From: Paraglaciecola arctica BSs20135
GTDB lineage: Bacteria > Pseudomonadota > Gammaproteobacteria > Enterobacterales > Alteromonadaceae
Assembly (NCBI RefSeq): GCF_000314995.1
Contig: NZ_BAEO01000062.1
Span: 124,001 to 188,000 of the forward strand
DNA: 64,000 bases
Reading direction: 5' to 3'
Positions 1 to 64,000 of this stretch are shown here, piece after piece. Each line of letters starts with the position of its first letter. Position 1 is the first letter of the stretch. The translations under genes and the position numbers were made by a program. Below the pieces are notes generated by a model. That model saw only the letters and a program-made list of their open reading frames with translations. It searched no databases and had not been told where the DNA came from.

Positions 1-2027
1 CAAATCACGTTTGGCACTAGTGCTACTATCGCCACTGATAGTCTTTTAAATAATACCCACATCACCAGTAGCAAGGCGATATAGACTATACCCAAAGTCA
101 AAATCTGTGAGTTAAATAGACGCTGCAATATGTCCTGATAGAGCACAAATAAATTAGTAAATTGATATTGATCTTCAGTAATACCATTGGTTTTTAGATC
201 GGCTCGCAAGTTTTCTAGATATTCTTTGCGATTAAATCCTTCAGTGCTGTCTTTTACTCTACTGCTTAGACGTAATTGCTGGTTTTCTAGTGAAAAATAA
301 CTGCCCAATAAAGTTTCTCGTAAATTATCATCGACTAAGCGGTAAATAGCGGTGAGTTCGTATTCAGTCAGCGGCCGACCTTGGTTTAACTTCATGGCTA
401 ATTCAGTAAAGTTAACCACTGAGGTGGTGTTGCCACTAGCTGGATATTGTTTGAGTATTGTTTGCGCGACTTGCAGTTGTTGAATACTTTTGGCACTTAA
501 GGCGAGATCAGTTTTCTGCATGTCTGGCGGAATATCAATAATAATATCGAAGGGAGTTGAGCCACCAAATTGTTGGTCAATAAAGGTTAATTCTTGATGA
601 GCTTGGGTATCTTCGGCAAAGTAGTTCAAAAAACTGTTTTCTACGCTGAGTCGGAATAAACCTAAAATAGCAATCACAGTCACAACCACAAACAAACCTA
701 TCACTTTAGCTGAGTGATTTAGGGTGATAGCAGATATCCCTTGAATAAATTGTTGGCTTAGTTTGTTGGGAGCTGCTTTTTGACTGCGGGGAAATAAACA
801 CAATAATGCCGGTAAAAATATCAATGAAAGTGCAATCGACACAAACATGGCAATGATCATCATCCAACCAAAACTCACCACTGGCTGAATGCCACTAAAA
901 ATAAGTGAGCCAAAGCCTACCGAAGTAGTGATGCCAGCGTAAAAGCAGGGTTTGATTTTCTCCCTTAATGTAGCGCTCACTAATTCTGCTTGTGTGGCTT
1001 GGGCGTCGTCATTGGCTAGTTGCCTATATTGCACTATGAGGTGCACACAAATGGCCAGAGTAAGAATTAATTGTAAGGCGATGAAGTTGGAAGAAATAAC
1101 AGTTGTGCGCAAATCAAAAATGCCAAATAGCCCCATGGTCATGATCACACTGATAGCACAACAGGCGATAGGGATAATCACCCAACGCCAGCTTCTAAAC
1201 AAAATAAACAACATAATACAAATGGCTAGGCCTATGGCGCTACCAAATAACTTGAGATCTGCACGGATAATATTGATCAGTTGGTGACCTAAAACGTAGG
1301 AGCCACCCAAATACACATTGGCGTTGTCTTTGACCGTATCGGCGAAGGCATAGATTTGTTCTATCTCTTGCTCACGCTCTTTGTTTAATTTTTGCTTAAT
1401 AGGGTCGGCTTGGGCTTTAAGGTGCTCGATCTCGGTTGCATCGTCATCGGTAAATTGGTTGCTTAAGCGTTTTTTATCAAGCTTAATAATGTTTGATTCA
1501 ATTTCGCTTAATTTAGCATCTTGTTTAAACACAATCTGAATGGAGGTCGCCGATATTTTTTGATTAACCAATAAGTCGGTAAAAATAGGATGGTGATCGA
1601 ATATTTGTCGCATTTTTTCATAACTAAATTGTTTGCTTTGCCAAGTCCACTGTTCAGGCTTAAGTTTGGGATCTAGCTCACTCATTTGCGATAACAAAGG
1701 CACATTTAATATATTGGTGACAGATTTTACTCTTGGTAAGGTTTCTAATTTTTGAGTTAAAACTTGGATATCTTCAAAGGTTTTGTCACTAAATACATCA
1801 TTTTGTTTGGGTTCATATGCTAATAAGATGAATTCATCTGGTGAAAATCTTTCATTCATTATCTGACTTTGAATGTACAGTTTGTTGTTTTTCACCAGTA
1901 ATGTTTCGGCTGAGGCATCTATTTTAAAATACTGTACAAACCAACCTAGGCAGAGAGTTAAAACCAATACAGATACTACTGTTATCAGTGGTTTTTGGGT
2001 TAGCCAAACTGTGCGTTGTTCAGTCAT
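1..2027 (-). CDS. MMPL/RND-superfamily exporter, partial (runs off left edge)
   Basis: Inner-membrane RND-superfamily (MMPL type) transporter, 675 residues visible; the C-terminus lies outside the window. The ATG at 2027-2025 overlaps the end of mlaA by 8 bp (ATGACTGA), so translation is probably coupled. Residues about 12-32 form the first membrane helix, followed by a large periplasmic loop, and the left end of the window reads as hydrophobic helices of the first membrane bundle and the middle of the protein. Exporters of this type found with MlaA are thought to move lipids between membranes. That role here is inference from the neighbour; the family call is firm. Confidence 0.85.
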   Translation of the reverse strand, partial: MTEQRTVWLTQKPLITVVSVLVLTLCLGWFVQYFKIDASAETLLVKNNKLYIQSQIMNERFSPDEFILLAYEPKQNDVFSDKTFEDIQVLTQKLETLPRVKSVTNILNVPLLSQMSELDPKLKPEQWTWQSKQFSYEKMRQIFDHHPIFTDLLVNQKISATSIQIVFKQDAKLSEIESNIIKLDKKRLSNQFTDDDATEIEHLKAQADPIKQKLNKEREQEIEQIYAFADTVKDNANVYLGGSYVLGHQLINIIRADLKLFGSAIGLAICIMLFILFRSWRWVIIPIACCAISVIMTMGLFGIFDLRTTVISSNFIALQLILTLAICVHLIVQYRQLANDDAQATQAELVSATLREKIKPCFYAGITTSVGFGSLIFSGIQPVVSFGWMMIIAMFVSIALSLIFLPALLCLFPRSQKAAPNKLSQQFIQGISAITLNHSAKVIGLFVVVTVIAILGLFRLSVENSFLNYFAEDTQAHQELTFIDQQFGGSTPFDIIIDIPPDMQKTDLALSAKSIQQLQVAQTILKQYPASGNTTSVVNFTELAMKLNQGRPLTEYELTAIYRLVDDNLRETLLGSYFSLENQQLRLSSRVKDSTEGFNRKEYLENLRADLKTNGITEDQYQFTNLFVLYQDILQRLFNSQILTLGIVYIALLLVMWVLFKRLSVAIVALVPNVI

Positions 2028-2913
2028 TCGATTGACCTTCAACTGTCACTGTTGCTTTAGGTGGCACTGGCGATCCATCCTCTTGATCTTGGTATTCTTT
2101 ATCTCTCAACAACGATTGCATATACATATTGCGGAAAAATGCGTAAGGATCTTCACTTTCTTTATATAGGGTTTCATAACTCGATGCCCTAGGAGAAAAC
2201 TCATGAAAGCCGTCATAAGTTTGAATATATTGGGTTTGTGGCGGATTTGATACGTAAGTAACAGGAGCAAATGTGGTTTCTGTCAGAGTAGATAAACCAT
2301 TTCTAATATCACTTTGTCCAAGTATAGGAAGCACAATGAAAGCCCCATAACTCACATCCCAAGTCGTCAAAGTATCGTTTAACGTCGCCCTATGGGGTTT
2401 AATATCAAACCAGGCATCGGCAGGGTCAAATATCCCCAGTACTCCAATGGTGCTATTGATTAAAAAGCGCCCTAAACTACTGCCTGTTTTAGTGCCGTTA
2501 GCTTGTAAAAGGTGATTAATAGCGTTTAAAGGCTCGCGCAAATTACTAAAAAACTGACTCACTGCTACTTCTGCAGGGTCGGGCATAATAGCAGTGTAAC
2601 CTTTGGAAAGTGGATTCATTACCCAGGTATAAACCACATGATTAAAGGCGAATATGGGGCGATTAATTGATTCAAACGGATCCTCAATCTGAGCAGGCTC
2701 ATAGCCCACTACTGTTGGGGCAATAGCCACAACTCCTTTTGTTGTCTGTATCTCAATCGAGTCCTCACTCTTAATAGCGGACTGGCTCTGAGCTATTCCC
2801 GTTTGAAATAGTTGACTTTGACGCTGTTCAAGCTCATTTTTGCTTGCGCAACCTGCGAGCATGGATACCAGCATCAGCACTGAGGTTGACCTTTTAACGT
2901 CATTGAAAGTCAT
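2020..2913 (-). CDS. mlaA: MlaA/VacJ family outer-membrane lipoprotein
   Basis: Outer-membrane lipoprotein that extracts phospholipids from the outer leaflet in the Mla lipid-asymmetry pathway. A lipobox LAGC places the lipidated Cys at residue 22. The MlaA domain covers about residues 75-235, beginning with the typical DPFESINRPIFAFNH stretch and including FLINSTIGVLGIFDPA. The C-terminal tail is longer than in E. coli MlaA and polar. It is the middle gene of a three-gene minus-strand operon (lipoprotein, mlaA, MMPL exporter). No MlaBCDEF genes are in the window, so the MMPL protein may be its inner-membrane partner. Confidence 0.93.
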   Translation of the reverse strand: MTFNDVKRSTSVLMLVSMLAGCASKNELEQRQSQLFQTGIAQSQSAIKSEDSIEIQTTKGVVAIAPTVVGYEPAQIEDPFESINRPIFAFNHVVYTWVMNPLSKGYTAIMPDPAEVAVSQFFSNLREPLNAINHLLQANGTKTGSSLGRFLINSTIGVLGIFDPADAWFDIKPHRATLNDTLTTWDVSYGAFIVLPILGQSDIRNGLSTLTETTFAPVTYVSNPPQTQYIQTYDGFHEFSPRASSYETLYKESEDPYAFFRNMYMQSLLRDKEYQDQEDGSPVPPKATVTVEGQSND

Positions 2914-2923
2914 CTTTTTTCCT

Positions 2924-3448
2924 CTATTTAAGATTATTACGCATATTTTTTGCTAGTTCTTGTGCATTAAACACCGTATTTGGGTTTTTAGCTTCGCCAC
3001 TTCCCATAGCAATTTGCAAGCTGGTGGATACTTTGCCTTCTACTTCGTAGGTTTCGATTCTAACTCCAGAGTAATCTGGGGTTACATAAGTCGAACACCC
3101 TAACAAACCACATTTACGTATCACTTTATTGCCTGTTGAACCCGACATAGCCATTTGTTGGTGAGTCTTAGTCTCTTGCTCTGTTTCACTATCCATTATA
3201 GTAAACCAGTCGTAACCATTTTTGCTGGTTAACTCTGCAGCACGTAACATGGCGTAATCTTTGATACGTGATTTTTCGGTAAAACGATTACCAACAAAAT
3301 CAATTCTATACTGAGTATCGGTTAATTTTGTTTCGGTGTAACCATATTCATTTTTTGTAGATGATTCTTGATAGAGGGTAGGTTGAGGCGCTGCACAACC
3401 CACTAAAAGCAATAAGCAACTCATGGAAAAACCAGTAAGATAACGCAT
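2924..3448 (-). CDS. CC0125/CC1285-type lipoprotein
   Basis: Predicted lipoprotein of 174 residues; the LLLVGC lipobox puts the lipidated Cys at residue 18. The segment YGYTETKLTDTQYRIDFVGN followed by RAAELTSKNGYDWF is the signature of the CC0125/CC1285 lipoprotein family, whose function is unknown. It ends 10 bp before mlaA and is the promoter-proximal gene of the mlaA-MMPL operon, suggesting an envelope role. Start chosen at the ATG before the signal peptide, with a GGAGAATATT ribosome site upstream. Confidence 0.75.
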   Translation of the reverse strand: MRYLTGFSMSCLLLLVGCAAPQPTLYQESSTKNEYGYTETKLTDTQYRIDFVGNRFTEKSRIKDYAMLRAAELTSKNGYDWFTIMDSETEQETKTHQQMAMSGSTGNKVIRKCGLLGCSTYVTPDYSGVRIETYEVEGKVSTSLQIAMGSGEAKNPNTVFNAQELAKNMRNNLK

Positions 3449-3621
3449 AATATTCTCCAGTGTACTTTACATGAATGCCAGACTGACACTCTTTCAAGGA
3501 ATACCTATCAAGAATTAAGCAAGACTATAACTCATTGTAATGTATGGGTATTTATAAAGTTATTCAGTCTTTACTAAACTATTAGAGCAATTTCTACAGA
3601 GCTATGAAGTAGATATTTCAT

Positions 3622-3637
3622 AGCCAATACAGTACCA
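3622..3637 (-). promoter_or_regulatory. Weak candidate sigma54 promoter for the mlaA operon
   Basis: On the minus strand TGGTACTGTATTGGCT has GG and GC separated by exactly 10 nt, as in -24/-12 promoters. It lies about 175 bp before the lipoprotein start, further than the other candidates in this window, and the -12 box is TGGC rather than TTGC. Listed as a possible member of the set only. Confidence 0.3.
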
Positions 3638-3668
3638 GTTGTGATCGGTTATATATCCATAGTTCAGG

Positions 3669-4631
3669 TTATTTAGTTTCTGGGCCATTATTAGCCACAT
3701 AGGCTCCTCTTTCACCTCGTGGTTTTTCATCCCCTGTGGTGGTGTCTTTAAGTGTTTGCAATTCCGATGCTGCATTTATCTCAGCCCCAAGCAAAATAGT
3801 GTATGCGGTGACATAAAACCACATCAGCAGAATAACTACTGAGCCCATGGAGCCATATGTTTCGTTGTAACTGGCGTACTCACTGATATAAAGGTTGAAA
3901 AAATATGACCCAACTAACCAAAACAAAGTGGCCAGCACAGCGCCAGGAGTGACCCAGCGCCATTTTGCTGATTCACGATGAGGTGCATATTTATATAAAC
4001 TGGCAAGAGATAAGTTGAATAAAAGTAATAAAGTTGGCCATGTGATCCAATCTACTAGAGATTGGTTGATTTCGCTTACCGAACTAAGCACTAATGGAAT
4101 ACCTACAATCAGCAATAACATTAGTAACATGATTAATACTGTCGCTAGGGTCAGTAATACACGTATTACTATCATTTTGAAAAAAGACCTGTTTTTACCT
4201 TCTTGGTAGGTGATGTTACAGGCAGTAATTAACGCAACCGAACCTTTGCCACCACTCCATAATGTTAATAGAAAACTAAAAATAAAGCCTAGGCTTAACG
4301 CTCTATTATCAGTCGACAATAGGTTTTTAATCTGAGCTTCCAATATTGCTCTACTTTGCTCGGGGATAACGCCCACCAAGAGGTTGATATGTTGATTAAG
4401 AGTTTCGTGATCGACAAAAAGTCCATACATGGATACTAATGCCGCTAATAAGGGAAAAATCGCCAGTAGGAAATAAAACGCCACTCCAGCTGCGATAAGC
4501 GACATATTATCTTGCTGGACTTTCTGCACCACGCGCTTAGATATCTGCCACCAATTAGCTAGCGAAAACTCTTGGGGGTGGCTAGCATCATTATCTGAAC
4601 TCATGTCACTTAACCTTTTTCTTGCTAACAT
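3669..4631 (-). CDS. YihY/BrkB family inner-membrane protein
   Basis: Integral membrane protein of the YihY/BrkB (UPF0761) family, 320 residues. The family motif region AAGVAFYFLLAIFPLLAALV lies near residues 46-65, followed by five further hydrophobic helices up to about residue 290; the C-terminus is polar. The family is often misnamed ribonuclease BN; its true function is unclear. An alternative start at 4604 (MSSDND) would remove nine residues. It stands alone on the minus strand between the mlaA operon and an mscS gene. Confidence 0.88.
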   Translation of the reverse strand: MLARKRLSDMSSDNDASHPQEFSLANWWQISKRVVQKVQQDNMSLIAAGVAFYFLLAIFPLLAALVSMYGLFVDHETLNQHINLLVGVIPEQSRAILEAQIKNLLSTDNRALSLGFIFSFLLTLWSGGKGSVALITACNITYQEGKNRSFFKMIVIRVLLTLATVLIMLLMLLLIVGIPLVLSSVSEINQSLVDWITWPTLLLLFNLSLASLYKYAPHRESAKWRWVTPGAVLATLFWLVGSYFFNLYISEYASYNETYGSMGSVVILLMWFYVTAYTILLGAEINAASELQTLKDTTTGDEKPRGERGAYVANNGPETK

Positions 4632-4746
4632 TATTTTTTAATTAAATCAGAATACAAAGATACGACGAAATTAGTTCACTTTTATATTGATGTTACTGTA
4701 ATAAGAACCTAAAGGGACAAGTCGCGTTATTAATGAAATCACTGAT

Positions 4747-5733
4747 TTAATCTGCGCCTTGGTCAGACTCAGTGTAATCAGAATCATTCTTTTCATCTGC
4801 ACGACTGCTATTTTTGCTATTGTCTACGTCTTCAAGCGTTTTATTGGGTTTAAGCATGCTATTTAATTTTTCGCCGCCTTTGGCACCAAAGTCCAAAGTA
4901 CGAATGGGAAAAGGGATCAAAATATCTGCATTCTCAAGGGCTTTTTTGACGCCAACTACGGCTTGGTGCCGAGCCTGCATAAACCCAGTCTCTCCAGGAT
5001 AATCAATCCAGAACCAAAGTAATAAGTTAACGCTACTATCACCGAAGTCCTTAGCAAAAACGGCTGTTTCTTGTTTTTTGATGACAAAATCGTATTGGTT
5101 AATTTGCTCTACAATCACTTCAGCCGCTTTTTCAGGGTCATCTGCATAAGAGATACCAACGGGCACTTCGACGCGTCTTACTCCATTGCTGGAGTAGTTG
5201 GTTAAAACGTTTCTAAATAATATCTTGTTTGGGATCACTTCTAACTGACCAAAAAACGTTTCAACCAGAGTATTTCGAAGGTTTATGGTTTTAACTGTGC
5301 CGAATACTTTGTCTGCTGCTACTACGTCGCCTATTTGAAATGGCTTTCGAATACCCATAGCTATGCCCGCAATCAGATTTTCTGTCATATCTTGAAATGC
5401 GAAGCCAATAGCTAAACCAACGATCCCTGCACCGGCCAGTAGGGATGTAACAGTGCCAGTTAACCCTAGGAAATCTAAGGCAATAAAAACACCTGCAATC
5501 AATATACACATTTTAAATATTGATGCTAAAAGGTTGGCAATTTGGATTGAATCTAGCGTTCTATGCAAAACTTTTGTTATCGTTTTGCCAGCGATTCTGG
5601 CGATAATTGAAAAGACGACAGCTATAAGTAATGCAACAACAATATTCGGGAGATGTTTAATAGCGGCTTCAAGCCAAGTTGTAAGTTTCTCGTCAATTAA
5701 ACTCCAAAACTTGTCAATTTTTAAAAATTCCAT
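4747..5733 (-). CDS. MscS-type small-conductance mechanosensitive channel
   Basis: Channel that releases solutes on hypo-osmotic shock. Helices at about residues 25-50, 68-88 and 90-125; the third is the Gly/Ala-rich pore helix (LLAGAGIVGLAIGFAFQD). The beta domain follows with FQIGDVVAADKVFGTVKTIN and VEVPVGISYADDPEKA, and the tail after residue 290 is charged and disordered. Length 328 is usual for a short MscS. It lies downstream of csbD on the same strand with a hairpin in the 65-bp gap, so the two are probably co-transcribed. A second MscS paralogue is at 8906-9913. Confidence 0.93.
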   Translation of the reverse strand: MEFLKIDKFWSLIDEKLTTWLEAAIKHLPNIVVALLIAVVFSIIARIAGKTITKVLHRTLDSIQIANLLASIFKMCILIAGVFIALDFLGLTGTVTSLLAGAGIVGLAIGFAFQDMTENLIAGIAMGIRKPFQIGDVVAADKVFGTVKTINLRNTLVETFFGQLEVIPNKILFRNVLTNYSSNGVRRVEVPVGISYADDPEKAAEVIVEQINQYDFVIKKQETAVFAKDFGDSSVNLLLWFWIDYPGETGFMQARHQAVVGVKKALENADILIPFPIRTLDFGAKGGEKLNSMLKPNKTLEDVDNSKNSSRADEKNDSDYTESDQGAD

Positions 5734-5762
5734 GATGCACCCTAGTGGTTATTGTTTTGACA

Positions 5763-5783
5763 GGCGCCATATAAAATGGCGCC
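5763..5783. repeat. Perfect hairpin between csbD and mscS
   Basis: GGCGCCAT at 5763-5770 pairs with ATGGCGCC at 5776-5783 over a 5-nt loop. The T tract follows on the plus strand, so it is not a classical terminator for the minus-strand csbD transcript. It may act as a processing or attenuation stem that sets a high csbD to mscS ratio, or terminate plus-strand transcription. Confidence 0.6.
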
Positions 5784-5798
5784 GTTTTTACTTAACAC

Positions 5799-5990
5799 TT
5801 AAGATTGTAATTTCTCGAATTCCTTTTTTGCTTCATCTTTAGCCATTCCGTACTTTTCTTGCATCTTGCCTTGAAACTTTTCAAGATTACCGTCGATTTC
5901 CTGTAAGTCATCGTCGCTTAATTTACCCCAACTAGCCTTCAATGAACCTGATACTTGTTTCCACTTACCTTTAATGATGTCGTTATTCAT
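5799..5990 (-). CDS. CsbD family stress protein
   Basis: Small hydrophilic protein of 63 residues matching CsbD (KGKWKQVSGSLKASWGKLSDDDL, with the closing KDEAKKEFEK). Members are general-stress proteins, abundant in stationary phase or under osmotic stress; the biochemical role is unknown. A good ribosome site (AGGAG) lies 8 bp before the ATG. It is upstream of mscS on the same strand. A -24-like box lies at 6077-6092. Confidence 0.9.
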   Translation of the reverse strand: MNNDIIKGKWKQVSGSLKASWGKLSDDDLQEIDGNLEKFQGKMQEKYGMAKDEAKKEFEKLQS

Positions 5991-6076
5991 AATGTTATGC
6001 TCCTAAATTAGTTAACAGTTGGTTAAAAAAGAACGCGCTATAACGGGCGCATTAAATATATTTTCACCCTACACAT

Positions 6077-6092
6077 ATCAAGTCCTATGCCA
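6077..6092 (-). promoter_or_regulatory. Degenerate sigma54-like site upstream of csbD
   Basis: Minus-strand TGGCATAGGACTTGAT has a full -24 box (TGGCATA, the same as the yqjD promoter) and TTG at -12, but the conserved C of GC is A. It lies about 87 bp before the csbD ATG. Either a weakened -24/-12 promoter or chance. Confidence 0.3.
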
Positions 6093-6299
6093 ACGTCTTA
6101 ACTTATTGATTAATATGCTAAAAAATAAATAATCGAAAAAATATAGCGAACTTATTGTGTAATTTTTACAGGAACCGAGAATTTTTGTCTGAGTCATCAG
6201 TTTTTTGTCGAGTTGTTTATCATCACATTTTTTATAACTACATTATAAAATTCAATATAATCAGTTGGTTAGGGAGTTTTATTGGTTTAGGTTAGTCAG

Positions 6300-6315
6300 T
6301 GGTATAAGGTTTGCT
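6300..6315 (+). promoter_or_regulatory. Candidate sigma54 promoter of yqaE operon
   Basis: TGGTATAAGGTTTGCT matches the -24/-12 consensus TGGCACG-N4-TTGCW with GG and GC exactly 10 nt apart. The expected transcript start is near 6326, giving a leader of about 108 nt before yqaE that contains three 12-bp repeats. Confidence 0.6.
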
Positions 6316-6324
6316 GCACTGTTG

Positions 6325-6367
6325 ATGAGCAAGATTTCATGAGCAAGATTAGATGATGAACAAGATT
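6325..6367 (+). repeat. Three 12-bp direct repeats in the yqaE leader
   Basis: ATGAGCAAGATT at 6325-6336 and 6339-6350 and ATGAACAAGATT at 6356-6367. Each copy begins with ATG and opens a minimal reading frame (MSKIS-stop, MSKIR-stop, MNKIINPM-stop). No clear ribosome site precedes them. They could be protein- or RNA-binding repeats, or leader peptides. Confidence 0.55.
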
Positions 6368-6433
6368 ATAAATCCTATGTAGTTCATCAAACTAATCCAG
6401 CTCAACTCACTTATTATTTTTAAGGATTAACCA

Positions 6434-6592
6434 ATGGATATTATTCGTATTATTTTCGCGCTTTTGTTACCTCCCGTAGGCGTATTTTTACAAGTTGGGT
6501 TTTCTGGGGCTTTTTTTCTTAACATATTGTTGACGCTGCTTGGTTATATACCGGGTATTATTCATGCCGTTTGGATAATAGCTAAACGCTAA
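6434..6592 (+). CDS. yqaE: YqaE/Pmp3 family small membrane protein
   Basis: A 52-residue proteolipid with two hydrophobic helices (about 4-24 and 27-49) and the hallmark LLPPVGVFLQVG of the Pmp3/YqaE family (PF01679), linked to membrane-potential maintenance and salt or cold stress. An AAGG ribosome site lies before the ATG. Its stop overlaps the start of the DUF748 gene by one base (TAATG), so the pair is translationally coupled. Confidence 0.93.
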   Translation: MDIIRIIFALLLPPVGVFLQVGFSGAFFLNILLTLLGYIPGIIHAVWIIAKR

Positions 6593-7776
6593 TGTTTGAC
6601 CAAAATACACAGCAAAAAGCCGTTAAGAAAACGGCCTTAGGTATCAGTAATAATAGCTTTGGAAAACTCTCTGTTGTGACTCTGCTTACTGTGCTTGTAG
6701 TGTTCATTGCCCTCAGACTAACTGCGCCTACCATTATCACTTGGTATGCTAACCGGGCTATCGAGCGAACCCCGGCTATTGTAGGCTCTGTAGATGATGT
6801 TGACTTGGCGTTGATAGCAGGTAATTACAGTATCAAGGGCGTGAATATTCGACAACTCGGGGACAAGGAAACCTTTCCGCTTTTCATAGCTGATCGCGTG
6901 AATGTATCGATACTTTGGAGCGAATTATTCTGGGGCGAATTGGTAACTGAAATAACTGTTATTAAGCCAACTATAGGCCTTTATGACAGGCCAGACGATA
7001 AAGTATTTGAAGACAGTGCGATAACCGACGAAAAAACATGGATTGGTTTAGTCCGTGATCTCACTCCTTTTGCCATCGATAAATTAACTGTTGAAAATGG
7101 CACTTTTATTATGGATGCCCAGGCGCAACTTAAGCGTTCAGAATTTAGTGTGCAAAACATCCAGCTGATAGTGACAAATATTGCCAATGCAAGCGTTACT
7201 GACACTGTTGCTATAGCTAAGATGACAGGTGACATTCAAAATCAGGCACAACTAAAGTTATCTGCGAATTTTGATCCAAATACCAACAAGCCCACCTTTG
7301 ACATCAATATTGAGATGGAAAGGTTACCCGTTTCCTACATTGATTCTTTAATGAAATTCTACGCCCCTTTTGATCTAGAAGCAGGGCAAATTGAATTGGC
7401 TAGCGAGTTAAAGTCTGTAAATGGTAAAGTCACCGGTGATGTTCAGGCAGGGATCTACAAATTGGATGTTTTCTCTTGGCATGAAGATGTGGTTGAGGAT
7501 GGTGACAATCCCATTCAATTAATTTTCGACATGATAGGCGGGGCGCTAGCTAGTCTGTTAGAGAGTGGTGATAAATATTTAATCGCAACACGTGTATCCA
7601 TTGAAGGGTCACTTGATGATCCTGATGTATCTACCTTTGATGCGCTTTTAGGAATACTTAAAAACGCATTTATTGAAGCCTATAGCCTGAAAGTAGAAGA
7701 CTCTGTTAGTGGATTGGAAGAGCCTCTTAGCGACAATAAAGAGTCTCCTAAAGCTAAGGCAGAGGTTGAGTCATAG
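6592..7776 (+). CDS. DUF748/AsmA-like membrane-anchored protein
   Basis: 394 residues with one N-terminal membrane helix (about 25-45) and a long periplasmic part. The segment from about residue 70 (IAGNYSIKGVNIRQLG, RVNVSILWSELFWGELV, ITVIKPTIGLYDRP) matches the AsmA/DUF748 fold seen in bridge-like lipid-transport proteins. It is coupled to yqaE by a TAATG overlap and ends 1 bp before the convergent endonuclease-like gene. A role in envelope lipid homeostasis is inference. Confidence 0.75.
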   Translation: MFDQNTQQKAVKKTALGISNNSFGKLSVVTLLTVLVVFIALRLTAPTIITWYANRAIERTPAIVGSVDDVDLALIAGNYSIKGVNIRQLGDKETFPLFIADRVNVSILWSELFWGELVTEITVIKPTIGLYDRPDDKVFEDSAITDEKTWIGLVRDLTPFAIDKLTVENGTFIMDAQAQLKRSEFSVQNIQLIVTNIANASVTDTVAIAKMTGDIQNQAQLKLSANFDPNTNKPTFDINIEMERLPVSYIDSLMKFYAPFDLEAGQIELASELKSVNGKVTGDVQAGIYKLDVFSWHEDVVEDGDNPIQLIFDMIGGALASLLESGDKYLIATRVSIEGSLDDPDVSTFDALLGILKNAFIEAYSLKVEDSVSGLEEPLSDNKESPKAKAEVES

Positions 7777-7777
7777 C

Positions 7778-8743
7778 TTAATCTTCTTCGTAAACTAGCT
7801 CGCTAAGTAGAGGGAAGTGGTCAGAATCAATGGATGGCATTCTCTGGATTGTACCTAAGGTAAAGTGGTCGCTATGGAAAATATGGTCTAGAGGCCACCT
7901 CAAAAAAGGATAATCTGCATGGAAAGTGTTAAACATACCTCGGCCCATTCTAGGGTCCTTTAAACCACTAATGCGTCTAAAAGCTCGGGTTGTTGGTGAC
8001 CAAGCTACATCATTTAAATCTCCAGTGACAATAGTAGGTTCAGTTTTATCCGCCACCTCTCGTGCTATTAAGAGTAATTCTCTATCTCTAGGTGTAGAAC
8101 GCTCATTTTCAGTCGGACTGGGAGGGGCTGGATGCAGGAAGTGACACTTGACCCTAAGTTCATTTTTTAACATTAAATAACAATGAATCGATGGTACGCC
8201 GTCTTCAATCAGATCCCGTACTTTCACATCTTCTAATGCATATTTACTGTAAAGATGCATGCCATACAAGTTGTCCAAAGGTTGATTAACTCTGTGGGGA
8301 TAATCGATATGGATAGGTTCCATGGCCTCTTGCCACCAAGTATCCGTTTCGAGAGTGACAATAACATCCGGTTGATGCAACAAAACCAACTCAATTAACT
8401 TTTCAGCAGAATGGTTTGGCATCAATACGTTACTGGTTAATATTTTAATAGACTGAGCATGGTTTGATGCCTGTGCTTTAGGCACTTTTATCGGGTAAAG
8501 TCGTGTGTAAGGAAATATCCAGGCAAGTTGATAAATCGAGACTAAGCCATTAGTTATCACTAAAGCAATTTGTGTAATTGGCGAGGCAATAAATAAACTT
8601 GCTACTAATAAACAAATTGTAATAACAGCAATTTGTACTCTAGGAAATTCCCATACTCGGCAAAGCCAGTGGTTTGATGGCAGCAATGGTGCCAATGTTA
8701 CGCATAGCATAGTGATGGTAAGAATTATTATCAAAGCTTCCAA
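7778..8743 (-). CDS. Endonuclease/exonuclease/phosphatase family protein, membrane-anchored
   Basis: 321 residues with hydrophobic N-terminal helices (about 2-20, 33-55 and 58-78), then an EEP-fold hydrolase domain from about residue 95. The catalytic signatures are present: NVLMPNH, VTLETD (metal-binding Glu), the HPAPP His, GDLNDVAWSPTTR, and the closing DSDHFPL. Proteins of this layout cleave phosphodiester or phospholipid head groups; the substrate is unknown. Convergent with the DUF748 gene, and its 5' side is shared with the divergent mscS gene. Confidence 0.88.
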   Translation of the reverse strand: MEALIIILTITMLCVTLAPLLPSNHWLCRVWEFPRVQIAVITICLLVASLFIASPITQIALVITNGLVSIYQLAWIFPYTRLYPIKVPKAQASNHAQSIKILTSNVLMPNHSAEKLIELVLLHQPDVIVTLETDTWWQEAMEPIHIDYPHRVNQPLDNLYGMHLYSKYALEDVKVRDLIEDGVPSIHCYLMLKNELRVKCHFLHPAPPSPTENERSTPRDRELLLIAREVADKTEPTIVTGDLNDVAWSPTTRAFRRISGLKDPRMGRGMFNTFHADYPFLRWPLDHIFHSDHFTLGTIQRMPSIDSDHFPLLSELVYEED

Positions 8744-8815
8744 TATTTTTACCCTTTCTTAGTATTATTATGAAAAATATGTCTACTTACCTTCGATAAG
8801 TAACGCTGTAATTTA

Positions 8816-8831
8816 CGGCATTAAATTTGCT
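8816..8831 (+). promoter_or_regulatory. Candidate sigma54 promoter of mscS (8906)
   Basis: CGGCATTAAATTTGCT has exact GG-N10-GC spacing and a perfect TTTGCT -12 box; only the first T of TGG is replaced. It lies 75 bp before the ATG. Confidence 0.5.
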
Positions 8832-8905
8832 GGTAAATATTAACATTAGGCTTAAGTAAGCAATCTGAAAAATACACCGTTAATTACAATGAAAAGGTCA
8901 ATTAT

Positions 8906-9913
8906 ATGCAAACCCAATTGGTACTCGATGATCTGAGTCAGTTTACCCAACTTGTTGTGGAAAAGTTACCTTCTATTTTCTTAGGAGTATTAATATTCGT
9001 AATTTTTTTCTGGCTATCAAGACCTATTGCTAACTTTTTGACCAAACCATTAGCAAAAGCTACCACCAGCAAACTGATCCAAATGGTAATCCGTAGGACT
9101 ATGAGTATATTGGTTGTGCTGTTCGGGCTGTACATTTTATTACGCTTAGTTGGCCTCACGCAATTTGCTGTTGCGCTGCTAAGCGGCACGGGGGTTCTGG
9201 GTTTAATTATAGGATTTGCCTTTAAAGATATTGCCGAAAACTTTTTATCCAGTTTACTACTAAGTGTTCAGAGACCTTTTAAATTGGGAGATATTATAGA
9301 GGTTGAAGGATATTTAGGTGTAGTGCAAAAAATGACTTCTAGAGCCACCACATTGGTGGATTTTAATGGCGACCATGTTCAACTTCCTAACGCCACAATT
9401 TATAAAAATGCGATACGTAACCTTACTGCCAATCCTTTTATGCGAAGTACTATTGATATTGGGGTTGGGTATGATGCTGATTTTGATCATGCTCAGTCTT
9501 TAGCCTTGGACATTATGCTTTCTCATCCTGCAGTACTGGACGATCCTGCGCCTCAAGCGTTAGTGGACTCTTTAGGTGCCTCGACCTGTAATTTACGGCT
9601 GTATTTTTGGGTCAATAGTGAAGTTAATAGTTCGCTAAAGGTATCATCGGTATTAATGAAACGAGTGGTTGAGACGTTTTTGGTTGAAGATATTGCTATG
9701 CCTGACGATGCTCGCGAACGGATTATTTTGAACCCTGAAACATTAAAAAAACCAGTTGTTCCTAACATCAAAAAAAGCCAATCTAATTCAGAGATAAATA
9801 CTAACAAAGCGTCGAGCGAGTCGACAAATGATGATACTAGCAGTGATCACGATGAAATAAGAGAGCAGGCGGCGCAAGCAAGAGATCCAGAGGAAGGTGA
9901 GAATATTTTGTAA
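8906..9913 (+). CDS. MscS-type mechanosensitive channel (second copy)
   Basis: 335 residues: three N-terminal helices (about 20-40, 60-85 and 88-118). The pore helix reads LLSGTGVLGLIIGFAFKD, followed by the MscS beta domain (FKLGDIIEVEGYLGVV, VQLPNATIYKNAIRN). The last 60 residues are Ser/Asn/Asp/Glu-rich and probably disordered. Clearly paralogous to 4747-5733 but divergent. It sits alone with a candidate sigma54 promoter. Confidence 0.93.
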   Translation: MQTQLVLDDLSQFTQLVVEKLPSIFLGVLIFVIFFWLSRPIANFLTKPLAKATTSKLIQMVIRRTMSILVVLFGLYILLRLVGLTQFAVALLSGTGVLGLIIGFAFKDIAENFLSSLLLSVQRPFKLGDIIEVEGYLGVVQKMTSRATTLVDFNGDHVQLPNATIYKNAIRNLTANPFMRSTIDIGVGYDADFDHAQSLALDIMLSHPAVLDDPAPQALVDSLGASTCNLRLYFWVNSEVNSSLKVSSVLMKRVVETFLVEDIAMPDDARERIILNPETLKKPVVPNIKKSQSNSEINTNKASSESTNDDTSSDHDEIREQAAQARDPEEGENIL

Positions 9914-9987
9914 TTAGCCTAAGAGTCATTTTTGGAAATAACGTAATTATTGCAAATGACTAGGAATTATTTACATTAATTGATAGC

Positions 9988-10011
9988 TTTGCAGATTCAT
10001 GGTTCTGCAAA
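9988..10011. repeat. 8-bp inverted repeat upstream of the yqjD promoter
   Basis: TTTGCAGA (9988-9995) and TCTGCAAA (10004-10011) form a perfect dyad around 8 bases, about 50 bp upstream of the candidate sigma54 promoter. Possible activator-binding site; it does not match the dyads seen at 22541-22575. Confidence 0.4.
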
Positions 10012-10059
10012 ATCACCATAAGATATTGATTTGTATCAAATTAAAATTACTTGGTGATA

Positions 10060-10075
10060 TGGCATAGAGGTTGCT
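10060..10075 (+). promoter_or_regulatory. Candidate sigma54 promoter of the yqjDE-like operon
   Basis: TGGCATAGAGGTTGCT: strong -24 (TGGCA) and -12 (TTGCT) boxes with exact spacing, 64 bp before the first start codon. Confidence 0.65.
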
Positions 10076-10138
10076 CTGTTAAGGTGACTAATGCGGAATA
10101 CAACGCACTAGATTCACTTAAATTAACTGGAGAGAATT

Positions 10139-10441
10139 ATGACAACTTCAACAAATTCAAAAAACCTAACAAGCACTTCAGGTACTCCTATTTCAGACAA
10201 GGTAACGGAGACCCTTCATCATTCAGTGGATACTTTATCTGAACACGCGGCGACAGCAGAAGAAAAAATTCGCAATACTGCAGCTGCATCAGCAGAAACT
10301 ATGGGTGAGAAGCAGCTACAAGCGAGACAATATTGGGATCAATCTGCAGTAGGTAAATATACTAAAGAAAACCCAGTAGCTACTGCGGGTATCGCCTTTG
10401 CAGCAGGCATGTTACTGACTACTTTCCTTAGAAGAAAATAG
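10139..10441 (+). CDS. YqjD/ElaB (DUF883)-like membrane-anchored protein
   Basis: 100 residues: a polar helical N-terminal part rich in Ala, Glu and Thr and a C-terminal membrane anchor (AGIAFAAGMLLTTFL) ending in RRK, preceded by KENPVATAG. This is the architecture of the YqjD/ElaB/YgaM ribosome-associated membrane proteins made in stationary phase. Ribosome site GGAGAG before the ATG. First gene of a three-gene set laid out like E. coli yqjD-yqjE-yqjK. Confidence 0.8.
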   Translation: MTTSTNSKNLTSTSGTPISDKVTETLHHSVDTLSEHAATAEEKIRNTAAASAETMGEKQLQARQYWDQSAVGKYTKENPVATAGIAFAAGMLLTTFLRRK

Positions 10442-10451
10442 TCCATTTATT

Positions 10452-10862
10452 ATGACTACAACAGAGCAAAAAATAGCTAATGAGCACGGGGCAGTCCCGA
10501 GCGATGACGCAGCGATTTCCGACGTTTTAACGGCCTGGGACAAAGTATTTAAAAGTTTGCAGGTTCGCTTACGTACCAACGCAACTTTAGTTGCCTCGGA
10601 TTTTCGTCTTTCTATCAAGGCAGTTGTAGTCGTTTTTATTTGTATTTTCACATTAGTTGGTTTGGGACTTGTTGTTTGGGTAACTTTGTTAGCGGGTTTA
10701 ACTTATGGTTTGACGGCTATCGGTTTTCACTGGCTGTGGAGTTTTTTGCTGGTGCTTGTGCTGAATATCAGCGCTTTGATAATAACCAAGAAAATTCTAA
10801 CTTCAGCTCTGAACTCAGTGGAAATGAAAACTTCCGCTAAATTACTTTTTAATGCTGATTGA
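10452..10862 (+). CDS. YqjE-like inner-membrane protein
   Basis: 136 residues with two membrane helices (about 54-82 and 88-112) between charged ends. Position and topology match YqjE (holin superfamily-like) of the yqjDEK operon. It starts 10 bp after the YqjD-like gene. Identification rests on topology and synteny rather than a sharp motif. Confidence 0.65.
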   Translation: MTTTEQKIANEHGAVPSDDAAISDVLTAWDKVFKSLQVRLRTNATLVASDFRLSIKAVVVVFICIFTLVGLGLVVWVTLLAGLTYGLTAIGFHWLWSFLLVLVLNISALIITKKILTSALNSVEMKTSAKLLFNAD

Positions 10863-10899
10863 GACCAGTCCCAGTAATATATAGCTTAGAGGGCATATT

Positions 10900-11139
10900 A
10901 TGTTTGACCCACTGAAAAAAGAGAAGGCTAAGGTACAGCAAGCTAAGATTAATGCTGAACTGGCAAAAAAGTACTCTCAACGACAATTTGAGAAGGCTAA
11001 ATATTCTAGTAAGTCGTTTATATCTTCTCCGACTGGCATCGCAGGTATGTTTGTCGCTGGGTCAATTAATGGCGCAACTTCGGACGTTCCAAAACCGATA
11101 TCATCAGTTATTGTTTCACTGCTACTAAAACTGTTTTAA
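10900..11139 (+). CDS. Small basic coiled protein, YqjK-like position
   Basis: 79 residues: a Lys/Gln/Ala-rich helical N-terminal half (about 5-40) followed by a hydrophobic segment (SPTGIAGMFVAGSING) and a hydrophobic C-terminus. It is third in the operon, 37 bp after the YqjE-like gene, where E. coli has yqjK, which also has a charged N-terminal helix. Direct homology cannot be shown by eye. Confidence 0.6.
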   Translation: MFDPLKKEKAKVQQAKINAELAKKYSQRQFEKAKYSSKSFISSPTGIAGMFVAGSINGATSDVPKPISSVIVSLLLKLF

Positions 11140-11257
11140 CTTCACGTAGTTCCTCGTTTTGGCTCAATTCTGCTAATACATCAGCCAGTTTTGGGCTTTT
11201 TTTATTCCCTTCAAACTTTGCTTTAAATTGTTGTAACCAATTCTTCGCTAAGGGCAT
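11108..11257 (-). CDS. Possible small ORF, 49 residues, antisense to operon end
   Basis: A minus-strand frame beginning MPLAKNWLQQFKAKFEGN and ending KTVLVAVKQ with protein-like composition. It overlaps the last 32 bp of the 10900-11139 gene tail to tail. No strong ribosome site seen and no family recognised. Confidence 0.3.
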   Translation of the reverse strand: MPLAKNWLQQFKAKFEGNKKSPKLADVLAELSQNEELREVKTVLVAVKQ

Positions 11258-11466
11258 CAAATAAGAGCCACAGTAGTCTAATTAGAACACTGTGTATTAT
11301 TTACCTATGGCATTTGAAAAAGTTACTTTTTTTGAATTAAAGGTCTATTGAATCCCTGTGTTTTTTCATTTCAGATAATTCTATTTTCTTTATGGATGTC
11401 ATTGTTAGACCAGTAAAAACAAGGCCTCAATTAATTATTACGTTTATTAACAGTCACGTCATGGAT

Positions 11467-11482
11467 TGGTATCTTTCCTGCA
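11467..11482 (+). promoter_or_regulatory. Candidate sigma54 promoter of gene 11542
   Basis: TGGTATCTTTCCTGCA: exact GG-N10-GC spacing and a CTGCA -12 box, 60 bp before the ATG. The stretch 11258-11466 upstream is A+T-rich and holds nothing else that could be identified. Confidence 0.5.
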
Positions 11483-11541
11483 TTTTAGCGATCGTTGGAC
11501 AAACATTATTATCTTAGAAGCCAAGCAATAGGAGCAAGGCA

Positions 11542-11901
11542 ATGAAATTATTTATCACCACATTTTTCTTTATTACATTAGTCGGCTCTGCAACCCTAGT
11601 TGCACAAACTACAGAGCAATACGCTGTAAAGCCTATACCACAAAATTTTATTCTGCTTGAACGGGCACTGGCCAATGTCGACCGAAGCAAAAAGGATAGG
11701 AACAGCGTTTTACGTTTAGAGAGAGCTGAATTTTATTACCACAATGCAATTAAATACCATCACGCTGGTTGGACTGCAAAAGCAACGGATTATGTGCACC
11801 GTGGGACCTTACTTGTCGAACTTCACCAGCGAACCGTTGCACAACCCGGCTTTTACCGCCCAGAGCTTGTAACTGCGCAAAAAGCGAGTTTAGTTGAATA
11901 A
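11542..11901 (+). CDS. Secreted protein of unknown function
   Basis: 119 residues with a signal peptide (hydrophobic 4-20, cleavage near LVAQ/TT). The mature part is helical, with RLERAEFYYHNAIKYHHAGW resembling a short helical hairpin or TPR-like pair. A strong ribosome site (AGGAGCAAGG) precedes the ATG. It is convergent with the cti gene (5 bp between stops). No family recognised; its sigma54-like promoter links it to the nearby stress genes. Confidence 0.7.
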   Translation: MKLFITTFFFITLVGSATLVAQTTEQYAVKPIPQNFILLERALANVDRSKKDRNSVLRLERAEFYYHNAIKYHHAGWTAKATDYVHRGTLLVELHQRTVAQPGFYRPELVTAQKASLVE

Positions 11902-11906
11902 TAATT

Positions 11907-14249
11907 CTACTTGTTTTCCAGACGATTAAAGTCAAGAACACCATACTCGGCTTGCTCAGATCGTCTAAAATAAGCATGCATCATGTCAGCGTAAGACCAA
12001 AAGTTTTCAGATGTTCTGCGTACGCCGAACGTATCTTTGAACTTTCGATAATCCTGCTCAGATGCAAGATTGGTTAATTGCGTGGCAAATTCGTCTATTT
12101 GTTCTGATGAGACACTGAAAAAAGCGTTCGGATGAGAAGTCATTAAATTTGGTGCAATACTTACTGTGTCTTCTTCGGGTAAGCGTCGGTTTTGTTCACC
12201 GAATAGATGAGAAATATTGCTATGTGCATTATGGCGCAGCAAAGTATAGAAATAGGATTGTTGGCTATCTTTATCGACAATTCGTACTATTGATGAGTTA
12301 GGTAATTGTGACACTCCGCTACCCGCCATTCGATTGATCCTCTTTAAAGCCTCAATCACAGTGTTATCTGGGTTGCCATTTTCCAATGCATATTTTTGGC
12401 TAGAAACATTAGCGACACGCTGGCGAATTTTTGTATACAATTCGCTTAAGTGATCGCTGCTTTCATATTTCACATCTGTTTCAAGTGACGCCTGATTAGC
12501 ATCATAAACGAATTTTTCTACTTCGCTTACTGAGCCTCTGTACCATTTATTTCTTACCTTTTTTCTAGTAGAAATAGGCAGTAAGTTGAGAAAATTAAAC
12601 TCACCTTCCATACGTAGAAAGTCCATATACATTCTGCTGTTAAGTTGGTGCCCCACATTACCGTATACGTCGTAACCAGCAACAAGAAGATAATGAATTC
12701 GCTCAAATAATGGATAGGTAAGGATCCATGCTGTTTGTGGAGTATCACCAATAAGTCCTTTTACTACAGTAGAGGCATCGTCGTGTCGAAATACCGTTAA
12801 TGCTAGATTGTCATTGTTACCGTCGCCGTCCCAAAGCAGATCTAAGTCCAATTTGACCTTATCTTTTATATGCTCATCAATAAAAGCCGATTTTGTTTTT
12901 AAGTATTCTTTTTCCATGGCAGCGTAAGCCATCCAAGAGGTAGGTAATGCATTACTTTGTGCCTCAGCAGGAAGTACAATTTTTTGCCGAGCTTGCTGCA
13001 TAAATTGATTGCTATTCTCTACTATTGTCAGATCGGGATCCGCAAAGAGCACCCAAAAATGATCGTTAATGACATTAAGGGCCAATTGCCCTCTGCATAC
13101 CGGTCCTTTGATAAATTGCATAATAGTATTTTGCGACTCATCCAACATATAACGATATCGGGATTTCACTGGGATCTGTGCAAAAGTGATAAAAGGATTA
13201 GATGCTTCTTTAGGTTGATAGGTGGGGAGAACATCAACGTCGTAATCTGCTTCTATAAACCATTGTAACCAGCGTTTTTTTCTTTGTTTATCGAGTTTTA
13301 CTGGCATGTGCGATTTATGTGCAATGCTTTGTGTGACAGCTTGCAAACGGTAATATACACGATTCACTTTTGGGTCATCAAAGGGTCTACGAGTGAAAAT
13401 TCCCTTAATCTCTTCGCCTGGCTTAGTGGATGATCTCACCATCCTGAAAAACTGCCCTGGTTGTGTATCATCAAAATACAGATTGACCAAAAATAAATGT
13501 TCAAACAAATAACGACTCATTAGTTGTGCTTTTTTACTGTCTTGGTTAAAAAAAGTTTCCCAATCGTCAATAGTATCTTTTGTAACTTCGTTCAAAAGTG
13601 TCGGAGTTTCAACCTTGCCACCATAGGCTACCCAATTAAGCAGTTTTTGCTGTTCGGTACTGGAAAGTTTGGGTAAACCATAAGGCATACCCCAGAGCGG
13701 AAAATCTGCTTGGTAAGCATCAAATTCATCGTTGCTTGGGCATTGCGAGTCGCGCTTTAAATCTAGTTCAAGTGTTTCGGGTAATAGTGTTTGATTAGGA
13801 AGAGGAAAGTGTTGTTTTTGTAGCAATATTTTTGCTAATACACTGGCGTTTACGTTTTCTTCAGGTGATGTGGCTTTATCTGCTACAACAGCAAAAAAAT
13901 CTTTGTCTCGCCATTCATTAGTAGTGTGTCCGTCTTCAAACAGTCGGGTTAAGTTTGCTTGGACTAATCTCTTGCCATCATAAACTCGTTCTTTATTTGC
14001 GCCGCGAGTAATACCTTCAGACGAACCTAACTTTAGTTGACAAGGGGCATCGTAACAAGCATGGCAAACAACACATCTGTGTTCAAGGATGGGGCGAATA
14101 TCTTCAGAATAATCAAGTTGTGAAAGACTTGGATCCAATGAAATATCGCTAAGACTAATTACCTGTTTGGATGGAGCTAAACTAACAGTGATGCTAATAA
14201 CCAATGTTAACAACACAATAATTGTTATAAAAATCAAACGTAACTTCAT
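11907..14249 (-). CDS. cti: Fatty acid cis/trans isomerase
   Basis: Periplasmic haem enzyme that turns cis-unsaturated acyl chains of membrane lipids into trans, a fast rigidifying response to solvents, heat or salt. A CVVCH cytochrome-c motif lies near the N-terminus after a signal-anchor helix, as in Pseudomonas Cti, and the length (780 residues) is typical. The start at 14249 (MKLRLIF) is chosen because the signal helix begins there; a start at 14303 would add 18 polar residues. Monocistronic on the minus strand. No sigma54-like site was found upstream. Confidence 0.9.
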   Translation of the reverse strand: MKLRLIFITIIVLLTLVISITVSLAPSKQVISLSDISLDPSLSQLDYSEDIRPILEHRCVVCHACYDAPCQLKLGSSEGITRGANKERVYDGKRLVQANLTRLFEDGHTTNEWRDKDFFAVVADKATSPEENVNASVLAKILLQKQHFPLPNQTLLPETLELDLKRDSQCPSNDEFDAYQADFPLWGMPYGLPKLSSTEQQKLLNWVAYGGKVETPTLLNEVTKDTIDDWETFFNQDSKKAQLMSRYLFEHLFLVNLYFDDTQPGQFFRMVRSSTKPGEEIKGIFTRRPFDDPKVNRVYYRLQAVTQSIAHKSHMPVKLDKQRKKRWLQWFIEADYDVDVLPTYQPKEASNPFITFAQIPVKSRYRYMLDESQNTIMQFIKGPVCRGQLALNVINDHFWVLFADPDLTIVENSNQFMQQARQKIVLPAEAQSNALPTSWMAYAAMEKEYLKTKSAFIDEHIKDKVKLDLDLLWDGDGNNDNLALTVFRHDDASTVVKGLIGDTPQTAWILTYPLFERIHYLLVAGYDVYGNVGHQLNSRMYMDFLRMEGEFNFLNLLPISTRKKVRNKWYRGSVSEVEKFVYDANQASLETDVKYESSDHLSELYTKIRQRVANVSSQKYALENGNPDNTVIEALKRINRMAGSGVSQLPNSSIVRIVDKDSQQSYFYTLLRHNAHSNISHLFGEQNRRLPEEDTVSIAPNLMTSHPNAFFSVSSEQIDEFATQLTNLASEQDYRKFKDTFGVRRTSENFWSYADMMHAYFRRSEQAEYGVLDFNRLENK

Positions 14250-14541
14250 TCTTAAATACCCTGACAATAAAAGTGGATCATGGCGTTTCTCGACATGTGC
14301 CAAAAAAACAGCAAGTAAACTATAGCAATATTATGTGGTTGAATATTACTCGTTTGACTACTGATAGACGAATTATTCATTGCGGCTAGTCTAGGAGCTT
14401 TATTTCTTTAGTTTTCATGGTTTTTAATCTGGCACTTAATATGTGTAATTATTTCTTATTCGTAGGTAAAAGTTACAGTTCTTTTTTGCTGCTTTTATTC
14501 GGGCATCATTAAATATCTATATATTTCAATTAGTTAAGATT

Positions 14542-14557
14542 TGGCATCGAACTGGCA
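14542..14557 (+). promoter_or_regulatory. Candidate sigma54 promoter of the BON gene
   Basis: TGGCATCGAACTGGCA: full TGGCA -24 box and TGGCA -12 box with exact spacing. It lies 34 bp before the start codon, leaving a leader of about 23 nt with a GGAG ribosome site. Confidence 0.6.
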
Positions 14558-14590
14558 TTAGTGTTTGTGAACTTTAACCGGAGAACAATT

Positions 14591-15157
14591 ATGAAACTTA
14601 CAATTCTTTCAGTAATTATCGCGACTGCTATTAGTACAGCTTCTTTAAACGTAAGTGCCGAAAACACTTGGAAAGATGGCGCTAAAGACGCTTGGATTGA
14701 TGGCAAAGCCGAATCAACACTTCTTTTCAACAGTAATCTGAATTCTTTTGATATCAATACCGACGTTAAAAACGGTACTGTCATCTTAACTGGTAAGGTC
14801 AAAAACTCAGTAGATAAAGCCTTAGCCGAAGAACTTGTCGCCTCTCTTGAAGGCGTAACAAAAGTAGACAATAGATTATCTGTTGTTGATGGCAAGTCTG
14901 AAGAACATGACGATAAGGTGATGCAAGGCCTTAAAGATTCTAAAGTTGAAACTGTAGTCAAAACAAGATTGTTATTTGAATCACAAGTCAGTGGATTAGA
15001 TATAGAAGTAGAGGTTGAAAACGGTGTAGTGACACTTGTAGGTAAAGTAAAATCAAGTGCAGAACGAGATCTCGCCGTTGCCATAGCCAAGAATACTAAT
15101 GATGTAAAAAGTGTCGTCAACAAACTTGAACTTAAAGAGATAGTGGCAAGTAACTAA
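14591..15157 (+). CDS. Periplasmic BON-domain protein (OsmY-like)
   Basis: 188 residues from the ATG at 14591, chosen because CGGAGAAC lies just upstream and a signal peptide follows (cleavage near VSA/EN). Two BON domains at about residues 35-100 and 110-180 share the pattern FDINTDVKNGTVILTGKV and LDIEVEVENGVVTLVGKV. BON proteins such as OsmY bind membranes and protect the envelope under osmotic stress. Followed by a strong terminator, so monocistronic. Confidence 0.93.
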   Translation: MKLTILSVIIATAISTASLNVSAENTWKDGAKDAWIDGKAESTLLFNSNLNSFDINTDVKNGTVILTGKVKNSVDKALAEELVASLEGVTKVDNRLSVVDGKSEEHDDKVMQGLKDSKVETVVKTRLLFESQVSGLDIEVEVENGVVTLVGKVKSSAERDLAVAIAKNTNDVKSVVNKLELKEIVASN

Positions 15158-15178
15158 GTTTTATTCAGCAGCCCCTTG

Positions 15179-15204
15179 CCGCGCCTATATTGGCGCGGTT
15201 TTTT
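15179..15204 (+). terminator. Rho-independent terminator of the BON gene
   Basis: CCGCGCC (15179-15185) pairs with GGCGCGG (15192-15198), followed by six T. Confidence 0.9.
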
Positions 15205-15234
15205 CAATTAGTTTTTCAATTAGCTAGGAGAATA

Positions 15235-15429
15235 ATGGCTATGAAGTTTTCGGCTCTAAGACTGCCAAAGTTTTATGCTTCATCCACTCACATCAGCATT
15301 GATGTGGCAGTTTGTAAATCTGTCAGCCACTTCAATTGGTTTGCTCGTTATGATGTATCTAACCAGACTGATAATCCCCAAGATGTTTCTAAAATAATTT
15401 CTGCGTCAGGACAACAAGTTAACCTTTGA
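15235..15429 (+). CDS. Small protein of unknown function upstream of a diguanylate cyclase
   Basis: 64 residues starting MAMKFSALRLPKFYASS; the ATG follows TAGGAG at good spacing. No domain or signal recognised. It ends 22 bp before the GGDEF gene on the same strand, so the two probably share a transcript. It could be a leader peptide or a small regulator. Confidence 0.5.
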   Translation: MAMKFSALRLPKFYASSTHISIDVAVCKSVSHFNWFARYDVSNQTDNPQDVSKIISASGQQVNL

Positions 15430-15451
15430 TCGCCTAAAGGATGAGCCCCAA

Positions 15452-16417
15452 ATGATGCCTAAATCTAGCAATCTATTACAGACAGAAGAATCCGCATACC
15501 TAAATAGAGTCTTCACTGATATCGATCAAACCTTAATGTTGGTAGGTACAAGTCAATCAACTCAAAACTTGTCAGTAACATTTGAGAAAACCTTCAATGT
15601 AGTAACGGCTAGCAATACCCAAGATATTTTCAAAGCGTTAGGTAGCGAAAATATTGACCTAATACTTGTCGATACTGCTGGTGATAACGAACTGTGGATT
15701 GAATCTCTTCGATATATCAGATCAAGTTCGTTGCTAAACTTGATCCCTGTCATTGTTCTTAGCGAGAAAAACTCTGTCTATGAACAACTCACGGCATTGG
15801 AACTTGGTGCTTTGGATTGTTTACTTAAACCCGTCAACCCGTTTCTACTCACGGCTAAAATTTCAAACTACATGAAGTTAATGAAAAATGTGCGGGAACT
15901 TGAACTGGTCTCCAGCACTGACGGTTTAACGGGTTTGGCTAACAAGATGCAGTTGGATACTACTTTATTGAGTGAGTGGCATAGGATGAGAAGAAGTAAA
16001 CGCCCACTCTGTGCATTAATGATTGATGTAGATCATTTTAAATTATTCAACGATGCATACGGGCATTTAGAAGGGGATGAATGTTTAAAATCCGTAGCAG
16101 AGGTGATCAAACATGTGACTGGCAGGGACTCTGACTTTGCTGCTCGTTTTGGTGGAGAAGAGTTTGTTATTTTACTACCTTGTACTGAAAAATCAGGAGC
16201 GGAAAAAATAGCACAAACCTTACTGACTAAAATAGTTGCTTTAAAAATCCCCAGCGCGAGCAAACAACATAAATTCTTAAGTGTGAGTATTGGCGTAAGT
16301 AGCTGTCAGCCTCACGACATTGATGCTCAAGGTATCGAACCAAGCTGGCTTTTGGAAGAAGCGGATAAAAATATGTATAAAGCCAAACAGAATGGCCGTA
16401 ATCAGTATTGCCTTTAA
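15452..16417 (+). CDS. Response-regulator diguanylate cyclase (REC-GGDEF)
   Basis: 321 residues. An N-terminal receiver-like domain (about 25-145; acceptor region LILVDTAGD, switch Lys in LLKPVNP) is joined to a GGDEF domain (155-320). The active-site loop is GGEEF and an RxxD inhibitory site (RDSD) lies five residues before it, so an active, product-inhibited c-di-GMP synthase is expected. Start at the first of two adjacent ATGs, after AAAGGATG. It faces the phosphorelay operon tail to tail and may receive phosphate from it (inference). Confidence 0.92.
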   Translation: MMPKSSNLLQTEESAYLNRVFTDIDQTLMLVGTSQSTQNLSVTFEKTFNVVTASNTQDIFKALGSENIDLILVDTAGDNELWIESLRYIRSSSLLNLIPVIVLSEKNSVYEQLTALELGALDCLLKPVNPFLLTAKISNYMKLMKNVRELELVSSTDGLTGLANKMQLDTTLLSEWHRMRRSKRPLCALMIDVDHFKLFNDAYGHLEGDECLKSVAEVIKHVTGRDSDFAARFGGEEFVILLPCTEKSGAEKIAQTLLTKIVALKIPSASKQHKFLSVSIGVSSCQPHDIDAQGIEPSWLLEEADKNMYKAKQNGRNQYCL

Positions 16418-16570
16418 TATCTCAGAATATTTAAACTTAGCTGGATTAGTGTCATTACTAAGGGAAATTGCCGAGCGATGTTGTCGTAACTATATAGCCG
16501 TTGGAGCTTTTTTGGTAATCTGACAGACTTAAATGAGCGAAAAGAAGTAAAAGAAAAAGACTAAAGCTTC

Positions 16571-16694
16571 TTACCACAGAGAACACAGAGCGCTTCGCTG
16601 CACAGAGAAAAGCGATTAGATTGATAAAACCCTAAAAATATTTTCCTCCGTGATCTCTGTGCCCCTCTGTGGTTCAAATTCTTTTTGCTTTTAA
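16571..16694. repeat. Dispersed palindromic element (copy A)
   Basis: ACCACAGAGAACACAGAG at 16573-16590 is nearly the reverse complement of 16655-16673 (CTCTGTG...CTCTGTGGT), giving a long stem. The right part, 16641-16694, is matched with one substitution and one indel at 51484-51536. The rest of 16418-16814 has a GGAATGACGAGG block at about 16726-16737 that recalls the arms at 51044-51213 and no gene. Confidence 0.8.
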
Positions 16695-16814
16695 ACACTG
16701 AGTGATCCCACTATAAAAGGATCCTGGAATGACGAGGATTGGTGCGCAGGCACCATTAAACAAAATCCCGTGGTGTTAACTTTACTACAACTTAGTGTTT
16801 TTACGGCTTGCACT

Positions 16815-18785
16815 TCAAGCTATTAAATCCTGTAGTTTTTGTTTGTTCAAGGGTTTCATTAGGGCGCGACTGCTACCGCTACTTTTAATTTCCGCTGCAC
16901 CAATCTCAGCACCACTGATGATGACTATCTCGGTCGTATTGCCTTGTGATGCTATGTACTTCGCCAACACTAATCCATTTTCGTCTGGTAAATGCACATC
17001 TAGTAAAATTTTATGCCATTTTGGGCGAGTATGAAGCAATTGTCTGCAGGCTCGACCAGAGTGAGCCACATCGACTATAACGCCCATGGATTCTAGTAAT
17101 AATTTGGTGATTTCGGCGGCATCCATATCGTCTTCTACTAGCATGAAATATTTATCTTGGTTCGTAGTTTGAATGATACTGCTCAAATCATTTTCTTTAG
17201 GCTTAGTTTGTACATTGGAATTAATAACGGTGGCTAGGTATCTATGTAGCAGCATCTTGTCAACGGGTTTAGAGATAACATCATCGAAACCTAGGGTCTG
17301 CAAATTTTCTTTAACGCCTTTCATGTTGGCAGCTGTTAAGGCCAATATTGGTTGTTCTACGCCTTGCTTACGTATTTCAACCACGGCTTCTTTGCCATCC
17401 ATTTCTGGCATATGAATATCCATTAGGATGGCATTATAGGGGGTGCCTTTTTCAATACTGGTCACTGCTTTTTTGACTGCTTGTTTACCGTTTTCTGCAA
17501 AGTCTACATTTAAACCGAAAGTTCCAACTATATGACCTATTAACATTCTAATATCAGCTACATCATCTACCACTAAAACCCTGCCAGTAAGTGGTTTAAG
17601 TGAAGTGTTGTTTTCACCTATCACTTTCCTTTCTAATGACAAATTGGACAATGCTGTATCTTTAACGTTTTGACATGAAATGCTCAACGTAAAACAACTT
17701 CCTTCTCCTTCTATGGATTTTGCGGTTATTCCGCCGCCGAGTTTTTTTGCCAACTCTGATGAAATTGCGAGTCCCAATCCTGAACCTGTTTCTTTTCGGG
17801 AAATTGTATCTTCGATTTGTTCAAAAGGTTGAAAAATCTTATCGATTTCTAGCACAGGAATGCCTTTTCCGGTGTCCTCTACATAAAAATACAAGACGCA
17901 TATTTCACCTTCTATCTTAGCCTTTACAGACACACTGACTTTTCCGTGGTCAGTAAATTTTATGCCATTGTGGATGAGATTAATTAGGATCTGTCTCAGT
18001 CGGGTAGGATCACAATGTATTTCTTCGGGCAAAGGAGTACTTGATGTTAACGTAAGCTCAATGCCTTTATCATTTGCAGATACTTGCATCAGTGTATAAA
18101 TATCAACTAGAAAACTATTTAGGTTGAAAGTAGATAGCGCTAACTCGAGTTTTTTGGCGGCAATTTTCGACAAGTCTAAAACATCGTTAAGCAGACTGAG
18201 TAGATGTTTACCATTGTTTAAGATGATATTGAGTTCATTGGTAACAGGTTTAGCTTTTTCACTTGAGAGTAATAATTCTGTATAGCCTAAAATAGAAGTG
18301 AGTGGTGTACGCAGTTCATGACTGAGATGCGCTAAAAATCTATCTTTAGAACGACTCTGTGTTTCAACGTTAATCCGCTCTAAACGCTCTTGCTGGACTT
18401 CTTGTCGCGCTATGGCGTAACGGATCGCGCGGGCAAACCTTGGGCTATCAAGTTCGCTCTTAACGATAAAATCAACTGCACCTGCATCTAACGCGGCTTT
18501 GTCTAGTACGTTGTCAGACTGGCCCGTTAACATGATGATAGGCACTCGGCATTGCATTACTGTGGCTTTCTCTAAAACAGTTAAACCTGTTTGCGCGCCT
18601 AATTGGTAATCCAGTAAACAAATATCGTGTTGGTTAGATTCAAGTTGTTCGAGTGCAGCGTCTGGGGTTGATACCCAATCAATTTCGAAATTATACTCGT
18701 TAAGTTCTTCTAGATAATCTCTGGCAATGATGTAGTCATCTTCATCGTCTTCAACAAGCAGAATACGGGCGCTTTTTGTTAGCAT
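16815..18785 (-). CDS. Hybrid histidine kinase, REC-HisKA-HATPase-REC-REC
   Basis: 656 residues, no membrane helix. The order is receiver 1 (8-125, DICLLDYQLG), HisKA (about 145-215, HLSHELRTPL), HATPase (255-380, N box and DTGKGIP), receiver 2 (405-525, ILMDIHMPEMDG) and receiver 3 (540-655, KILLDVHLPDENG). Being soluble with an N-terminal receiver, it should be controlled by phosphotransfer rather than by its own sensor. It is the last gene of the operon that begins with the NtrC-type regulator. Confidence 0.93.
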   Translation of the reverse strand: MLTKSARILLVEDDEDDYIIARDYLEELNEYNFEIDWVSTPDAALEQLESNQHDICLLDYQLGAQTGLTVLEKATVMQCRVPIIMLTGQSDNVLDKAALDAGAVDFIVKSELDSPRFARAIRYAIARQEVQQERLERINVETQSRSKDRFLAHLSHELRTPLTSILGYTELLLSSEKAKPVTNELNIILNNGKHLLSLLNDVLDLSKIAAKKLELALSTFNLNSFLVDIYTLMQVSANDKGIELTLTSSTPLPEEIHCDPTRLRQILINLIHNGIKFTDHGKVSVSVKAKIEGEICVLYFYVEDTGKGIPVLEIDKIFQPFEQIEDTISRKETGSGLGLAISSELAKKLGGGITAKSIEGEGSCFTLSISCQNVKDTALSNLSLERKVIGENNTSLKPLTGRVLVVDDVADIRMLIGHIVGTFGLNVDFAENGKQAVKKAVTSIEKGTPYNAILMDIHMPEMDGKEAVVEIRKQGVEQPILALTAANMKGVKENLQTLGFDDVISKPVDKMLLHRYLATVINSNVQTKPKENDLSSIIQTTNQDKYFMLVEDDMDAAEITKLLLESMGVIVDVAHSGRACRQLLHTRPKWHKILLDVHLPDENGLVLAKYIASQGNTTEIVIISGAEIGAAEIKSSGSSRALMKPLNKQKLQDLIA

Positions 18786-18813
18786 AGGTTTCTCAGATCG
18801 AACTTAGTCATAG

Positions 18814-19269
18814 TTACTTTCGATTGGGTAATTCAACGAACTCGATCCAATATTTTCCTAAGGCTTTCATTAAATTGACTAAACCTTCGAAATTAACGGG
18901 TTTAGTAATAAAGGACGCAGCACCAAGATCGTAACCTTTTATCATGTCTTCTTCTTGCTGCGAGGTAGTGAGAATAACCACAGGGATAGCTTTTAGCTCA
19001 GGATCGTCTTTGATTTCTTTTAACGCTTCTCTACCATCTTTACGAGGCATGTTTAAATCTAGCAAAATAAGACTTGGCCAAGGATATTTATCCTCATCGC
19101 TATATTTTCCTTGGCGTTTTAGATAATTGATTAGCTCAACTCCATCTTCTACGCAGTGTAGGTCATTTAAAACTCTACTTTCTTGCAACGCTTCTTTGGT
19201 TAATAGGCGGTCGTCTTCATCATCATCAGCCATTAAGATAGTCACTGGCTTTTTAATTAGTTCAATCAT
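18814..19269 (-). CDS. Single-domain response regulator (CheY/Rcp1-like)
   Basis: 151 residues from the ATG at 19269, which overlaps the upstream kinase by 8 bp (ATGATTGA); a start at 19305 would lie inside the kinase. One receiver domain with MADDDEDDRLL, acceptor LILLDLNMPRKDG and FITKPVNFEGL. The inserted segment after the acidic patch is typical of Rcp1-type regulators that work with CHASE3 or phytochrome kinases. No output domain, so a phosphate shuttle to the hybrid kinase is likely. Confidence 0.92.
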   Translation of the reverse strand: MIELIKKPVTILMADDDEDDRLLTKEALQESRVLNDLHCVEDGVELINYLKRQGKYSDEDKYPWPSLILLDLNMPRKDGREALKEIKDDPELKAIPVVILTTSQQEEDMIKGYDLGAASFITKPVNFEGLVNLMKALGKYWIEFVELPNRK

Positions 19270-20764
19270 TATTTTGTCCATTATTTTCAAAAAGTACGGC
19301 TTCAACAGGAATTTTCACGGTAAACACAGCCCCCGCTCCTGGTTCACTGACCGCGCTTATTTTACCACCATGTCGTTCGACTATGCGTAAACACACGGCA
19401 AGCCCAATTCCTGTGCCTTTATATTCAGAGCGACCATGTAAACGCTGGAAAGGTACAAAAATTTTATCTGCAAATTCTTGTTCAAAACCAATTCCATTAT
19501 CGCTCACCGTAATTAAATGCCATTGGATGGCTGTTCCGGTGATTGCATCACGAGTTTCTGTTTGCTGGTATGTTATGGATATTTGTGGCGCAACGTCTAC
19601 TTTTCGAAATTTAATGGCATTTGATAGCAGATTAAGAAACAGTTGATACATTTGAGCTTTATCACCCTGAATTGTAGGTAGCTCGTCAATCTTTATCTGG
19701 CTATCGCTTTCTTGGATCGCAATTGCTAGGTCACTAATAATATCTGCCATTACTTTATCTAGGCGTACTTCACTAAATTCTTTTCCGCGAGTGGTTACTC
19801 TTGAAAATTCTAGCAAGTCGTTTATTAGATTAGACATACGCTCTGCAGCTGTTTTCATACGTTTAATATAGTCGACACCTTTGTCTTCTAGTTCTTCTCC
19901 ATAGGTGCTCATAAACCTGTCACCGAATGCTCTAATCTTACGCAACGGCTCTTGCAAGTCATGGGAAGCAACAAAGGCAAAGTCTTCCAACTCTCGGTTA
20001 CTCCGTGAAAGCTCCTCTGAGTAGACGGTTAATTCTTTGGTTCTAATCTTGACTTGTTCGACTAATTTGTCATTTTGTTGTTCAAGAGACTGTCGCAGCT
20101 TGCTTTCATTGCTAATATTTAATCGCGCTAAAACTAACATCACAAGTAGTAACAAGGCACTAATGATGCCGGAAATGAGGAAGGTTATTTTTGCTTCCTT
20201 TTGAATTTTAAGGAGCTCTTCATATTGTTTATCTCTGAAAGCTATTTCAGCTTGTTGCAATTCATTAAACAGCGACAAAATATCTGTGTACCAATTCCTG
20301 CCTCGCCCCGTCATCAATAAGCCGATAGCGCGTTTTTCATTATTGACTAATGCCAATCCAACTGTGGTTTCTAATTCATTAATTTTTTTGTTGCTAATTT
20401 CTAGTAACGAAAGGATTTTTTCCTTTGCTTGTGAATGTTGGAAAGTTTGCTCTTTGACAATATCCATTTGTTCGGACACCGCTTCGAGGGCTGTTCGATA
20501 GGGTTTCAGATAATCATCAATTTCTGTTAACAAATATCCTCGTTGCCCGGTTTCTGCAGACAAAATAGAGATATGTAGGTTGTTCAGCGCTATTACCGAT
20601 TCTGATGTCTGATATAACTGATGTTGTGTTGTAGATAAATCTCCTATTGTTTTAATTGCTAAATATGCATTTCCTGCAATTAAACACAGCACTATAAGTG
20701 CAATAAGCAACCAAGTGGATAAAGAGTTATCAAGTAGTCTTTTTGTTCTTAATTCTTCAACCAT
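19262..20764 (-). CDS. CHASE3-domain sensor histidine kinase
   Basis: 500 residues from the ATG at 20764, which overlaps the stop of the small DHp protein by 8 bp (ATGGTTGA); a start at 20827 would overlap it fully. Membrane helix at about 15-35, CHASE3 sensor (40-175, with SAETGQRGYLLTE), second helix near 190-210, coiled linker, HisKA (FVASHDLQEPLRKI) and HATPase (SDNGIGFEQEF, GTGIGLAVCLRIVERHGG). The signal sensed is unknown. It is the only membrane sensor in the operon. Confidence 0.93.
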   Translation of the reverse strand: MVEELRTKRLLDNSLSTWLLIALIVLCLIAGNAYLAIKTIGDLSTTQHQLYQTSESVIALNNLHISILSAETGQRGYLLTEIDDYLKPYRTALEAVSEQMDIVKEQTFQHSQAKEKILSLLEISNKKINELETTVGLALVNNEKRAIGLLMTGRGRNWYTDILSLFNELQQAEIAFRDKQYEELLKIQKEAKITFLISGIISALLLLVMLVLARLNISNESKLRQSLEQQNDKLVEQVKIRTKELTVYSEELSRSNRELEDFAFVASHDLQEPLRKIRAFGDRFMSTYGEELEDKGVDYIKRMKTAAERMSNLINDLLEFSRVTTRGKEFSEVRLDKVMADIISDLAIAIQESDSQIKIDELPTIQGDKAQMYQLFLNLLSNAIKFRKVDVAPQISITYQQTETRDAITGTAIQWHLITVSDNGIGFEQEFADKIFVPFQRLHGRSEYKGTGIGLAVCLRIVERHGGKISAVSEPGAGAVFTVKIPVEAVLFENNGQNND

Positions 20765-20981
20765 GTTGCTTGCCACCGTGTTGTGAACTAAGAATTTGCA
20801 AGGTATTGCTACATTCCTGACATGCACTAATGATTTTATCTATGGCTTGTATACCTTTTTCTTTTGGCATATCGTTTTCTAAAATGAGTTTTATAAGCTC
20901 AGCATTCATAGAAATACGATTAAGTGGTGACCTAGCATCATGGACTAACTTATTGACTGTGATAATTTCTTCAGACGACAT
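20757..20981 (-). CDS. Stand-alone DHp/HisKA-like small protein
   Basis: 74 residues, soluble. VHDARSPLNRI around His14 resembles an H box (HDxRxPL), and two predicted helices follow (about 5-32 and 40-66), so it looks like an isolated dimerisation/phosphotransfer hairpin with no ATPase domain. It lies between the NtrC-type regulator and the CHASE3 kinase and overlaps the kinase start by 8 bp. It may be a phosphotransfer protein or a kinase inhibitor; both are inference. Confidence 0.7.
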   Translation of the reverse strand: MSSEEIITVNKLVHDARSPLNRISMNAELIKLILENDMPKEKGIQAIDKIISACQECSNTLQILSSQHGGKQHG

Positions 20982-21039
20982 GGTGTTGACTCATTAAAGT
21001 ATTCATTATAGAAATTGAGAATGCACTAAAAGTGCCAAC

Positions 21040-22368
21040 TTATTCAGCAAAATCACCATAGGCATGTAGACGGTTGTAAAGCGTTTTAGTACTGATACCT
21101 AACATTTGTGCGGCTGTAGTCTTGTTACCATCTACTTTTTCTAAGGTGATGCGGATCAACTCTTTTTCTACATTTTCTATTGTTTGACCGGCAGCGACGT
21201 TGTTACTTGGCTTTTGAGAAAGTGAAAAAGGTGACTCAAAGGTACTAGGTAGTTGAATTTCATTGCCAGTTGGATCGCTCATAATAAAAGCCCGATGCAC
21301 ACTGTGCCTGAGTTCGCGAACATTGCCAGGCCAATCAAAACGGCTGAGTCTTTCAAGTTGTGCTTCTGTCCAAACATATTGGCAGGCGTTTTCAGTATTT
21401 AACTCTTCCAGAAAAGCTTTGGCCAAAAGAGGAATATCTTCTTTGCGCTCTCGTAATGAAGGTATGGTGATGGGGAATACCGCTAATCTAAAGTAGACGT
21501 CTTCACGCAGAATGTTGTCCTGTGCAATAGACTCCATAGTGCGGTTAGTGGCCGAAACTACTCGACAATTTACTGGTATTTCTTTGGTACCTCCTACTTT
21601 TATGACTTTTTTACTTTCTAACACACGTAGTAGATTAGGCTGCATATCAATAGGCATTTCGGTAACTTCATCTAAAAACAAGGTACCATTTTCGGCACGT
21701 TCAAATACGCCGTCTTTTTTTGCTATTGCGCCTGTAAATGCCCCTTTTTCATGACCAAATAATTCACTGCCTATCAACTCTTTAGACAAGGCGCCGCAGT
21801 TTGTTGTTACTAGTTGACCTTGTGCTTGGCTGGCCTTATGGATAGCGCTGGCTACTACTTCTTTACCTACACCACTGCTACCCATTAACATCACGTTGGC
21901 ACTTGTTTTGGCGACACGTTCAATCATCAAATACAATTCTTGCATAGGCGCTGACTCACCAATTAGGCAATCAAAGTGGCGTTTGATGGCTGAGGTTTTA
22001 GGCACTTTTTTTACTTTGGTTTTGCCCGATAATGCACCTTCAATATCTTCGCGCTGCAAAGGTTTAACCAAATAATCCATTTTTGGGCCGCTGATTTCCG
22101 CGAGAATACCTTTTACTGATGGATGCCCAGTAATAAAAGTAACCTGTGCAGTTGAGCCCATTTTTTTTAGATGATCGACCAAATGTAAGCCACTACCATC
22201 TGGCAACATAAAATCTAATAAAATGTGTTCAAATGGTTGGCTATCCAGCCATTCGTAGGCTTCTTTTAGGTTGCCAGCAACCGACACTTGGTGCCCTAAA
22301 AATTCAATAATGTTAGCTGCAACATCAGTAAATTCGATGTCATCATCGACAAGTAATACGTTTAACAA
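21040..22368 (-). CDS. Sigma54-dependent response regulator (NtrC family)
   Basis: 442 residues: receiver (1-120, acceptor HILLDFMLPDGSG), AAA+ domain (about 135-365; Walker A GSSGVGKE, the sigma54-contact loop GAFTGA, Walker B GTLFLDE) and a Fis-type helix-turn-helix at the C-terminus (KTTAAQMLGISTKTLYNRL). All elements for activating sigma54 RNA polymerase are intact. First gene of the phosphorelay operon and divergent from the PA2169-type gene, whose promoter is sigma54-like. It is the best candidate activator for the other -24/-12 promoters in this window. Confidence 0.95.
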   Translation of the reverse strand: MLNVLLVDDDIEFTDVAANIIEFLGHQVSVAGNLKEAYEWLDSQPFEHILLDFMLPDGSGLHLVDHLKKMGSTAQVTFITGHPSVKGILAEISGPKMDYLVKPLQREDIEGALSGKTKVKKVPKTSAIKRHFDCLIGESAPMQELYLMIERVAKTSANVMLMGSSGVGKEVVASAIHKASQAQGQLVTTNCGALSKELIGSELFGHEKGAFTGAIAKKDGVFERAENGTLFLDEVTEMPIDMQPNLLRVLESKKVIKVGGTKEIPVNCRVVSATNRTMESIAQDNILREDVYFRLAVFPITIPSLRERKEDIPLLAKAFLEELNTENACQYVWTEAQLERLSRFDWPGNVRELRHSVHRAFIMSDPTGNEIQLPSTFESPFSLSQKPSNNVAAGQTIENVEKELIRITLEKVDGNKTTAAQMLGISTKTLYNRLHAYGDFAE

Positions 22369-22540
22369 TGGTTATCCTCATGCAGAGTTGGTACACAGTG
22401 CTGATTAATTTTTGGAACGATAAATAGTGTAGATGTGTACATTATTATAATGGTTTGGCTCCGCCCTATCTTTTAATTATTCGAAGCTATCGTTCATAAA
22501 TAATAGACCTCGGAAAGTAGATTAGTATTGTAAACAGTTT

Positions 22541-22575
22541 TGTAAAAAATTCACATTCCTTGTAAATCGTTCACA
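22541..22575. promoter_or_regulatory. Two 15-bp dyads, candidate activator sites
   Basis: TGTAAAAAATTCACA (22541-22555) and TGTAAATCGTTCACA (22561-22575) share the symmetric pattern TGTRAA-N3-TTYACA, with centres 20 bp apart (two helical turns). A third TGTAAA half-site starts at 22529. They lie 74-108 bp upstream of the sigma54-like promoter and in front of the divergent NtrC-type gene, the usual place for enhancer-binding protein sites. The rest of 22369-22648 holds no gene. Confidence 0.55.
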
Positions 22576-22648
22576 GCTTTTAAGCGATACATACAAACAA
22601 ACAAATAAAACTATTATTAATTATCAATGATTTACGATGGTTGAAAAA

Positions 22649-22664
22649 TGGAATGTTGTTTGCA
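22649..22664 (+). promoter_or_regulatory. Candidate sigma54 promoter of the PA2169-type gene
   Basis: TGGAATGTTGTTTGCA: TGG at -24 and TTTGCA at -12, exact spacing, 54 bp before the start codon and downstream of paired dyads. Confidence 0.7.
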
Positions 22665-22717
22665 ATTAGTATCATAAGCTAGCAATGGCTAGTGGTACAA
22701 TCAAAACAGGAGTTAAT

Positions 22718-23167
22718 ATGTTAAATCAGACAACAAGTGTAGAGAAAGTAACAGACGTCATTCAAGTTATGAGCGCAGGTGTGGACTTTTATCACGATGC
22801 GGTTGAGCAAGTACAGGATACCTTTATCAAAAACACCTTCATCAAAATGGCGTCCAAAAAAGAGGCGGCTATTTTGGCTTTACAACCACTTGCACTAGAA
22901 GAGCAAGGCAAGACTGAAGACGGTAGTTCGATAGCCGTAGAGTCACGAAAAATGTACACCAAATTTGCGACTATGTTCACAAATGATGGAGACTATACCT
23001 ATGTGAAACAGCTTGAAGAAGTTGAAGACAAGGTACTTAAAGTATTAGACGACGCATTAAACGAGGAACAACCCGTTCATGCGATGACTATACTGACCAA
23101 TATTCGAGGTGATGCACAATTGATGCACGACGAGATGAAAGCCCTTCAGGAGCAAACGAAACACTAA
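22718..23167 (+). CDS. PA2169-type four-helix-bundle protein (DUF2383)
   Basis: 149 residues from the ATG at 22718, preceded by CAGGAG; a start at 22685 would add 11 residues without a ribosome site. All-helical, ferritin-like four-helix layout with Glu/His/Tyr-rich helices (VDFYHDAVEQVQ, QLMHDEMKALQEQ), matching the PA2169/DUF2383 family of unknown function. Monocistronic, with a sigma54-like promoter and a strong terminator. Confidence 0.85.
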   Translation: MLNQTTSVEKVTDVIQVMSAGVDFYHDAVEQVQDTFIKNTFIKMASKKEAAILALQPLALEEQGKTEDGSSIAVESRKMYTKFATMFTNDGDYTYVKQLEEVEDKVLKVLDDALNEEQPVHAMTILTNIRGDAQLMHDEMKALQEQTKH

Positions 23168-23185
23168 AGCTCTTTAGTAGCATAA

Positions 23186-23220
23186 AGGCCCAGTAGCGCT
23201 CAGCGGTACTGGGCCTTTTT
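23186..23220 (+). terminator. Terminator of the PA2169-type gene
   Basis: AGGCCCAGTA (23186-23195) pairs with TACTGGGCCT (23207-23216), followed by a T run. Confidence 0.9.
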
Positions 23221-23443
23221 TATATGTATATGTAGCCTAAGTTCAGGTTATCTAGCTATTGCTGACCTTAATTATTGCTGGTTGTGCATTTAATTGGCAG
23301 CGCCTAAAAATATCGAATGAATAAGAAAATATTACTAGCGTAAGAGTAGATTTTACACGTTACTGATTTTTAGTGGCGTTTTTTTTATCTGTTATTTTTT
23401 ACAAATATTTGTTTTTTATGGCTATTTTGTTTATTTTTGACGA

Positions 23444-23459
23444 TGGCTTACTAATTGCT
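23444..23459 (+). promoter_or_regulatory. Candidate sigma54 promoter of the pagL operon
   Basis: TGGCTTACTAATTGCT: TGGC at -24 and TTGCT at -12, exact spacing, 74 bp before the pagL ATG. The stretch 23222-23443 is A+T-rich with no gene; TTTTACA motifs occur in it at about 23351 and 23396. Confidence 0.55.
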
Positions 23460-23532
23460 GCGTACTGTGAATTAACCAAATGCGAGTGAATTTAGATTTG
23501 TACCTAGATCATTCGTTAAATTAAGGAAGCAT

Positions 23533-24135
23533 ATGCAAAACAGTAGTTCAATTTTCAATAAATCAATATTACCCACCATCATATTAGTTAAACCTGCGCT
23601 GTTGCTCACTATTCTATTTTTAAGTTTTCAAGTTGCAGCAGTTCAATTGCCGGATAAAGAAAAACAAGCTGTTGCAGTCGAATATATGACAGGCTCAGGT
23701 GACATGCATGGTATGCGGATCGCCTACAGACCTGACTTTAACTATGACTTAGATATCCCACTAATTGGTGCAACTCGCTTATCGTGGGAAGCAAGTCTCA
23801 ATCTTTTTGATTTGCACGGTAGCGCTCGTAATGAGGCTACTTATGGGCTTTCAGTATCACCTGTTTTTTCAAAGGCCCTGCCTAACATATCCAATAATTA
23901 TCCACTCACACTCGAGTTCGGCATAGGTGTTGCCTATGTACATGAGAAAAAATTTGGTGGTGTTAATATTGGTAGTGTTTATCAGTTCGAAGATCGTTTG
24001 GGATTACTTATTGGTCTAGATAAAAATCAAAACTCAGAGATTGCGATTCGCTATATTCATTACTCAAATGGTGGGCTAAATACCAAAAACCCCGGATTAG
24101 ACTTCCTAAGCCTCGCCTATATCTATCGCTTTTAG
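23533..24135 (+). CDS. pagL: Lipid A 3-O-deacylase (PagL family)
   Basis: Outer-membrane beta-barrel enzyme that removes the 3-O acyl chain of lipid A. 200 residues with an N-terminal signal segment (to about residue 36), amphipathic strands, and the C-terminal catalytic stretch IRYIHYSNGGLNTKNPG, which holds the His-x-Ser pair of PagL, ending in an aromatic residue (Phe) as barrels do. Ribosome site AAGGAAG. First gene of an operon with an FNT channel and a C26 peptidase. Confidence 0.88.
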   Translation: MQNSSSIFNKSILPTIILVKPALLLTILFLSFQVAAVQLPDKEKQAVAVEYMTGSGDMHGMRIAYRPDFNYDLDIPLIGATRLSWEASLNLFDLHGSARNEATYGLSVSPVFSKALPNISNNYPLTLEFGIGVAYVHEKKFGGVNIGSVYQFEDRLGLLIGLDKNQNSEIAIRYIHYSNGGLNTKNPGLDFLSLAYIYRF

Positions 24136-24179
24136 GCTTGTTTTGTGACCGCAACTTTTATGATTAAGAGTATAAAAAC

Positions 24180-25127
24180 ATGTTAAATAAAAATCGCCAG
24201 AGGTCACAAAATCATCATAAGCCTGGCTCAAAAAGCATAGAAGCAATAAAAGAAAGGATTGAGAAGCACTCAGTAGAACGAGGTGAAAGCGATCGAGGTA
24301 AAGAGCGAAGGATGGAAACTGATCAATACCAGCAAGTAATTGTAAAACGTATTGACGAAACATTCAGGCATGCCGACGATATTTTACAATTGGCTATCCA
24401 TGAGGGAAAAAGCCAGATAGAGCGCCCGATATTAGGTTTGCTTTTATCATCAGTAGCGGCGGGGATGATCATCGGTTTTACAGTGCTTGCCGTGGCAGTA
24501 ATGACGAGCATATTAGGTACCCTTGATGGTATCAATCGCGTGTTGGTTGCTTTGGTTTACCCACTTGGTTTTATGTTGTGTATTTTAAGTAGAACGCAAC
24601 TTTTTACTGAACATACTGCAACTGCTGTTTATCCATTACTTGACGGCGCGACAAATGTGACTGGGGTACTCAAATTATGGTTGGTAGTCATTCTGGGTAA
24701 CTTAAGTGGGGGCTTCATAATAGCGGTCTTGTTAAACAGCGCCGAATCAGTGATCCATGCTAAACAAGGATACTTATTGATTGCAAACCACGTTTTAGAG
24801 TACCAAGCTAGTAGTCTTTTTGTCAGTGCAATCCTAGCTGGATGGTTAATGGCAATTGGTGCATGGACGATTTTATCGACTCATTCAACTACCAGCCAGC
24901 TTTTATGTATATATTTAGCAACCTTTCTTATAGGTATAGGTGGCTTGCATCATTCGATTGCTGGCTCTGTCGAATTGTTTGTTGGTTTTCTAATGTCGCC
25001 TAGTATCGAGGTCACTACTATTATACCCGTTATAGCGGTGATTTTACTTGGCAACGCCATAGGCGGGAGCGTATTTGTTGCTTTGTTGAATTACGGGCAT
25101 ATACGCGGATTGAATAAAATAGTCTAA
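24180..25127 (+). CDS. Formate/nitrite transporter (FNT) family channel
   Basis: 315 residues with six membrane helices from about residue 83 to 310; the FNT fold is shown by RTQLFTEHTATAVYP and WLVVILGNLSGGF. It has an unusually long, charged N-terminal extension (about 75 residues, rich in Lys, Arg and Glu). FNT members carry formate, nitrite, hydrosulfide or other small anions; the substrate here is unknown. 44 bp after pagL and 9 bp before the peptidase gene, so part of one operon. Confidence 0.88.
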   Translation: MLNKNRQRSQNHHKPGSKSIEAIKERIEKHSVERGESDRGKERRMETDQYQQVIVKRIDETFRHADDILQLAIHEGKSQIERPILGLLLSSVAAGMIIGFTVLAVAVMTSILGTLDGINRVLVALVYPLGFMLCILSRTQLFTEHTATAVYPLLDGATNVTGVLKLWLVVILGNLSGGFIIAVLLNSAESVIHAKQGYLLIANHVLEYQASSLFVSAILAGWLMAIGAWTILSTHSTTSQLLCIYLATFLIGIGGLHHSIAGSVELFVGFLMSPSIEVTTIIPVIAVILLGNAIGGSVFVALLNYGHIRGLNKIV

Positions 25128-25136
25128 GGAATTATT

Positions 25137-25889
25137 TTGCCAGAGATTTCAAAACCCAAAATTGCCATAACGGGACCTAATATATCAGGCTCCACAGCTT
25201 GGTTTTTCACAGCTTTAAATATAGGCATAGCCGGTGGCAAGCCGGTTCGAGTAACGCCAGAGTCCTTCGACGGTACATTTGACTGCGACGGCATTATTAT
25301 CGGTGGAGGAGCAGATATCCATCCCGATCACTATATTAAAGAAGACTCTACCCCAGTGGAACGCTCTTTGTGGCTCAAGCTAAAAGAGTGTGTTTTGTAT
25401 CCCATGGAATTAATGAGCCGTTTAAGTTCCTCCGGATACGACAAAACCCGAGACGTTATGGAGATCAGATTCATTCAATACGCCTTGGATAATAACTTAC
25501 CAATTTTAGGTATTTGTCGAGGTCATCAACTACTAAACGCAGAGTTAGGCGGCACAATGTATGAATCGACCTTACCGCTTTTGGAAAAAGACGCGAGGAT
25601 CCGTAGTCCTTTCCCTCGCAAAACTGTGCTTTATACGACTAACGATTCGTTAATATCTCGGATAGCCGGCGATGACCCTTTGAAAGTCAATGCCATACAC
25701 TCACAAGCTGTTGCTCAACCAGCAGAAGACTTAAAAGTGACCGCCAAAGAAGAAGCCGGTATTAACCAGGTTATTGAAAGCAAAAATAGTGACAAGGTAT
25801 TAGGAGTCCAGTGGCATCCTGAATATTTATTTTATATGAAAGCACACAGAAAAATTTTTAGTTGGCTAGTACGGGAAGCGAAAAAGTGA
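25137..25889 (+). CDS. Class I glutamine amidotransferase-like peptidase (C26)
   Basis: 250 residues, TTG start after AAGGAATT. The nucleophile elbow GICRGHQLLNAELGG and the partner WHPEY are intact, as in gamma-glutamyl-GABA hydrolase (PuuD-like) enzymes. The insert IKEDSTPVERSLWLKL is unlike PuuD, so the substrate is open; it probably cleaves gamma-glutamyl amides. Its stop overlaps a GTG start of the next frame. Confidence 0.85.
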   Translation: MPEISKPKIAITGPNISGSTAWFFTALNIGIAGGKPVRVTPESFDGTFDCDGIIIGGGADIHPDHYIKEDSTPVERSLWLKLKECVLYPMELMSRLSSSGYDKTRDVMEIRFIQYALDNNLPILGICRGHQLLNAELGGTMYESTLPLLEKDARIRSPFPRKTVLYTTNDSLISRIAGDDPLKVNAIHSQAVAQPAEDLKVTAKEEAGINQVIESKNSDKVLGVQWHPEYLFYMKAHRKIFSWLVREAKK

Positions 25890-26262
25890 AGAAAGCAAAT
25901 ATCATTAAGTTAGGCCTACTCATGGGGGGCGTGATTGGGATTATAGCCTTGTATTTTTTTACCCCTATTAGTGATTATCTCGAAATAGATAGAATTACTG
26001 AGTTAGCTAGCGATGTACCCGATAATGCATCGCTTTTATATTCTTAAGTATTTTCTTTGTAGGAGGCTCACTTAAGCTGGATATTTTCAAGTTTATGGTA
26101 GGCTCGACTATCAGTATTGCTACCTTAGGTTTAAGCGCCGTATTTTTTGGTAAGAGCGCGCTGCAATTTATGAAAGAACCTTCAGGTTTGGCTGTAACGT
26201 CTATTGCCGCCGCCATTGTATTTGTTGTTTATTTTGTTATTAAGAAACAACAGACTGATTGA
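25886..26262 (+). pseudogene. Broken VTT/DedA-like membrane protein gene
   Basis: A frame starting at GTG 25886 (overlapping the peptidase stop) encodes a membrane helix and ends at 26047 with ITELASDVPDNASLLYS. A second frame then continues with FLSIFFVGGSL, KFMVGSTISIATLGLSAVFFG and a last helix ending at 26262. Together these resemble the two ends of a TVP38/TMEM64 (VTT) protein with the centre deleted and a frameshift. Moderately sure that it is a remnant; two small intact membrane proteins are the alternative. Confidence 0.5.
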
Positions 26263-26350
26263 TATAGAAAACTGATAAAGAATAGATAAATGTAAGTAAA
26301 GAAAGAATTTACTTTAAAGAAGGTCTATTGAGGCCAAAAAGGAGAGTAAA

Positions 26351-29062
26351 ATGACATCATTAAATAAACATATATCCACCCTAACGGTGCGAGGAAAAGA
26401 GTATGAATACTTTGATCTAAACACTTTGCAAGTTGATATCAAGCGACTGCCACTAACAGCCAAAATTTTATTAGAGAACTTATTACGCCATAGTGATGAG
26501 CCGTATGTTCAGCCAGAAGATATTCAAACCTTAGCTAAATGGGACACCACTTCCTCTTTTGATACCGAAATAGCTTTTGTTCCTTCCAGAGTTGTACTTC
26601 AAGATTTTACCGGTGTGCCAGCTGTTGTTGATTTAGCCGCTATGCGTAATGCAATGTTAGATTTAGGCGGCGACCCTAATAAAATCAATCCTCTTAAGCC
26701 TGTGGATTTAGTCATTGATCATTCAATAATGGTAGACGAGTTCGGCCAGGCTGATTCGTTTAAGCACAATACTGAAATTGAGGTTAAGCGTAATAAGGAG
26801 CGCTATCAGTTTTTGAAGTGGGGCCAAAGTGCATTCGATAACTTCAAAGTAGTGCCACCAGGAAAAGGCATAGTGCACCAAGTCAATTTGGAATATTTGG
26901 CGCGGGTGACCTTTGTTGATGAGCAGCAAGAAACCCCTCTGCTTTTCCCTGATACCTTAGTAGGCACTGACTCACACACCACTATGATAAATGGTTTAGG
27001 CGTGCTTGGCTGGGGAGTTGGAGGTATCGAAGCTGAGGCTGCCATGTTAGGCCAGCCTGTGACTATGCTAATACCTGAAGTGGTTGGGATGGAGTTACAA
27101 GGTAAGTTACCTCCAGGTACTACCGCCACAGACTTAGTGTTAGCGGTTACACAACAATTACGTGCATTCGGTGTAGTGGGTAAGTTTGTGGAATTTTTTG
27201 GTGCTGGCGTGAAACACTTAACAGTGGCCGATCGTGCCACGCTTGCCAATATGTCACCAGAATATGGAGCAACCTGTGGTTTGTTCCCAATTGACGAACA
27301 AACGACCAAATATCTGACATTAACAGGCCGCAGTGAGCTACAAATTGAGATTATTGAAGCTTATTCAAAAGCGCAAGGTATGTGGGGCAGTGAAGCACAA
27401 GAACATGCAGAGTATCACGCCACACTCGCCCTAAATTTGGACACTGTTGTTCCCGCTATTGCTGGGCCGAAACGACCGCAGGATAGAATTAATTTGGATC
27501 AAGCAGCGACCTCTTTTCAAGATTGGTTAACTGAGCAAAAGGAACTGGCAATCAAGCCAGAAGACAAGCTGGAAGAGCGTTTTGATAGTGAAGGCGGTGC
27601 AGAAAATATTGGTTCTAAAACCACAGTGGCTTACCGTCATAATGAACAAGACTATGATCTTCATGAGGGGGCCGTGGTGATCGCTGCGATTACCAGTTGT
27701 ACCAACACTTCGAATCCATCTGTGCTGGTTGCTGCTGCATTGTTAGCGCAAAAAGCCAATGAATTAGGACTGACGGTTAAACCTTGGGTTAAAACCAGTT
27801 TTGCCCCAGGCTCACAAGTGGTCACCGAATATCTGAATAAAGCAGGATTATCTAAAGAACTGGATAAACTGGGATTTAACTTAGTAGGTTACGGTTGTAC
27901 TACTTGTATTGGTAATTCAGGCCCATTGCCCGAGGCCATTTCTGAGGCGATCAGGAAAGGTGATTTAACAGTGACATCAGTATTATCAGGTAATCGTAAC
28001 TTTGAAGGCAGAATACATTCTGATGTCAAAGCCAACTATTTGGCGTCGCCACCTCTAGTGGTTGCATATGCGCTGGCAGGTAATATGAAAATTGATATTA
28101 CTAAAGAACCACTTGGCATCAGCAATGCTGGAAAACCAATTTATTTGAAAGACTTATGGCCAAGTCAGCAAGAAATTCAAGATATTGTGACCCGCGTTGT
28201 TAATAAGTCGATGTTTACCGAGAAATATGGCTCTGTATATGACGGCGGTGATATTTGGGAAAATCTTGAAACAGTTGATGCCGATATTTACGACTGGCCA
28301 GACAGTACTTATGTAAAAAAACCGACATTTTTTGCAAATATGCCAGTACAACCTGAACCAACCAAGGCCATTCAAAATGCGCGTTGTTTATTAAAACTAG
28401 CAGACAGCGTCACTACTGACCATATTTCCCCGGCGGGATCCATTGGCAATCAAACCCCTGCTGCTGATTATTTGCGTGATAACCATGTTGAGCCAAAAGA
28501 CTTTAATTCTTATGGTTCCAGACGAGGTAATCATGAAGTCATGATGCGTGGTACTTTCGCCAACGTTAGACTTAAAAATCAACTTGCACCCGGTACTGAA
28601 GGCGGCTTTACTCGGAAACAACCTAGTGGCGAACAGATGACTGTATTTGAGGCCGCGCAGCAGTATATTGCTGGCAAAATACCTACTATTGTTATTGCTG
28701 GTAAAGAGTACGGCACGGGGAGTTCTCGTGATTGGGCAGCCAAAGGGCCATTACTCTTGGGTGTCAAAGCTGTTATCGCTGAAACATATGAGAGAATTCA
28801 TCGCTCTAATCTTATCGGTATGGGCATATTGCCACTGCAATTTAAGCCAGGCGAAGGGGCTCACACTTATAACTTAGACGGCACAGAACAGTTTACTATT
28901 GAGGCTGTTGAGGCTGGCCAGAAGCAGGTGAAAGTTGAGGTTCAAAAATCCGATGGCGACATTGTTAGTTTTGATACCGACATCCGTATCGATACCCCAA
29001 ATGAGTTTGAATATTTTCGCCATGGCGGCATCCTGCAATATGTGATCAGATCACTGCTTTAG
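26351..29062 (+). CDS. acnA: Aconitate hydratase A
   Basis: Cytosolic 4Fe-4S enzyme that interconverts citrate and isocitrate in the TCA cycle. 903 residues, the usual length for AcnA/IRP1-type aconitases. Cluster cysteines lie in AITSCTNTSNPSV and GYGCTTCIGNSGPL, with LVGTDSHTTMINGLGVLGWG near residue 210 and the swivel-domain GKEYGTGSSRDWAAKG near residue 780. Ribosome site AGGAGAG. Monocistronic with its own terminator. Confidence 0.97.
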   Translation: MTSLNKHISTLTVRGKEYEYFDLNTLQVDIKRLPLTAKILLENLLRHSDEPYVQPEDIQTLAKWDTTSSFDTEIAFVPSRVVLQDFTGVPAVVDLAAMRNAMLDLGGDPNKINPLKPVDLVIDHSIMVDEFGQADSFKHNTEIEVKRNKERYQFLKWGQSAFDNFKVVPPGKGIVHQVNLEYLARVTFVDEQQETPLLFPDTLVGTDSHTTMINGLGVLGWGVGGIEAEAAMLGQPVTMLIPEVVGMELQGKLPPGTTATDLVLAVTQQLRAFGVVGKFVEFFGAGVKHLTVADRATLANMSPEYGATCGLFPIDEQTTKYLTLTGRSELQIEIIEAYSKAQGMWGSEAQEHAEYHATLALNLDTVVPAIAGPKRPQDRINLDQAATSFQDWLTEQKELAIKPEDKLEERFDSEGGAENIGSKTTVAYRHNEQDYDLHEGAVVIAAITSCTNTSNPSVLVAAALLAQKANELGLTVKPWVKTSFAPGSQVVTEYLNKAGLSKELDKLGFNLVGYGCTTCIGNSGPLPEAISEAIRKGDLTVTSVLSGNRNFEGRIHSDVKANYLASPPLVVAYALAGNMKIDITKEPLGISNAGKPIYLKDLWPSQQEIQDIVTRVVNKSMFTEKYGSVYDGGDIWENLETVDADIYDWPDSTYVKKPTFFANMPVQPEPTKAIQNARCLLKLADSVTTDHISPAGSIGNQTPAADYLRDNHVEPKDFNSYGSRRGNHEVMMRGTFANVRLKNQLAPGTEGGFTRKQPSGEQMTVFEAAQQYIAGKIPTIVIAGKEYGTGSSRDWAAKGPLLLGVKAVIAETYERIHRSNLIGMGILPLQFKPGEGAHTYNLDGTEQFTIEAVEAGQKQVKVEVQKSDGDIVSFDTDIRIDTPNEFEYFRHGGILQYVIRSLL

Positions 29063-29073
29063 GGTAAATTAGT

Positions 29074-29112
29074 AGTCAGCAAGCCTAGTTTATTTAGGTC
29101 TGCTGACTTTTT
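29074..29112 (+). terminator. Terminator of acnA
   Basis: AGTCAGCA (29074-29081) pairs with TGCTGACT (29101-29108) around an inner stem, followed by T5. Confidence 0.85.
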
Positions 29113-29270
29113 CTTTACACTGATTTGTATTAAATATGCTCGGATATATTCCTTATCTTTCAAGGTCTTCTAAACTACTTGTAACAAATTTTCTAAGAAA
29201 GTGAGCAATTCTGGGTTATTTGCTGTGATATTCTTGCTATCAGTTTAAAAGCTCTGGAATTCTCACTCAC

Positions 29271-30359
29271 ATGCCATCTCGTTTATTCACCTTTATCAGT
29301 GTGTTTGTATCTTTAGTGGTACTAGTGCTGACGCTTCCTGTTTCAGCACAATACCGAGGGGCAGACAGTCCGCGCATCGTTGTGGTTGAACGCCTAAGTT
29401 TTGAATACGAGACCTCACTAATTGAAGCTGTTGGTACCGCGCAGGCAAAACACTCTGTGACTCTTTTTTCAAGTGTCTCGGACGAGGTGACAGCGTTAAA
29501 TTTTGTGCCGGGGCAGGCGGTGAAAAAGGGATCTGTTTTACTTGAATTAGATAGTAGGTTACAAAATGTCAATGTGCAGCGTGCCGAAATTGAGTTAGAA
29601 GATGCTCAAAAAAATCTTGATAGAGTGATAAATAGCTTTAAAAAAGGCGCAGTCACCGAACGTGAAGTGGATGATGCCAACACAATCTTTAGGTTGGCAA
29701 AGGTTACCCTGCTTGAAGCCAAAGAAAATAAAGAAAACCGCTTAGTGCGCGCTCCCTTTGACGGCATTGTTGGATTAACGGATGTTGAGGTTGGCGACCG
29801 CATCACGCCACAAACTGCTATTACTACTTTAGATGACAGAAAAGGACTTTTTGTAAACTTTGTTGCACCTGAATTAGCGGTGTCCTATTTAATGCAAAAA
29901 CCCACAGTTCAATTGCAGCCTTGGACAGACAGGATGACCTTACTACCAGCTAAAGTCGCTGAGATTGATTCCAGAGTCAACATTCAAGACAGAACCATAA
30001 AAGCCAGAGCACTGCTCGATAATCAAAACGATCAATATCGTCCAGGTATGAGTTTTCGTGTCACCTTAGAAGTGCGTGGTGAGTTATACGTGGCAATCCC
30101 CGAGGCTGCCTTATCTTGGGGGGCTAACGGTGCTTTTGTGTGGGTCGCTGAAAACGAAAAGGCTAAACGGGTAGATGTACAAGTAGAACAAAGGTTAAGA
30201 GGCAGAATTCTGGTCACTGGCAATTTAATCGATGGCGAAACATTAATTGTTGAGGGGATCCAAGGGTTGCGTGATGGCCAAACTTTAGAAATTCAAAATA
30301 CCCAAGAAGTTGGCGTGAAAATGAGTCAGAAACCAACTGACAACAAGGTAGCAGGCTAG
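29271..30359 (+). CDS. RND efflux periplasmic adaptor (membrane fusion protein)
   Basis: 362 residues: signal peptide (cleavage near VSA/QY), then the lipoyl/barrel-sandwich halves (GTAQAKHSVTLFSSVSDEV and VRAPFDGIVGLTDVEVGD), a helical hairpin (about 108-150) and beta-barrel and membrane-proximal domains. Pairs with the inner-membrane pump; its stop overlaps that GTG start by one base. No outer-membrane channel gene is nearby, so a shared TolC-type partner is likely. Confidence 0.93.
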   Translation: MPSRLFTFISVFVSLVVLVLTLPVSAQYRGADSPRIVVVERLSFEYETSLIEAVGTAQAKHSVTLFSSVSDEVTALNFVPGQAVKKGSVLLELDSRLQNVNVQRAEIELEDAQKNLDRVINSFKKGAVTEREVDDANTIFRLAKVTLLEAKENKENRLVRAPFDGIVGLTDVEVGDRITPQTAITTLDDRKGLFVNFVAPELAVSYLMQKPTVQLQPWTDRMTLLPAKVAEIDSRVNIQDRTIKARALLDNQNDQYRPGMSFRVTLEVRGELYVAIPEAALSWGANGAFVWVAENEKAKRVDVQVEQRLRGRILVTGNLIDGETLIVEGIQGLRDGQTLEIQNTQEVGVKMSQKPTDNKVAG

Positions 30360-33300
30360 TGTTCAAAAACACCCTTTTCAAAGACGACTTACCCTCATTA
30401 TCAATCCGCAGACCGGTATTGATATTAGTGCTGAACCTACTCATTGTAACGGCTGGAATTGCCGCCTTTTATGCACTAGAGGTACGTGAACTACCAGACG
30501 TTGACCGGCCTATAATTACTGTTTCTGCCAACTATCCGGGAGCCGCGCCTGAAACTGTAGACTCTGAAGTGACCAGTCGACTGGAAGGAGCCGTAGCTAG
30601 AGTGAGCGGTGTAAAAGCCATTCGAGCACAAAGTGAAGAAGGCAATAGCCGAATTCGAGTGGAGTTTCGCCCCGGCATTGATATTGAAGATGCCGCTAAC
30701 GAAACACGTGAATCGGTTGCACGTATTCAGAGAAGGTTACCGGAAGAAGTTGAACAGATATCTATTGTTAAAGCAGATAATGACGCACAAGCTGTAGTCA
30801 ATATAGCCATTTCTAGTGAAAAATATGATTTAGAAACCCTGACCGACATAGTTGAAACAGACTTAGCGCCACTATTTTTAAATGTGCCAGGTGTGGCTGA
30901 TGTGAGTCTGGATGGAGATCGCCAGCGTGTATTGCGGGTAAGCGTAGACAATTTACGCTTAACCAGCTTTCAATTGTCTATATCTGATGTGGCCAGAGCA
31001 CTGAGTACCGCCCCCTTTGATGTGCCAGCCGGAAGTATTCGTTCTACTGACCACCAATTAATAGTGCGTGCTGATGCTACATCAGTAAACGAACAAGACG
31101 TGCGCGACATTGTGATTGCAGGCGACGTTAAAGTAGGCGACGTCGCCAGTGTTTATTTTGGTCCGGCGGATCTTCGTAGCATTGTACGTCTAGACGGCAA
31201 ACCTGTAATTGGCTTAGGCGTGATTAGGCAAGCACGTTCTAACACTATCGAAATTTCAGATGAAGTGTTATCTATGATAGATGGCTTACGCCAACGTTTT
31301 CCCGATTTAGAGATGACTGTCACCTCTGACGATGCCGAATTTATCCGCGACTCAGTTGACGAAGTACTGCAATCACTAATGTTTACAATAGGCTTAGTGA
31401 TAGTGACCTTATGGTTATTTATTGGCAAATTTAGAGCAACCTTAATACCGGCTTTAGCGATCCCAGTTTCATTAATTGGCTCGTTAGCTATTCTGTGGAT
31501 GTTTGGTTTTTCAATTAATATACTGACTTTACTGGCTCTGGTACTAGCCACTGGGTTGATTGTGGACGATGCCATAGTGGTCTCAGAAAATATTCAGCGA
31601 CGCCGAGCGGCGGGGATGGGGGCTAGGGCCGCTGCTGTAATAGGCACCAGGGAAGTGTTTTTTGCTGTAGTGGCAACCACCGCGGTATTAGTTGCGGTAT
31701 TTGTACCCATAGCATTTTTACCCTCCACTGCAGGGCGATTATTCAGAGAGTTTGGCGGCGTCTTAGCCGGTAGTGTGATTATTTCATCTTTTGTGGCGCT
31801 GTCGTTAGTGCCTGCGTTGACAGCAAAAATTCCCGCTATAGATATCTCAAAACAAAAACAACCAGGCCTACTCAGTCGTTTTGGCACAGCCTGTGTTAAT
31901 GGTTATGAGCGCGCTTTGCATTTTGTTTTAAAATTCTCGGTTGCTGTTGTTATCTTTTGCTCATTAATAGGTGGTGGTGCTTATTTTGTGTTTAATGAAT
32001 TAGATAATGAGTTACTACCGCCCGAAGATAGAGGCGTGATACGTATATTTGCCCGTGGCCCCGACGGCACAGGTATTAATTTTATGGACAGACAAGCCTT
32101 AAAAACGGAAGAGTTACTTTTGCCCAATATCGACCAAGGCGAGATCGAATCGATTTATACAGTTGTTGGTCGTTGGGATCCTAATATTCTGTTTATCACG
32201 GTTCCTCTAACCGACTGGGCGGATAGAAGTCGCTCACAACAAGAAATTATTGACGAACTACGTCCCATGTTATCTCAAGTAGCTGGTGCACCAGGTCGCG
32301 CATTTGGTAGTAACAGTCTGAATTTAAGAGGGTTTGGTGGCGGTTTTGAAATGGCACTCACAGGCGATAATTATCTCGAAATTTATCAAGCGGCCCTAGA
32401 TTTCTCTAAACAAATTGAAGATACCCTTCCGGAACTAGGAACCGTAAAGATTTCTTACGAACCGACTCAACCGCAACTGAGAGTGAGTATCGATAGACGC
32501 CGCGCCGAAGAGTTAGGCGTTGCCTTTGATGATGTATCTCGCACTTTGCGAGCTGCAATTAACGGTGATGATATTGTAGATTTAAATGTAGGCGATCAGG
32601 CTGTGCCTATAATTTTACAGGCAAGGAACCGTAACTCCTTAGATCCGGCAAGCATTCTTAATTTATTTGTTAGCTCTAACAAAGGTGGTTTAGTGCCACT
32701 TTCAAGTGTGGCCTTTATTACCGAAGAAGGTGTTGCAGCCGAACTAGAGCGTCATGCTCAGCGCCGTGCCATCGAATTAGAAATGGATTTACCTGCTGAG
32801 TTAACTATTGAGCAAGCAGTCACTTCTATTAGAGAATTAGCCAACAACACACTACCAGCCGGTATAGGCGTGGTGTTCTTAGGTGAAGCACTTACCTTTC
32901 AAGAAACCAATCAACAAGTCATGTTGACCTATTTGTTGGCATTTTTAATTGTGCTTTTGGTCTTGGCTGCACAATTTGAAAGTTTTAATAGCGCTTTTGT
33001 AGTGATGTTAACTGTGCCCTTTGGTATTGCAGCGGCTATCTATGCGCTTTATTTTACAGGCACCTCAATCAATATTTACTCACAAATCGGCTTGGTTATG
33101 TTGATTGGCTTAATAGCTAAAAACTCAATTTTGCTGGTGGAATTTGCGAATCAATTACGTGATGCTGGCATGGACTTTAAAGAGGCTATTATTGAAGCAG
33201 GTAAGGTAAGGTTACGGCCAATTATGATGACACTGGTATCCACCATCTTAGGTGGGCTACCGCTTATCCTTTCAACTGGCGCAGGTGCAGAAGCACGTAA

Positions 33301-33463
33301 CTCAATTGGTTGGGTAGTGTTTGGTGGGTTAGGTTTGGCAGTAGTATTTACCCTATTTTTAACTCCCGTGCTTTATTATGCTTTCGCCCGTTTTAGCAAA
33401 CCTAAAGCAGATGAAGAAAACCGCTTAAACCTTGAGTTAGAAGCCGCGCAAAAGCAGTTGTAG
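30359..33463 (+). CDS. RND (HAE1-type) efflux pump inner-membrane subunit
   Basis: 1034 residues, GTG start overlapping the adaptor stop. Twelve-helix RND layout: helix 1 at about 15-35, porter loop, helices 2-6 at about 340-495, second loop, helices 8-12 at about 870-1015. The proton-relay Asp motif TGLIVDDAIVVSENIQR and LIGLIAKNSILLVEFANQLR in helix 10 are present. Acts as a proton-driven exporter of drugs or other amphiphiles; the substrate is unknown. Confidence 0.95.
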   Translation: MFKNTLFKDDLPSLSIRRPVLILVLNLLIVTAGIAAFYALEVRELPDVDRPIITVSANYPGAAPETVDSEVTSRLEGAVARVSGVKAIRAQSEEGNSRIRVEFRPGIDIEDAANETRESVARIQRRLPEEVEQISIVKADNDAQAVVNIAISSEKYDLETLTDIVETDLAPLFLNVPGVADVSLDGDRQRVLRVSVDNLRLTSFQLSISDVARALSTAPFDVPAGSIRSTDHQLIVRADATSVNEQDVRDIVIAGDVKVGDVASVYFGPADLRSIVRLDGKPVIGLGVIRQARSNTIEISDEVLSMIDGLRQRFPDLEMTVTSDDAEFIRDSVDEVLQSLMFTIGLVIVTLWLFIGKFRATLIPALAIPVSLIGSLAILWMFGFSINILTLLALVLATGLIVDDAIVVSENIQRRRAAGMGARAAAVIGTREVFFAVVATTAVLVAVFVPIAFLPSTAGRLFREFGGVLAGSVIISSFVALSLVPALTAKIPAIDISKQKQPGLLSRFGTACVNGYERALHFVLKFSVAVVIFCSLIGGGAYFVFNELDNELLPPEDRGVIRIFARGPDGTGINFMDRQALKTEELLLPNIDQGEIESIYTVVGRWDPNILFITVPLTDWADRSRSQQEIIDELRPMLSQVAGAPGRAFGSNSLNLRGFGGGFEMALTGDNYLEIYQAALDFSKQIEDTLPELGTVKISYEPTQPQLRVSIDRRRAEELGVAFDDVSRTLRAAINGDDIVDLNVGDQAVPIILQARNRNSLDPASILNLFVSSNKGGLVPLSSVAFITEEGVAAELERHAQRRAIELEMDLPAELTIEQAVTSIRELANNTLPAGIGVVFLGEALTFQETNQQVMLTYLLAFLIVLLVLAAQFESFNSAFVVMLTVPFGIAAAIYALYFTGTSINIYSQIGLVMLIGLIAKNSILLVEFANQLRDAGMDFKEAIIEAGKVRLRPIMMTLVSTILGGLPLILSTGAGAEARNSIGWVVFGGLGLAVVFTLFLTPVLYYAFARFSKPKADEENRLNLELEAAQKQL

Positions 33464-33518
33464 GGAAAATATAAACGAGGCCTTAGTTGGGTTTAGACCG
33501 AAAGCTCTAAGAAAAAAC

Positions 33519-33602
33519 TTTGAGAGTCATCAACCTGGCTTTAGCCTTTGAGAGTCATCAACCTAGCTTTAGTTTTTGAAAGTCATCAACCTGACTTTGG
33601 GC
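33519..33602. repeat. Three tandem 28-bp repeats
   Basis: Units at 33519-33546, 33547-33574 and 33575-33602 follow TTTGARAGTCATCAACCT plus a variable 10 bp. A degenerate fourth begins at 33603 and touches the end of the DUF2789 gene. Confidence 0.8.
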
Positions 33603-33611
33603 TTTGAGTGC

Positions 33612-33842
33612 TCAACGAAGCCTTGCGTCTAGTTCATCAACAATTTCAGCCCAGTCGGCATCTTCGTCAATCATTTGTTGTAAAAAAGCCCCTTGAGCTG
33701 CAGTCCAAAAATCAGCTTGGTGCAATTTGACGTTAGCAGCAAGTGCTCCATGTTCTGCGACAAAAGCATTGATCCCTTGATCAGAGCTATCTAGACCTAA
33801 TTGGTCAAACAAAGAGTGAATTGAATGAGTTTGGGAGTACAT
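33612..33842 (-). CDS. DUF2789 family protein
   Basis: 76 residues, soluble. The sequence HSLFDQLGLDSSDQGINAF, HQADFWTAAQGAFLQQMI and the end DADWAEIVDELDARLR match DUF2789, a small family of unknown function in gammaproteobacteria. Monocistronic on the minus strand. The 28-bp repeats just downstream may serve as its transcript end. Confidence 0.85.
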   Translation of the reverse strand: MYSQTHSIHSLFDQLGLDSSDQGINAFVAEHGALAANVKLHQADFWTAAQGAFLQQMIDEDADWAEIVDELDARLR

Positions 33843-33955
33843 AGTTTTACCCTGTAAAGTTTATCAATGTGTAAGGTTAGTCTATAACTTGATGCTTATA
33901 ACAATAAAAGGTTCATTCTAAATACCTGTTACCTTCTGGTTCTGTTAAGAATTGT

Positions 33956-33971
33956 TGGTTTAATACTTGCT
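33956..33971 (+). promoter_or_regulatory. Candidate sigma54 promoter of gene 34019
   Basis: TGGTTTAATACTTGCT: TGG at -24 and CTTGCT at -12, exact spacing, 48 bp before the ATG. Confidence 0.5.
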
Positions 33972-34018
33972 ATTGTTCTATCTAATAGCGCATCTGATTA
34001 TTTTGAGTTGAGGGATTT

Positions 34019-34636
34019 ATGCCGTTTAATAGTAAATTGAATGAGTACTGGGTTACGACTAAGAGGCAAGTCGTCGCCGTGTTTTTTACAGTTTTGTCTT
34101 TATTAGTGGTTAGTTTGCCTGTGCAAGCGTTTGAAATTGGTGTAACTGGTCTCAAAGGGACAGAAAATGATACACAAGGTTATTCGTTTTTTATTGCTGA
34201 TAAATTTTCTCGTAGAAGCAATCTTTATTGGAATTTAGGGGTTCATCGATATGATGATGTGTTAGTAGAATGGAATAAGAGCGAGTTGATATTTCCGTTG
34301 GATAGTGTCGAGTTATCATTATCTTATCGACATCAATTAGGCTCACGAAACCCTGCAAAGAGAGGTTTCAGTATGGAATACCAGTTAGGTGTAGCTGCGG
34401 CATTAACAGAAAATAAGTTTACTTGGACTACACTTGATAAAGAAAAATATTTTTCAGAAAAGGGAGATGGCAGTGTGTTTCTTGCGATTTCTACTCATTA
34501 TAAAATATCTTCAAATATCTCTGCCATTATGGGAATAAAACATTTCCCTGATATGTTCGAGTTCGGAAGTATGAGCTCAGTTTTTCTGGGAGTTAAGGTT
34601 AACCTCGATTTTGGACCAAAGTATTATGGTAACTAA
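34019..34636 (+). CDS. Predicted outer-membrane beta-barrel protein
   Basis: 205 residues. A long signal region (to about residue 39, VQAFEIGV), then alternating strands with aromatic girdles (SNLYWNLGVHRYD, VELSLSYRHQLG, FLGVKVNLDF). Size and strand pattern suggest an eight-strand barrel of the OmpA or PagL-like shape, but no PagL HYSN motif is present. Function unknown. Ribosome site GAGGGA. Confidence 0.65.
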   Translation: MPFNSKLNEYWVTTKRQVVAVFFTVLSLLVVSLPVQAFEIGVTGLKGTENDTQGYSFFIADKFSRRSNLYWNLGVHRYDDVLVEWNKSELIFPLDSVELSLSYRHQLGSRNPAKRGFSMEYQLGVAAALTENKFTWTTLDKEKYFSEKGDGSVFLAISTHYKISSNISAIMGIKHFPDMFEFGSMSSVFLGVKVNLDFGPKYYGN

Positions 34637-34701
34637 TTCTTTTTTATTGAATTCTTAGGATTAGCAAAATACTGTGAATAAATCAGAAGTGAGGATTTTT
34701 T

Positions 34702-37700
34702 ATGTTTAAAACGAAACCGCAAATCGCCGCTGTACCTCGACTTAACTGGCTAAGATTACACCTCTTTAGTTTTACCTTAATTGTCATGATTGGTTTGGCT
34801 TGGCCTCATGCAAGTTATGCTCAAGTTGCCACCTGCCCAGGTCCGCCACCTTTGACGACTACTGATTCAGATAGTGATGGGTACGACGACAATATTGATG
34901 TTTTCCCATCCGATCCTCTTCGTCATTACGACTATGACATGGATGGCATCAGTAATTACGACGAAGATGATGATGATGGTGATGGTGTACTCGACATAAA
35001 TGACAATAATCTAGATGCCGACACTGTTATCAATTTCTATGACCCTTTCCCCGAAGATCCTCTTGAGTGGCTAGACACTGATGGGGATTGCCTTGGTAAC
35101 AATGCGGATATGGATGACGATAACGATGGTTATGCTGATACCGTTGATCCTTTTCCTTTAGATGCCTCTGAGTGGGAAGACACTGACAGTGATTTGATAG
35201 GTAACAACTCTGACTCTGATGATGATAACGATGGTGTAATTGATTTATATGATGATTTGCCTACAGACCCTAATGAACAAACCGATACCGATCACGATGG
35301 CATTGGTAATAATACTGATGAAGACGATGATAATGATGGTGTTGACGATATAGATGATGCTTTTCCGTTACTCGCTACTGAAACATTAGACACAGATAAT
35401 GATGGTATTGGAGACAATGCCGATCCTGACAACGATGGTGATGGTGTAGTTGACGCCAATGATATCTGGCCAGATGATCCAGATGAATGGTTCGATAATG
35501 ATGGTGACATGATTGGAGATAATGAAGACACCGATGACGACAATGATGGCTTTGCAGATAGTGTTGATGCATTTAGGACCGACCCTGCTGAAAATTTAGA
35601 TACTGATGGTGATGGTGTCGGTAACAATGCCGACAGTGATGATGACGGTGATGGGGTAAGTGACAGTAATGACAGATTCCCTCTCGACCCATCAGAGTAT
35701 ATTGATACTGATGGTGACGGCACCGGTAATAACGCGGATTCCGATGATGACGGTGATGGAGTGGAAGATGGTATTGATAAATTTCCACTTGATAGAACTG
35801 AATACTTAGATACAGATGGCGATGGTATTGGTAACAATGCAGACACCGACGACGATGGTGATGGCGTAGCCGATAGTATTGATCCTGAACCTCTTAATAT
35901 GGCCGAAGATACCGACACCGATGGGGATGGTGTCGGCAACATTACCGATACTGATGATGATGGAGATGGTGTAACCGATGGCTTTGATGCTTTCCCTTTA
36001 AATAAAGATGAATGGGACGACACTGATGGAGATGGCTTAGGTAATAACTTAAGTGATGCCGATGATGATAATGATGGTATAGCTGACTCTGCGGACGCCT
36101 TTCCCTTAGATAGTAATGAATGGCTTGATACAGATAATGACGGTACAGGTAATAACGCAGACACTGATGATGACGGAGACGGCACCATCGATAGCATCGA
36201 TGCTTTTCCACTTAATTCTACTGAATCTAAAGATACCGACGGTGATGGTATAGGTGACAACGCCGATAGTGACGACGACAATGACTCTTTTATTGATATC
36301 AATGATGATTTTCCGTTAGACCAATTTGAATGGTTAGATACAGACGGCGACACCGTCGGCAATAATGCTGACAACGATGATGATAATGACGGCATTAAAG
36401 ACTCATTAGATATATTCCCACTAAATGACGCTGAATCAGTCGACACAGATGTTGATGGCATTGGTAATAATGCAGATAGTGACGATGATAATGATGGCTC
36501 AATAGATGCTGATGATGTGTTTCCCCTTGATAGATCAGAATGGCTAGACACCGACCTTGATGGCATCGGAAATAATTTGGATACCGACGATGATAACGAC
36601 GGAGTGACAGATAATCTGGATTTATTCCCTTTAGACAGTTCTGAGTGGCAAGACTCAGATGCTGATGGAACGGGGAACAATGCGGATAGCGACGATGATA
36701 ATGATGGCGTTAGTGACACCGATGATGCCTTTCCACTTGATCCTGTTGAAACTACCGACACGGATTTAGACGGTATTGGCAATGTATTGGATAACGATGA
36801 TGACGGCGACGGCGTACTAGATTATTTGGATGAAAGGCCGCTTGATCCTTTAGAGTCACTAGACAGTGATGACGATGGTATAGGTAATAACATTGATCTC
36901 GATGATGACAATGATGGCATGAGTGATGAGTATGAAGACACTTATGGTTTTGATTCCTTGGATCCAGCAGACGCTTTACTCGATAGTGATTTGGATGGTG
37001 TGATTAACATTGATGAAGCTCATGACGGCAGTAATCCTTTTATCGATGATTACCCCCCAGAGATTGATGTTCCGCAATCGCTGCACCTGAACGCTGAACA
37101 TATTTTCACAACTCTTACTGAAGACGCTTTAGTGGCGGCGACAAATATTTCTGCTAATGACGGCTTAGATGGAGATGATTGTTGTAGTCTGAGGCCCGTC
37201 GGTTTTGAAAGTGGTGTGCAGGTATTAACGTCTGGGCAATATCCGATTACATGGCGTGCTGTTGATAATGCTGGCAATATTGCTTACAAAGAGCAAATAA
37301 TTAACCTTTATCCCTTAGTTAATTTTGAAGCCGATCAGACTGTTGCAGAGGGGAGCACAGCAAGGGTAAAAGTTGTCTTATCTGGCAGCGCTCCCAATTA
37401 TCCTTTTAAGATCCCCGTTGCAGTAGTTGGGAATGTCGACTCTTTTGACTACAGCATTGATAATGAATTTGTGGTGATTGAAAGCGGCACTATTGGTTAT
37501 ATCAACATTAAATTGAATGAAGATTTTCAAACTGAAGGTGATGAACTACTTATTCTTGAATTTGATGATGGGTTGAATGTGGGCTCGCAGAGAACTCATA
37601 CTATTACCGTAAGTGAAGATAATTTAGCGCCTAATTTGAGTGTGGCGGTAACACAACAAAACGTGGTGTTATCGAATGTTGCTAAAGATGACGGTGATAT

Positions 37701-38703
37701 TAAGCTAACTTTGCAGATTGACGATTCTAATCCAGATGATACACATATTATTGAGTGGACTATTCCTTCAGAGTATCAAACACAAATTAGTGCCAATCAG
37801 ATGGTGGCGGTCATTAACCCTAGTAACTTAACTTTACCAAGCACTAATAGTGATATTTTGTCTTTGTCGGTGGAAGTTACCGACAGTGGTGAGGGAACAT
37901 TAGTGACCACAAAAATCATCAATATAGCAATCTTGGCGACTCAACCTACATTAACTAACAGTGATGTTGATCGAGACGGATTAACCGATAAGGAAGAAGG
38001 TTTTGTGGACCAGGACCTAGATGGTCTGCCAGCATTTATGGATACATCAGATGTCAGTTATATTCAGCCTAAACATGTTAATTCTGCCATTACTAAGTTT
38101 GTCGAAACTGAACCTGGTTTAGAACTATCACTGGGGAAATATGCAAGATTACAACAGTCAGACGGTGTGATGTTGTCCGAGCAAGAAATTCAAGCAACGG
38201 GGTTGGTTGCCGCTGATGACCTTAGCCATCAAGATGAGTATTTCGATTTTGAAATTAATAATATTTTACCATTAGGTAGCTCGGTGGATATCGTTTTACC
38301 TTTGCAACACAGTCTTCCTGAGTTTGCTACTTATAGAAAATATACAGATGCACAGGGCTGGCAATATTTTGTGGAAGATGCGAGTAACAGCTTAGCGTCA
38401 ACTGTATCTGTTAACGATGTATGCCCGCCGCCTAATAGCAGTAAGTACTCAACAGGGTTGAATCAAGGTGATGATTGTGTGCGTTTAACCATTAAAGACG
38501 GTGGTCCCAATGATGCTGACGGCATAGAAAATGGAACTATTGATGATCCCGGTGGCATAGCTGTGCAGACTGTAAATGAAATCGTCAAAAACCTTGATCC
38601 AGAAACAAGCACTAGTGGAGGTGCGTTTAGTCTAAACCTTGGGTTGCTAATAATGTTGTTTGGATGGCGCAGTATTATAGGTCGTTCTATTAACCTAAAA
38701 TAA
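34702..38703 (+). CDS. Large thrombospondin type 3 repeat protein with C-terminal sorting tail
   Basis: 1333 residues. Signal peptide (about 14-40); about 19 acidic thrombospondin type 3 units (roughly 53-760) of the form DTDGDGIGNNADSDDDNDG with FPLD linkers, which should bind many Ca ions; an HYR-like segment (about 780-870); a Calx-beta-like segment (875-975); a choice-of-anchor U-like domain (about 1130-1300: YRKYTDAQGWQ, IKDGGPNDADG); then a GG-containing C-terminal hydrophobic segment (SGGAFSLNLGLLIML) and basic end resembling GlyGly-CTERM. Probably a surface-displayed or released calcium-stabilised stalk. The domain calls beyond the repeats are by eye. Confidence 0.9.
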   Translation: MFKTKPQIAAVPRLNWLRLHLFSFTLIVMIGLAWPHASYAQVATCPGPPPLTTTDSDSDGYDDNIDVFPSDPLRHYDYDMDGISNYDEDDDDGDGVLDINDNNLDADTVINFYDPFPEDPLEWLDTDGDCLGNNADMDDDNDGYADTVDPFPLDASEWEDTDSDLIGNNSDSDDDNDGVIDLYDDLPTDPNEQTDTDHDGIGNNTDEDDDNDGVDDIDDAFPLLATETLDTDNDGIGDNADPDNDGDGVVDANDIWPDDPDEWFDNDGDMIGDNEDTDDDNDGFADSVDAFRTDPAENLDTDGDGVGNNADSDDDGDGVSDSNDRFPLDPSEYIDTDGDGTGNNADSDDDGDGVEDGIDKFPLDRTEYLDTDGDGIGNNADTDDDGDGVADSIDPEPLNMAEDTDTDGDGVGNITDTDDDGDGVTDGFDAFPLNKDEWDDTDGDGLGNNLSDADDDNDGIADSADAFPLDSNEWLDTDNDGTGNNADTDDDGDGTIDSIDAFPLNSTESKDTDGDGIGDNADSDDDNDSFIDINDDFPLDQFEWLDTDGDTVGNNADNDDDNDGIKDSLDIFPLNDAESVDTDVDGIGNNADSDDDNDGSIDADDVFPLDRSEWLDTDLDGIGNNLDTDDDNDGVTDNLDLFPLDSSEWQDSDADGTGNNADSDDDNDGVSDTDDAFPLDPVETTDTDLDGIGNVLDNDDDGDGVLDYLDERPLDPLESLDSDDDGIGNNIDLDDDNDGMSDEYEDTYGFDSLDPADALLDSDLDGVINIDEAHDGSNPFIDDYPPEIDVPQSLHLNAEHIFTTLTEDALVAATNISANDGLDGDDCCSLRPVGFESGVQVLTSGQYPITWRAVDNAGNIAYKEQIINLYPLVNFEADQTVAEGSTARVKVVLSGSAPNYPFKIPVAVVGNVDSFDYSIDNEFVVIESGTIGYINIKLNEDFQTEGDELLILEFDDGLNVGSQRTHTITVSEDNLAPNLSVAVTQQNVVLSNVAKDDGDIKLTLQIDDSNPDDTHIIEWTIPSEYQTQISANQMVAVINPSNLTLPSTNSDILSLSVEVTDSGEGTLVTTKIINIAILATQPTLTNSDVDRDGLTDKEEGFVDQDLDGLPAFMDTSDVSYIQPKHVNSAITKFVETEPGLELSLGKYARLQQSDGVMLSEQEIQATGLVAADDLSHQDEYFDFEINNILPLGSSVDIVLPLQHSLPEFATYRKYTDAQGWQYFVEDASNSLASTVSVNDVCPPPNSSKYSTGLNQGDDCVRLTIKDGGPNDADGIENGTIDDPGGIAVQTVNEIVKNLDPETSTSGGAFSLNLGLLIMLFGWRSIIGRSINLK

Positions 38704-38727
38704 CAACTTTATGGGGTATATAAACCA

Positions 38728-38763
38728 GATGTAAAACTGCTAAATGTTTTTATCTGGTTTATC
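38728..38763. terminator. Hairpin between convergent genes
   Basis: AAACCAGAT and ATCTGGTTT flank about 20 bp just after the repeat-protein gene, placed to end transcription from both sides. The T tract is weak. Confidence 0.45.
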
Positions 38764-38794
38764 GCCTTAACAAACAAGTCATATGACTTTGTTA

Positions 38795-40381
38795 TTATTT
38801 GTCTTCGCTTTGTGCCCAAAGTTTAATAATTCCATCGTGTTCATGCATATTGGACATATTGCGCTGTTTAAATTCCATTAACCATCGTTTAACCATCGAT
38901 TGATATTGTATCGTTTGCTTAAATATGACTGCTGAAGACTTTAATTTTTCAATTAACTTCTGAGAGGTACCTTGTTTTGAAACTGCCAGATAACTGGTCG
39001 CAAGCTGAAACTGAAATACTCTCGTAAGATCACTGCAGGATTCTTCAATTGTTTGGCATATTATGTTGACTCCACCATCTGACAAAAATAAATAGTCCGC
39101 TTCGCCGGTTAGCACTTTCTGCACTGCCACTTGCCATGTTGGGGTGGCCACGGCGATATGCCCTGCGTCAATGATTATTTGTTCACGAAAATCACCGGCA
39201 AGTACAGTAATTACACTTTGTGGCGGTAATTGCGCGATATTATCGATACTGGTGTTTTGGTGGCTAGATTTACGGCCAAATATAGAATAAGCATTCTGTG
39301 TGATTGGGGATATCCAATGGAAACTGTCCTCTCTGTCTTGGGTTCTTGCTAAAGCAAAAACTAACACATCAGACTTCATTTTACTTTCGACTAATATACG
39401 CTGCCAAGGAGCAACTAGAATTTGCTGCTGCATGCCTGCCTCAGTTAATATGCCTTGCACTAATTCAACAGCGTAACCGGAGGGTTTGCCATGTTCATCA
39501 TATTGACTAAATGGTGGTTCAAGGTGAGTTAACACCCAAATGTTATTCGCAAACAATTGATTATTATTGATTTCACCAAATGTTATAATGCCTTCTGTCA
39601 TGGTGACATCGGCTTCTAGTTGTTGTAATTTTGGTAACCACTGCTCTACAAGTTGATCGAATGTGTTAGTCCTTTTAAAACGCTCTGAAGCATTTGCTAG
39701 TTTTATTGCATGCTCACGGTTAGTGTCAGTTTTTAGCATTGCCATATAACTGAATTGGATGTCATGAGTGTAAATTTTCTTTAATGATACACAGTTAAAC
39801 TCGGCCAATTTACAGGTAGTAGAAATACCCAATTCAGAGAAAAATATCGAGGAAATTCTGCCTTTTAAAACAGCATCGACGGCCTGTTTCCAGCTATTAA
39901 ACTCGACGATGTCTTTTACCCTATGATTACGCAAAATATCCGCGCGATAATCGCCACTTAAAACACCAACTGATTTTAATTTGTCGAGCCCATCAATTTT
40001 GGGATTTTTTTGTGAGTCATCAACCACAGAAAATATACCAATAACATTCGCAGTCATCGGTGCGATCCAAAAGAAATCATCTTCTCGTTCTGGTGTGCGA
40101 ACTATGCCTGTTGCGACCGCCAGTTTGCTTTTATTCATTTGCTCGATTAAACGAGAAAAGGGCAAGGGGCTGACAGTTGGCTGGTATCCCGCCAAATTAA
40201 AAAGGCTTCGGGCATATTCAACTGAATAACCTGACATACGCCCATCGTCTTGTAGTTCACTAAAAATAGGTGATGGATTAGTGAGTAACTCTATTGGTGG
40301 TAATGACTCTTGAGCAATCGGCATTGAGCCATTAATAAAATAGAGACTAAATCCAATAAGCGACTGTATTACATGTTTCAA
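38795..40381 (-). CDS. Double periplasmic solute-binding protein (SBP type 3)
   Basis: 528 residues with a signal peptide and two amino-acid-binding-type domains in tandem (about 25-245 and 265-500). Each holds a matching GYSVEYARSLFNLAGYQ or GYAVELVQGILTEAGMQ segment and a repeated REDDFFWIAP or REDSFHWISP motif, so it arose by internal duplication. No permease or enzyme domain follows. It may feed a transporter elsewhere or act as a sensor. Monocistronic. Confidence 0.85.
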   Translation of the reverse strand: MKHVIQSLIGFSLYFINGSMPIAQESLPPIELLTNPSPIFSELQDDGRMSGYSVEYARSLFNLAGYQPTVSPLPFSRLIEQMNKSKLAVATGIVRTPEREDDFFWIAPMTANVIGIFSVVDDSQKNPKIDGLDKLKSVGVLSGDYRADILRNHRVKDIVEFNSWKQAVDAVLKGRISSIFFSELGISTTCKLAEFNCVSLKKIYTHDIQFSYMAMLKTDTNREHAIKLANASERFKRTNTFDQLVEQWLPKLQQLEADVTMTEGIITFGEINNNQLFANNIWVLTHLEPPFSQYDEHGKPSGYAVELVQGILTEAGMQQQILVAPWQRILVESKMKSDVLVFALARTQDREDSFHWISPITQNAYSIFGRKSSHQNTSIDNIAQLPPQSVITVLAGDFREQIIIDAGHIAVATPTWQVAVQKVLTGEADYLFLSDGGVNIICQTIEESCSDLTRVFQFQLATSYLAVSKQGTSQKLIEKLKSSAVIFKQTIQYQSMVKRWLMEFKQRNMSNMHEHDGIIKLWAQSEDK

Positions 40382-40508
40382 ATTAGATTACCCATGGGCG
40401 GCTATAAATCGCCTATTGACCTGCCAATACATCTTAATGTGTATTTATTGTACTATAGGAATAGTGCATTGCCGATGGGGTAGGGCATAAAATGCTAAAA
40501 CAGCTCTT

Positions 40509-40640
40509 TTATTTTTGCGCGCGGCTACAACGTTTGGAACAGTGTTTTACTTCATCCCAGTTCCTTTCCCACTTTTTTCGCCAATTAAACGAGCGGTTGC
40601 ACATTAAACATACCTTACTGGGAAGCTCAGACTTTTTCAT
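40509..40640 (-). CDS. DUF2256 zinc-finger-like small protein
   Basis: 43 residues. Two cysteine pairs (VCLMC and HCSKRC) around NWRKKWERNWDEV are the signature of DUF2256. The ATG lies inside the end of the FeS photolyase gene (14-bp overlap), so they are co-translated. DUF2256 genes are commonly seen next to photolyase/cryptochrome genes; the function is unknown. Confidence 0.88.
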   Translation of the reverse strand: MKKSELPSKVCLMCNRSFNWRKKWERNWDEVKHCSKRCSRAQK

Positions 40641-42165
40641 ATGTGTCTAAAGTTTGGAGAAATATTTGGCTGTCCCGTTGGATAATTTGACGTTTCTCGT
40701 CAGTCATTTTGTTGAGTGTGCGGTAGGGCATGCCTAAACGTGGGTTGTTGCCTAGTTTTTCTTTATTTCTGTCTAAAAAATCCCAATATAAATAATTGAA
40801 AGGACAGGCTTGTGAGCCATTTTTGTCTTTGACTTTGTAGTGGCAACTTTTGCAATAATTGGACATTTTGTTGATATAGCTGCCGCTGGCGGCATAAGGT
40901 TTACTAGCCAGTAGGCCGCCATCAGCAAATAGGATCATGCCGGTGACATTGGGCATTTCGACCCATTCATAAGCGTCGGCGTAGACAATTAAATACCATT
41001 CGTTGACTTCATCAGGATGCAGGCCAGCTAATAAGGCAAAGTTACCTAATATCATTAAGCGCTGGATATGATGGGCATAAGCGTTTTCTGAGGTTTCTTT
41101 GATGCACTGATGTAGGCAGTTCATTTTGGTGTTGGCGTCCCAAAAGAATTTAGGTAGCGAACGTGTGGCTTCGAGAAAATTTTCGTTTTTATAGTCAGGC
41201 ATTTTTAGCCAATACAAACCGCGAACATACTCACGCCAGCCTAATACTTGGCGAATAAAACCTTCCACTGCGTTTAGCGGCGCATCGCCATTTCGGTAGG
41301 CATTTTCGGCCTGTTCAATGACTTCTTTAGGTGTTAACAAACCGCAGTTTAAGTAAAAACTAATGTGCGAGTGATACATCCAAGGTTGACCTTGCACCAT
41401 AGCGTCTTGGTAATCGCCAAAGTTAACCAAGCGCTGGGAGATAAATTCATCTAACACCACTAAGGCTTGCTCTCGGGTCACAGCAAAGTGAAAGTTTTCC
41501 AGTTGCCCAAAGTGATCGTCAAATTCTTTTGCTACTAACTCCAGCACTTCTTGGGTGATGGCATCGGTTTCGAATTTTGTGGGTTGTGGCGGTGACATTT
41601 CTTTAGGTAAAGCTTTACGGTTAGCGCTATCAAAATTCCATTTATCACCTACAGGCTTGTCGCCATCCATCAAAAAATGCCATGCTTTGCGCATTTCGCG
41701 ATAGAAAAACTCCATGCGTAATTGTTTACGCCCTTGTGCCCAAGAGGCAAATTCTTCTAGACTAGCCAAAAAGCGATCGTCTTGGCGAATTTCTACCGCT
41801 ATGTTTAACTTTTCTTGCCAACTCTGCATCTCTACTAAAACACGATACTCACCTGGGTGAGTGAGTATAATTTTGTCGATATTTTTCTGTTCACACAACC
41901 GTTTCACTTCGCCAAACAAACTGCCTTTGTTGTCTTTACCGTCATATTTTGTATAGACCAGTTGATGGCCTTTGCCGGTTAATTCATTGGCAAAATGGCG
42001 CATGGCCGAGAATAAAAAGGCAATTTTCTTTTTATGATGTTTAACGTAGTTGGCTTCTTCACGCACTTCGACCATTAACAGCCAGTCGTTGTCTAATTCG
42101 CAATCCTTTAGGCTGGCTAAGTCATGGCTGAGTTGATCAGCTAAAATTAATCTTAAAGTACTCAT
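40627..42165 (-). CDS. FeS-BCP type (6-4) photolyase/cryptochrome
   Basis: 512 residues. The N-terminal LRLILADQLSHDL and the C-terminal half with MILGNFALLAGLHPDEVNEW and four cysteines (CLHQC near residue 350, CKSCH and CPF near 440-455) mark the iron-sulfur bacterial cryptochrome/photolyase clade. These repair (6-4) photoproducts using FAD and a lumazine-type antenna with a 4Fe-4S cluster. Its start overlaps the upstream phrB stop (ATGA) and its end overlaps DUF2256: a tight three-gene operon. Confidence 0.93.
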   Translation of the reverse strand: MSTLRLILADQLSHDLASLKDCELDNDWLLMVEVREEANYVKHHKKKIAFLFSAMRHFANELTGKGHQLVYTKYDGKDNKGSLFGEVKRLCEQKNIDKIILTHPGEYRVLVEMQSWQEKLNIAVEIRQDDRFLASLEEFASWAQGRKQLRMEFFYREMRKAWHFLMDGDKPVGDKWNFDSANRKALPKEMSPPQPTKFETDAITQEVLELVAKEFDDHFGQLENFHFAVTREQALVVLDEFISQRLVNFGDYQDAMVQGQPWMYHSHISFYLNCGLLTPKEVIEQAENAYRNGDAPLNAVEGFIRQVLGWREYVRGLYWLKMPDYKNENFLEATRSLPKFFWDANTKMNCLHQCIKETSENAYAHHIQRLMILGNFALLAGLHPDEVNEWYLIVYADAYEWVEMPNVTGMILFADGGLLASKPYAASGSYINKMSNYCKSCHYKVKDKNGSQACPFNYLYWDFLDRNKEKLGNNPRLGMPYRTLNKMTDEKRQIIQRDSQIFLQTLDTYEKV

Positions 42166-43622
42166 GACGACGCTGGTGTTTCGTTTGGTTGTTGTTTTGA
42201 CTGGGCTAAAGCATCAAGGGCGCGCAAGCGTGAGGCTTTTAAATCAACCAAGGGTTTAGGGTAGTTATCACCTAGTTTTACCCCTGCATAATCCAGAATA
42301 TTTTGCGGTGCATCCCATGGATTATGAATAAACTTGTCTGGCATTTTACTCAACTCAGGACAGTAACGTTTTACATAGTCACCGTGCACATCAAAACGTT
42401 GTCCCTGCGTTACTGGGTTAAAAATTCTAAAGTAAGGAGAAGCATCAGCACCGGTCCCCGCAACCCATTGCCAGCTTGCACTGTTTGCGGCTAAGTCGGC
42501 ATCTAACAAACAATCCCAAAACCAACGTTCGCCTTTGCGCCAGTCGATTAATAGATTTTTAACTAAAAACGAAGCGACCACCATACGTACTCGATTATGC
42601 ATAGTGCCTGTTTGCCAGAGTTCGCGCATACCTGCGTCCACAATGGGAATGCCGGTTTGACCAAGTTGCCAAGCCTTAAGTGAATCTTCATCATTGCGCC
42701 AAATAAAATGTTCAAACTTAGGGCTGAAGTTTTTTTGTGGAATGTGCGGGAAATGAAACAACAAATAATGAGAAAACTCCCGCCAGCCTAATTCACTTAA
42801 ATAACAATCTAGGCCTATATCTTCGGTATTGCCGTTAAGGGCATTAATGCCCGCATACCAAATTTGATTCGGCGATATTTCACCAAAGTGTAGGTGCGGT
42901 GATAATTTAGAAGTGGCACCTAGTTCGGGAAAATCTCGTTTGTTTTTATACTCTTTGGCCCCGTCAGGTAAAAATTCGCTGAGGTGTTGAGCTGCGCCTT
43001 TTTCACCCGGCGTCCACATAGTTTGTATAGTGCTATGCCAACTTATTTCAGGCATGAGTTCTAGTGAATCTATGCCATTATCAATTTCAGAATAATATTC
43101 AATTTGCAGATCTTTGGGGGCCGCAACAGGCATTCTGGGTGATGATTTGGACAAACACCCGCGGCGGTAATAAGGCGTAAACACTTTATATGGGGTCTGA
43201 TCCTTTTTTAATACTTGCCAAGGTTCCCATAATAAATGGCTGTTAAAGCTTTGCACCTCTATTCCAGCTGCAACTAATGTTTGTTTCAGTTGGGTGTCGC
43301 GTTTTATTTGCCATGGCTCATAAGCCCGGTTCCAGGCTATGCGTTTTATGTCATGCTTTTGCATTAACCCGATTAATAACTTACTAGCATCGCCTTTGAT
43401 GCAGTGTAATTGATTATCTAATGAATCATTTAAAGCATTTAGTGACTGATGTAGCCACCATTTACTGGCTCCACCCGGTACACAATGTTCGGGGCAAGCA
43501 GTATCAAAAATAAACACAGGGATCACTGAGTCTAGCTTTGCGGCAAAGGCTAATGCTGGGTTGTCTCGTAAGCGAAGATCTTGACGGAACCAAACTAAAG
43601 TTGAGTCGGTGATAAAAATCAC
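42162..43622 (-). CDS. phrB: Deoxyribodipyrimidine photolyase
   Basis: Light-driven repair of cyclobutane pyrimidine dimers. 486 residues: antenna domain (LVWFRQDLRLRDNPAL) and FAD domain (SELGWREFSHYLLFHFP, GIPIVDAGMRELWQTG, HNRVRMVVASFLVKNLLIDW, WQWVAGTGADASPYFRIFNP), all canonical. First gene of the phrB - FeS photolyase - DUF2256 operon, divergent from the DUF2805/ovoA group. Confidence 0.96.
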   Translation of the reverse strand: MIFITDSTLVWFRQDLRLRDNPALAFAAKLDSVIPVFIFDTACPEHCVPGGASKWWLHQSLNALNDSLDNQLHCIKGDASKLLIGLMQKHDIKRIAWNRAYEPWQIKRDTQLKQTLVAAGIEVQSFNSHLLWEPWQVLKKDQTPYKVFTPYYRRGCLSKSSPRMPVAAPKDLQIEYYSEIDNGIDSLELMPEISWHSTIQTMWTPGEKGAAQHLSEFLPDGAKEYKNKRDFPELGATSKLSPHLHFGEISPNQIWYAGINALNGNTEDIGLDCYLSELGWREFSHYLLFHFPHIPQKNFSPKFEHFIWRNDEDSLKAWQLGQTGIPIVDAGMRELWQTGTMHNRVRMVVASFLVKNLLIDWRKGERWFWDCLLDADLAANSASWQWVAGTGADASPYFRIFNPVTQGQRFDVHGDYVKRYCPELSKMPDKFIHNPWDAPQNILDYAGVKLGDNYPKPLVDLKASRLRALDALAQSKQQPNETPASS

Positions 43623-43738
43623 TCCAAAAATTAACTAAATAGTTTAAGTAATACTAACAAATGAGGTTTCTAGATCTAATATTCATGAATATTAATTATT
43701 AAGTGAACCTATTATTTCATTTATTCGTAATCCCGAGT

Positions 43739-44014
43739 ATGAATAAGAATGAATACACTTTTAATACAGCAGAAAAATCACGCATTGTCGAAATGGATTG
43801 GGAGGATAGAACCCCTTATGAAGCTATTGAAGGCTTGTTTGGGATTAACTCCAATCAGCTAATTGACTTGATGCGCAATGAGCTGAAAATTGGGTCGTTC
43901 AAGGTTTGGCGTAAACGTATGCGAGGCAGGCAAACCAAACACCTTAGTCTAAGACCACAAGGTATATTGCGCGGATATTGTAAAACTCAATATAAACATA
44001 GCCGAGGAAAATAA
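43739..44014 (+). CDS. DUF2805 (TIGR03643) family protein
   Basis: 91 residues from the ATG at 43739; the longer frame from 43703 adds a hydrophobic stretch with no ribosome site. MDWEDRTPYEAIEGLFG and FKVWRKRMRGRQTKHLSLR are the family signature, with a likely helix-turn-helix in the first half. The family is commonly encoded beside photolyases. Ends 6 bp before the ligase-like gene. Confidence 0.85.
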   Translation: MNKNEYTFNTAEKSRIVEMDWEDRTPYEAIEGLFGINSNQLIDLMRNELKIGSFKVWRKRMRGRQTKHLSLRPQGILRGYCKTQYKHSRGK

Positions 44015-44020
44015 GGTTGA

Positions 44021-45193
44021 TTGTTGTTGTTTGAGCCTTACACTAAACAAAATTTCAGTTCACCAAGTGTCCATCAAAAATTTATGTTGATCCAAGATGT
44101 TATCCAACACTTACTGAATATACTTGAAGCCAAAGGGTTTAAACCCTTTGTGCATTTCGAGTTGGAGGGTGTGTGTGAATTACACGCTAAGCAACAAAGG
44201 CTCGATTATCAAAGTATCAATAAAAAATTAGCGCAACTCGGAATAGACGGTGAATTAAAGTCCGAATATTGGAAAAATCAATGGGAATTTGTATCCTTAT
44301 TTAATGGCCAGTCACCATTAAAAGAAGCACAAAACCTAGCCAAAGCGATGCAGCTGTTACCCCAAATCATGTGTCAGTATGGGGCATCTAAAGTCATGAT
44401 GGTACCTGTTGCTTGGGGAGCGGATAAAGGGAGGTATGTGTTTGGATCGGGTGCAATATTTTCATTGGATACTCGGTCTGTACATATTCCTAATGCGATC
44501 CAAATGAATGTCAGTGTTGAAAACCAGCACGGCGAAAATTTATTTGCGCAACAAGGATTAGGAGAGTGGATCCAGTATGAGTTGTTGAGCAATAGTTATG
44601 CTTGTTGCCTATTGTTTTTACCCGAGGAAGATGCCTTTAAACGTTTAACTTTACGTCAAGACTATGGATTGGACGCAGAGTTGAGTTCACCGGTTTTATT
44701 GTCTGGTGGCCATCAAGGCAGCATTGCTTTGTACAAAGAAAAAGGCAAACACAATCAGGTTATGGGTTTAGAACCATTATTTTTTGCTACTGATAATTCA
44801 GTATTGCATTACACAGGTGATTGGCGAAAAACTGCGCGAGTAGAGCATAGAATTGGCGCAACCAGTAAAAATTATGATCCTTATTTGAATATGCTGTTTA
44901 TTCTTATTAATGTGCTTGAAGGGATCGGCAAATGGCAAACTAACAAAACCTTACCAAATTTTGTGGATAAAGCATTACCCGTGTCGTTGTACGATCAACA
45001 GCACAACCAAAATGAGAGTCATCAAAGTGCGCAACAAAACTTAGGTGCACTATCTTTATTTAAAAACGATATGTGGTTGGTAAATAAAATAGATTATTAC
45101 TGTGAAGATATGCCCAATCTGAGTGGAATAAATTTGGGTGTGAAAATTAAGGAAATGGTTCTGAGTAAATATCAGAGATCGTTTATTACGTAA
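44021..45193 (+). CDS. Glutamine-synthetase-fold ligase of unknown substrate
   Basis: 390 residues, TTG start after GAGGAAA. Two parts recall the glutamine synthetase catalytic domain: NQWEFVSLFNGQSPLKEAQN near residue 87 (compare GQxE followed by the helix before MxKP) and RVEHRIGATSKNYDPYLNML near residue 285 (compare RxExRxPD-NPYL). VMMVPVAWG stands where MPKP is expected. A divergent ATP-dependent amide ligase is inferred. It lies between DUF2805 and ovoA on the same strand, so it may act on ovothiol, histidine or glutamyl compounds; nothing in the sequence proves this. Confidence 0.6.
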   Translation: MLLFEPYTKQNFSSPSVHQKFMLIQDVIQHLLNILEAKGFKPFVHFELEGVCELHAKQQRLDYQSINKKLAQLGIDGELKSEYWKNQWEFVSLFNGQSPLKEAQNLAKAMQLLPQIMCQYGASKVMMVPVAWGADKGRYVFGSGAIFSLDTRSVHIPNAIQMNVSVENQHGENLFAQQGLGEWIQYELLSNSYACCLLFLPEEDAFKRLTLRQDYGLDAELSSPVLLSGGHQGSIALYKEKGKHNQVMGLEPLFFATDNSVLHYTGDWRKTARVEHRIGATSKNYDPYLNMLFILINVLEGIGKWQTNKTLPNFVDKALPVSLYDQQHNQNESHQSAQQNLGALSLFKNDMWLVNKIDYYCEDMPNLSGINLGVKIKEMVLSKYQRSFIT

Positions 45194-45296
45194 TAACCGT
45201 AAAAGACTCTTTATAGACCCGTAAACACTAGTAAAAGTTGTATCAGTAATATTTTAGGCTGAGACAAGTAGTCAAAAGAAATTAGGAAAGCACGTT

Positions 45297-47411
45297 TTGC
45301 TAAAACAAAAATCACTCATATTAGACAAGCCACCGTTATTAATTGGCAATGATGTTGAACAAAAAAGAGTCGAGCTCAAAACCTATTTTGAGCAAACGTG
45401 GGAGCTTTACGAATCGCTCTTTTCGTTAATTAATCAAGACGAAGCTTTCTACTTGCGTCCAGAATCATTGCGTCATCCACTCATTTTTTATTATGGTCAC
45501 ACGGCTGTTTTTTATATTAATAAGTTACTGTTGGGCAAATTTATACAAAACCGAGTGAATAACCAAATCGAGTCTGTTTGTGCTGTGGGTGTGGATGAAA
45601 TGTCTTGGGATGACCTTTCAGCGGATAATTATCAATGGCCAAGTGTTGAGGCCGTATCTGAATATCGCGATCAAGTGAAAGCATGTATCTTGGATTTGAT
45701 TGACAAGATGCCGCTTAGCTTACCTATTACTCAAGATTCCTTGGCTTGGGTGATCCTTATGGGTTGTGAGCATGAGCGTATTCACATTGAAACATCGTCG
45801 GTTATCATGCGTATGCTTGATAGCGATTATTTAACCTCATCTAACTCATGGAAAAACTGCCCTGATATAGACAATGCACCTAACAATACTTTATTAAGCG
45901 TTGCGGGTCAGTCATTAGTCTTGGGTAAGCCAGATTCCAATCCGACTTATGGCTGGGATAATGAATATGGGCAATTACACCTTGAGGTGAGTGATTTTAC
46001 TGCCTCGCAATATCTAGTTTCTAACCAAGAGTTTATGCAATTTATTGATGCTGGTGGCTATCACACACCTAGCTATTGGACCGAAGAAGGACAAAGTTGG
46101 CTAGATTTTACTAAAGCACAGATGCCACGTTTTTGGCGACGTAAAAACGGTGCATACTGGCAACGAAATCTTACTGAAGAAATGCCCCTGCCGTTGAATT
46201 GGCCTGTCGAAGTTAATTACCTTGAAGCCAAGGCTTTTTGTAATTGGAAGGACAGCATTAGTGATGATTATGTTCGCTTGCCTACCGAAGCTGAATGGCA
46301 AGTACTCCGTGACCAACTCGACACAGACTTAGCCGATTGGAAAGAAGCCCCAGGTAACATTAATTTAGAACATTTTGCTTCGTCATGCCCAGTGAATAAA
46401 TTCAAACAAACTGAATTTTATGACGTGATTGGCAATGTATGGCAATGGACCGAAAGCCCCATAGATGGCTACGAGGGTTTTAAAGTACATCCGCTATATG
46501 ATGATTTTTCAACACCTACTTTTGATGGGCAGCATAATCTAATCAAGGGTGGGAGCTGGATATCCACAGGCAACGAAGCCACCCGTGATTCTCGCTATGC
46601 GTTTCGTCGCCATTTTCACCAACATGCTGGATTTCGTTATGTTTCGAGTAAACATCAGGAAGTACCTATTACTCCAGTCACAAAATGTGAGATGCAAACT
46701 GATATTAGCCGTTTATTACATCATCACTTTGCTGCGGCTAGTTACCAAACCGAGCATGATTTGCAGCAACTCCTTAACTTACTGCAACCCTATGTGACAT
46801 CTAGCAGTAAAGTACTCGATTTAGGTTGCGGGGCAGGGCGTTTGGCGTTTGAATTAGCTAAAACTGCCGGTCATGTTGATGGTATAGATTTTACTGCAAG
46901 ACATATTCAGCATTGTCTTAACTTAAAAGAGCAGGGGCAATTACGTTACGCTATGCCTACTCAGGGCGAAATTTTCGATTTTCATGAAGTGACACTAGAG
47001 GATTTGGGTTTTGCACAATCACCTGAAAACTTACATTATGCACAAGGTGACGGACATAACCTAAAACCGCAGTTTAATGATTACGACTTAGCAATTTGTC
47101 ATCGTGTTATCGAATACAGTTATCACCCAGAAGTGTTGTTACAACAACTTAGCCAAAGAGTAAAAGCGGGTGGGCTAGTGGTTTTAGGTAGCAGTTATAC
47201 GTGGAACCCATCTATTACCGATAATAAACATTGGATCGGCGGGTTTAAACGTAATGGTGAAAACCTTAGTAGTGAAGCTCATTTGTTTGAAATCATGTCT
47301 GAAGAATTTGACTTGTTACAAGAAACCCAAGTCACCAGCCAATTTGAATTGGATCAACGTACTAGCCAAACCGCTAACAACCATATTACTATCTGGCGCA
47401 AACGAAACTAA
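45297..47411 (+). CDS. ovoA: OvoA: 5-histidylcysteine sulfoxide synthase / 4-mercaptohistidine N-methyltransferase
   Basis: Bifunctional ovothiol enzyme, 704 residues, TTG start after GGAAAG. N-terminal DinB-like iron domain (His in YYGHTAVFY and the CEHERIHIE triad, about residues 60-170), formylglycine-enzyme-like domain (200-455: LPTEAEWQVLRDQ, GNVWQWTESP, GGSWISTG, FRRHFHQHAGFRY) and a C-terminal SAM methyltransferase (VLDLGCGAGRLAFELA, about 505-700). It couples cysteine to histidine C5 with O2 and later methylates 5-thiohistidine. The lyase OvoB is not recognisable nearby. Confidence 0.95.
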   Translation: MLKQKSLILDKPPLLIGNDVEQKRVELKTYFEQTWELYESLFSLINQDEAFYLRPESLRHPLIFYYGHTAVFYINKLLLGKFIQNRVNNQIESVCAVGVDEMSWDDLSADNYQWPSVEAVSEYRDQVKACILDLIDKMPLSLPITQDSLAWVILMGCEHERIHIETSSVIMRMLDSDYLTSSNSWKNCPDIDNAPNNTLLSVAGQSLVLGKPDSNPTYGWDNEYGQLHLEVSDFTASQYLVSNQEFMQFIDAGGYHTPSYWTEEGQSWLDFTKAQMPRFWRRKNGAYWQRNLTEEMPLPLNWPVEVNYLEAKAFCNWKDSISDDYVRLPTEAEWQVLRDQLDTDLADWKEAPGNINLEHFASSCPVNKFKQTEFYDVIGNVWQWTESPIDGYEGFKVHPLYDDFSTPTFDGQHNLIKGGSWISTGNEATRDSRYAFRRHFHQHAGFRYVSSKHQEVPITPVTKCEMQTDISRLLHHHFAAASYQTEHDLQQLLNLLQPYVTSSSKVLDLGCGAGRLAFELAKTAGHVDGIDFTARHIQHCLNLKEQGQLRYAMPTQGEIFDFHEVTLEDLGFAQSPENLHYAQGDGHNLKPQFNDYDLAICHRVIEYSYHPEVLLQQLSQRVKAGGLVVLGSSYTWNPSITDNKHWIGGFKRNGENLSSEAHLFEIMSEEFDLLQETQVTSQFELDQRTSQTANNHITIWRKRN

Positions 47412-47428
47412 ATCGCTGGATAGTTGTT

Positions 47429-48625
47429 TTGAGTAAAAAAATTGTTATTGCAGGTGCAGGTATTGGTGGTTTGTGTGCCGCGTTAGCATTGGTTAGACGT
47501 GGATTTGAAGTGGCTGTTTATGAACAAAGCCCACAACTTGGCGAAGTGGGCGCTGGCCTACAACTCAGCCCCAATGCAATGCATGTATTGCAAGCATTGG
47601 ATGTAGCTGACCAAGTTAAAGCTAAGGCGTTTCGCCCCAAATCTGCTGTGATGCGTCATTATCAAACGGGAAAAACTTATTTTACTGTGCCTTTGAGTGA
47701 CACTGCTACTCAAAAATATGCTGCTGATTATTTGCATATACATCGCGCCGATTTACATTCAATACTGCTAAATGCATGTGAAAAACAGAAAGTAAGTATT
47801 CACTTAGATCAAGCCGTTCAAGGTTACCAGCAGAATGCACAAGGCCTCACAATTCAACTTGAAAGTGGCACAAGCCTAGTCGCTGATTTGTTAATAGGTG
47901 CTGATGGTATAAAGTCACAAGTGCAAGCCTGTATGTTAGGGCAAACACCAGCTCAATTTACGGGGCAGGTTGCATGGCGCGGAGTGGTTGCAGCCAACAA
48001 ACTGCCCAAAGGGCTTATTAAACCCAATGCCAATTTATGGGTAGGGCCAGGTAAACATTTTGTTAGTTATTACTTACGTGGCGGCGATTTAGTAAATTTT
48101 GTCGCTGTGCAAGAACGCACTGATTGGCAAAAAGAATCTTGGAACGAGCCAGGTAATATCAACGAATTGCGAGATACCTTCGATGGCTGGCATCCTGAAG
48201 TTACTGAATTATTAGCCGCATCAGAGCAATGTTTTTTATGGGCTTTGTTTGACAGGCCACCTCTTAATCAATGGACAGATCAAAACGTCGCACTTTTGGG
48301 AGATGCTTGTCACCCCATGTTGCCATTTTTAGCCCAAGGTGCTGCTATGGCAATAGAGGATAGTTATGCTTTGGCGCATTATTTGGCGACTGAAAATGAC
48401 ACCTCAACCGCTCTAAAAGCCTATCAAGATCTACGTTTAAGTCGCACTAGTGAAATTCAATTAGGTGCGCGCAAAAACGCGAGTTTGTATCATATGAGTT
48501 CACCCATTGAGCAGGCTAAATTAACGGTGTTATCGGGATTATCCAGTATTGGGCTAAGCGATAGATTGGCCGCGAATAAACTGGATCCTATTTATGCTTA
48601 TAATATTGTTGAGCAGTTAAATTAA
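47429..48625 (+). CDS. FAD-dependent aromatic-ring-type monooxygenase
   Basis: 398 residues, TTG start 18 bp after ovoA. Rossmann motif GAGIGGLCAALALVRRG at the N-terminus, the central ADLLIGADGIKSQVQ (DG motif) and GDACHPMLPFLAQGAAMAIED, as in salicylate hydroxylase-like flavoproteins. Substrate unknown. Its position just after ovoA suggests co-expression with ovothiol synthesis, though such enzymes are widespread. Confidence 0.88.
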   Translation: MSKKIVIAGAGIGGLCAALALVRRGFEVAVYEQSPQLGEVGAGLQLSPNAMHVLQALDVADQVKAKAFRPKSAVMRHYQTGKTYFTVPLSDTATQKYAADYLHIHRADLHSILLNACEKQKVSIHLDQAVQGYQQNAQGLTIQLESGTSLVADLLIGADGIKSQVQACMLGQTPAQFTGQVAWRGVVAANKLPKGLIKPNANLWVGPGKHFVSYYLRGGDLVNFVAVQERTDWQKESWNEPGNINELRDTFDGWHPEVTELLAASEQCFLWALFDRPPLNQWTDQNVALLGDACHPMLPFLAQGAAMAIEDSYALAHYLATENDTSTALKAYQDLRLSRTSEIQLGARKNASLYHMSSPIEQAKLTVLSGLSSIGLSDRLAANKLDPIYAYNIVEQLN

Positions 48626-48644
48626 TAAATACAGAGTATAAGTG

Positions 48645-49052
48645 ATGGACATTCAAAACTCAGAGATACGCCAAGTATTTGATAACTGCCAACCTAAAAC
48701 CAAACAGGCTTTGTTAACCATTAGGCAATGGATTTTTGAGATTGCTAAAAGCACCGAGCAAATAGGTCAAATCGCAGAGTGCCTAAAATGGGGCGAACCT
48801 AGTTATGTTACTGCTTCACCTAAATCAGGCACCACATTAAGATTATCTCAGCTTAAATCTAATCCTGAGGAATTTGGTTTATTTGTGCATTGCCAAACAT
48901 CCTTAATCGAAGAGTTTCGGCAGGTGTATGCAGATTTCCAATACGATAAAAATCGCGGGGTGATTTTTGATAGTAGTAAACCGCTACAGACTGATGCAAT
49001 CAAACAGTTTATTTTTCTTGCCTTAACCTATCATTGCCGAAAAACTGAGTGA
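48645..49052 (+). CDS. DUF1801 domain protein
   Basis: 135 residues, start at ATG 48645 (a GTG directly before it is possible). IAECLKWGEPSYVTASPKSG and the sequence LFVHCQTSLIEEFRQ fit DUF1801 (YdhG-like fold, iron-chaperone-like). Function unknown. 19 bp after the monooxygenase gene, in the same operon. Confidence 0.75.
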   Translation: MDIQNSEIRQVFDNCQPKTKQALLTIRQWIFEIAKSTEQIGQIAECLKWGEPSYVTASPKSGTTLRLSQLKSNPEEFGLFVHCQTSLIEEFRQVYADFQYDKNRGVIFDSSKPLQTDAIKQFIFLALTYHCRKTE

Positions 49053-49111
49053 AACAGTCTTCATTTATCTGTTAGTCGATGATTGCTAACTATTCATTAA
49101 AGGAGAACATA

Positions 49112-49927
49112 GTGTTTAGGTTACTTTTAGTTTTTACCTTAGTATTGTTACCCGCATATGCTAATTCTGCCAAGGTCGTGACATTCAGTGTCTATAGTCA
49201 GGCAATGAAAAAAGATGTGCCTAATACTATTATTTTACCCAAAGGTTATAGCGCTGAAAGTGGCTCGTTACCTGTTTTATATGCATTGCATGGTGCCACC
49301 GACGATCATACATTTTGGCCAACCATAGTCCCAAAAATCCAAGAGCTCGCAGACCAGTATGGCATCATTGTTGTGTGTCCTGACGGCGCAAAAACCAGTT
49401 GGTATATCGACAGCCCTATTGATCCAAGTTTTCAATATGAAACTTACATCAGTCGCGAATTAGTTAATTATGTGGATAACACTTTTAATACCCAAACCGA
49501 TAAGTCTTCAAGGGCGATTATGGGATTGAGTATGGGAGGCTTTGGTGCGTTTTATTTAGCAATTCGTAACAATGAAGTATTTAGCGCAGCAATAAGTACC
49601 AGTGGCGCTTTTGATTTAAGGCCATTTCCAACTAATTGGGATATTGCAAAACGGATCGGTAAACAAACTGAATACCCTGCAAATTGGGAGAACTATTCAG
49701 TGGTCAACATGGCAGATTTACTTAAAGGAAAGACCTTAGCGTTATTTTTTGATATTGGTGTGGATGACTTTTTCTATAATGGCAACAAAGAATTTCATCA
49801 GAGCTTACAGTCTATGCAAATCCCCCATAGTTACCTTGAAATGCCTGGAGGGCATACTTTAGAGTATTGGCAGAACTCTATTAATTACCATTTTGTTTTT
49901 CTGGATGAGCATTTTAAAGCAAACTGA
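49112..49927 (+). CDS. Secreted alpha/beta-hydrolase esterase (esterase D type)
   Basis: 271 residues from GTG 49112, which follows AAAGGAGAA and opens a clean signal peptide (FRLLLVFTLVLLPAYANSA). Core: PVLYALHGATDDHTFW, nucleophile GLSMGGFGA, Asp in DIGVDDFF and His in PGGHTLEYW. Resembles the S-formylglutathione hydrolase / mycolyltransferase-like esterase family; the secreted location suggests ester or polysaccharide-acetyl cleavage (inference). Confidence 0.85.
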   Translation: MFRLLLVFTLVLLPAYANSAKVVTFSVYSQAMKKDVPNTIILPKGYSAESGSLPVLYALHGATDDHTFWPTIVPKIQELADQYGIIVVCPDGAKTSWYIDSPIDPSFQYETYISRELVNYVDNTFNTQTDKSSRAIMGLSMGGFGAFYLAIRNNEVFSAAISTSGAFDLRPFPTNWDIAKRIGKQTEYPANWENYSVVNMADLLKGKTLALFFDIGVDDFFYNGNKEFHQSLQSMQIPHSYLEMPGGHTLEYWQNSINYHFVFLDEHFKAN

Positions 49928-49953
49928 TTGGATTTTTAGAGGTTATTTACCAG

Positions 49954-50319
49954 TTAATTTTGATTCAAACCAAGCTCTTTTTGTTTGCTTTTAGTTAACC
50001 CTAAGGAAACCAATCGATAAGATTCAGATAGGTAATAAATTAACTCGTCATCTTTTTCTATGACACTATCAAATTGCTGTATCCATTTCATACCGCGATT
50101 CGCAAAGTAGGGTGCTGGCTTATATCCTTCAGATTCTGTTAAAAAACCAAAATTTAAATCCGAGGTTTTAAAAACAAAAGCTGGTTGCTCATTTTCTCCC
50201 CAGCCACCGATGGCAAACACTTTACCACCGACTTTCCAAACGTGAGAATTTCCCCACTGAACCACATAGGTCGTAGCAGGCAATGAACCACAAAACGTAT
50301 TAAATTCATCGTAATTCAT
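49954..50319 (-). CDS. MmcQ/YjbR family protein
   Basis: 121 residues with the YjbR-like fold signature: WGNSHVWKVGGKVFAIGGWG and YFANRGMKWIQ, ending in a helical SYRLVSLGLTKSKQKELGL. Probably a DNA-binding-like domain protein of unknown function. Single gene on the minus strand. Confidence 0.8.
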   Translation of the reverse strand: MNYDEFNTFCGSLPATTYVVQWGNSHVWKVGGKVFAIGGWGENEQPAFVFKTSDLNFGFLTESEGYKPAPYFANRGMKWIQQFDSVIEKDDELIYYLSESYRLVSLGLTKSKQKELGLNQN

Positions 50320-50427
50320 GCAGATCCCATAAGTGCCAATATATTGAATAACAATTTAAAGGTTTGGCCCATAAATATCCACTGCAGACAATAACCGCCA
50401 AAAAATCACTTTCCTTAATTTGTAGTA

Positions 50428-50850
50428 TTAGTCCTTACTTCCTGGTTTGTCTTTGTTTTGCATGATTTTTCCAAAGTATTGCTGCAGCTTGTCCTTTCCT
50501 GATTGGGTAAGCTTGCCATCTACCTGCTGTTCTTTGACCACAGTTTCAATCTTGGAAATCCAGAAATCAACATTACTATCCGCTGCTTCTTTATTGTTCT
50601 CAGGTTCACCGTTGGGTGAGTCAACCGCAAATAAATTTATCCAATGATCGCTTTTTTTCCCTAGTCGCATTAGCCGATTAAAATAACTCTGCTGTTGATC
50701 GTTAGCCATCACAACATCAAAGACTATTAATACCATTGAAACTGGACTCATCAAAATATCCCGCAGTGCGTCTAAACCCAACTTAAATTGAAAAACAATG
50801 CCTTGGCGAATAAGCGGCCAACGTGCAGGTTTATTGGAAATGTCTTGCAT
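50428..50850 (-). CDS. Conserved-looking protein of unknown function
   Basis: 140 residues. N-terminal half with an amphipathic or peripheral membrane helix (FKLGLDALRDILMSPVSMVLIVFDVVMA), C-terminal half polar (FWISKIETVVKEQQVDGKLTQSGKDKLQQYFG). No family recognised. The layout (GLDALRDILMSPVS) suggests a small membrane-associated protein. Single gene. Confidence 0.65.
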   Translation of the reverse strand: MQDISNKPARWPLIRQGIVFQFKLGLDALRDILMSPVSMVLIVFDVVMANDQQQSYFNRLMRLGKKSDHWINLFAVDSPNGEPENNKEAADSNVDFWISKIETVVKEQQVDGKLTQSGKDKLQQYFGKIMQNKDKPGSKD

Positions 50851-51043
50851 ATGCTCTATCCGAGTCCTGTGAGTAAAGGAAGAATAAGCGTTATATCTTA
50901 GCTATACAACAGAGCTAGATTAGTCATTTAGTGAGCGCCCAATCTGACTGACTTGATTGAGCATATTGCCAATATTCAATAATGAGTCCTTGAGTAACGG
51001 CAAAACTGAGAAAGCAGTCGGTAACATCCTCCCGTTTATCCCC

Positions 51044-51213
51044 CGTCATTCCTTCGGAGGAAGGAATCTCCAACAACATCTGTAGATTTCAATAAAGTAT
51101 CTTATTTCCAAAGTTGAAATTGATTGAAATACACTAATTTCATACTGTTTTTAAACGATTTAAATTGGCTGCACGGTAAATGTTAGTGGGTTCCCTCCTC
51201 CGAGGGAATGACG
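51044..51213. repeat. Inverted-repeat element with GTCATTCC arms
   Basis: Arm CGTCATTCCTTCGGAGGAAGG (51044-51064) is nearly the reverse complement of 51193-51213 (ends GGGAATGACG), giving a 170-bp MITE-like unit. The surrounding gene-free stretch 50851-51631 also holds the copy B repeat at 51484-51536 and no convincing gene. Confidence 0.7.
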
Positions 51214-51483
51214 TGTAATATCTTCAATATCTGCGCCGTCAGCGAGGTGTAAGATCTTAAAAATCCTCACCGTCTGTTTACTGCTAATTGGGATCGCTCA
51301 CTGAATGACTCGGCTATGACGGCTCATAGGCTCAAAGCTGCCGTTCAACCTGAGAAGTTATTTTGGTCCGCTTTGGGCGTGAAGCCGAAGTTATCATTAA
51401 AGGTATACAATGATCGATATTAGTACACTCGAGCGCTGTCAGTGCTAACTCTTTCCCCAATAACAACTCTCTTGTTCACATGC

Positions 51484-51536
51484 TTTTCCTCCGTGAGCTC
51501 TGTGCCCTCTGTGGTTCAAATTCTTTTTGCTTTTAA
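51484..51536. repeat. Dispersed element copy B
   Basis: Matches 16641-16694 except for one substitution and one missing base (TTTTCCTCCGTGAGCTCTGT and onward). Only the right half of copy A is present. Confidence 0.85.
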
Positions 51537-51631
51537 CTACCGGAAAGATGGGGATGGCACACAACCGACTATCATAGTTGACTCCGTCTGAAACCAGCGC
51601 AATTTGTTAACGCTTCACTGGTTAAGACAGT

Positions 51632-52072
51632 TTATGCTTTATTATTAGTAGAGGGGATATCATCATCAGACTCAATAATCATTTCAATCTCCTGCTGAAT
51701 TTCAATCACTTCTTCCTCCCGCAAATCTTTCATAAATGCACTGGGTAATACATTCACGCCTATTTTTTCTCCTAATTTGACAACAAAGGGCAAAGTGATG
51801 GGTGAAAAAGGTAAAACTGCAAGCACTCCTAATCCAAGTCCTCGAATGACATCAACAAATTGTCTATGAGCCTCTTGCATTTCCTGCTTACTCGCTTGGC
51901 CTTTAGTGAATCTTTTGTAGGTAATTAGCATAACCTTAGTCTCTCGGCTTTCTTGAGCCAGGCTTCGTTTTACCGACAACAAACCAAGTTTGAGGGGAAT
52001 AAGGGCATTGCGTTTTATCGCAGAATTTTGGCGTTTAATGGATTGGGTCACTCTTATAAAATAGCGCTTCAA
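51632..52072 (-). CDS. LETM1-like domain protein
   Basis: 146 residues. A basic N-terminus is followed by a conserved FVDVIRGLGLGVLAVLPFSP and VKLGEKIGVNVLPSAFM, the core of bacterial LETM1-like proteins, and an acidic tail (EEEVIEIQQEIEMIIESDDD). Related mitochondrial proteins affect cation exchange across membranes; the bacterial role is unknown. Single gene. Confidence 0.7.
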   Translation of the reverse strand: MKRYFIRVTQSIKRQNSAIKRNALIPLKLGLLSVKRSLAQESRETKVMLITYKRFTKGQASKQEMQEAHRQFVDVIRGLGLGVLAVLPFSPITLPFVVKLGEKIGVNVLPSAFMKDLREEEVIEIQQEIEMIIESDDDIPSTNNKA

Positions 52073-52764
52073 AACAAGTTACCTTTACGATTGAACTGTT
52101 TGATTAAGAGGGACTGCTGTGCCTGAGTTTTTAGCATCGTTATTTTTAATATAAATAAACTTAAAGTGAGTTGAAATAAAGTGAAAATCATTGGGATATT
52201 GATTTCTTATTGCTCTTCAAAAACTACAAGGTAACAAATTCCAAAAACTAATTTGAGTATAGCAAGGATAACCCCTATCCATGATCTATATAACAAAGCT
52301 AATTTGAGAGCATACTGACTTTATGCAGTCAGACAATCTGACTAACAGTTTCGCTCAGTGAAATTATTAAGGTACTCAATGTTTCTAATCAATTATTTAG
52401 AAACGAAAATTGTTAATGTTCTTTAGGTACAAAAATCAGAAGGTAAAAATGCATTATTAGCTATTAAATTTAGAAAAATAACAGCCTCTTTCTAAATTGT
52501 TATTTGCTTAGGGGTTGCTCAAAACGCTGTTCCAAAAACAACAGTGATGTACCTCTATAATTCACTGTTATAAAGAAGCCATGAAATAGTCGTTTTTTAT
52601 AAAAATATCAGTAATTTCAGGTTCTTGGAGCGATCTTGATAGCCATCACTGCGTCATTCAACTATTATATTTTGACTGATTTATTTGAAATCTAACCTTC
52701 ACTATATGTGTCATGAAGCGTCAGTAAAACACGTCAGATTTCACTCAATTTTAAGGAAACAAAT
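52073..52764. other. Gene-free stretch of 690 bp
   Basis: A+T-rich. It holds a perfect 8-bp inverted repeat AACAGTGA (52540-52547) / TCACTGTT (52562-52569) and scattered short palindromes. No frame with protein-like features was found on either strand. A minus-strand site near 52258-52273 has a good TTGCT -12 box but a poor -24 box. Confidence 0.5.
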
Positions 52765-54012
52765 ATGTCGACTGAAGACTTAAATGATTTACGTATGTCT
52801 GAGGCTGTGCGTCCACTTTATCTAGCGGTAAAAAAGCACATTGAAGAGAATGTTATACCGATCCAAGACGAGTTTTATTCAATTGGTGAAAAACTTGCTG
52901 ATCGTTGGAGCTATTCTGAACGTCAAATGGAATTATTAGAAGGCGCTAAAAACAAAGCCAAAGAGGCAGGCCTTTGGAATTTTTTCTTGCCAGATGCTGA
53001 AACTGGTCAAGGCTTATCAAATTTGGATTATGCCTATATTGCCGTTGAACTGGGTAAAGCACCTTTAGCCTCTGAAACATTAAATTGTTCAGCACCTGAC
53101 ACTGGAAATATGGAAGTGTTGGAACGAGTTGGTACGCCTGAGCAAAAGGCAAAATGGTTGGCACCACTTCTTAGAGGTGAAATACGTTCTTGTTTTGGTA
53201 TGACTGAGCCTAATGTTGCCTCTTCAGACGCAAAAAACATCTCAACATTGGCGGTTGAGGATGGTGATGACTGGGTGATTAATGGTGAAAAATATTATAT
53301 TTCTGGCGCCGGTGATCCTCGTTGTAAAATCATGATCTGTATGGTTAAAAGCAGCCCCGATGCGCCAACACATAAACAGCAGTCACAAATTCTAGTGCCA
53401 TTAGACACTCCAGGTGTCACTATTGTTGGCCCAATGCATGTATTTGGTCATGACCATGCACCTCACGGTCATATGCACATTAAACTTGAAAATGTACGGG
53501 TGCCTAAGACCAATATGTTGTTAGGTGAGGGTCGTGGTTTTGAAATTTCTCAAGTACGTTTGGGTCCTGGGCGTATTCACCATTGTATGCGTTCAATTGG
53601 CCAAGCTGAAGAAGCCTTGCAACTTGCTCTTGAGCGTTCAACTTCAAGAGAAGCCTTTGGTAAAAAAATATATCAACTTGGTAAAAATGTTGAAGTTATC
53701 TCGAAGATGCGTATCGACATTGAAGCCATGCGTATGATGGTACTAAAAGCGGCTAAAGCCATGGATGTATTGGGCAATCAAGAAGCACGTATTTGGATAC
53801 ATATGATCAAAGCTATGGTCCCTGAGCGAGTTTGTGAAATTATTGACCAATCCATGCAGCTGCATGGTGCCACTGGTATTTCTCAATGGTCACCACTTTC
53901 TGCCATGTATGCAGGCCAGCGTACTTTACGTTATGCTGATGGTCCAGATGAGGTTCATCATATGGTAGTGGGTCGCAATGAAGTACGTGAATATGAGCGT
54001 AACAAAAGTTAA
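52765..54012 (+). CDS. Acyl-CoA dehydrogenase (ACAD10/11-like)
   Basis: 415 residues, flavoprotein of beta-oxidation. Typical segments: CFGMTEPNVASSDAKNI, DDWVINGEKYYISGAGDP, QVRLGPGRIHHCMRSIGQAE, REAFGKKIYQLG and the C-terminal QLHGATGISQWSPLSAMYAG then RYADGPDEVHHMVVGR. The last motif is typical of the ACAD10/11-like group acting on long-chain or unusual acyl-CoA. Ribosome site AAGGAAA. Monocistronic with a terminator. Confidence 0.93.
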   Translation: MSTEDLNDLRMSEAVRPLYLAVKKHIEENVIPIQDEFYSIGEKLADRWSYSERQMELLEGAKNKAKEAGLWNFFLPDAETGQGLSNLDYAYIAVELGKAPLASETLNCSAPDTGNMEVLERVGTPEQKAKWLAPLLRGEIRSCFGMTEPNVASSDAKNISTLAVEDGDDWVINGEKYYISGAGDPRCKIMICMVKSSPDAPTHKQQSQILVPLDTPGVTIVGPMHVFGHDHAPHGHMHIKLENVRVPKTNMLLGEGRGFEISQVRLGPGRIHHCMRSIGQAEEALQLALERSTSREAFGKKIYQLGKNVEVISKMRIDIEAMRMMVLKAAKAMDVLGNQEARIWIHMIKAMVPERVCEIIDQSMQLHGATGISQWSPLSAMYAGQRTLRYADGPDEVHHMVVGRNEVREYERNKS

Positions 54013-54041
54013 CTAGACTGTTACCGAATGAGTACAGAATT

Positions 54042-54070
54042 AACAAGGGCCGGCATATCTGGCCCTTGTT
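54042..54070 (+). terminator. Terminator of acyl-CoA dehydrogenase
   Basis: AACAAGGGCC (54042-54051) pairs with GGCCCTTGTT (54061-54070), followed by a short T-rich stretch. Confidence 0.8.
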
Positions 54071-54106
54071 GTTTCAGATTTTAAGGTTTTGCGTAAGGAG
54101 AGCCAA

Positions 54107-54325
54107 ATGAGTAAATATAGTATTGCAAAACAATGTATGGCTGATGCCTTAGCGGCAGCTGACGAGGAAAATATTAATCACAGCGACGCACTAGAAGCGC
54201 TGATCATCACCGCTATTGCAGAAATGACAACAACTGCAGGCGCCACTCGTACTGCAGAGGTTATTGATTATGAATTGCGTAATATCTCAGGCGTGCTAGA
54301 TAAAGACTTTTTAAGAGCGCGGTAA
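54107..54325 (+). CDS. Small soluble protein of unknown function
   Basis: 72 residues from the ATG at 54107, chosen for the AAGGAGAG ribosome site. All-helical, Ala/Glu-rich (MADALAAADEENINHSDALE, ITAIAEMTTTAG). No family recognised. 49 bp before a membrane protein gene on the same strand. Confidence 0.7.
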   Translation: MSKYSIAKQCMADALAAADEENINHSDALEALIITAIAEMTTTAGATRTAEVIDYELRNISGVLDKDFLRAR

Positions 54326-54374
54326 CACCAGATTACAAGATCAAATATGCAATAAGATTAAACAGGAGAAAGTA

Positions 54375-54794
54375 GTGAACTACTATTTAGTTACCGCTGG
54401 TTGTTTAAGTGCTGTTGCTGCTTTGATCCATGTTGGTTGCATTATTTTTGGTGCGCCTTGGTATCGATTTTTTGGTGCCGGTGAACAAATGGCCGTGATG
54501 GCTGAACAAGGGTTAATAAAACCTAGCATCATTACCTCGCTTATTGTTGTTGTATTATCTATTTGGTCGCTTTATGCATTTTCTGCTGCGGGTCTGATAG
54601 GGCGTTTACCGTTATTAGGTGTTGCATTGAGTCTCATTACAATGATTTATTGTATGCGTGGGCTTGCTGGCTTTTATTTTGTTACTAACCCTATGGGGCG
54701 AAGCCCGGAATTTTGGATTTGGAGTTCGGTGATTTGTTTATCTATTGGTTTACTGCATTTAATTGGTTTGCAGCAACAATGGGACAGTTTATAA
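54375..54794 (+). CDS. Four-helix inner-membrane protein
   Basis: 139 residues, GTG start after AGGAGAAA. Four membrane helices (about 5-25, 52-72, 77-99 and 113-132) with a conserved-looking loop IIFGAPWYRFFGAGEQMA. Seen as a hypothetical family in proteobacteria; function unknown. Likely co-transcribed with the preceding small gene. Confidence 0.75.
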   Translation: MNYYLVTAGCLSAVAALIHVGCIIFGAPWYRFFGAGEQMAVMAEQGLIKPSIITSLIVVVLSIWSLYAFSAAGLIGRLPLLGVALSLITMIYCMRGLAGFYFVTNPMGRSPEFWIWSSVICLSIGLLHLIGLQQQWDSL

Positions 54795-54973
54795 ATCTGC
54801 GTCTTCATCGTTTTCACTATAGCTTTATAAAAGTAATAGCCGGTATTTTTTGTCGAAAAAAGGCTATAAAACATATTCCATTAATTTATACGGACTGGTA
54901 TTAGCACTGCGGTTCATATCCACATACCCTATAATGTCCTGAACATGGCATAGTTACATATAAGTGATAAATT

Positions 54974-55720
54974 TTGTTAGCATTTGAGTACAACAAATTC
55001 AACGGTATCATCATTAACAGTGAGCAAATTCCTGAAGATATAGATGTATTTTTACCCCAGTTAAACGCCTTATTAAGTCATGCTAAACAACAAAAAAAGG
55101 CAGTTATCTGGTTAACATTACCCATTGATTTTGCGCACTTGATAGCAATAGCCACCTCGCAAGGTTTCACTTTTCATAATTGTTTGCCAACCGAAGTCAC
55201 TTTAACCTTTAAGTTTGATCCAGAAAATTTTGTGCCTTTTGTACCTACCCATTCTCTTGGTGCGGGTGGTTTAGTACAAAATCCGCAGGGTGAAATATTA
55301 GTGATCCGTGAACGCGGAGCCACGACTTACAAGTTACCTGGTGGTCACATTGAACTAGGAGAAACAATTGAAGAAGCGGTGATCCGCGAAGTACTGGAAG
55401 AAACCGGCATCAATACTAGTTTTAGCGCAGTTTTAGGGATGGCGAGTACTCATCCATATCGATTTGGTAAATCCAACATATACATAGTGTGCAAGTTAGT
55501 CCCGTTATCGACGCAAATCGATATACAAGATACCCACGAAATTGACGATGCCAAATGGGTATTCCCCCAAGATTACCTAACCGATAACACTAATAGTGCG
55601 TTTAATAAGTATTTAATTAAATCGCTATTAAATGCAACAGGATTGGGTAAATCAACGCTGGATCTCAGTCAATTCTCAAAGCTAAAACACGAAGTGTTTT
55701 TGGCTGGCAATGAAGCTTAA
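54974..55720 (+). CDS. Nudix hydrolase with N-terminal extension
   Basis: 248 residues, TTG start. An N-terminal domain (1-85, acetyltransferase-like half) precedes a Nudix domain with the full box GGHIELGETIEEAVIREV...EETGI (about 122-145). It probably hydrolyses a nucleoside-diphosphate derivative. The layout resembles the plant NUDT2/6/8-type fusions (pre-Nudix domain). Confidence 0.85.
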   Translation: MLAFEYNKFNGIIINSEQIPEDIDVFLPQLNALLSHAKQQKKAVIWLTLPIDFAHLIAIATSQGFTFHNCLPTEVTLTFKFDPENFVPFVPTHSLGAGGLVQNPQGEILVIRERGATTYKLPGGHIELGETIEEAVIREVLEETGINTSFSAVLGMASTHPYRFGKSNIYIVCKLVPLSTQIDIQDTHEIDDAKWVFPQDYLTDNTNSAFNKYLIKSLLNATGLGKSTLDLSQFSKLKHEVFLAGNEA

Positions 55721-55808
55721 TAAGCATTTACCTCGATTACCCGAGTCCAGGGTAAAGTAAATCTCAATCGCTGCTTAAACTATAATATTTTTATCATGGA
55801 GAACCCAA

Positions 55809-57569
55809 ATGATTAAACCGCTATCTCCGGTAACCCTGAAAACCGTCACGACATTAGACGACCTTGCAGAGTTGGCAAGCTACTCGTTTATGGACAGTCT
55901 CAATTGCGATCCAGATGCCAAAGAAAACGGAGCCGATCATTCGCCGCGACAAGTCTTCACCGGCCATTATGTTCCCGTGAGTCCCACGCCAATAGAAGAA
56001 CCCGAGTATGTTGCCCACAGCAGCCACTTTTTTCGCGAACTTGGCTTCGCCGACAGCATGGCAAAATCAGCCGACTTCGTTAGGATGTTCAGCGGTGACA
56101 TTTCGCAGGTTCCAGAGCCAATTCGAAAGGTCGGTTGGGCGACGGGCTACGCACTTTCGATCTACGGTAGCGAATACTTTCAGCAGTGCCCGTTCCAAAC
56201 CGGTAACGGATATGGAGACGGTCGTGCAGTTTCGGTGTTTGAGGCCGTCATTAACGAACAACGCTGGGAAATGCAACTCAAAGGTGGTGGACGGACGCCA
56301 TATTGCCGCGGCGCCGATGGTCGCGCTGTTCTACGGTCAAGTATCCGAGAGTTCTTGGCTCAGGATCACATGCATTCACTGGGCGTGCCAACATCGAGGT
56401 CGCTGAGTTTGTATGTTTCGAAAACACAGAAGGCCAAGCGTCCATGGTACTCCCAAGGATCGCTCTCAATAGATCCCGATATGTATGTATCAGAGGCGGT
56501 CGCCATTACTACGCGTGTTGCACCATCCTTCATTCGAGTTGGTCAACTGGAGCTTTTTGGCCGCCGTGCCCGCAAGCAGGAACACCCAAATGCGAAGCAG
56601 GAGTTAGAACAAATTGTATTGCACGCAATATTTCGTGAGTACGCTGACGTCATCGACCAAAAGTTAAGCAGCGCCGAAAAAGTAGTATTGTTAGCACGGG
56701 AGTTTCGAGGCCGCCTTACTTCACTGATAGCAAACTGGATCCGCGTCGGTTTTTGTCAGGGTAATTTTAACAGTGATAACTGCGCGGTAGGTGGATTTAC
56801 CCTTGATTATGGTCCATTTGGTTTTTGTGATGTGTTTAACCCACACTTCCAGTCATGGACAGGCGGCGGGCATCACTTCTCGTTTTTGAACCAACCAGTG
56901 GCAGCACAACAAAACTTCCAATCATTCTGTACGGCGCTGCGACCTTTGTTGGCTTCACATCAAGACTATCTATTGCAGCTCGACGAGATACAAAGTGGCT
57001 TTTCGAAGGTGATGCAAACTCAAATGCAGGAGATGTGGGCTGCCAAACTTGGACTTAGCACTTTTCATGGGGAGTTGTTTAATGAGCTCGAAACACTTAT
57101 GGCGCAAACCCCGGTCGATTACACTATCTTCTTCCGCGAACTTTCGACAGTGCCTGATAACATTGAGCCACTCAAAAAAAGCTTCTACCAGGACTTTGGA
57201 TCTTCTATGACTTCGATGCAAGAGTCGTATAAAACGGCTCCAGAAGTGATGCAACAACGCTGGTCACTGTGGCTCACTAAATGGAACTCACTAGTTAACA
57301 GTGATAATACTGCTTTGTCTCGTTCTCGTGATGAGCTATCTAAGCAGATGAAACTTGTGAACCCAAAATATATTTTAAGGGAGTGGTTTGTTGTGCCAGC
57401 ATATCAGCAAGCAAGCTCTGGGAATTATTCTCTAGTACGAGAACTGCAGGACGTCATGACACAGCCATATGCTGAGCAGTCGAAGGATATAGAGGATAAA
57501 TATTATCGTTTGAAACCGTCCGAATTTTTTGAGGTAGGTGGATTATCACATTTAAGTTGCTCGTCGTAG
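55809..57569 (+). CDS. selO: SelO/YdiU protein adenylyltransferase
   Basis: Pseudokinase-fold enzyme that transfers AMP to Ser/Thr/Tyr of redox proteins. 586 residues. [36 protein letters not shown], the metal-binding [20 protein letters not shown] and the C-terminal LSCSS are diagnostic. The first two-thirds are visibly richer in G+C than the neighbours and alternate frames stay open there, hinting at horizontal acquisition. Ribosome site GGAGAA. Confidence 0.95.
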
Positions 57570-57689
57570 TTTTTCAAAAACGACTCAGCTTGAATTAACA
57601 ATCATTGGTATTATAAATCTCGATAACAAACGTTTTTATTACCGTGATATGTTATTTTGGTCACAATAAAGAATTCATAGATAAGCGGT

Positions 57690-58388
57690 ATGAAACTACA
57701 AATCTTGTTACTAATTTTCCTTATACCGAGTGTATCTTCAGCGGAATATAGGATTAAACTCGCCGCAGAAAATAGTTGGCCACCTTATTCAAATGAAGCT
57801 GGTGAAGGTATTTCAAAGGATAAAATCCAACGTGCTTTTGATAGTGTTGGTGTCGATGTTGAGTTCATTGTTGTGCCTTATGCGAGGGCCCTATTTTTGG
57901 CTCAATCAGGTAAAGTAGATGGTGCATTTAATGTGACTAAACAAAAAAGCACTCTTGATAAATTTGTTTTTGGTAAGGTGCCAATTGTACAAGTTAAGGC
58001 CTCTTTTTATTACCATAAAGAGTCGGATTTAAATTTCAATACTGTGGATGAAATTCCTGCGGGAACCTCAATAGCCCTAATTCGCGATTATGAATACGGT
58101 GAACCCTATGAAAACAGCAAACATAAATTTAACGAGGTAAGGGTTTCAAGTCAAAAACAAATAATCAAACTCTTGCAATTAAAACGAGTCGATATGGCGA
58201 TAATGTTTGATGATGTAGCTGAGTATTATTTGTCAGAATTAAAACTGAATAAAAATGAGATTAAAAAAGGGCACATTAATCATACTAGTGATATTTTTGT
58301 TGCCTTCAATAAACACAAAAAATTGAGTGAGGTTATTTTACTTTTGGATGAAGGTTTAAAACAGACTCATATTAGTTACAGCGACTAA
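57690..58388 (+). CDS. Periplasmic solute-binding protein (SBP type 3)
   Basis: 232 residues with a signal peptide (LLLIFLIPSVSSA) and a single amino-acid-binding-type fold: LAAENSWPPYSNEAGEGISKD at the start and VDGAFNVTKQ. No transporter genes adjoin. Proteins like this in Alteromonadales are often orphan binding proteins. A perfect terminator follows. Confidence 0.85.
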   Translation: MKLQILLLIFLIPSVSSAEYRIKLAAENSWPPYSNEAGEGISKDKIQRAFDSVGVDVEFIVVPYARALFLAQSGKVDGAFNVTKQKSTLDKFVFGKVPIVQVKASFYYHKESDLNFNTVDEIPAGTSIALIRDYEYGEPYENSKHKFNEVRVSSQKQIIKLLQLKRVDMAIMFDDVAEYYLSELKLNKNEIKKGHINHTSDIFVAFNKHKKLSEVILLLDEGLKQTHISYSD

Positions 58389-58393
58389 AGTGT

Positions 58394-58437
58394 AAATTAT
58401 ATGGCTAGCTCATTTTCTTGAGCTAGCCATATAATTT
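58394..58437. terminator. Bidirectional terminator
   Basis: Arms of 19 nt at 58394-58412 and 58419-58437 are perfect complements with a 6-nt loop and A/T-rich ends. It lies between the convergent binding-protein and serA genes, serving both. Confidence 0.9.
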
Positions 58438-58439
58438 AA

Positions 58440-59612
58440 TCAGCCAATCAACCTAACCGTAGTGACATGTTCAATGTTACGAATAGCTTCAATTACATGA
58501 CCGTTTTCCATTTTTTCTACATCGAGAATGTTGTAGGCCAAATCGCCACGGCTTTTGTTCATCATATCGAGTACATTGACGTTGTGATCGGCCAATACCG
58601 ATAACACGCTGCCGAGTACTTTGGGTACGTTTTTATTGGCAAAAATAATGCGTTGTCCTTCACACCTTGCCATGCTCACTTCGGGGAAGTTAACTGAGTT
58701 TTTGATATTACCGTTTTCTAGGTAATCCATAATTTGCTCTGCGGCCATAATAGCGCAGTTCTCCTCGGCTTCGGCAGTGGATGCGCCTATATGTGGCATG
58801 GCTATTACATCGCTTCGACCATAAAAAACAGGTTCTGGGAAGTCACACACGTAACCTCTCAGTTTGCCACTATCTAGTGCCTTAACTATGGCTTGTGGAT
58901 CAACAATAGACTCACGGGCAAAGTTGACTAACAACATGCCTGGTTTGGCTTGAGCAAGGGCATCATCATTGATCATATGCTGAGTTGGTTTGATGGCGGG
59001 TACGTGTAAACTCACATAATCACAACGGGCGAGTAGAGCGTACATACTTTCAGCTTTTTGTACGTCGCTAGATAAACGCCAAGCGGCCTCAATGGAAAGT
59101 GCAGGGTCAAAACCGACTACATTCATGCCTAGTGCCAGCGCCATGTCGGCAACCATTGAGCCTATTGCACCTAAACCAACAATACCTAAGGTTTTGCCTT
59201 TAAGTTCATTACCGGCAAATTGTTTCTTTTGCGCCTCTAAGGTTTTATGTAATTCAGCTGCGTCATGCACATCGTGTAAAGTGGTGACATGATCAATACC
59301 TGATTTTATGCCGCGAGATCCTAAAAGTAGACCTGCTAACACTAATTCTTTTACCGCATTGGCATTGGCACCTGGGGTATTAAATACCACTATGCCTTTT
59401 TGACTGTAGTCTTCCACTGGCACATTGTTTACGCCTGCACCTGCTCTTGCCACAGCCAAAACCGAATCGGCGAGCACTTCATTATGTAGTTTATGACTGC
59501 GTAGTAATACCGCATCTGGGTGTCCAATATCCGAAGCCACTTCATATTTCTCGCGACTAAAACGTTCTAGCCCTTTGACCGAAATCTGATTGAAGGTTTT
59601 AATTTTGTACAT
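58440..59612 (-). CDS. serA: D-3-phosphoglycerate dehydrogenase
   Basis: First step of serine synthesis. 390 residues: substrate domain, NAD domain (TLGIVGLGAIGSMVADMAL, HIGASTAEAEENCA) and a C-terminal ACT domain (about 320-390) for serine feedback. Lies 45 bp after serC on the same strand. Confidence 0.95.
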   Translation of the reverse strand: MYKIKTFNQISVKGLERFSREKYEVASDIGHPDAVLLRSHKLHNEVLADSVLAVARAGAGVNNVPVEDYSQKGIVVFNTPGANANAVKELVLAGLLLGSRGIKSGIDHVTTLHDVHDAAELHKTLEAQKKQFAGNELKGKTLGIVGLGAIGSMVADMALALGMNVVGFDPALSIEAAWRLSSDVQKAESMYALLARCDYVSLHVPAIKPTQHMINDDALAQAKPGMLLVNFARESIVDPQAIVKALDSGKLRGYVCDFPEPVFYGRSDVIAMPHIGASTAEAEENCAIMAAEQIMDYLENGNIKNSVNFPEVSMARCEGQRIIFANKNVPKVLGSVLSVLADHNVNVLDMMNKSRGDLAYNILDVEKMENGHVIEAIRNIEHVTTVRLIG

Positions 59613-59657
59613 GTTATTCCTTAATTGTTTTTAGCGTAAATTGGGACAATCAGGCGT

Positions 59658-60782
59658 TTAAAGTATTTGCTTTTTCACGCTGTGGTAAGCCCATTCAAGC
59701 CAAGGCATTAAGGCTTCGATGTTATTGTTTTCGACTGTGGCACCACACCAAATCCGCAGACCCGCGGGGGCATCTCGGTAAGCACCAATGTCATAGGCGA
59801 CTTGATGTTCTTCGAGCAATTTGACCACGGATTTAACTTGTTCTGGGGTTAAGTCAAGGGTCAAACAGACGCTAGTATTAGAGCGAATATTGGCGTCTTG
59901 CGCCAAAAATTCAATCCAGTCATGTTGTTCTACAAAGGCTTCGATTGTGGCCAGATTTTTATCTGCACGGGCAATAGTCGCGGTTACACCGCCTATAGAT
60001 TCGACCCAATTCAAGGCGTCTAAATAGTCCACCACACATAACATTGAAGGTGTATTGATAGTTGCTCCAGTGAATAAGTCTTCAATGAGTTTTCCACCCT
60101 TAGTCATGCGGAAAATTTTAGGTAATGGGCGAGCAGGAGTATAAGACTCAAGGCGTTCGACAGCACGGGGGCTAAGAATTAACATGCCATGGCCACCTTC
60201 GCCACCCAAGACTTTTTGCCAACTGTAGGTGGTCACATCGAGCTTTTCCCAGTCCATTTTTTGGGCAAAAACAGCTGAGGTAGCATCACAAAAGGTTAAC
60301 CCTTTTCGATTTGAGTCTATCCAGTCTGCATTCGGTACTTTTGCACCAGAGGTTGTTCCGTTCCATGTAAATACCAGATCGTGGTCACAGTTAACTTCTT
60401 TAAAATCAGGTAATTGGCCATAGTCTGCACTAAATACACGGGTGTTTTCTAATTGTAATTGTTTGCTAATATCGGTTGCCCAGCCTTGACCGAAGGATTC
60501 CCAATACAACACATCGACAGGACGCTCACCTAACATTGACCACATCGCCATTTCCATCGCGCCCGTATCAGAAGCGGGTACAACGGCGACACGATAACCT
60601 TCAGGCAACCCCAAAATTTTGGCGGTATCTAAACAAGCACTTTTTAGCGCTTGTTTGCCAATGGTGGCACGGTGAGATCGGCCCAAGACCGATAAATCTA
60701 GTTTGCTGACATCGTATCCAGGGCGTTTGGCGCAAGGACCAGAAGAAAAATTAGGGTTGGCAGGTTTAAGGCTAGGGTGCAT
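59658..60782 (-). CDS. serC: Phosphoserine aminotransferase (TIGR01365 type)
   Basis: Second step of serine synthesis, PLP-dependent. 374 residues; [30 protein letters not shown] and the PLP-lysine region [20 protein letters not shown] mark the proteobacterial/archaeal SerC clade rather than the E. coli type. Upstream gene of the serC-serA operon. Confidence 0.93.
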
Positions 60783-60950
60783 GATTTTCTCGCGCTAAAG
60801 GTGTGTAAATGTAATAAGTATCGAGCATACAAGTGATTGAAACCTATCACCAATATTCAAGTGTCATGATTTATATCGATAGTGTTATATGTATGTTAAA
60901 AACCTCACTGTCACCGTAAATATTAAAGTGCCAGTAAGGTCTGTCTGTTA

Positions 60951-62009
60951 CTAAAAAGCGATTTGATAGCCTAGGGTTAACATGTTATCCATATCCATTT
61001 GAACACCGTTCACGTCGTAGCTTAGAGGAACCGAATATTCAAAGGCTACGCGGTGTTTATTGGTGAATACTGTATTAATGCCTATCCCTAAGTCTAAAAC
61101 ATCTGCTCCATAGTTAGCTGGGTTGGCGGTGGTCACAGGGGCAATAATTTGTGAGTCAGCACCACTAATTTCATCCGACGAGCTGTATTTTAGGCGTACT
61201 GATGCACTCACTACATCCGATAATGCGTAACCAGCCCAAGCAGTAAATTGAGTTTTATTACCCGGTTCATAACCTTCGTCATTTTCACCTAAGGAGGTAG
61301 TAAGCAGCCCTTGTGCGCCCCAACTTGTATTATCTGAATAGCCGTTATAGGTAAGGCCAAACTCCCCTTGATGACTGCCAGTGCTGGTTTGCATGCTATA
61401 AGGCAAACGCATTGTCATCTTGGTATTCATAGGCGTGAGCACTTCGCCCTTTTCTTCTACTGAGCCGGTGGGAATTACCCAGCCTATATTGGCGTGTAAT
61501 TTATGTTTGGGTGAATCATACAGTCGATACAACACTGCTAATTTACTATCAGCCAGACCAGAACTAGCAGTCTCAAAATCACCTAATACTGTAGTGCCTG
61601 ACATACCCTGATAAGTGGTTAATGTCATATCTCGGTCAATATAATTAATCATCGCCATCAAGGTAATATTGCTAGTTGGGGCGTACATAAAACCCAACAT
61701 ATGCATCTGAGAGGTCATATCTTGCGGCACCACACGCACTGTGGCTGGTGGCGCGTTGGGGTTAGCGATTGTGGTAACTATGTCGTCATTGGATATGCTG
61801 TTATTGCCTTGAACGTTACCTGACATCTGCATATTCATAAAACGATAGGAGAGCATAAATTCCCCTTCTTTATGCAGATGGTCTCCCATGACGCCTATTG
61901 GTGCATGAGTAATAGCTTGGGTAGTTGTGTGAGAATTATCTGCACTAGCAGCAAAACTCATAAGGCCAGATGTTACTAGGCCAGTCATCAAAATCGATTG
62001 TTTAAACAT
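60951..62009 (-). CDS. Predicted outer-membrane beta-barrel transporter
   Basis: 352 residues, signal peptide (about 1-23, cleavage near ASA/DN). APIGVMGDHLHKEGEFMLSY is followed by repeated amphipathic strands with TP/SV turns, and the protein ends QIAF, as outer-membrane barrels do. Similar to the phenol-degradation/MetA-like transporter group. The His/Met-rich N-terminal segment (APIGVMGDHLHKEG, MNMQMSG) recalls metal-related barrels. Upstream of it lies a small secreted protein gene. Confidence 0.75.
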   Translation of the reverse strand: MFKQSILMTGLVTSGLMSFAASADNSHTTTQAITHAPIGVMGDHLHKEGEFMLSYRFMNMQMSGNVQGNNSISNDDIVTTIANPNAPPATVRVVPQDMTSQMHMLGFMYAPTSNITLMAMINYIDRDMTLTTYQGMSGTTVLGDFETASSGLADSKLAVLYRLYDSPKHKLHANIGWVIPTGSVEEKGEVLTPMNTKMTMRLPYSMQTSTGSHQGEFGLTYNGYSDNTSWGAQGLLTTSLGENDEGYEPGNKTQFTAWAGYALSDVVSASVRLKYSSSDEISGADSQIIAPVTTANPANYGADVLDLGIGINTVFTNKHRVAFEYSVPLSYDVNGVQMDMDNMLTLGYQIAF

Positions 62010-62081
62010 AGTTTTCTCGTAAATAAATTTATCTAAAGTGTGCTCAAATCCTTGGCTTGAGTATTGTCTTAATTAGAACAT

Positions 62082-62489
62082 TTACGAAAAAGCGGGCGGG
62101 GCTCTTGTTAGTGCCAGTTGATGGCGTGCTGTGGCATATAGGGCGCTAAAGTAGCCTATTGCTGTATTGGAATTGAGGGGTAACGTGAGCTGAACTTGTG
62201 CAGTTAACCAAGGCGGGCCTGGATTGTGATCGGTTAGATAAGCATAAGAACATTTGATTTCTTGTAGGTTAGACGGGGCATTTTCAGGTGCGTCTACATA
62301 CTCAACTTTACCTGTAAGCTCAAAGGTTGAAAGTGAAATCCATTTGTAGGTACTGCCGGTACAAATTAAAACACGATCTTCATCTGCAAAGCCTTGTGCA
62401 TAAGTCAACATAGATGACGCGGCAAACAGCGCGCCAACGCTATTAAACAATAAAGCCGTCAATACACTTAAAGCAATATATTTGCGCAT
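62082..62489 (-). CDS. Small secreted protein, DUF2946-like
   Basis: 135 residues from the ATG at 62489; the longer frame (62510) adds seven residues. Signal peptide (ALSVLTALLFNSVGALFAA), then VLICTGSTYKWISL and EIKCSYAYLTDH, a two-cysteine pattern like DUF2946 proteins found with copper-related genes. Transcribed ahead of the beta-barrel gene, probably together (72-bp gap). The metal link is inference. Confidence 0.55.
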   Translation of the reverse strand: MRKYIALSVLTALLFNSVGALFAASSMLTYAQGFADEDRVLICTGSTYKWISLSTFELTGKVEYVDAPENAPSNLQEIKCSYAYLTDHNPGPPWLTAQVQLTLPLNSNTAIGYFSALYATARHQLALTRAPPAFS

Positions 62490-62727
62490 TATTGTTCCAA
62501 GTCTATTCAATCGTTTTATGCCTGTCGTTTTGTTGCGTTTATTGTAATCAGGTGTCGGCTAAAATCTCAAACCTTTTTATTGTTTTAATAAGTTGCGTTG
62601 TCACCACAGGTGGTTTTTTGATTGGTTTTGATAGCGCCGTGATAAATGACACTGTTTATTGATAAAGTAAGACGTAAAGCCTTCTTACATACAGCTAGGT
62701 TTCTCAGATTAATCAAATAACCATTAA

Positions 62728-64000
62728 CTATTGGCTACTTTTAGGTAGATATTTAGCCATTAAATCTTCTAATACCTTTTGTTTAAGAGGTTTGACTATG
62801 TAGTCGTCCATGCCTGCTTCTTTGGCTTTAGTATAATCTTGTTTCATGGCATTGGCTGATAAACCACAAATAATCAGCTTGTTGTGACCTTTTATTCTTA
62901 GTGTGCGTGTAGCCTCGTAGCCATCCATTACCGGCATTTGAATATCCATCAAAATAAGATCATATTGAGGGGAGTTGATTATCTTGGTGACCGCTTGTTG
63001 ACCATCTTCGGCTATATCAAATGTCAGGCCCATTAATTTAAGCATTTCACCTGCAACAACTTGGTTAATGTTGTTGTCTTCAACTAACAATACATGGCCT
63101 TCATATTGACCAACTTGGTGCTCATTAGTAAAAATTACATTGTTTGATTTGGCTTCTGATTCAGTATTAAACAAGTGTTGCAAAAAAGTGGCTGCTTGTT
63201 GCGGTGTGAAAGGGTGAGATAAACATTCGGCTGGCCACATGGCTGATAATTGATTCGGTAAATTACTTGGTTGGGAATTGGTGACAAAGCCCACTTTTAG
63301 CGATTGCTTGACTAATTTGTCAATGGATCCTTGGTGTGTTCTGAATATCTGCTGATCTTCAATATCGAGTAAAACTGCGTCTTTGCTACTTATATCTTCA
63401 AGTGTTGCAGACAACTGGCTCAGTGGTAGGTGGTGATAGTTTAATCCGGTTTTTTCGATATATTGAGTATGTAGAAATCCTGCACGGCCCGCACTAAAAT
63501 AATATAACTTGCCACTAGGTAATGGCAGTGCAGAAATCAACTGTTGCGTGTTTTCTGCAGTCGCTAACATAATTTCAACTTTAAATGTGCTGCCTTTGTT
63601 TTGCTCAGACTTAACTGAAACATTGCCGCCCATCAGTTCAACAAGTTGGGTCACAATGCTTAGCCCTAATCCACTACCGCCAAAGTTTCTGCTGGTGGAA
63701 CCATCGGCTTGCGTAAATGAATCGAATATTCTACTGACTTGTTCTGGATTCATACCTATGCCCGTGTCAGCCACCTCAAATAATAATATAAGTACGCGAG
63801 TCTCATCATTAAGTTGAAAATCCACATCGATGGAAATCTGCCCGTTTTGAGTAAACTTGATGGCGTTACTACATAAGTTGAGTAGAACCTGACTGATCCT
63901 TAACGGGTCGCCTACTAATTGGGCGGGTAAGTTTGGATTAGCATTAAACCTTACATTTAGATTTTTTTCTTTAGCGCGATTTGAAATATTGGCTAAAACG
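62728..64000 (-). CDS. Hybrid histidine kinase, partial (runs off right edge)
   Basis: The 3' part of a kinase gene, 424 codons visible. HATPase N box (VLLNLCSNAIKFTQNGQ) and G boxes (FEVADTGIGMNPEQV, GGSGLGLSIVTQLVELMGG), a degenerate receiver-like section (about 140-240 of the visible part), and a C-terminal receiver (QYDLILMDIQMPVMDG, DYIVKPLKQKVL). The reading frame continues past 64000, so the sensor and HisKA parts are outside. A GTG at 63825 would be internal. Confidence 0.92.
   Translation of the reverse strand, partial: VLANISNRAKEKNLNVRFNANPNLPAQLVGDPLRISQVLLNLCSNAIKFTQNGQISIDVDFQLNDETRVLILLFEVADTGIGMNPEQVSRIFDSFTQADGSTSRNFGGSGLGLSIVTQLVELMGGNVSVKSEQNKGSTFKVEIMLATAENTQQLISALPLPSGKLYYFSAGRAGFLHTQYIEKTGLNYHHLPLSQLSATLEDISSKDAVLLDIEDQQIFRTHQGSIDKLVKQSLKVGFVTNSQPSNLPNQLSAMWPAECLSHPFTPQQAATFLQHLFNTESEAKSNNVIFTNEHQVGQYEGHVLLVEDNNINQVVAGEMLKLMGLTFDIAEDGQQAVTKIINSPQYDLILMDIQMPVMDGYEATRTLRIKGHNKLIICGLSANAMKQDYTKAKEAGMDDYIVKPLKQKVLEDLMAKYLPKSSQ

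Follow-up and report, generated by a model that had tools for sequence, protein, structure and literature searches.

Ovothiol is a marine antioxidant whose synthesis is started by OvoA. A precedent for an accessory enzyme is 5THNAT, an acetyltransferase encoded adjacent to ovoA, which acetylates the α-amine of 5-thiohistidine, not of ovothiol (Liao et al. 2025; PMC12631010). It is sometimes encoded with an OvoA lacking the methyltransferase, and N-acetylation renders the compound anionic, likely raising its metal affinity and thiolate nucleophilicity (PMC12631010). Apart from 5THNAT, no enzyme but OvoA is known to recognize a 5-thiohistidine derivative, and finding such enzymes was considered a prerequisite for understanding the role of 5-thiohistidine compounds (PMC12631010). 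An earlier note on the DNA analyzed here stated that ovothiol pathways are known with OvoA and OvoB only; this is out of date, since an ovoA-linked 5-thiohistidine N-acetyltransferase was published in 2025 (PMC12631010). An amino-acid ligase encoded in a sulfoxide synthase cluster is exemplified by EgtA, a γ-glutamylcysteine ligase acting before the sulfoxide synthase. A further group of related systems comprises γ-glutamylmethylamide synthetase (GmaS), γ-glutamylputrescine synthetase, and 1-naphthylamine glutamine synthetase, which use glutamate and an organic amine as substrates, the chemistry proposed below.

Here, we describe a glutamine synthetase (GS)-superfamily ligase gene of Paraglaciecola, given the working name GSL. 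Like 5THNAT, GSL is a probable accessory enzyme encoded beside ovoA, some of whose OvoA partners are methyltransferase-less, and the α-amine proposed as its target is the same. In contrast, 5THNAT is a GNAT-kind acetyltransferase using acetyl-CoA and occurs mostly in Bacteroidota, whereas GSL would use ATP and occurs mainly in Colwelliaceae and Alteromonadaceae. The window, namely the whole stretch of 64,000 nucleotides from Paraglaciecola arctica BSs20135 that was analyzed, carries the following genes in this order, all on the plus strand:

43703–44014, plus strand: DUF2805/TIGR03643 gene, upstream of GSL; of the 67 GSL loci, the same four have this gene and a photolyase pair, and it is not a general GSL neighbor
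44084–45193, plus strand: GSL, a GS-superfamily ligase gene whose 369-aa product lacks the N-terminal domain of GS; translation probably begins at the ATG at 44084, in a frame open from 44021
45297–47411, plus strand: ovoA, 5-histidylcysteine sulfoxide synthase with a C-terminal methyltransferase; TIGR04344 at 670 bits (cut-off 400), TIGR04345 at 230.5 bits (cut-off 170)
47429–48625, plus strand: FAD-dependent monooxygenase (PF01494), next after ovoA; so placed only in Paraglaciecola among the 67 GSL loci

The earlier note had placed a 390-aa frame on the same strand between the DUF2805 gene and ovoA, and this was borne out. The frame is open from 44021 to 45193 (390 codons), and the two GS-like motifs read in it are present: NQWEF at residues 86–90 and RVEHRIGA...DPYLNM at residues 273–291, with residue numbers counted from 44021. 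The start in close relatives corresponds to residue 22 of this frame, the ATG at 44084, indicating that the shorter, 369-aa protein is more likely. The gap between GSL and ovoA is 103 nt, and the genome holds one copy of GSL. Values of dN/dS were 0.086–0.131 in the six of 21 sequence pairs with computable dS, the 15 others being saturated; GSL is thus a real gene under purifying selection. A promoter and terminator scan gave fewer sites than shuffled sequence and was therefore uninformative. On the opposite strand lie two photolyase-family genes of the DPRP and FAD_binding_7 types (40627–43622, minus strand), which overlap by 4 nt and are divergent from the DUF2805/TIGR03643 gene. Elsewhere in the window, a 1333-aa protein consisting mostly of aspartate-rich repeats of the DxDxDG type (34702–38703, plus strand) is perhaps calcium-binding and exported.

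Next, we analyzed the fold of GSL. Against Pfam, PF00120 was matched only below threshold (E 0.036, 13.6 bits; cut-off 24). The same family was matched by 5 of the 21 sequences of alignment A1 (best E 0.013), and the divergent GSL of locus L083 reached E 0.00055 and 19.5 bits, still under the cut-off. No match to PF03951, the N-terminal β-grasp domain of GS, was obtained at E up to 1. In NCBIfam, the same E limit gave no family for the window protein, and hence no score over the GlnA cut-off. When solved structures were searched by phmmer, GSL found no GS and four chance matches (E 0.44 or worse), and the 21-sequence GSL profile found no GS and two matches (E 1.1 or worse). Thus, the GS fold was visible from structure and profile–profile comparison only. 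AlphaFold2 gave a model with pLDDT 79.2 and pTM 0.83 when supplied with A1, and with pLDDT 92.8 and pTM 0.92 when supplied with alignment A2 (56 sequences). Foldseek matched the GSL model to a GS at E 6e-14. By VIA-align 2, the best match was the GS of Methanosarcina mazei (Z 27.4, rmsd 3.2, 273 residues aligned), and the best 50 matches listed were all GS or GS-like (Z 24.4–27.4); identity between GSL and GS in the structural alignments was 15–21%. GSL is almost certainly a GS-fold ligase, as the earlier note had claimed; a fold unlike GS, named beforehand as the result that would speak against that claim, did not emerge from structure prediction.

The structural alignments also bear on the extent of the protein. 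Residues 1–369 of the A2 model paired with GS chains only from chain residues 89–137 onward; in the first, weaker model, with 21 extra low-confidence N-terminal residues, the ranges began at chain residues 9–48. Since only 25 residues (46 counting from the upstream start) precede the equivalent of GS E129, the GS N-terminal domain cannot be contained in GSL. The model thus depicts GSL as the GS catalytic domain alone.

Active-site residues were paired using a global profile alignment of GSL with 30 GS-family proteins of relatives, and GS residue numbers and roles were assigned to the aligned positions from the established knowledge on GS. Conservation was read from the 56 rows of A2, which come from the window, L015, and 54 GSL loci (of the 67, L024, L026, L031, L034, L035, L038, L039, L042, L044, L050, L058, L059, and L082 were left out). 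The following codons were assigned:

44159–44167, plus strand: E47-L-E49 of the HFELEG strand, equivalents of the GS metal ligands E129 and E131; E49 in all 56 rows, E47 in 55 of 56, the other row having a masked X
44264–44287, plus strand: E82–E89 (EYWKNQWE), equivalents of GS E212 and E220; both in 56 of 56 rows
44483–44515, plus strand: H155–S165 (HIPNAIQMNVS), region of GS H269/H271/S273, from the profile alignment
44642–44644, plus strand: R208, equivalent of GS R321; 56 of 56 rows
44837–44851, plus strand: R273-V-E275-H-R277 (RVEHR), equivalents of GS R355, E357, and R359, from the profile alignment and A2 conservation

E275 (GS E357) and R273 (GS R355) were found in all 56 rows and R277 (GS R359) in 55, the other row having a masked X. 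For the metal site, the residue search that had been suggested earlier was positive: equivalents of five GS glutamates of this site, and of three GS arginines, are kept in the 56 aligned members, except for two masked letters. GS S273 pairs with S165, which is conserved in every A2 row. For the GS metal ligand H269 there are two invariant candidates, H155 in the gapped profile alignment and Q161 in an ungapped reading. GS R339 and R344, the phosphate-binding arginines, pair with Q246 (Q in 53 of 56 rows) and E251 (a variable E/K/T/Q/D site) in a gapped stretch where the alignment is uncertain. At the position of GS E327, 52 of the 56 rows have C or S, the alignment there being likewise uncertain; E220 of GSL, two residues from this position, is conserved, but is K in both Rickettsiales members. 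The loop corresponding to R339/R344/E327 has a well-conserved set of its own, GGHQGS and GKH.

Local profile comparison with hhalign was then conducted between GSL and GS groups, GshA, GCS2, and 11 unrelated families. The probability was 92.8 against six non-GlnA GS-family paralogues, 61.4 against all GS, and 1.5 against GlnA alone, while the unrelated families gave at most 1.1. GshA (PF04262; low-diversity profile) and GCS2 (PF04107; one sequence) gave 0.9 and 0.3, within the range of these controls, and with no Pfam match to either, a glutamate–cysteine ligase is disfavored. No glutamate–cysteine ligase chain was among the structural matches listed, which by itself carries no weight. For EgtA, the comparison with GSL was made through the GshA and GCS2 profiles. 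In single-sequence comparisons, the best five of 67 were all from the non-GlnA set (L121, 87; L124, 77; L120, 67; L123, 22; L094, 5.1), and every GlnA gave at most 2.6, with one control at 2.2; the sixth non-GlnA paralogue, L122, was outside the best 25. Neither L121 nor L120 reaches any NCBIfam cut-off, so that these comparisons place GSL nearer to non-GlnA GS relatives than to GlnA only tentatively. Structural Z-scores do not separate γ-glutamyl-amine ligases from GlnA.

GSL shares with type I GlnA (TIGR00653, PF03951 plus PF00120) the catalytic-domain fold, the metal-site glutamates, and the key arginines; in contrast to GlnA, it has no N-terminal domain, no NCBIfam match, and only a sub-threshold Pfam match. 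The host has a strong separate GS (PF00120, 463.6 bits). The GS-like ligases also share the fold (GmaS, Z 25.3; 1-naphthylamine GS, Z 26.7; 4hpp, Z 25.2), with Z for GmaS/PuuA tied with or below that for GlnA. The N-terminal domain missing from GSL is present in GS-like amine ligases, and the chain numbering in the structural alignments agrees with this.

To survey the gene neighborhoods, one genome per species of 84,980 species was scanned with GSL peptide patterns only, which yielded 67 loci. The records fall in several families of Pseudomonadota, mainly Colwelliaceae and Alteromonadaceae, and include Robiginitomaculum. ovoA adjoins GSL in 65 of the 67 loci, 62 of which have both genes on one strand with GSL first. 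The distance from the last sense codon of GSL to the first possible ovoA start did not exceed 80 nt, or was negative, in 61 of the 62; the exception by called start is L071, where the tblastn match of ovoA begins 53 nt after that of GSL. The order is ovoA then GSL, with few bases between, in two Robiginitomaculum metagenome-assembled genomes (MAGs; L084 and L085), and the two genes are divergent in a MAG filed as Rickettsia typhi (L088). The first of the two loci without an adjoining intact ovoA, L024, lies at the end of a contig, and ovoA is found in this genome at base 13 of a different contig. The second, L087, has the frameshifted first ~100 codons of ovoA (L087:2620–2930) beside an intact-looking GSL, as a result of either genuine decay or a join made in assembly; this 1.4-Mb MAG yielded no intact ovoA. 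Of 21 short loci that partly overlap with the set of 67, 20 show ovoA beside GSL by eye, and the remaining one (L004) corresponds to the contig end of L024. The linkage of GSL to ovoA is thus consistent beyond one lineage, in three gene orders. The earlier note had named homologues never found near ovoA or photolyases as a result against it, and the survey gave the opposite for ovoA; its photolyase link proved local, since photolyases were near GSL in just four loci (L022, L023, L024, and L028), and they were rejected as general partners.

We also analyzed the co-occurrence of the two genes. Of 60 near relatives, including the own genome, 18 had GSL and 23 had an ovoA scoring above the curated cut-off; the order sample of 295 genomes had 9 and 53, respectively. 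All genomes with GSL had ovoA (18 of 18 and 9 of 9; Fisher p 4e-11 and 1e-7, ignoring kinship, the two samples sharing four GSL genomes), whereas ovoA occurred without GSL in 5 of the 23 and 44 of the 53, indicating that GSL implies ovoA, but not the reverse, and that ovothiol itself does not need the ligase. Samples of 369 genomes from the class and 398 from the phylum contained GSL in 2 and 5 genomes, respectively, counting the own genome and near relatives; it is a rare family, although the first pass of this search can miss distant members. GSL had no match in IMG/VR, plasmids, or phages, and the idea of a mobile gene was dropped. A quick tree was built from OvoA rows trimmed to the first 480–500 residues, with 20 ligase-free OvoAs, of which two came from the same-genus species G005 and 18 were taken from the 44 of the order sample. 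The 62 OvoAs with GSL upstream formed one group (SH-aLRT 97), and the 20 ligase-free OvoAs, including both of G005, fell outside it; the OvoA of L088 had a very long branch. As judged from this tree, the ligase appears to track the OvoA lineage within the genus and not the species.

The OvoA partners differ in domain content. Methyltransferase domains were scanned in five OvoAs (window, L083, L084, L085, and L088), and the others were judged by length. The OvoAs of L084, L085, and L088 pass TIGR04344 (656, 662, and 559 bits), but the domain scan found no methyltransferase in them, whereas those of the window and L083 pass TIGR04345. Partner OvoAs of 602–752 aa, leaving room for a methyltransferase, account for 62 of 65. 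After ovoA, 28 of the 67 loci have a class I PLP enzyme gene (PF00155) in the same direction, which overlaps ovoA in 12; the best NCBIfam likeness of the enzyme is to PRK07324, GntC, and VioD, with a weaker one to PatB C-S lyases, and it is a candidate for OvoB. It is absent at that position in the Paraglaciecola loci. Of 20 ovoA loci without the ligase, 7 have a weakly similar protein (22–28% identity) beside ovoA.

Other neighbors were restricted to particular lineages. The FAD monooxygenase directly follows ovoA in 6 of the 67 GSL loci, all Paraglaciecola. In the ligase-free relative L128, a copy 80% identical to a Paraglaciecola one lies directly upstream of an OvoA from another clade. The monooxygenase is probably not a core part of the GSL cluster and may be a separate ovothiol-linked gene. 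In L084 (11147–13313) and L085, ovoA and GSL are followed by a class III aminotransferase and a β-keto acid cleavage enzyme (PF05853), and then by genes that look TonB-receptor-like by eye on the opposite strand; a degradation or metallophore cluster around thiohistidine is possible there. A convergent gene of 375–391 aa recurs beside ovoA in the ligase-free L125, L126, L128, L132, L133, and L139, and is ADP-ribosylglycohydrolase-like by eye in L125 and L128. In another ligase-free relative (L142, genome G279), ovoA is split into frames of 521 and 195 aa, with the sulfoxide synthase and methyltransferase apart.

Taken with its neighborhood, GSL very probably works in the 5-thiohistidine pathway, and the linkage to ovoA makes unlikely the unrelated amide that the earlier note had allowed as a product. 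We propose, at a little under even chances, that GSL is an ATP-dependent amide-bond ligase serving as a tailoring enzyme that γ-glutamylates 5-thiohistidine or ovothiol. In this scheme, OvoA would couple cysteine to histidine, and a PLP β-lyase would free 5-thiohistidine. GSL would then activate a carboxylate, most likely the γ-carboxylate of glutamate, as an acyl phosphate and transfer the acyl group to the α-amine of 5-thiohistidine (or ovothiol), which would give a γ-glutamyl conjugate. The GS N-terminal domain helps close the ammonia site of the neighboring subunit, and its absence would make space for a bulky amine. The acceptor is probably 5-thiohistidine or ovothiol. The three OvoA partners without a methyltransferase keep GSL, indicating that N-methylation is not needed by the ligase, which points to 5-thiohistidine; the room for a methyltransferase in most partners means that ovothiol A could be the acceptor instead. 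A γ-glutamyl donor, with glutamate as its source, is slightly favored. Counted against this proposal were GS R339 and R344, which seem to have no conserved equivalents in the alignment, the C or S at the position of GS E327, the uncertain H269, the many ovoA genomes without the ligase, and the paralogue L122, which on its own bears no notable profile likeness to GSL.

The linkage tells the pathway and not the bond, and the altered loop around R339/R344/E327 would also suit another chemistry in the same pathway, in which a different donor is joined to 5-thiohistidine, or the carboxylate of 5-thiohistidine or ovothiol is activated and joined to an amine or ammonia. We consider this rather unlikely: GSL retains the equivalents of R321 and R359, which in GS bind the donor glutamate, and 5-thiohistidine has no side-chain carboxylate to replace that of glutamate. 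Alternatively, GSL could feed OvoA by making γ-glutamylcysteine, or another modified amino acid, as its substrate. The position upstream of ovoA in 62 of 67 loci would fit such a role, as would the precedent of EgtA in the egt cluster, which resembles a γ-glutamylcysteine ligase (PMC9103826). However, a strong preference for cysteine over γ-glutamylcysteine is reported for a characterized OvoA, that of Erwinia (PMC9103826), and the host genome already has GshA, so that the γ-glutamylcysteine role is less likely. Furthermore, none of the recurrent neighbors at GSL loci stood out as an EgtC-like amidohydrolase, and the GSL profile has no likeness to the low-diversity GshA or one-sequence GCS2 profiles; we regard a feeding role as improbable.

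Lastly, GSL might be a neighbor without a catalytic role in the pathway, such as a pseudo-enzyme, a sensor of the nitrogen or thiol state, or an unrelated-amide ligase. Ten Colwellia loci have genes after ovoA that look PII-like and ammonium-transporter-like by eye, as a nitrogen sensor might lead one to expect. Nevertheless, the metal-site glutamates are invariant, the linkage persists across the three gene orders and in lineages lacking nitrogen genes nearby, and the ligase follows the OvoA clade instead of the species; we consider a non-catalytic neighbor very improbable.

Searches of open-access full texts turned up no account of a GS-like ligase beside ovoA. The fold is known, whereas GSL as a family, its lack of the N-terminal domain, and its constant association with ovoA appear to be new. 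GSL is a second candidate, mechanistically different from 5THNAT, for an enzyme acting on a 5-thiohistidine derivative. It is present in cultured sea bacteria (Colwellia, Thalassotalea, and Paraglaciecola strains), and substrates for testing it already exist. We put forward only tentatively, as somewhat doubtful, that the cluster makes a new low-molecular-weight thiol, γ-glutamyl-5-thiohistidine (or γ-glutamyl-ovothiol), through a new family of the GS superfamily that would have lost the N-terminal domain to accommodate a bulky amine. If true, this would be a glutathione-like dipeptide in which mercaptohistidine replaces cysteine. There may be a new thiol to seek in sea bacteria, along with a ligase of the GS superfamily that has a new acceptor and no N-terminal domain, and GSL hints at a new small protective molecule.
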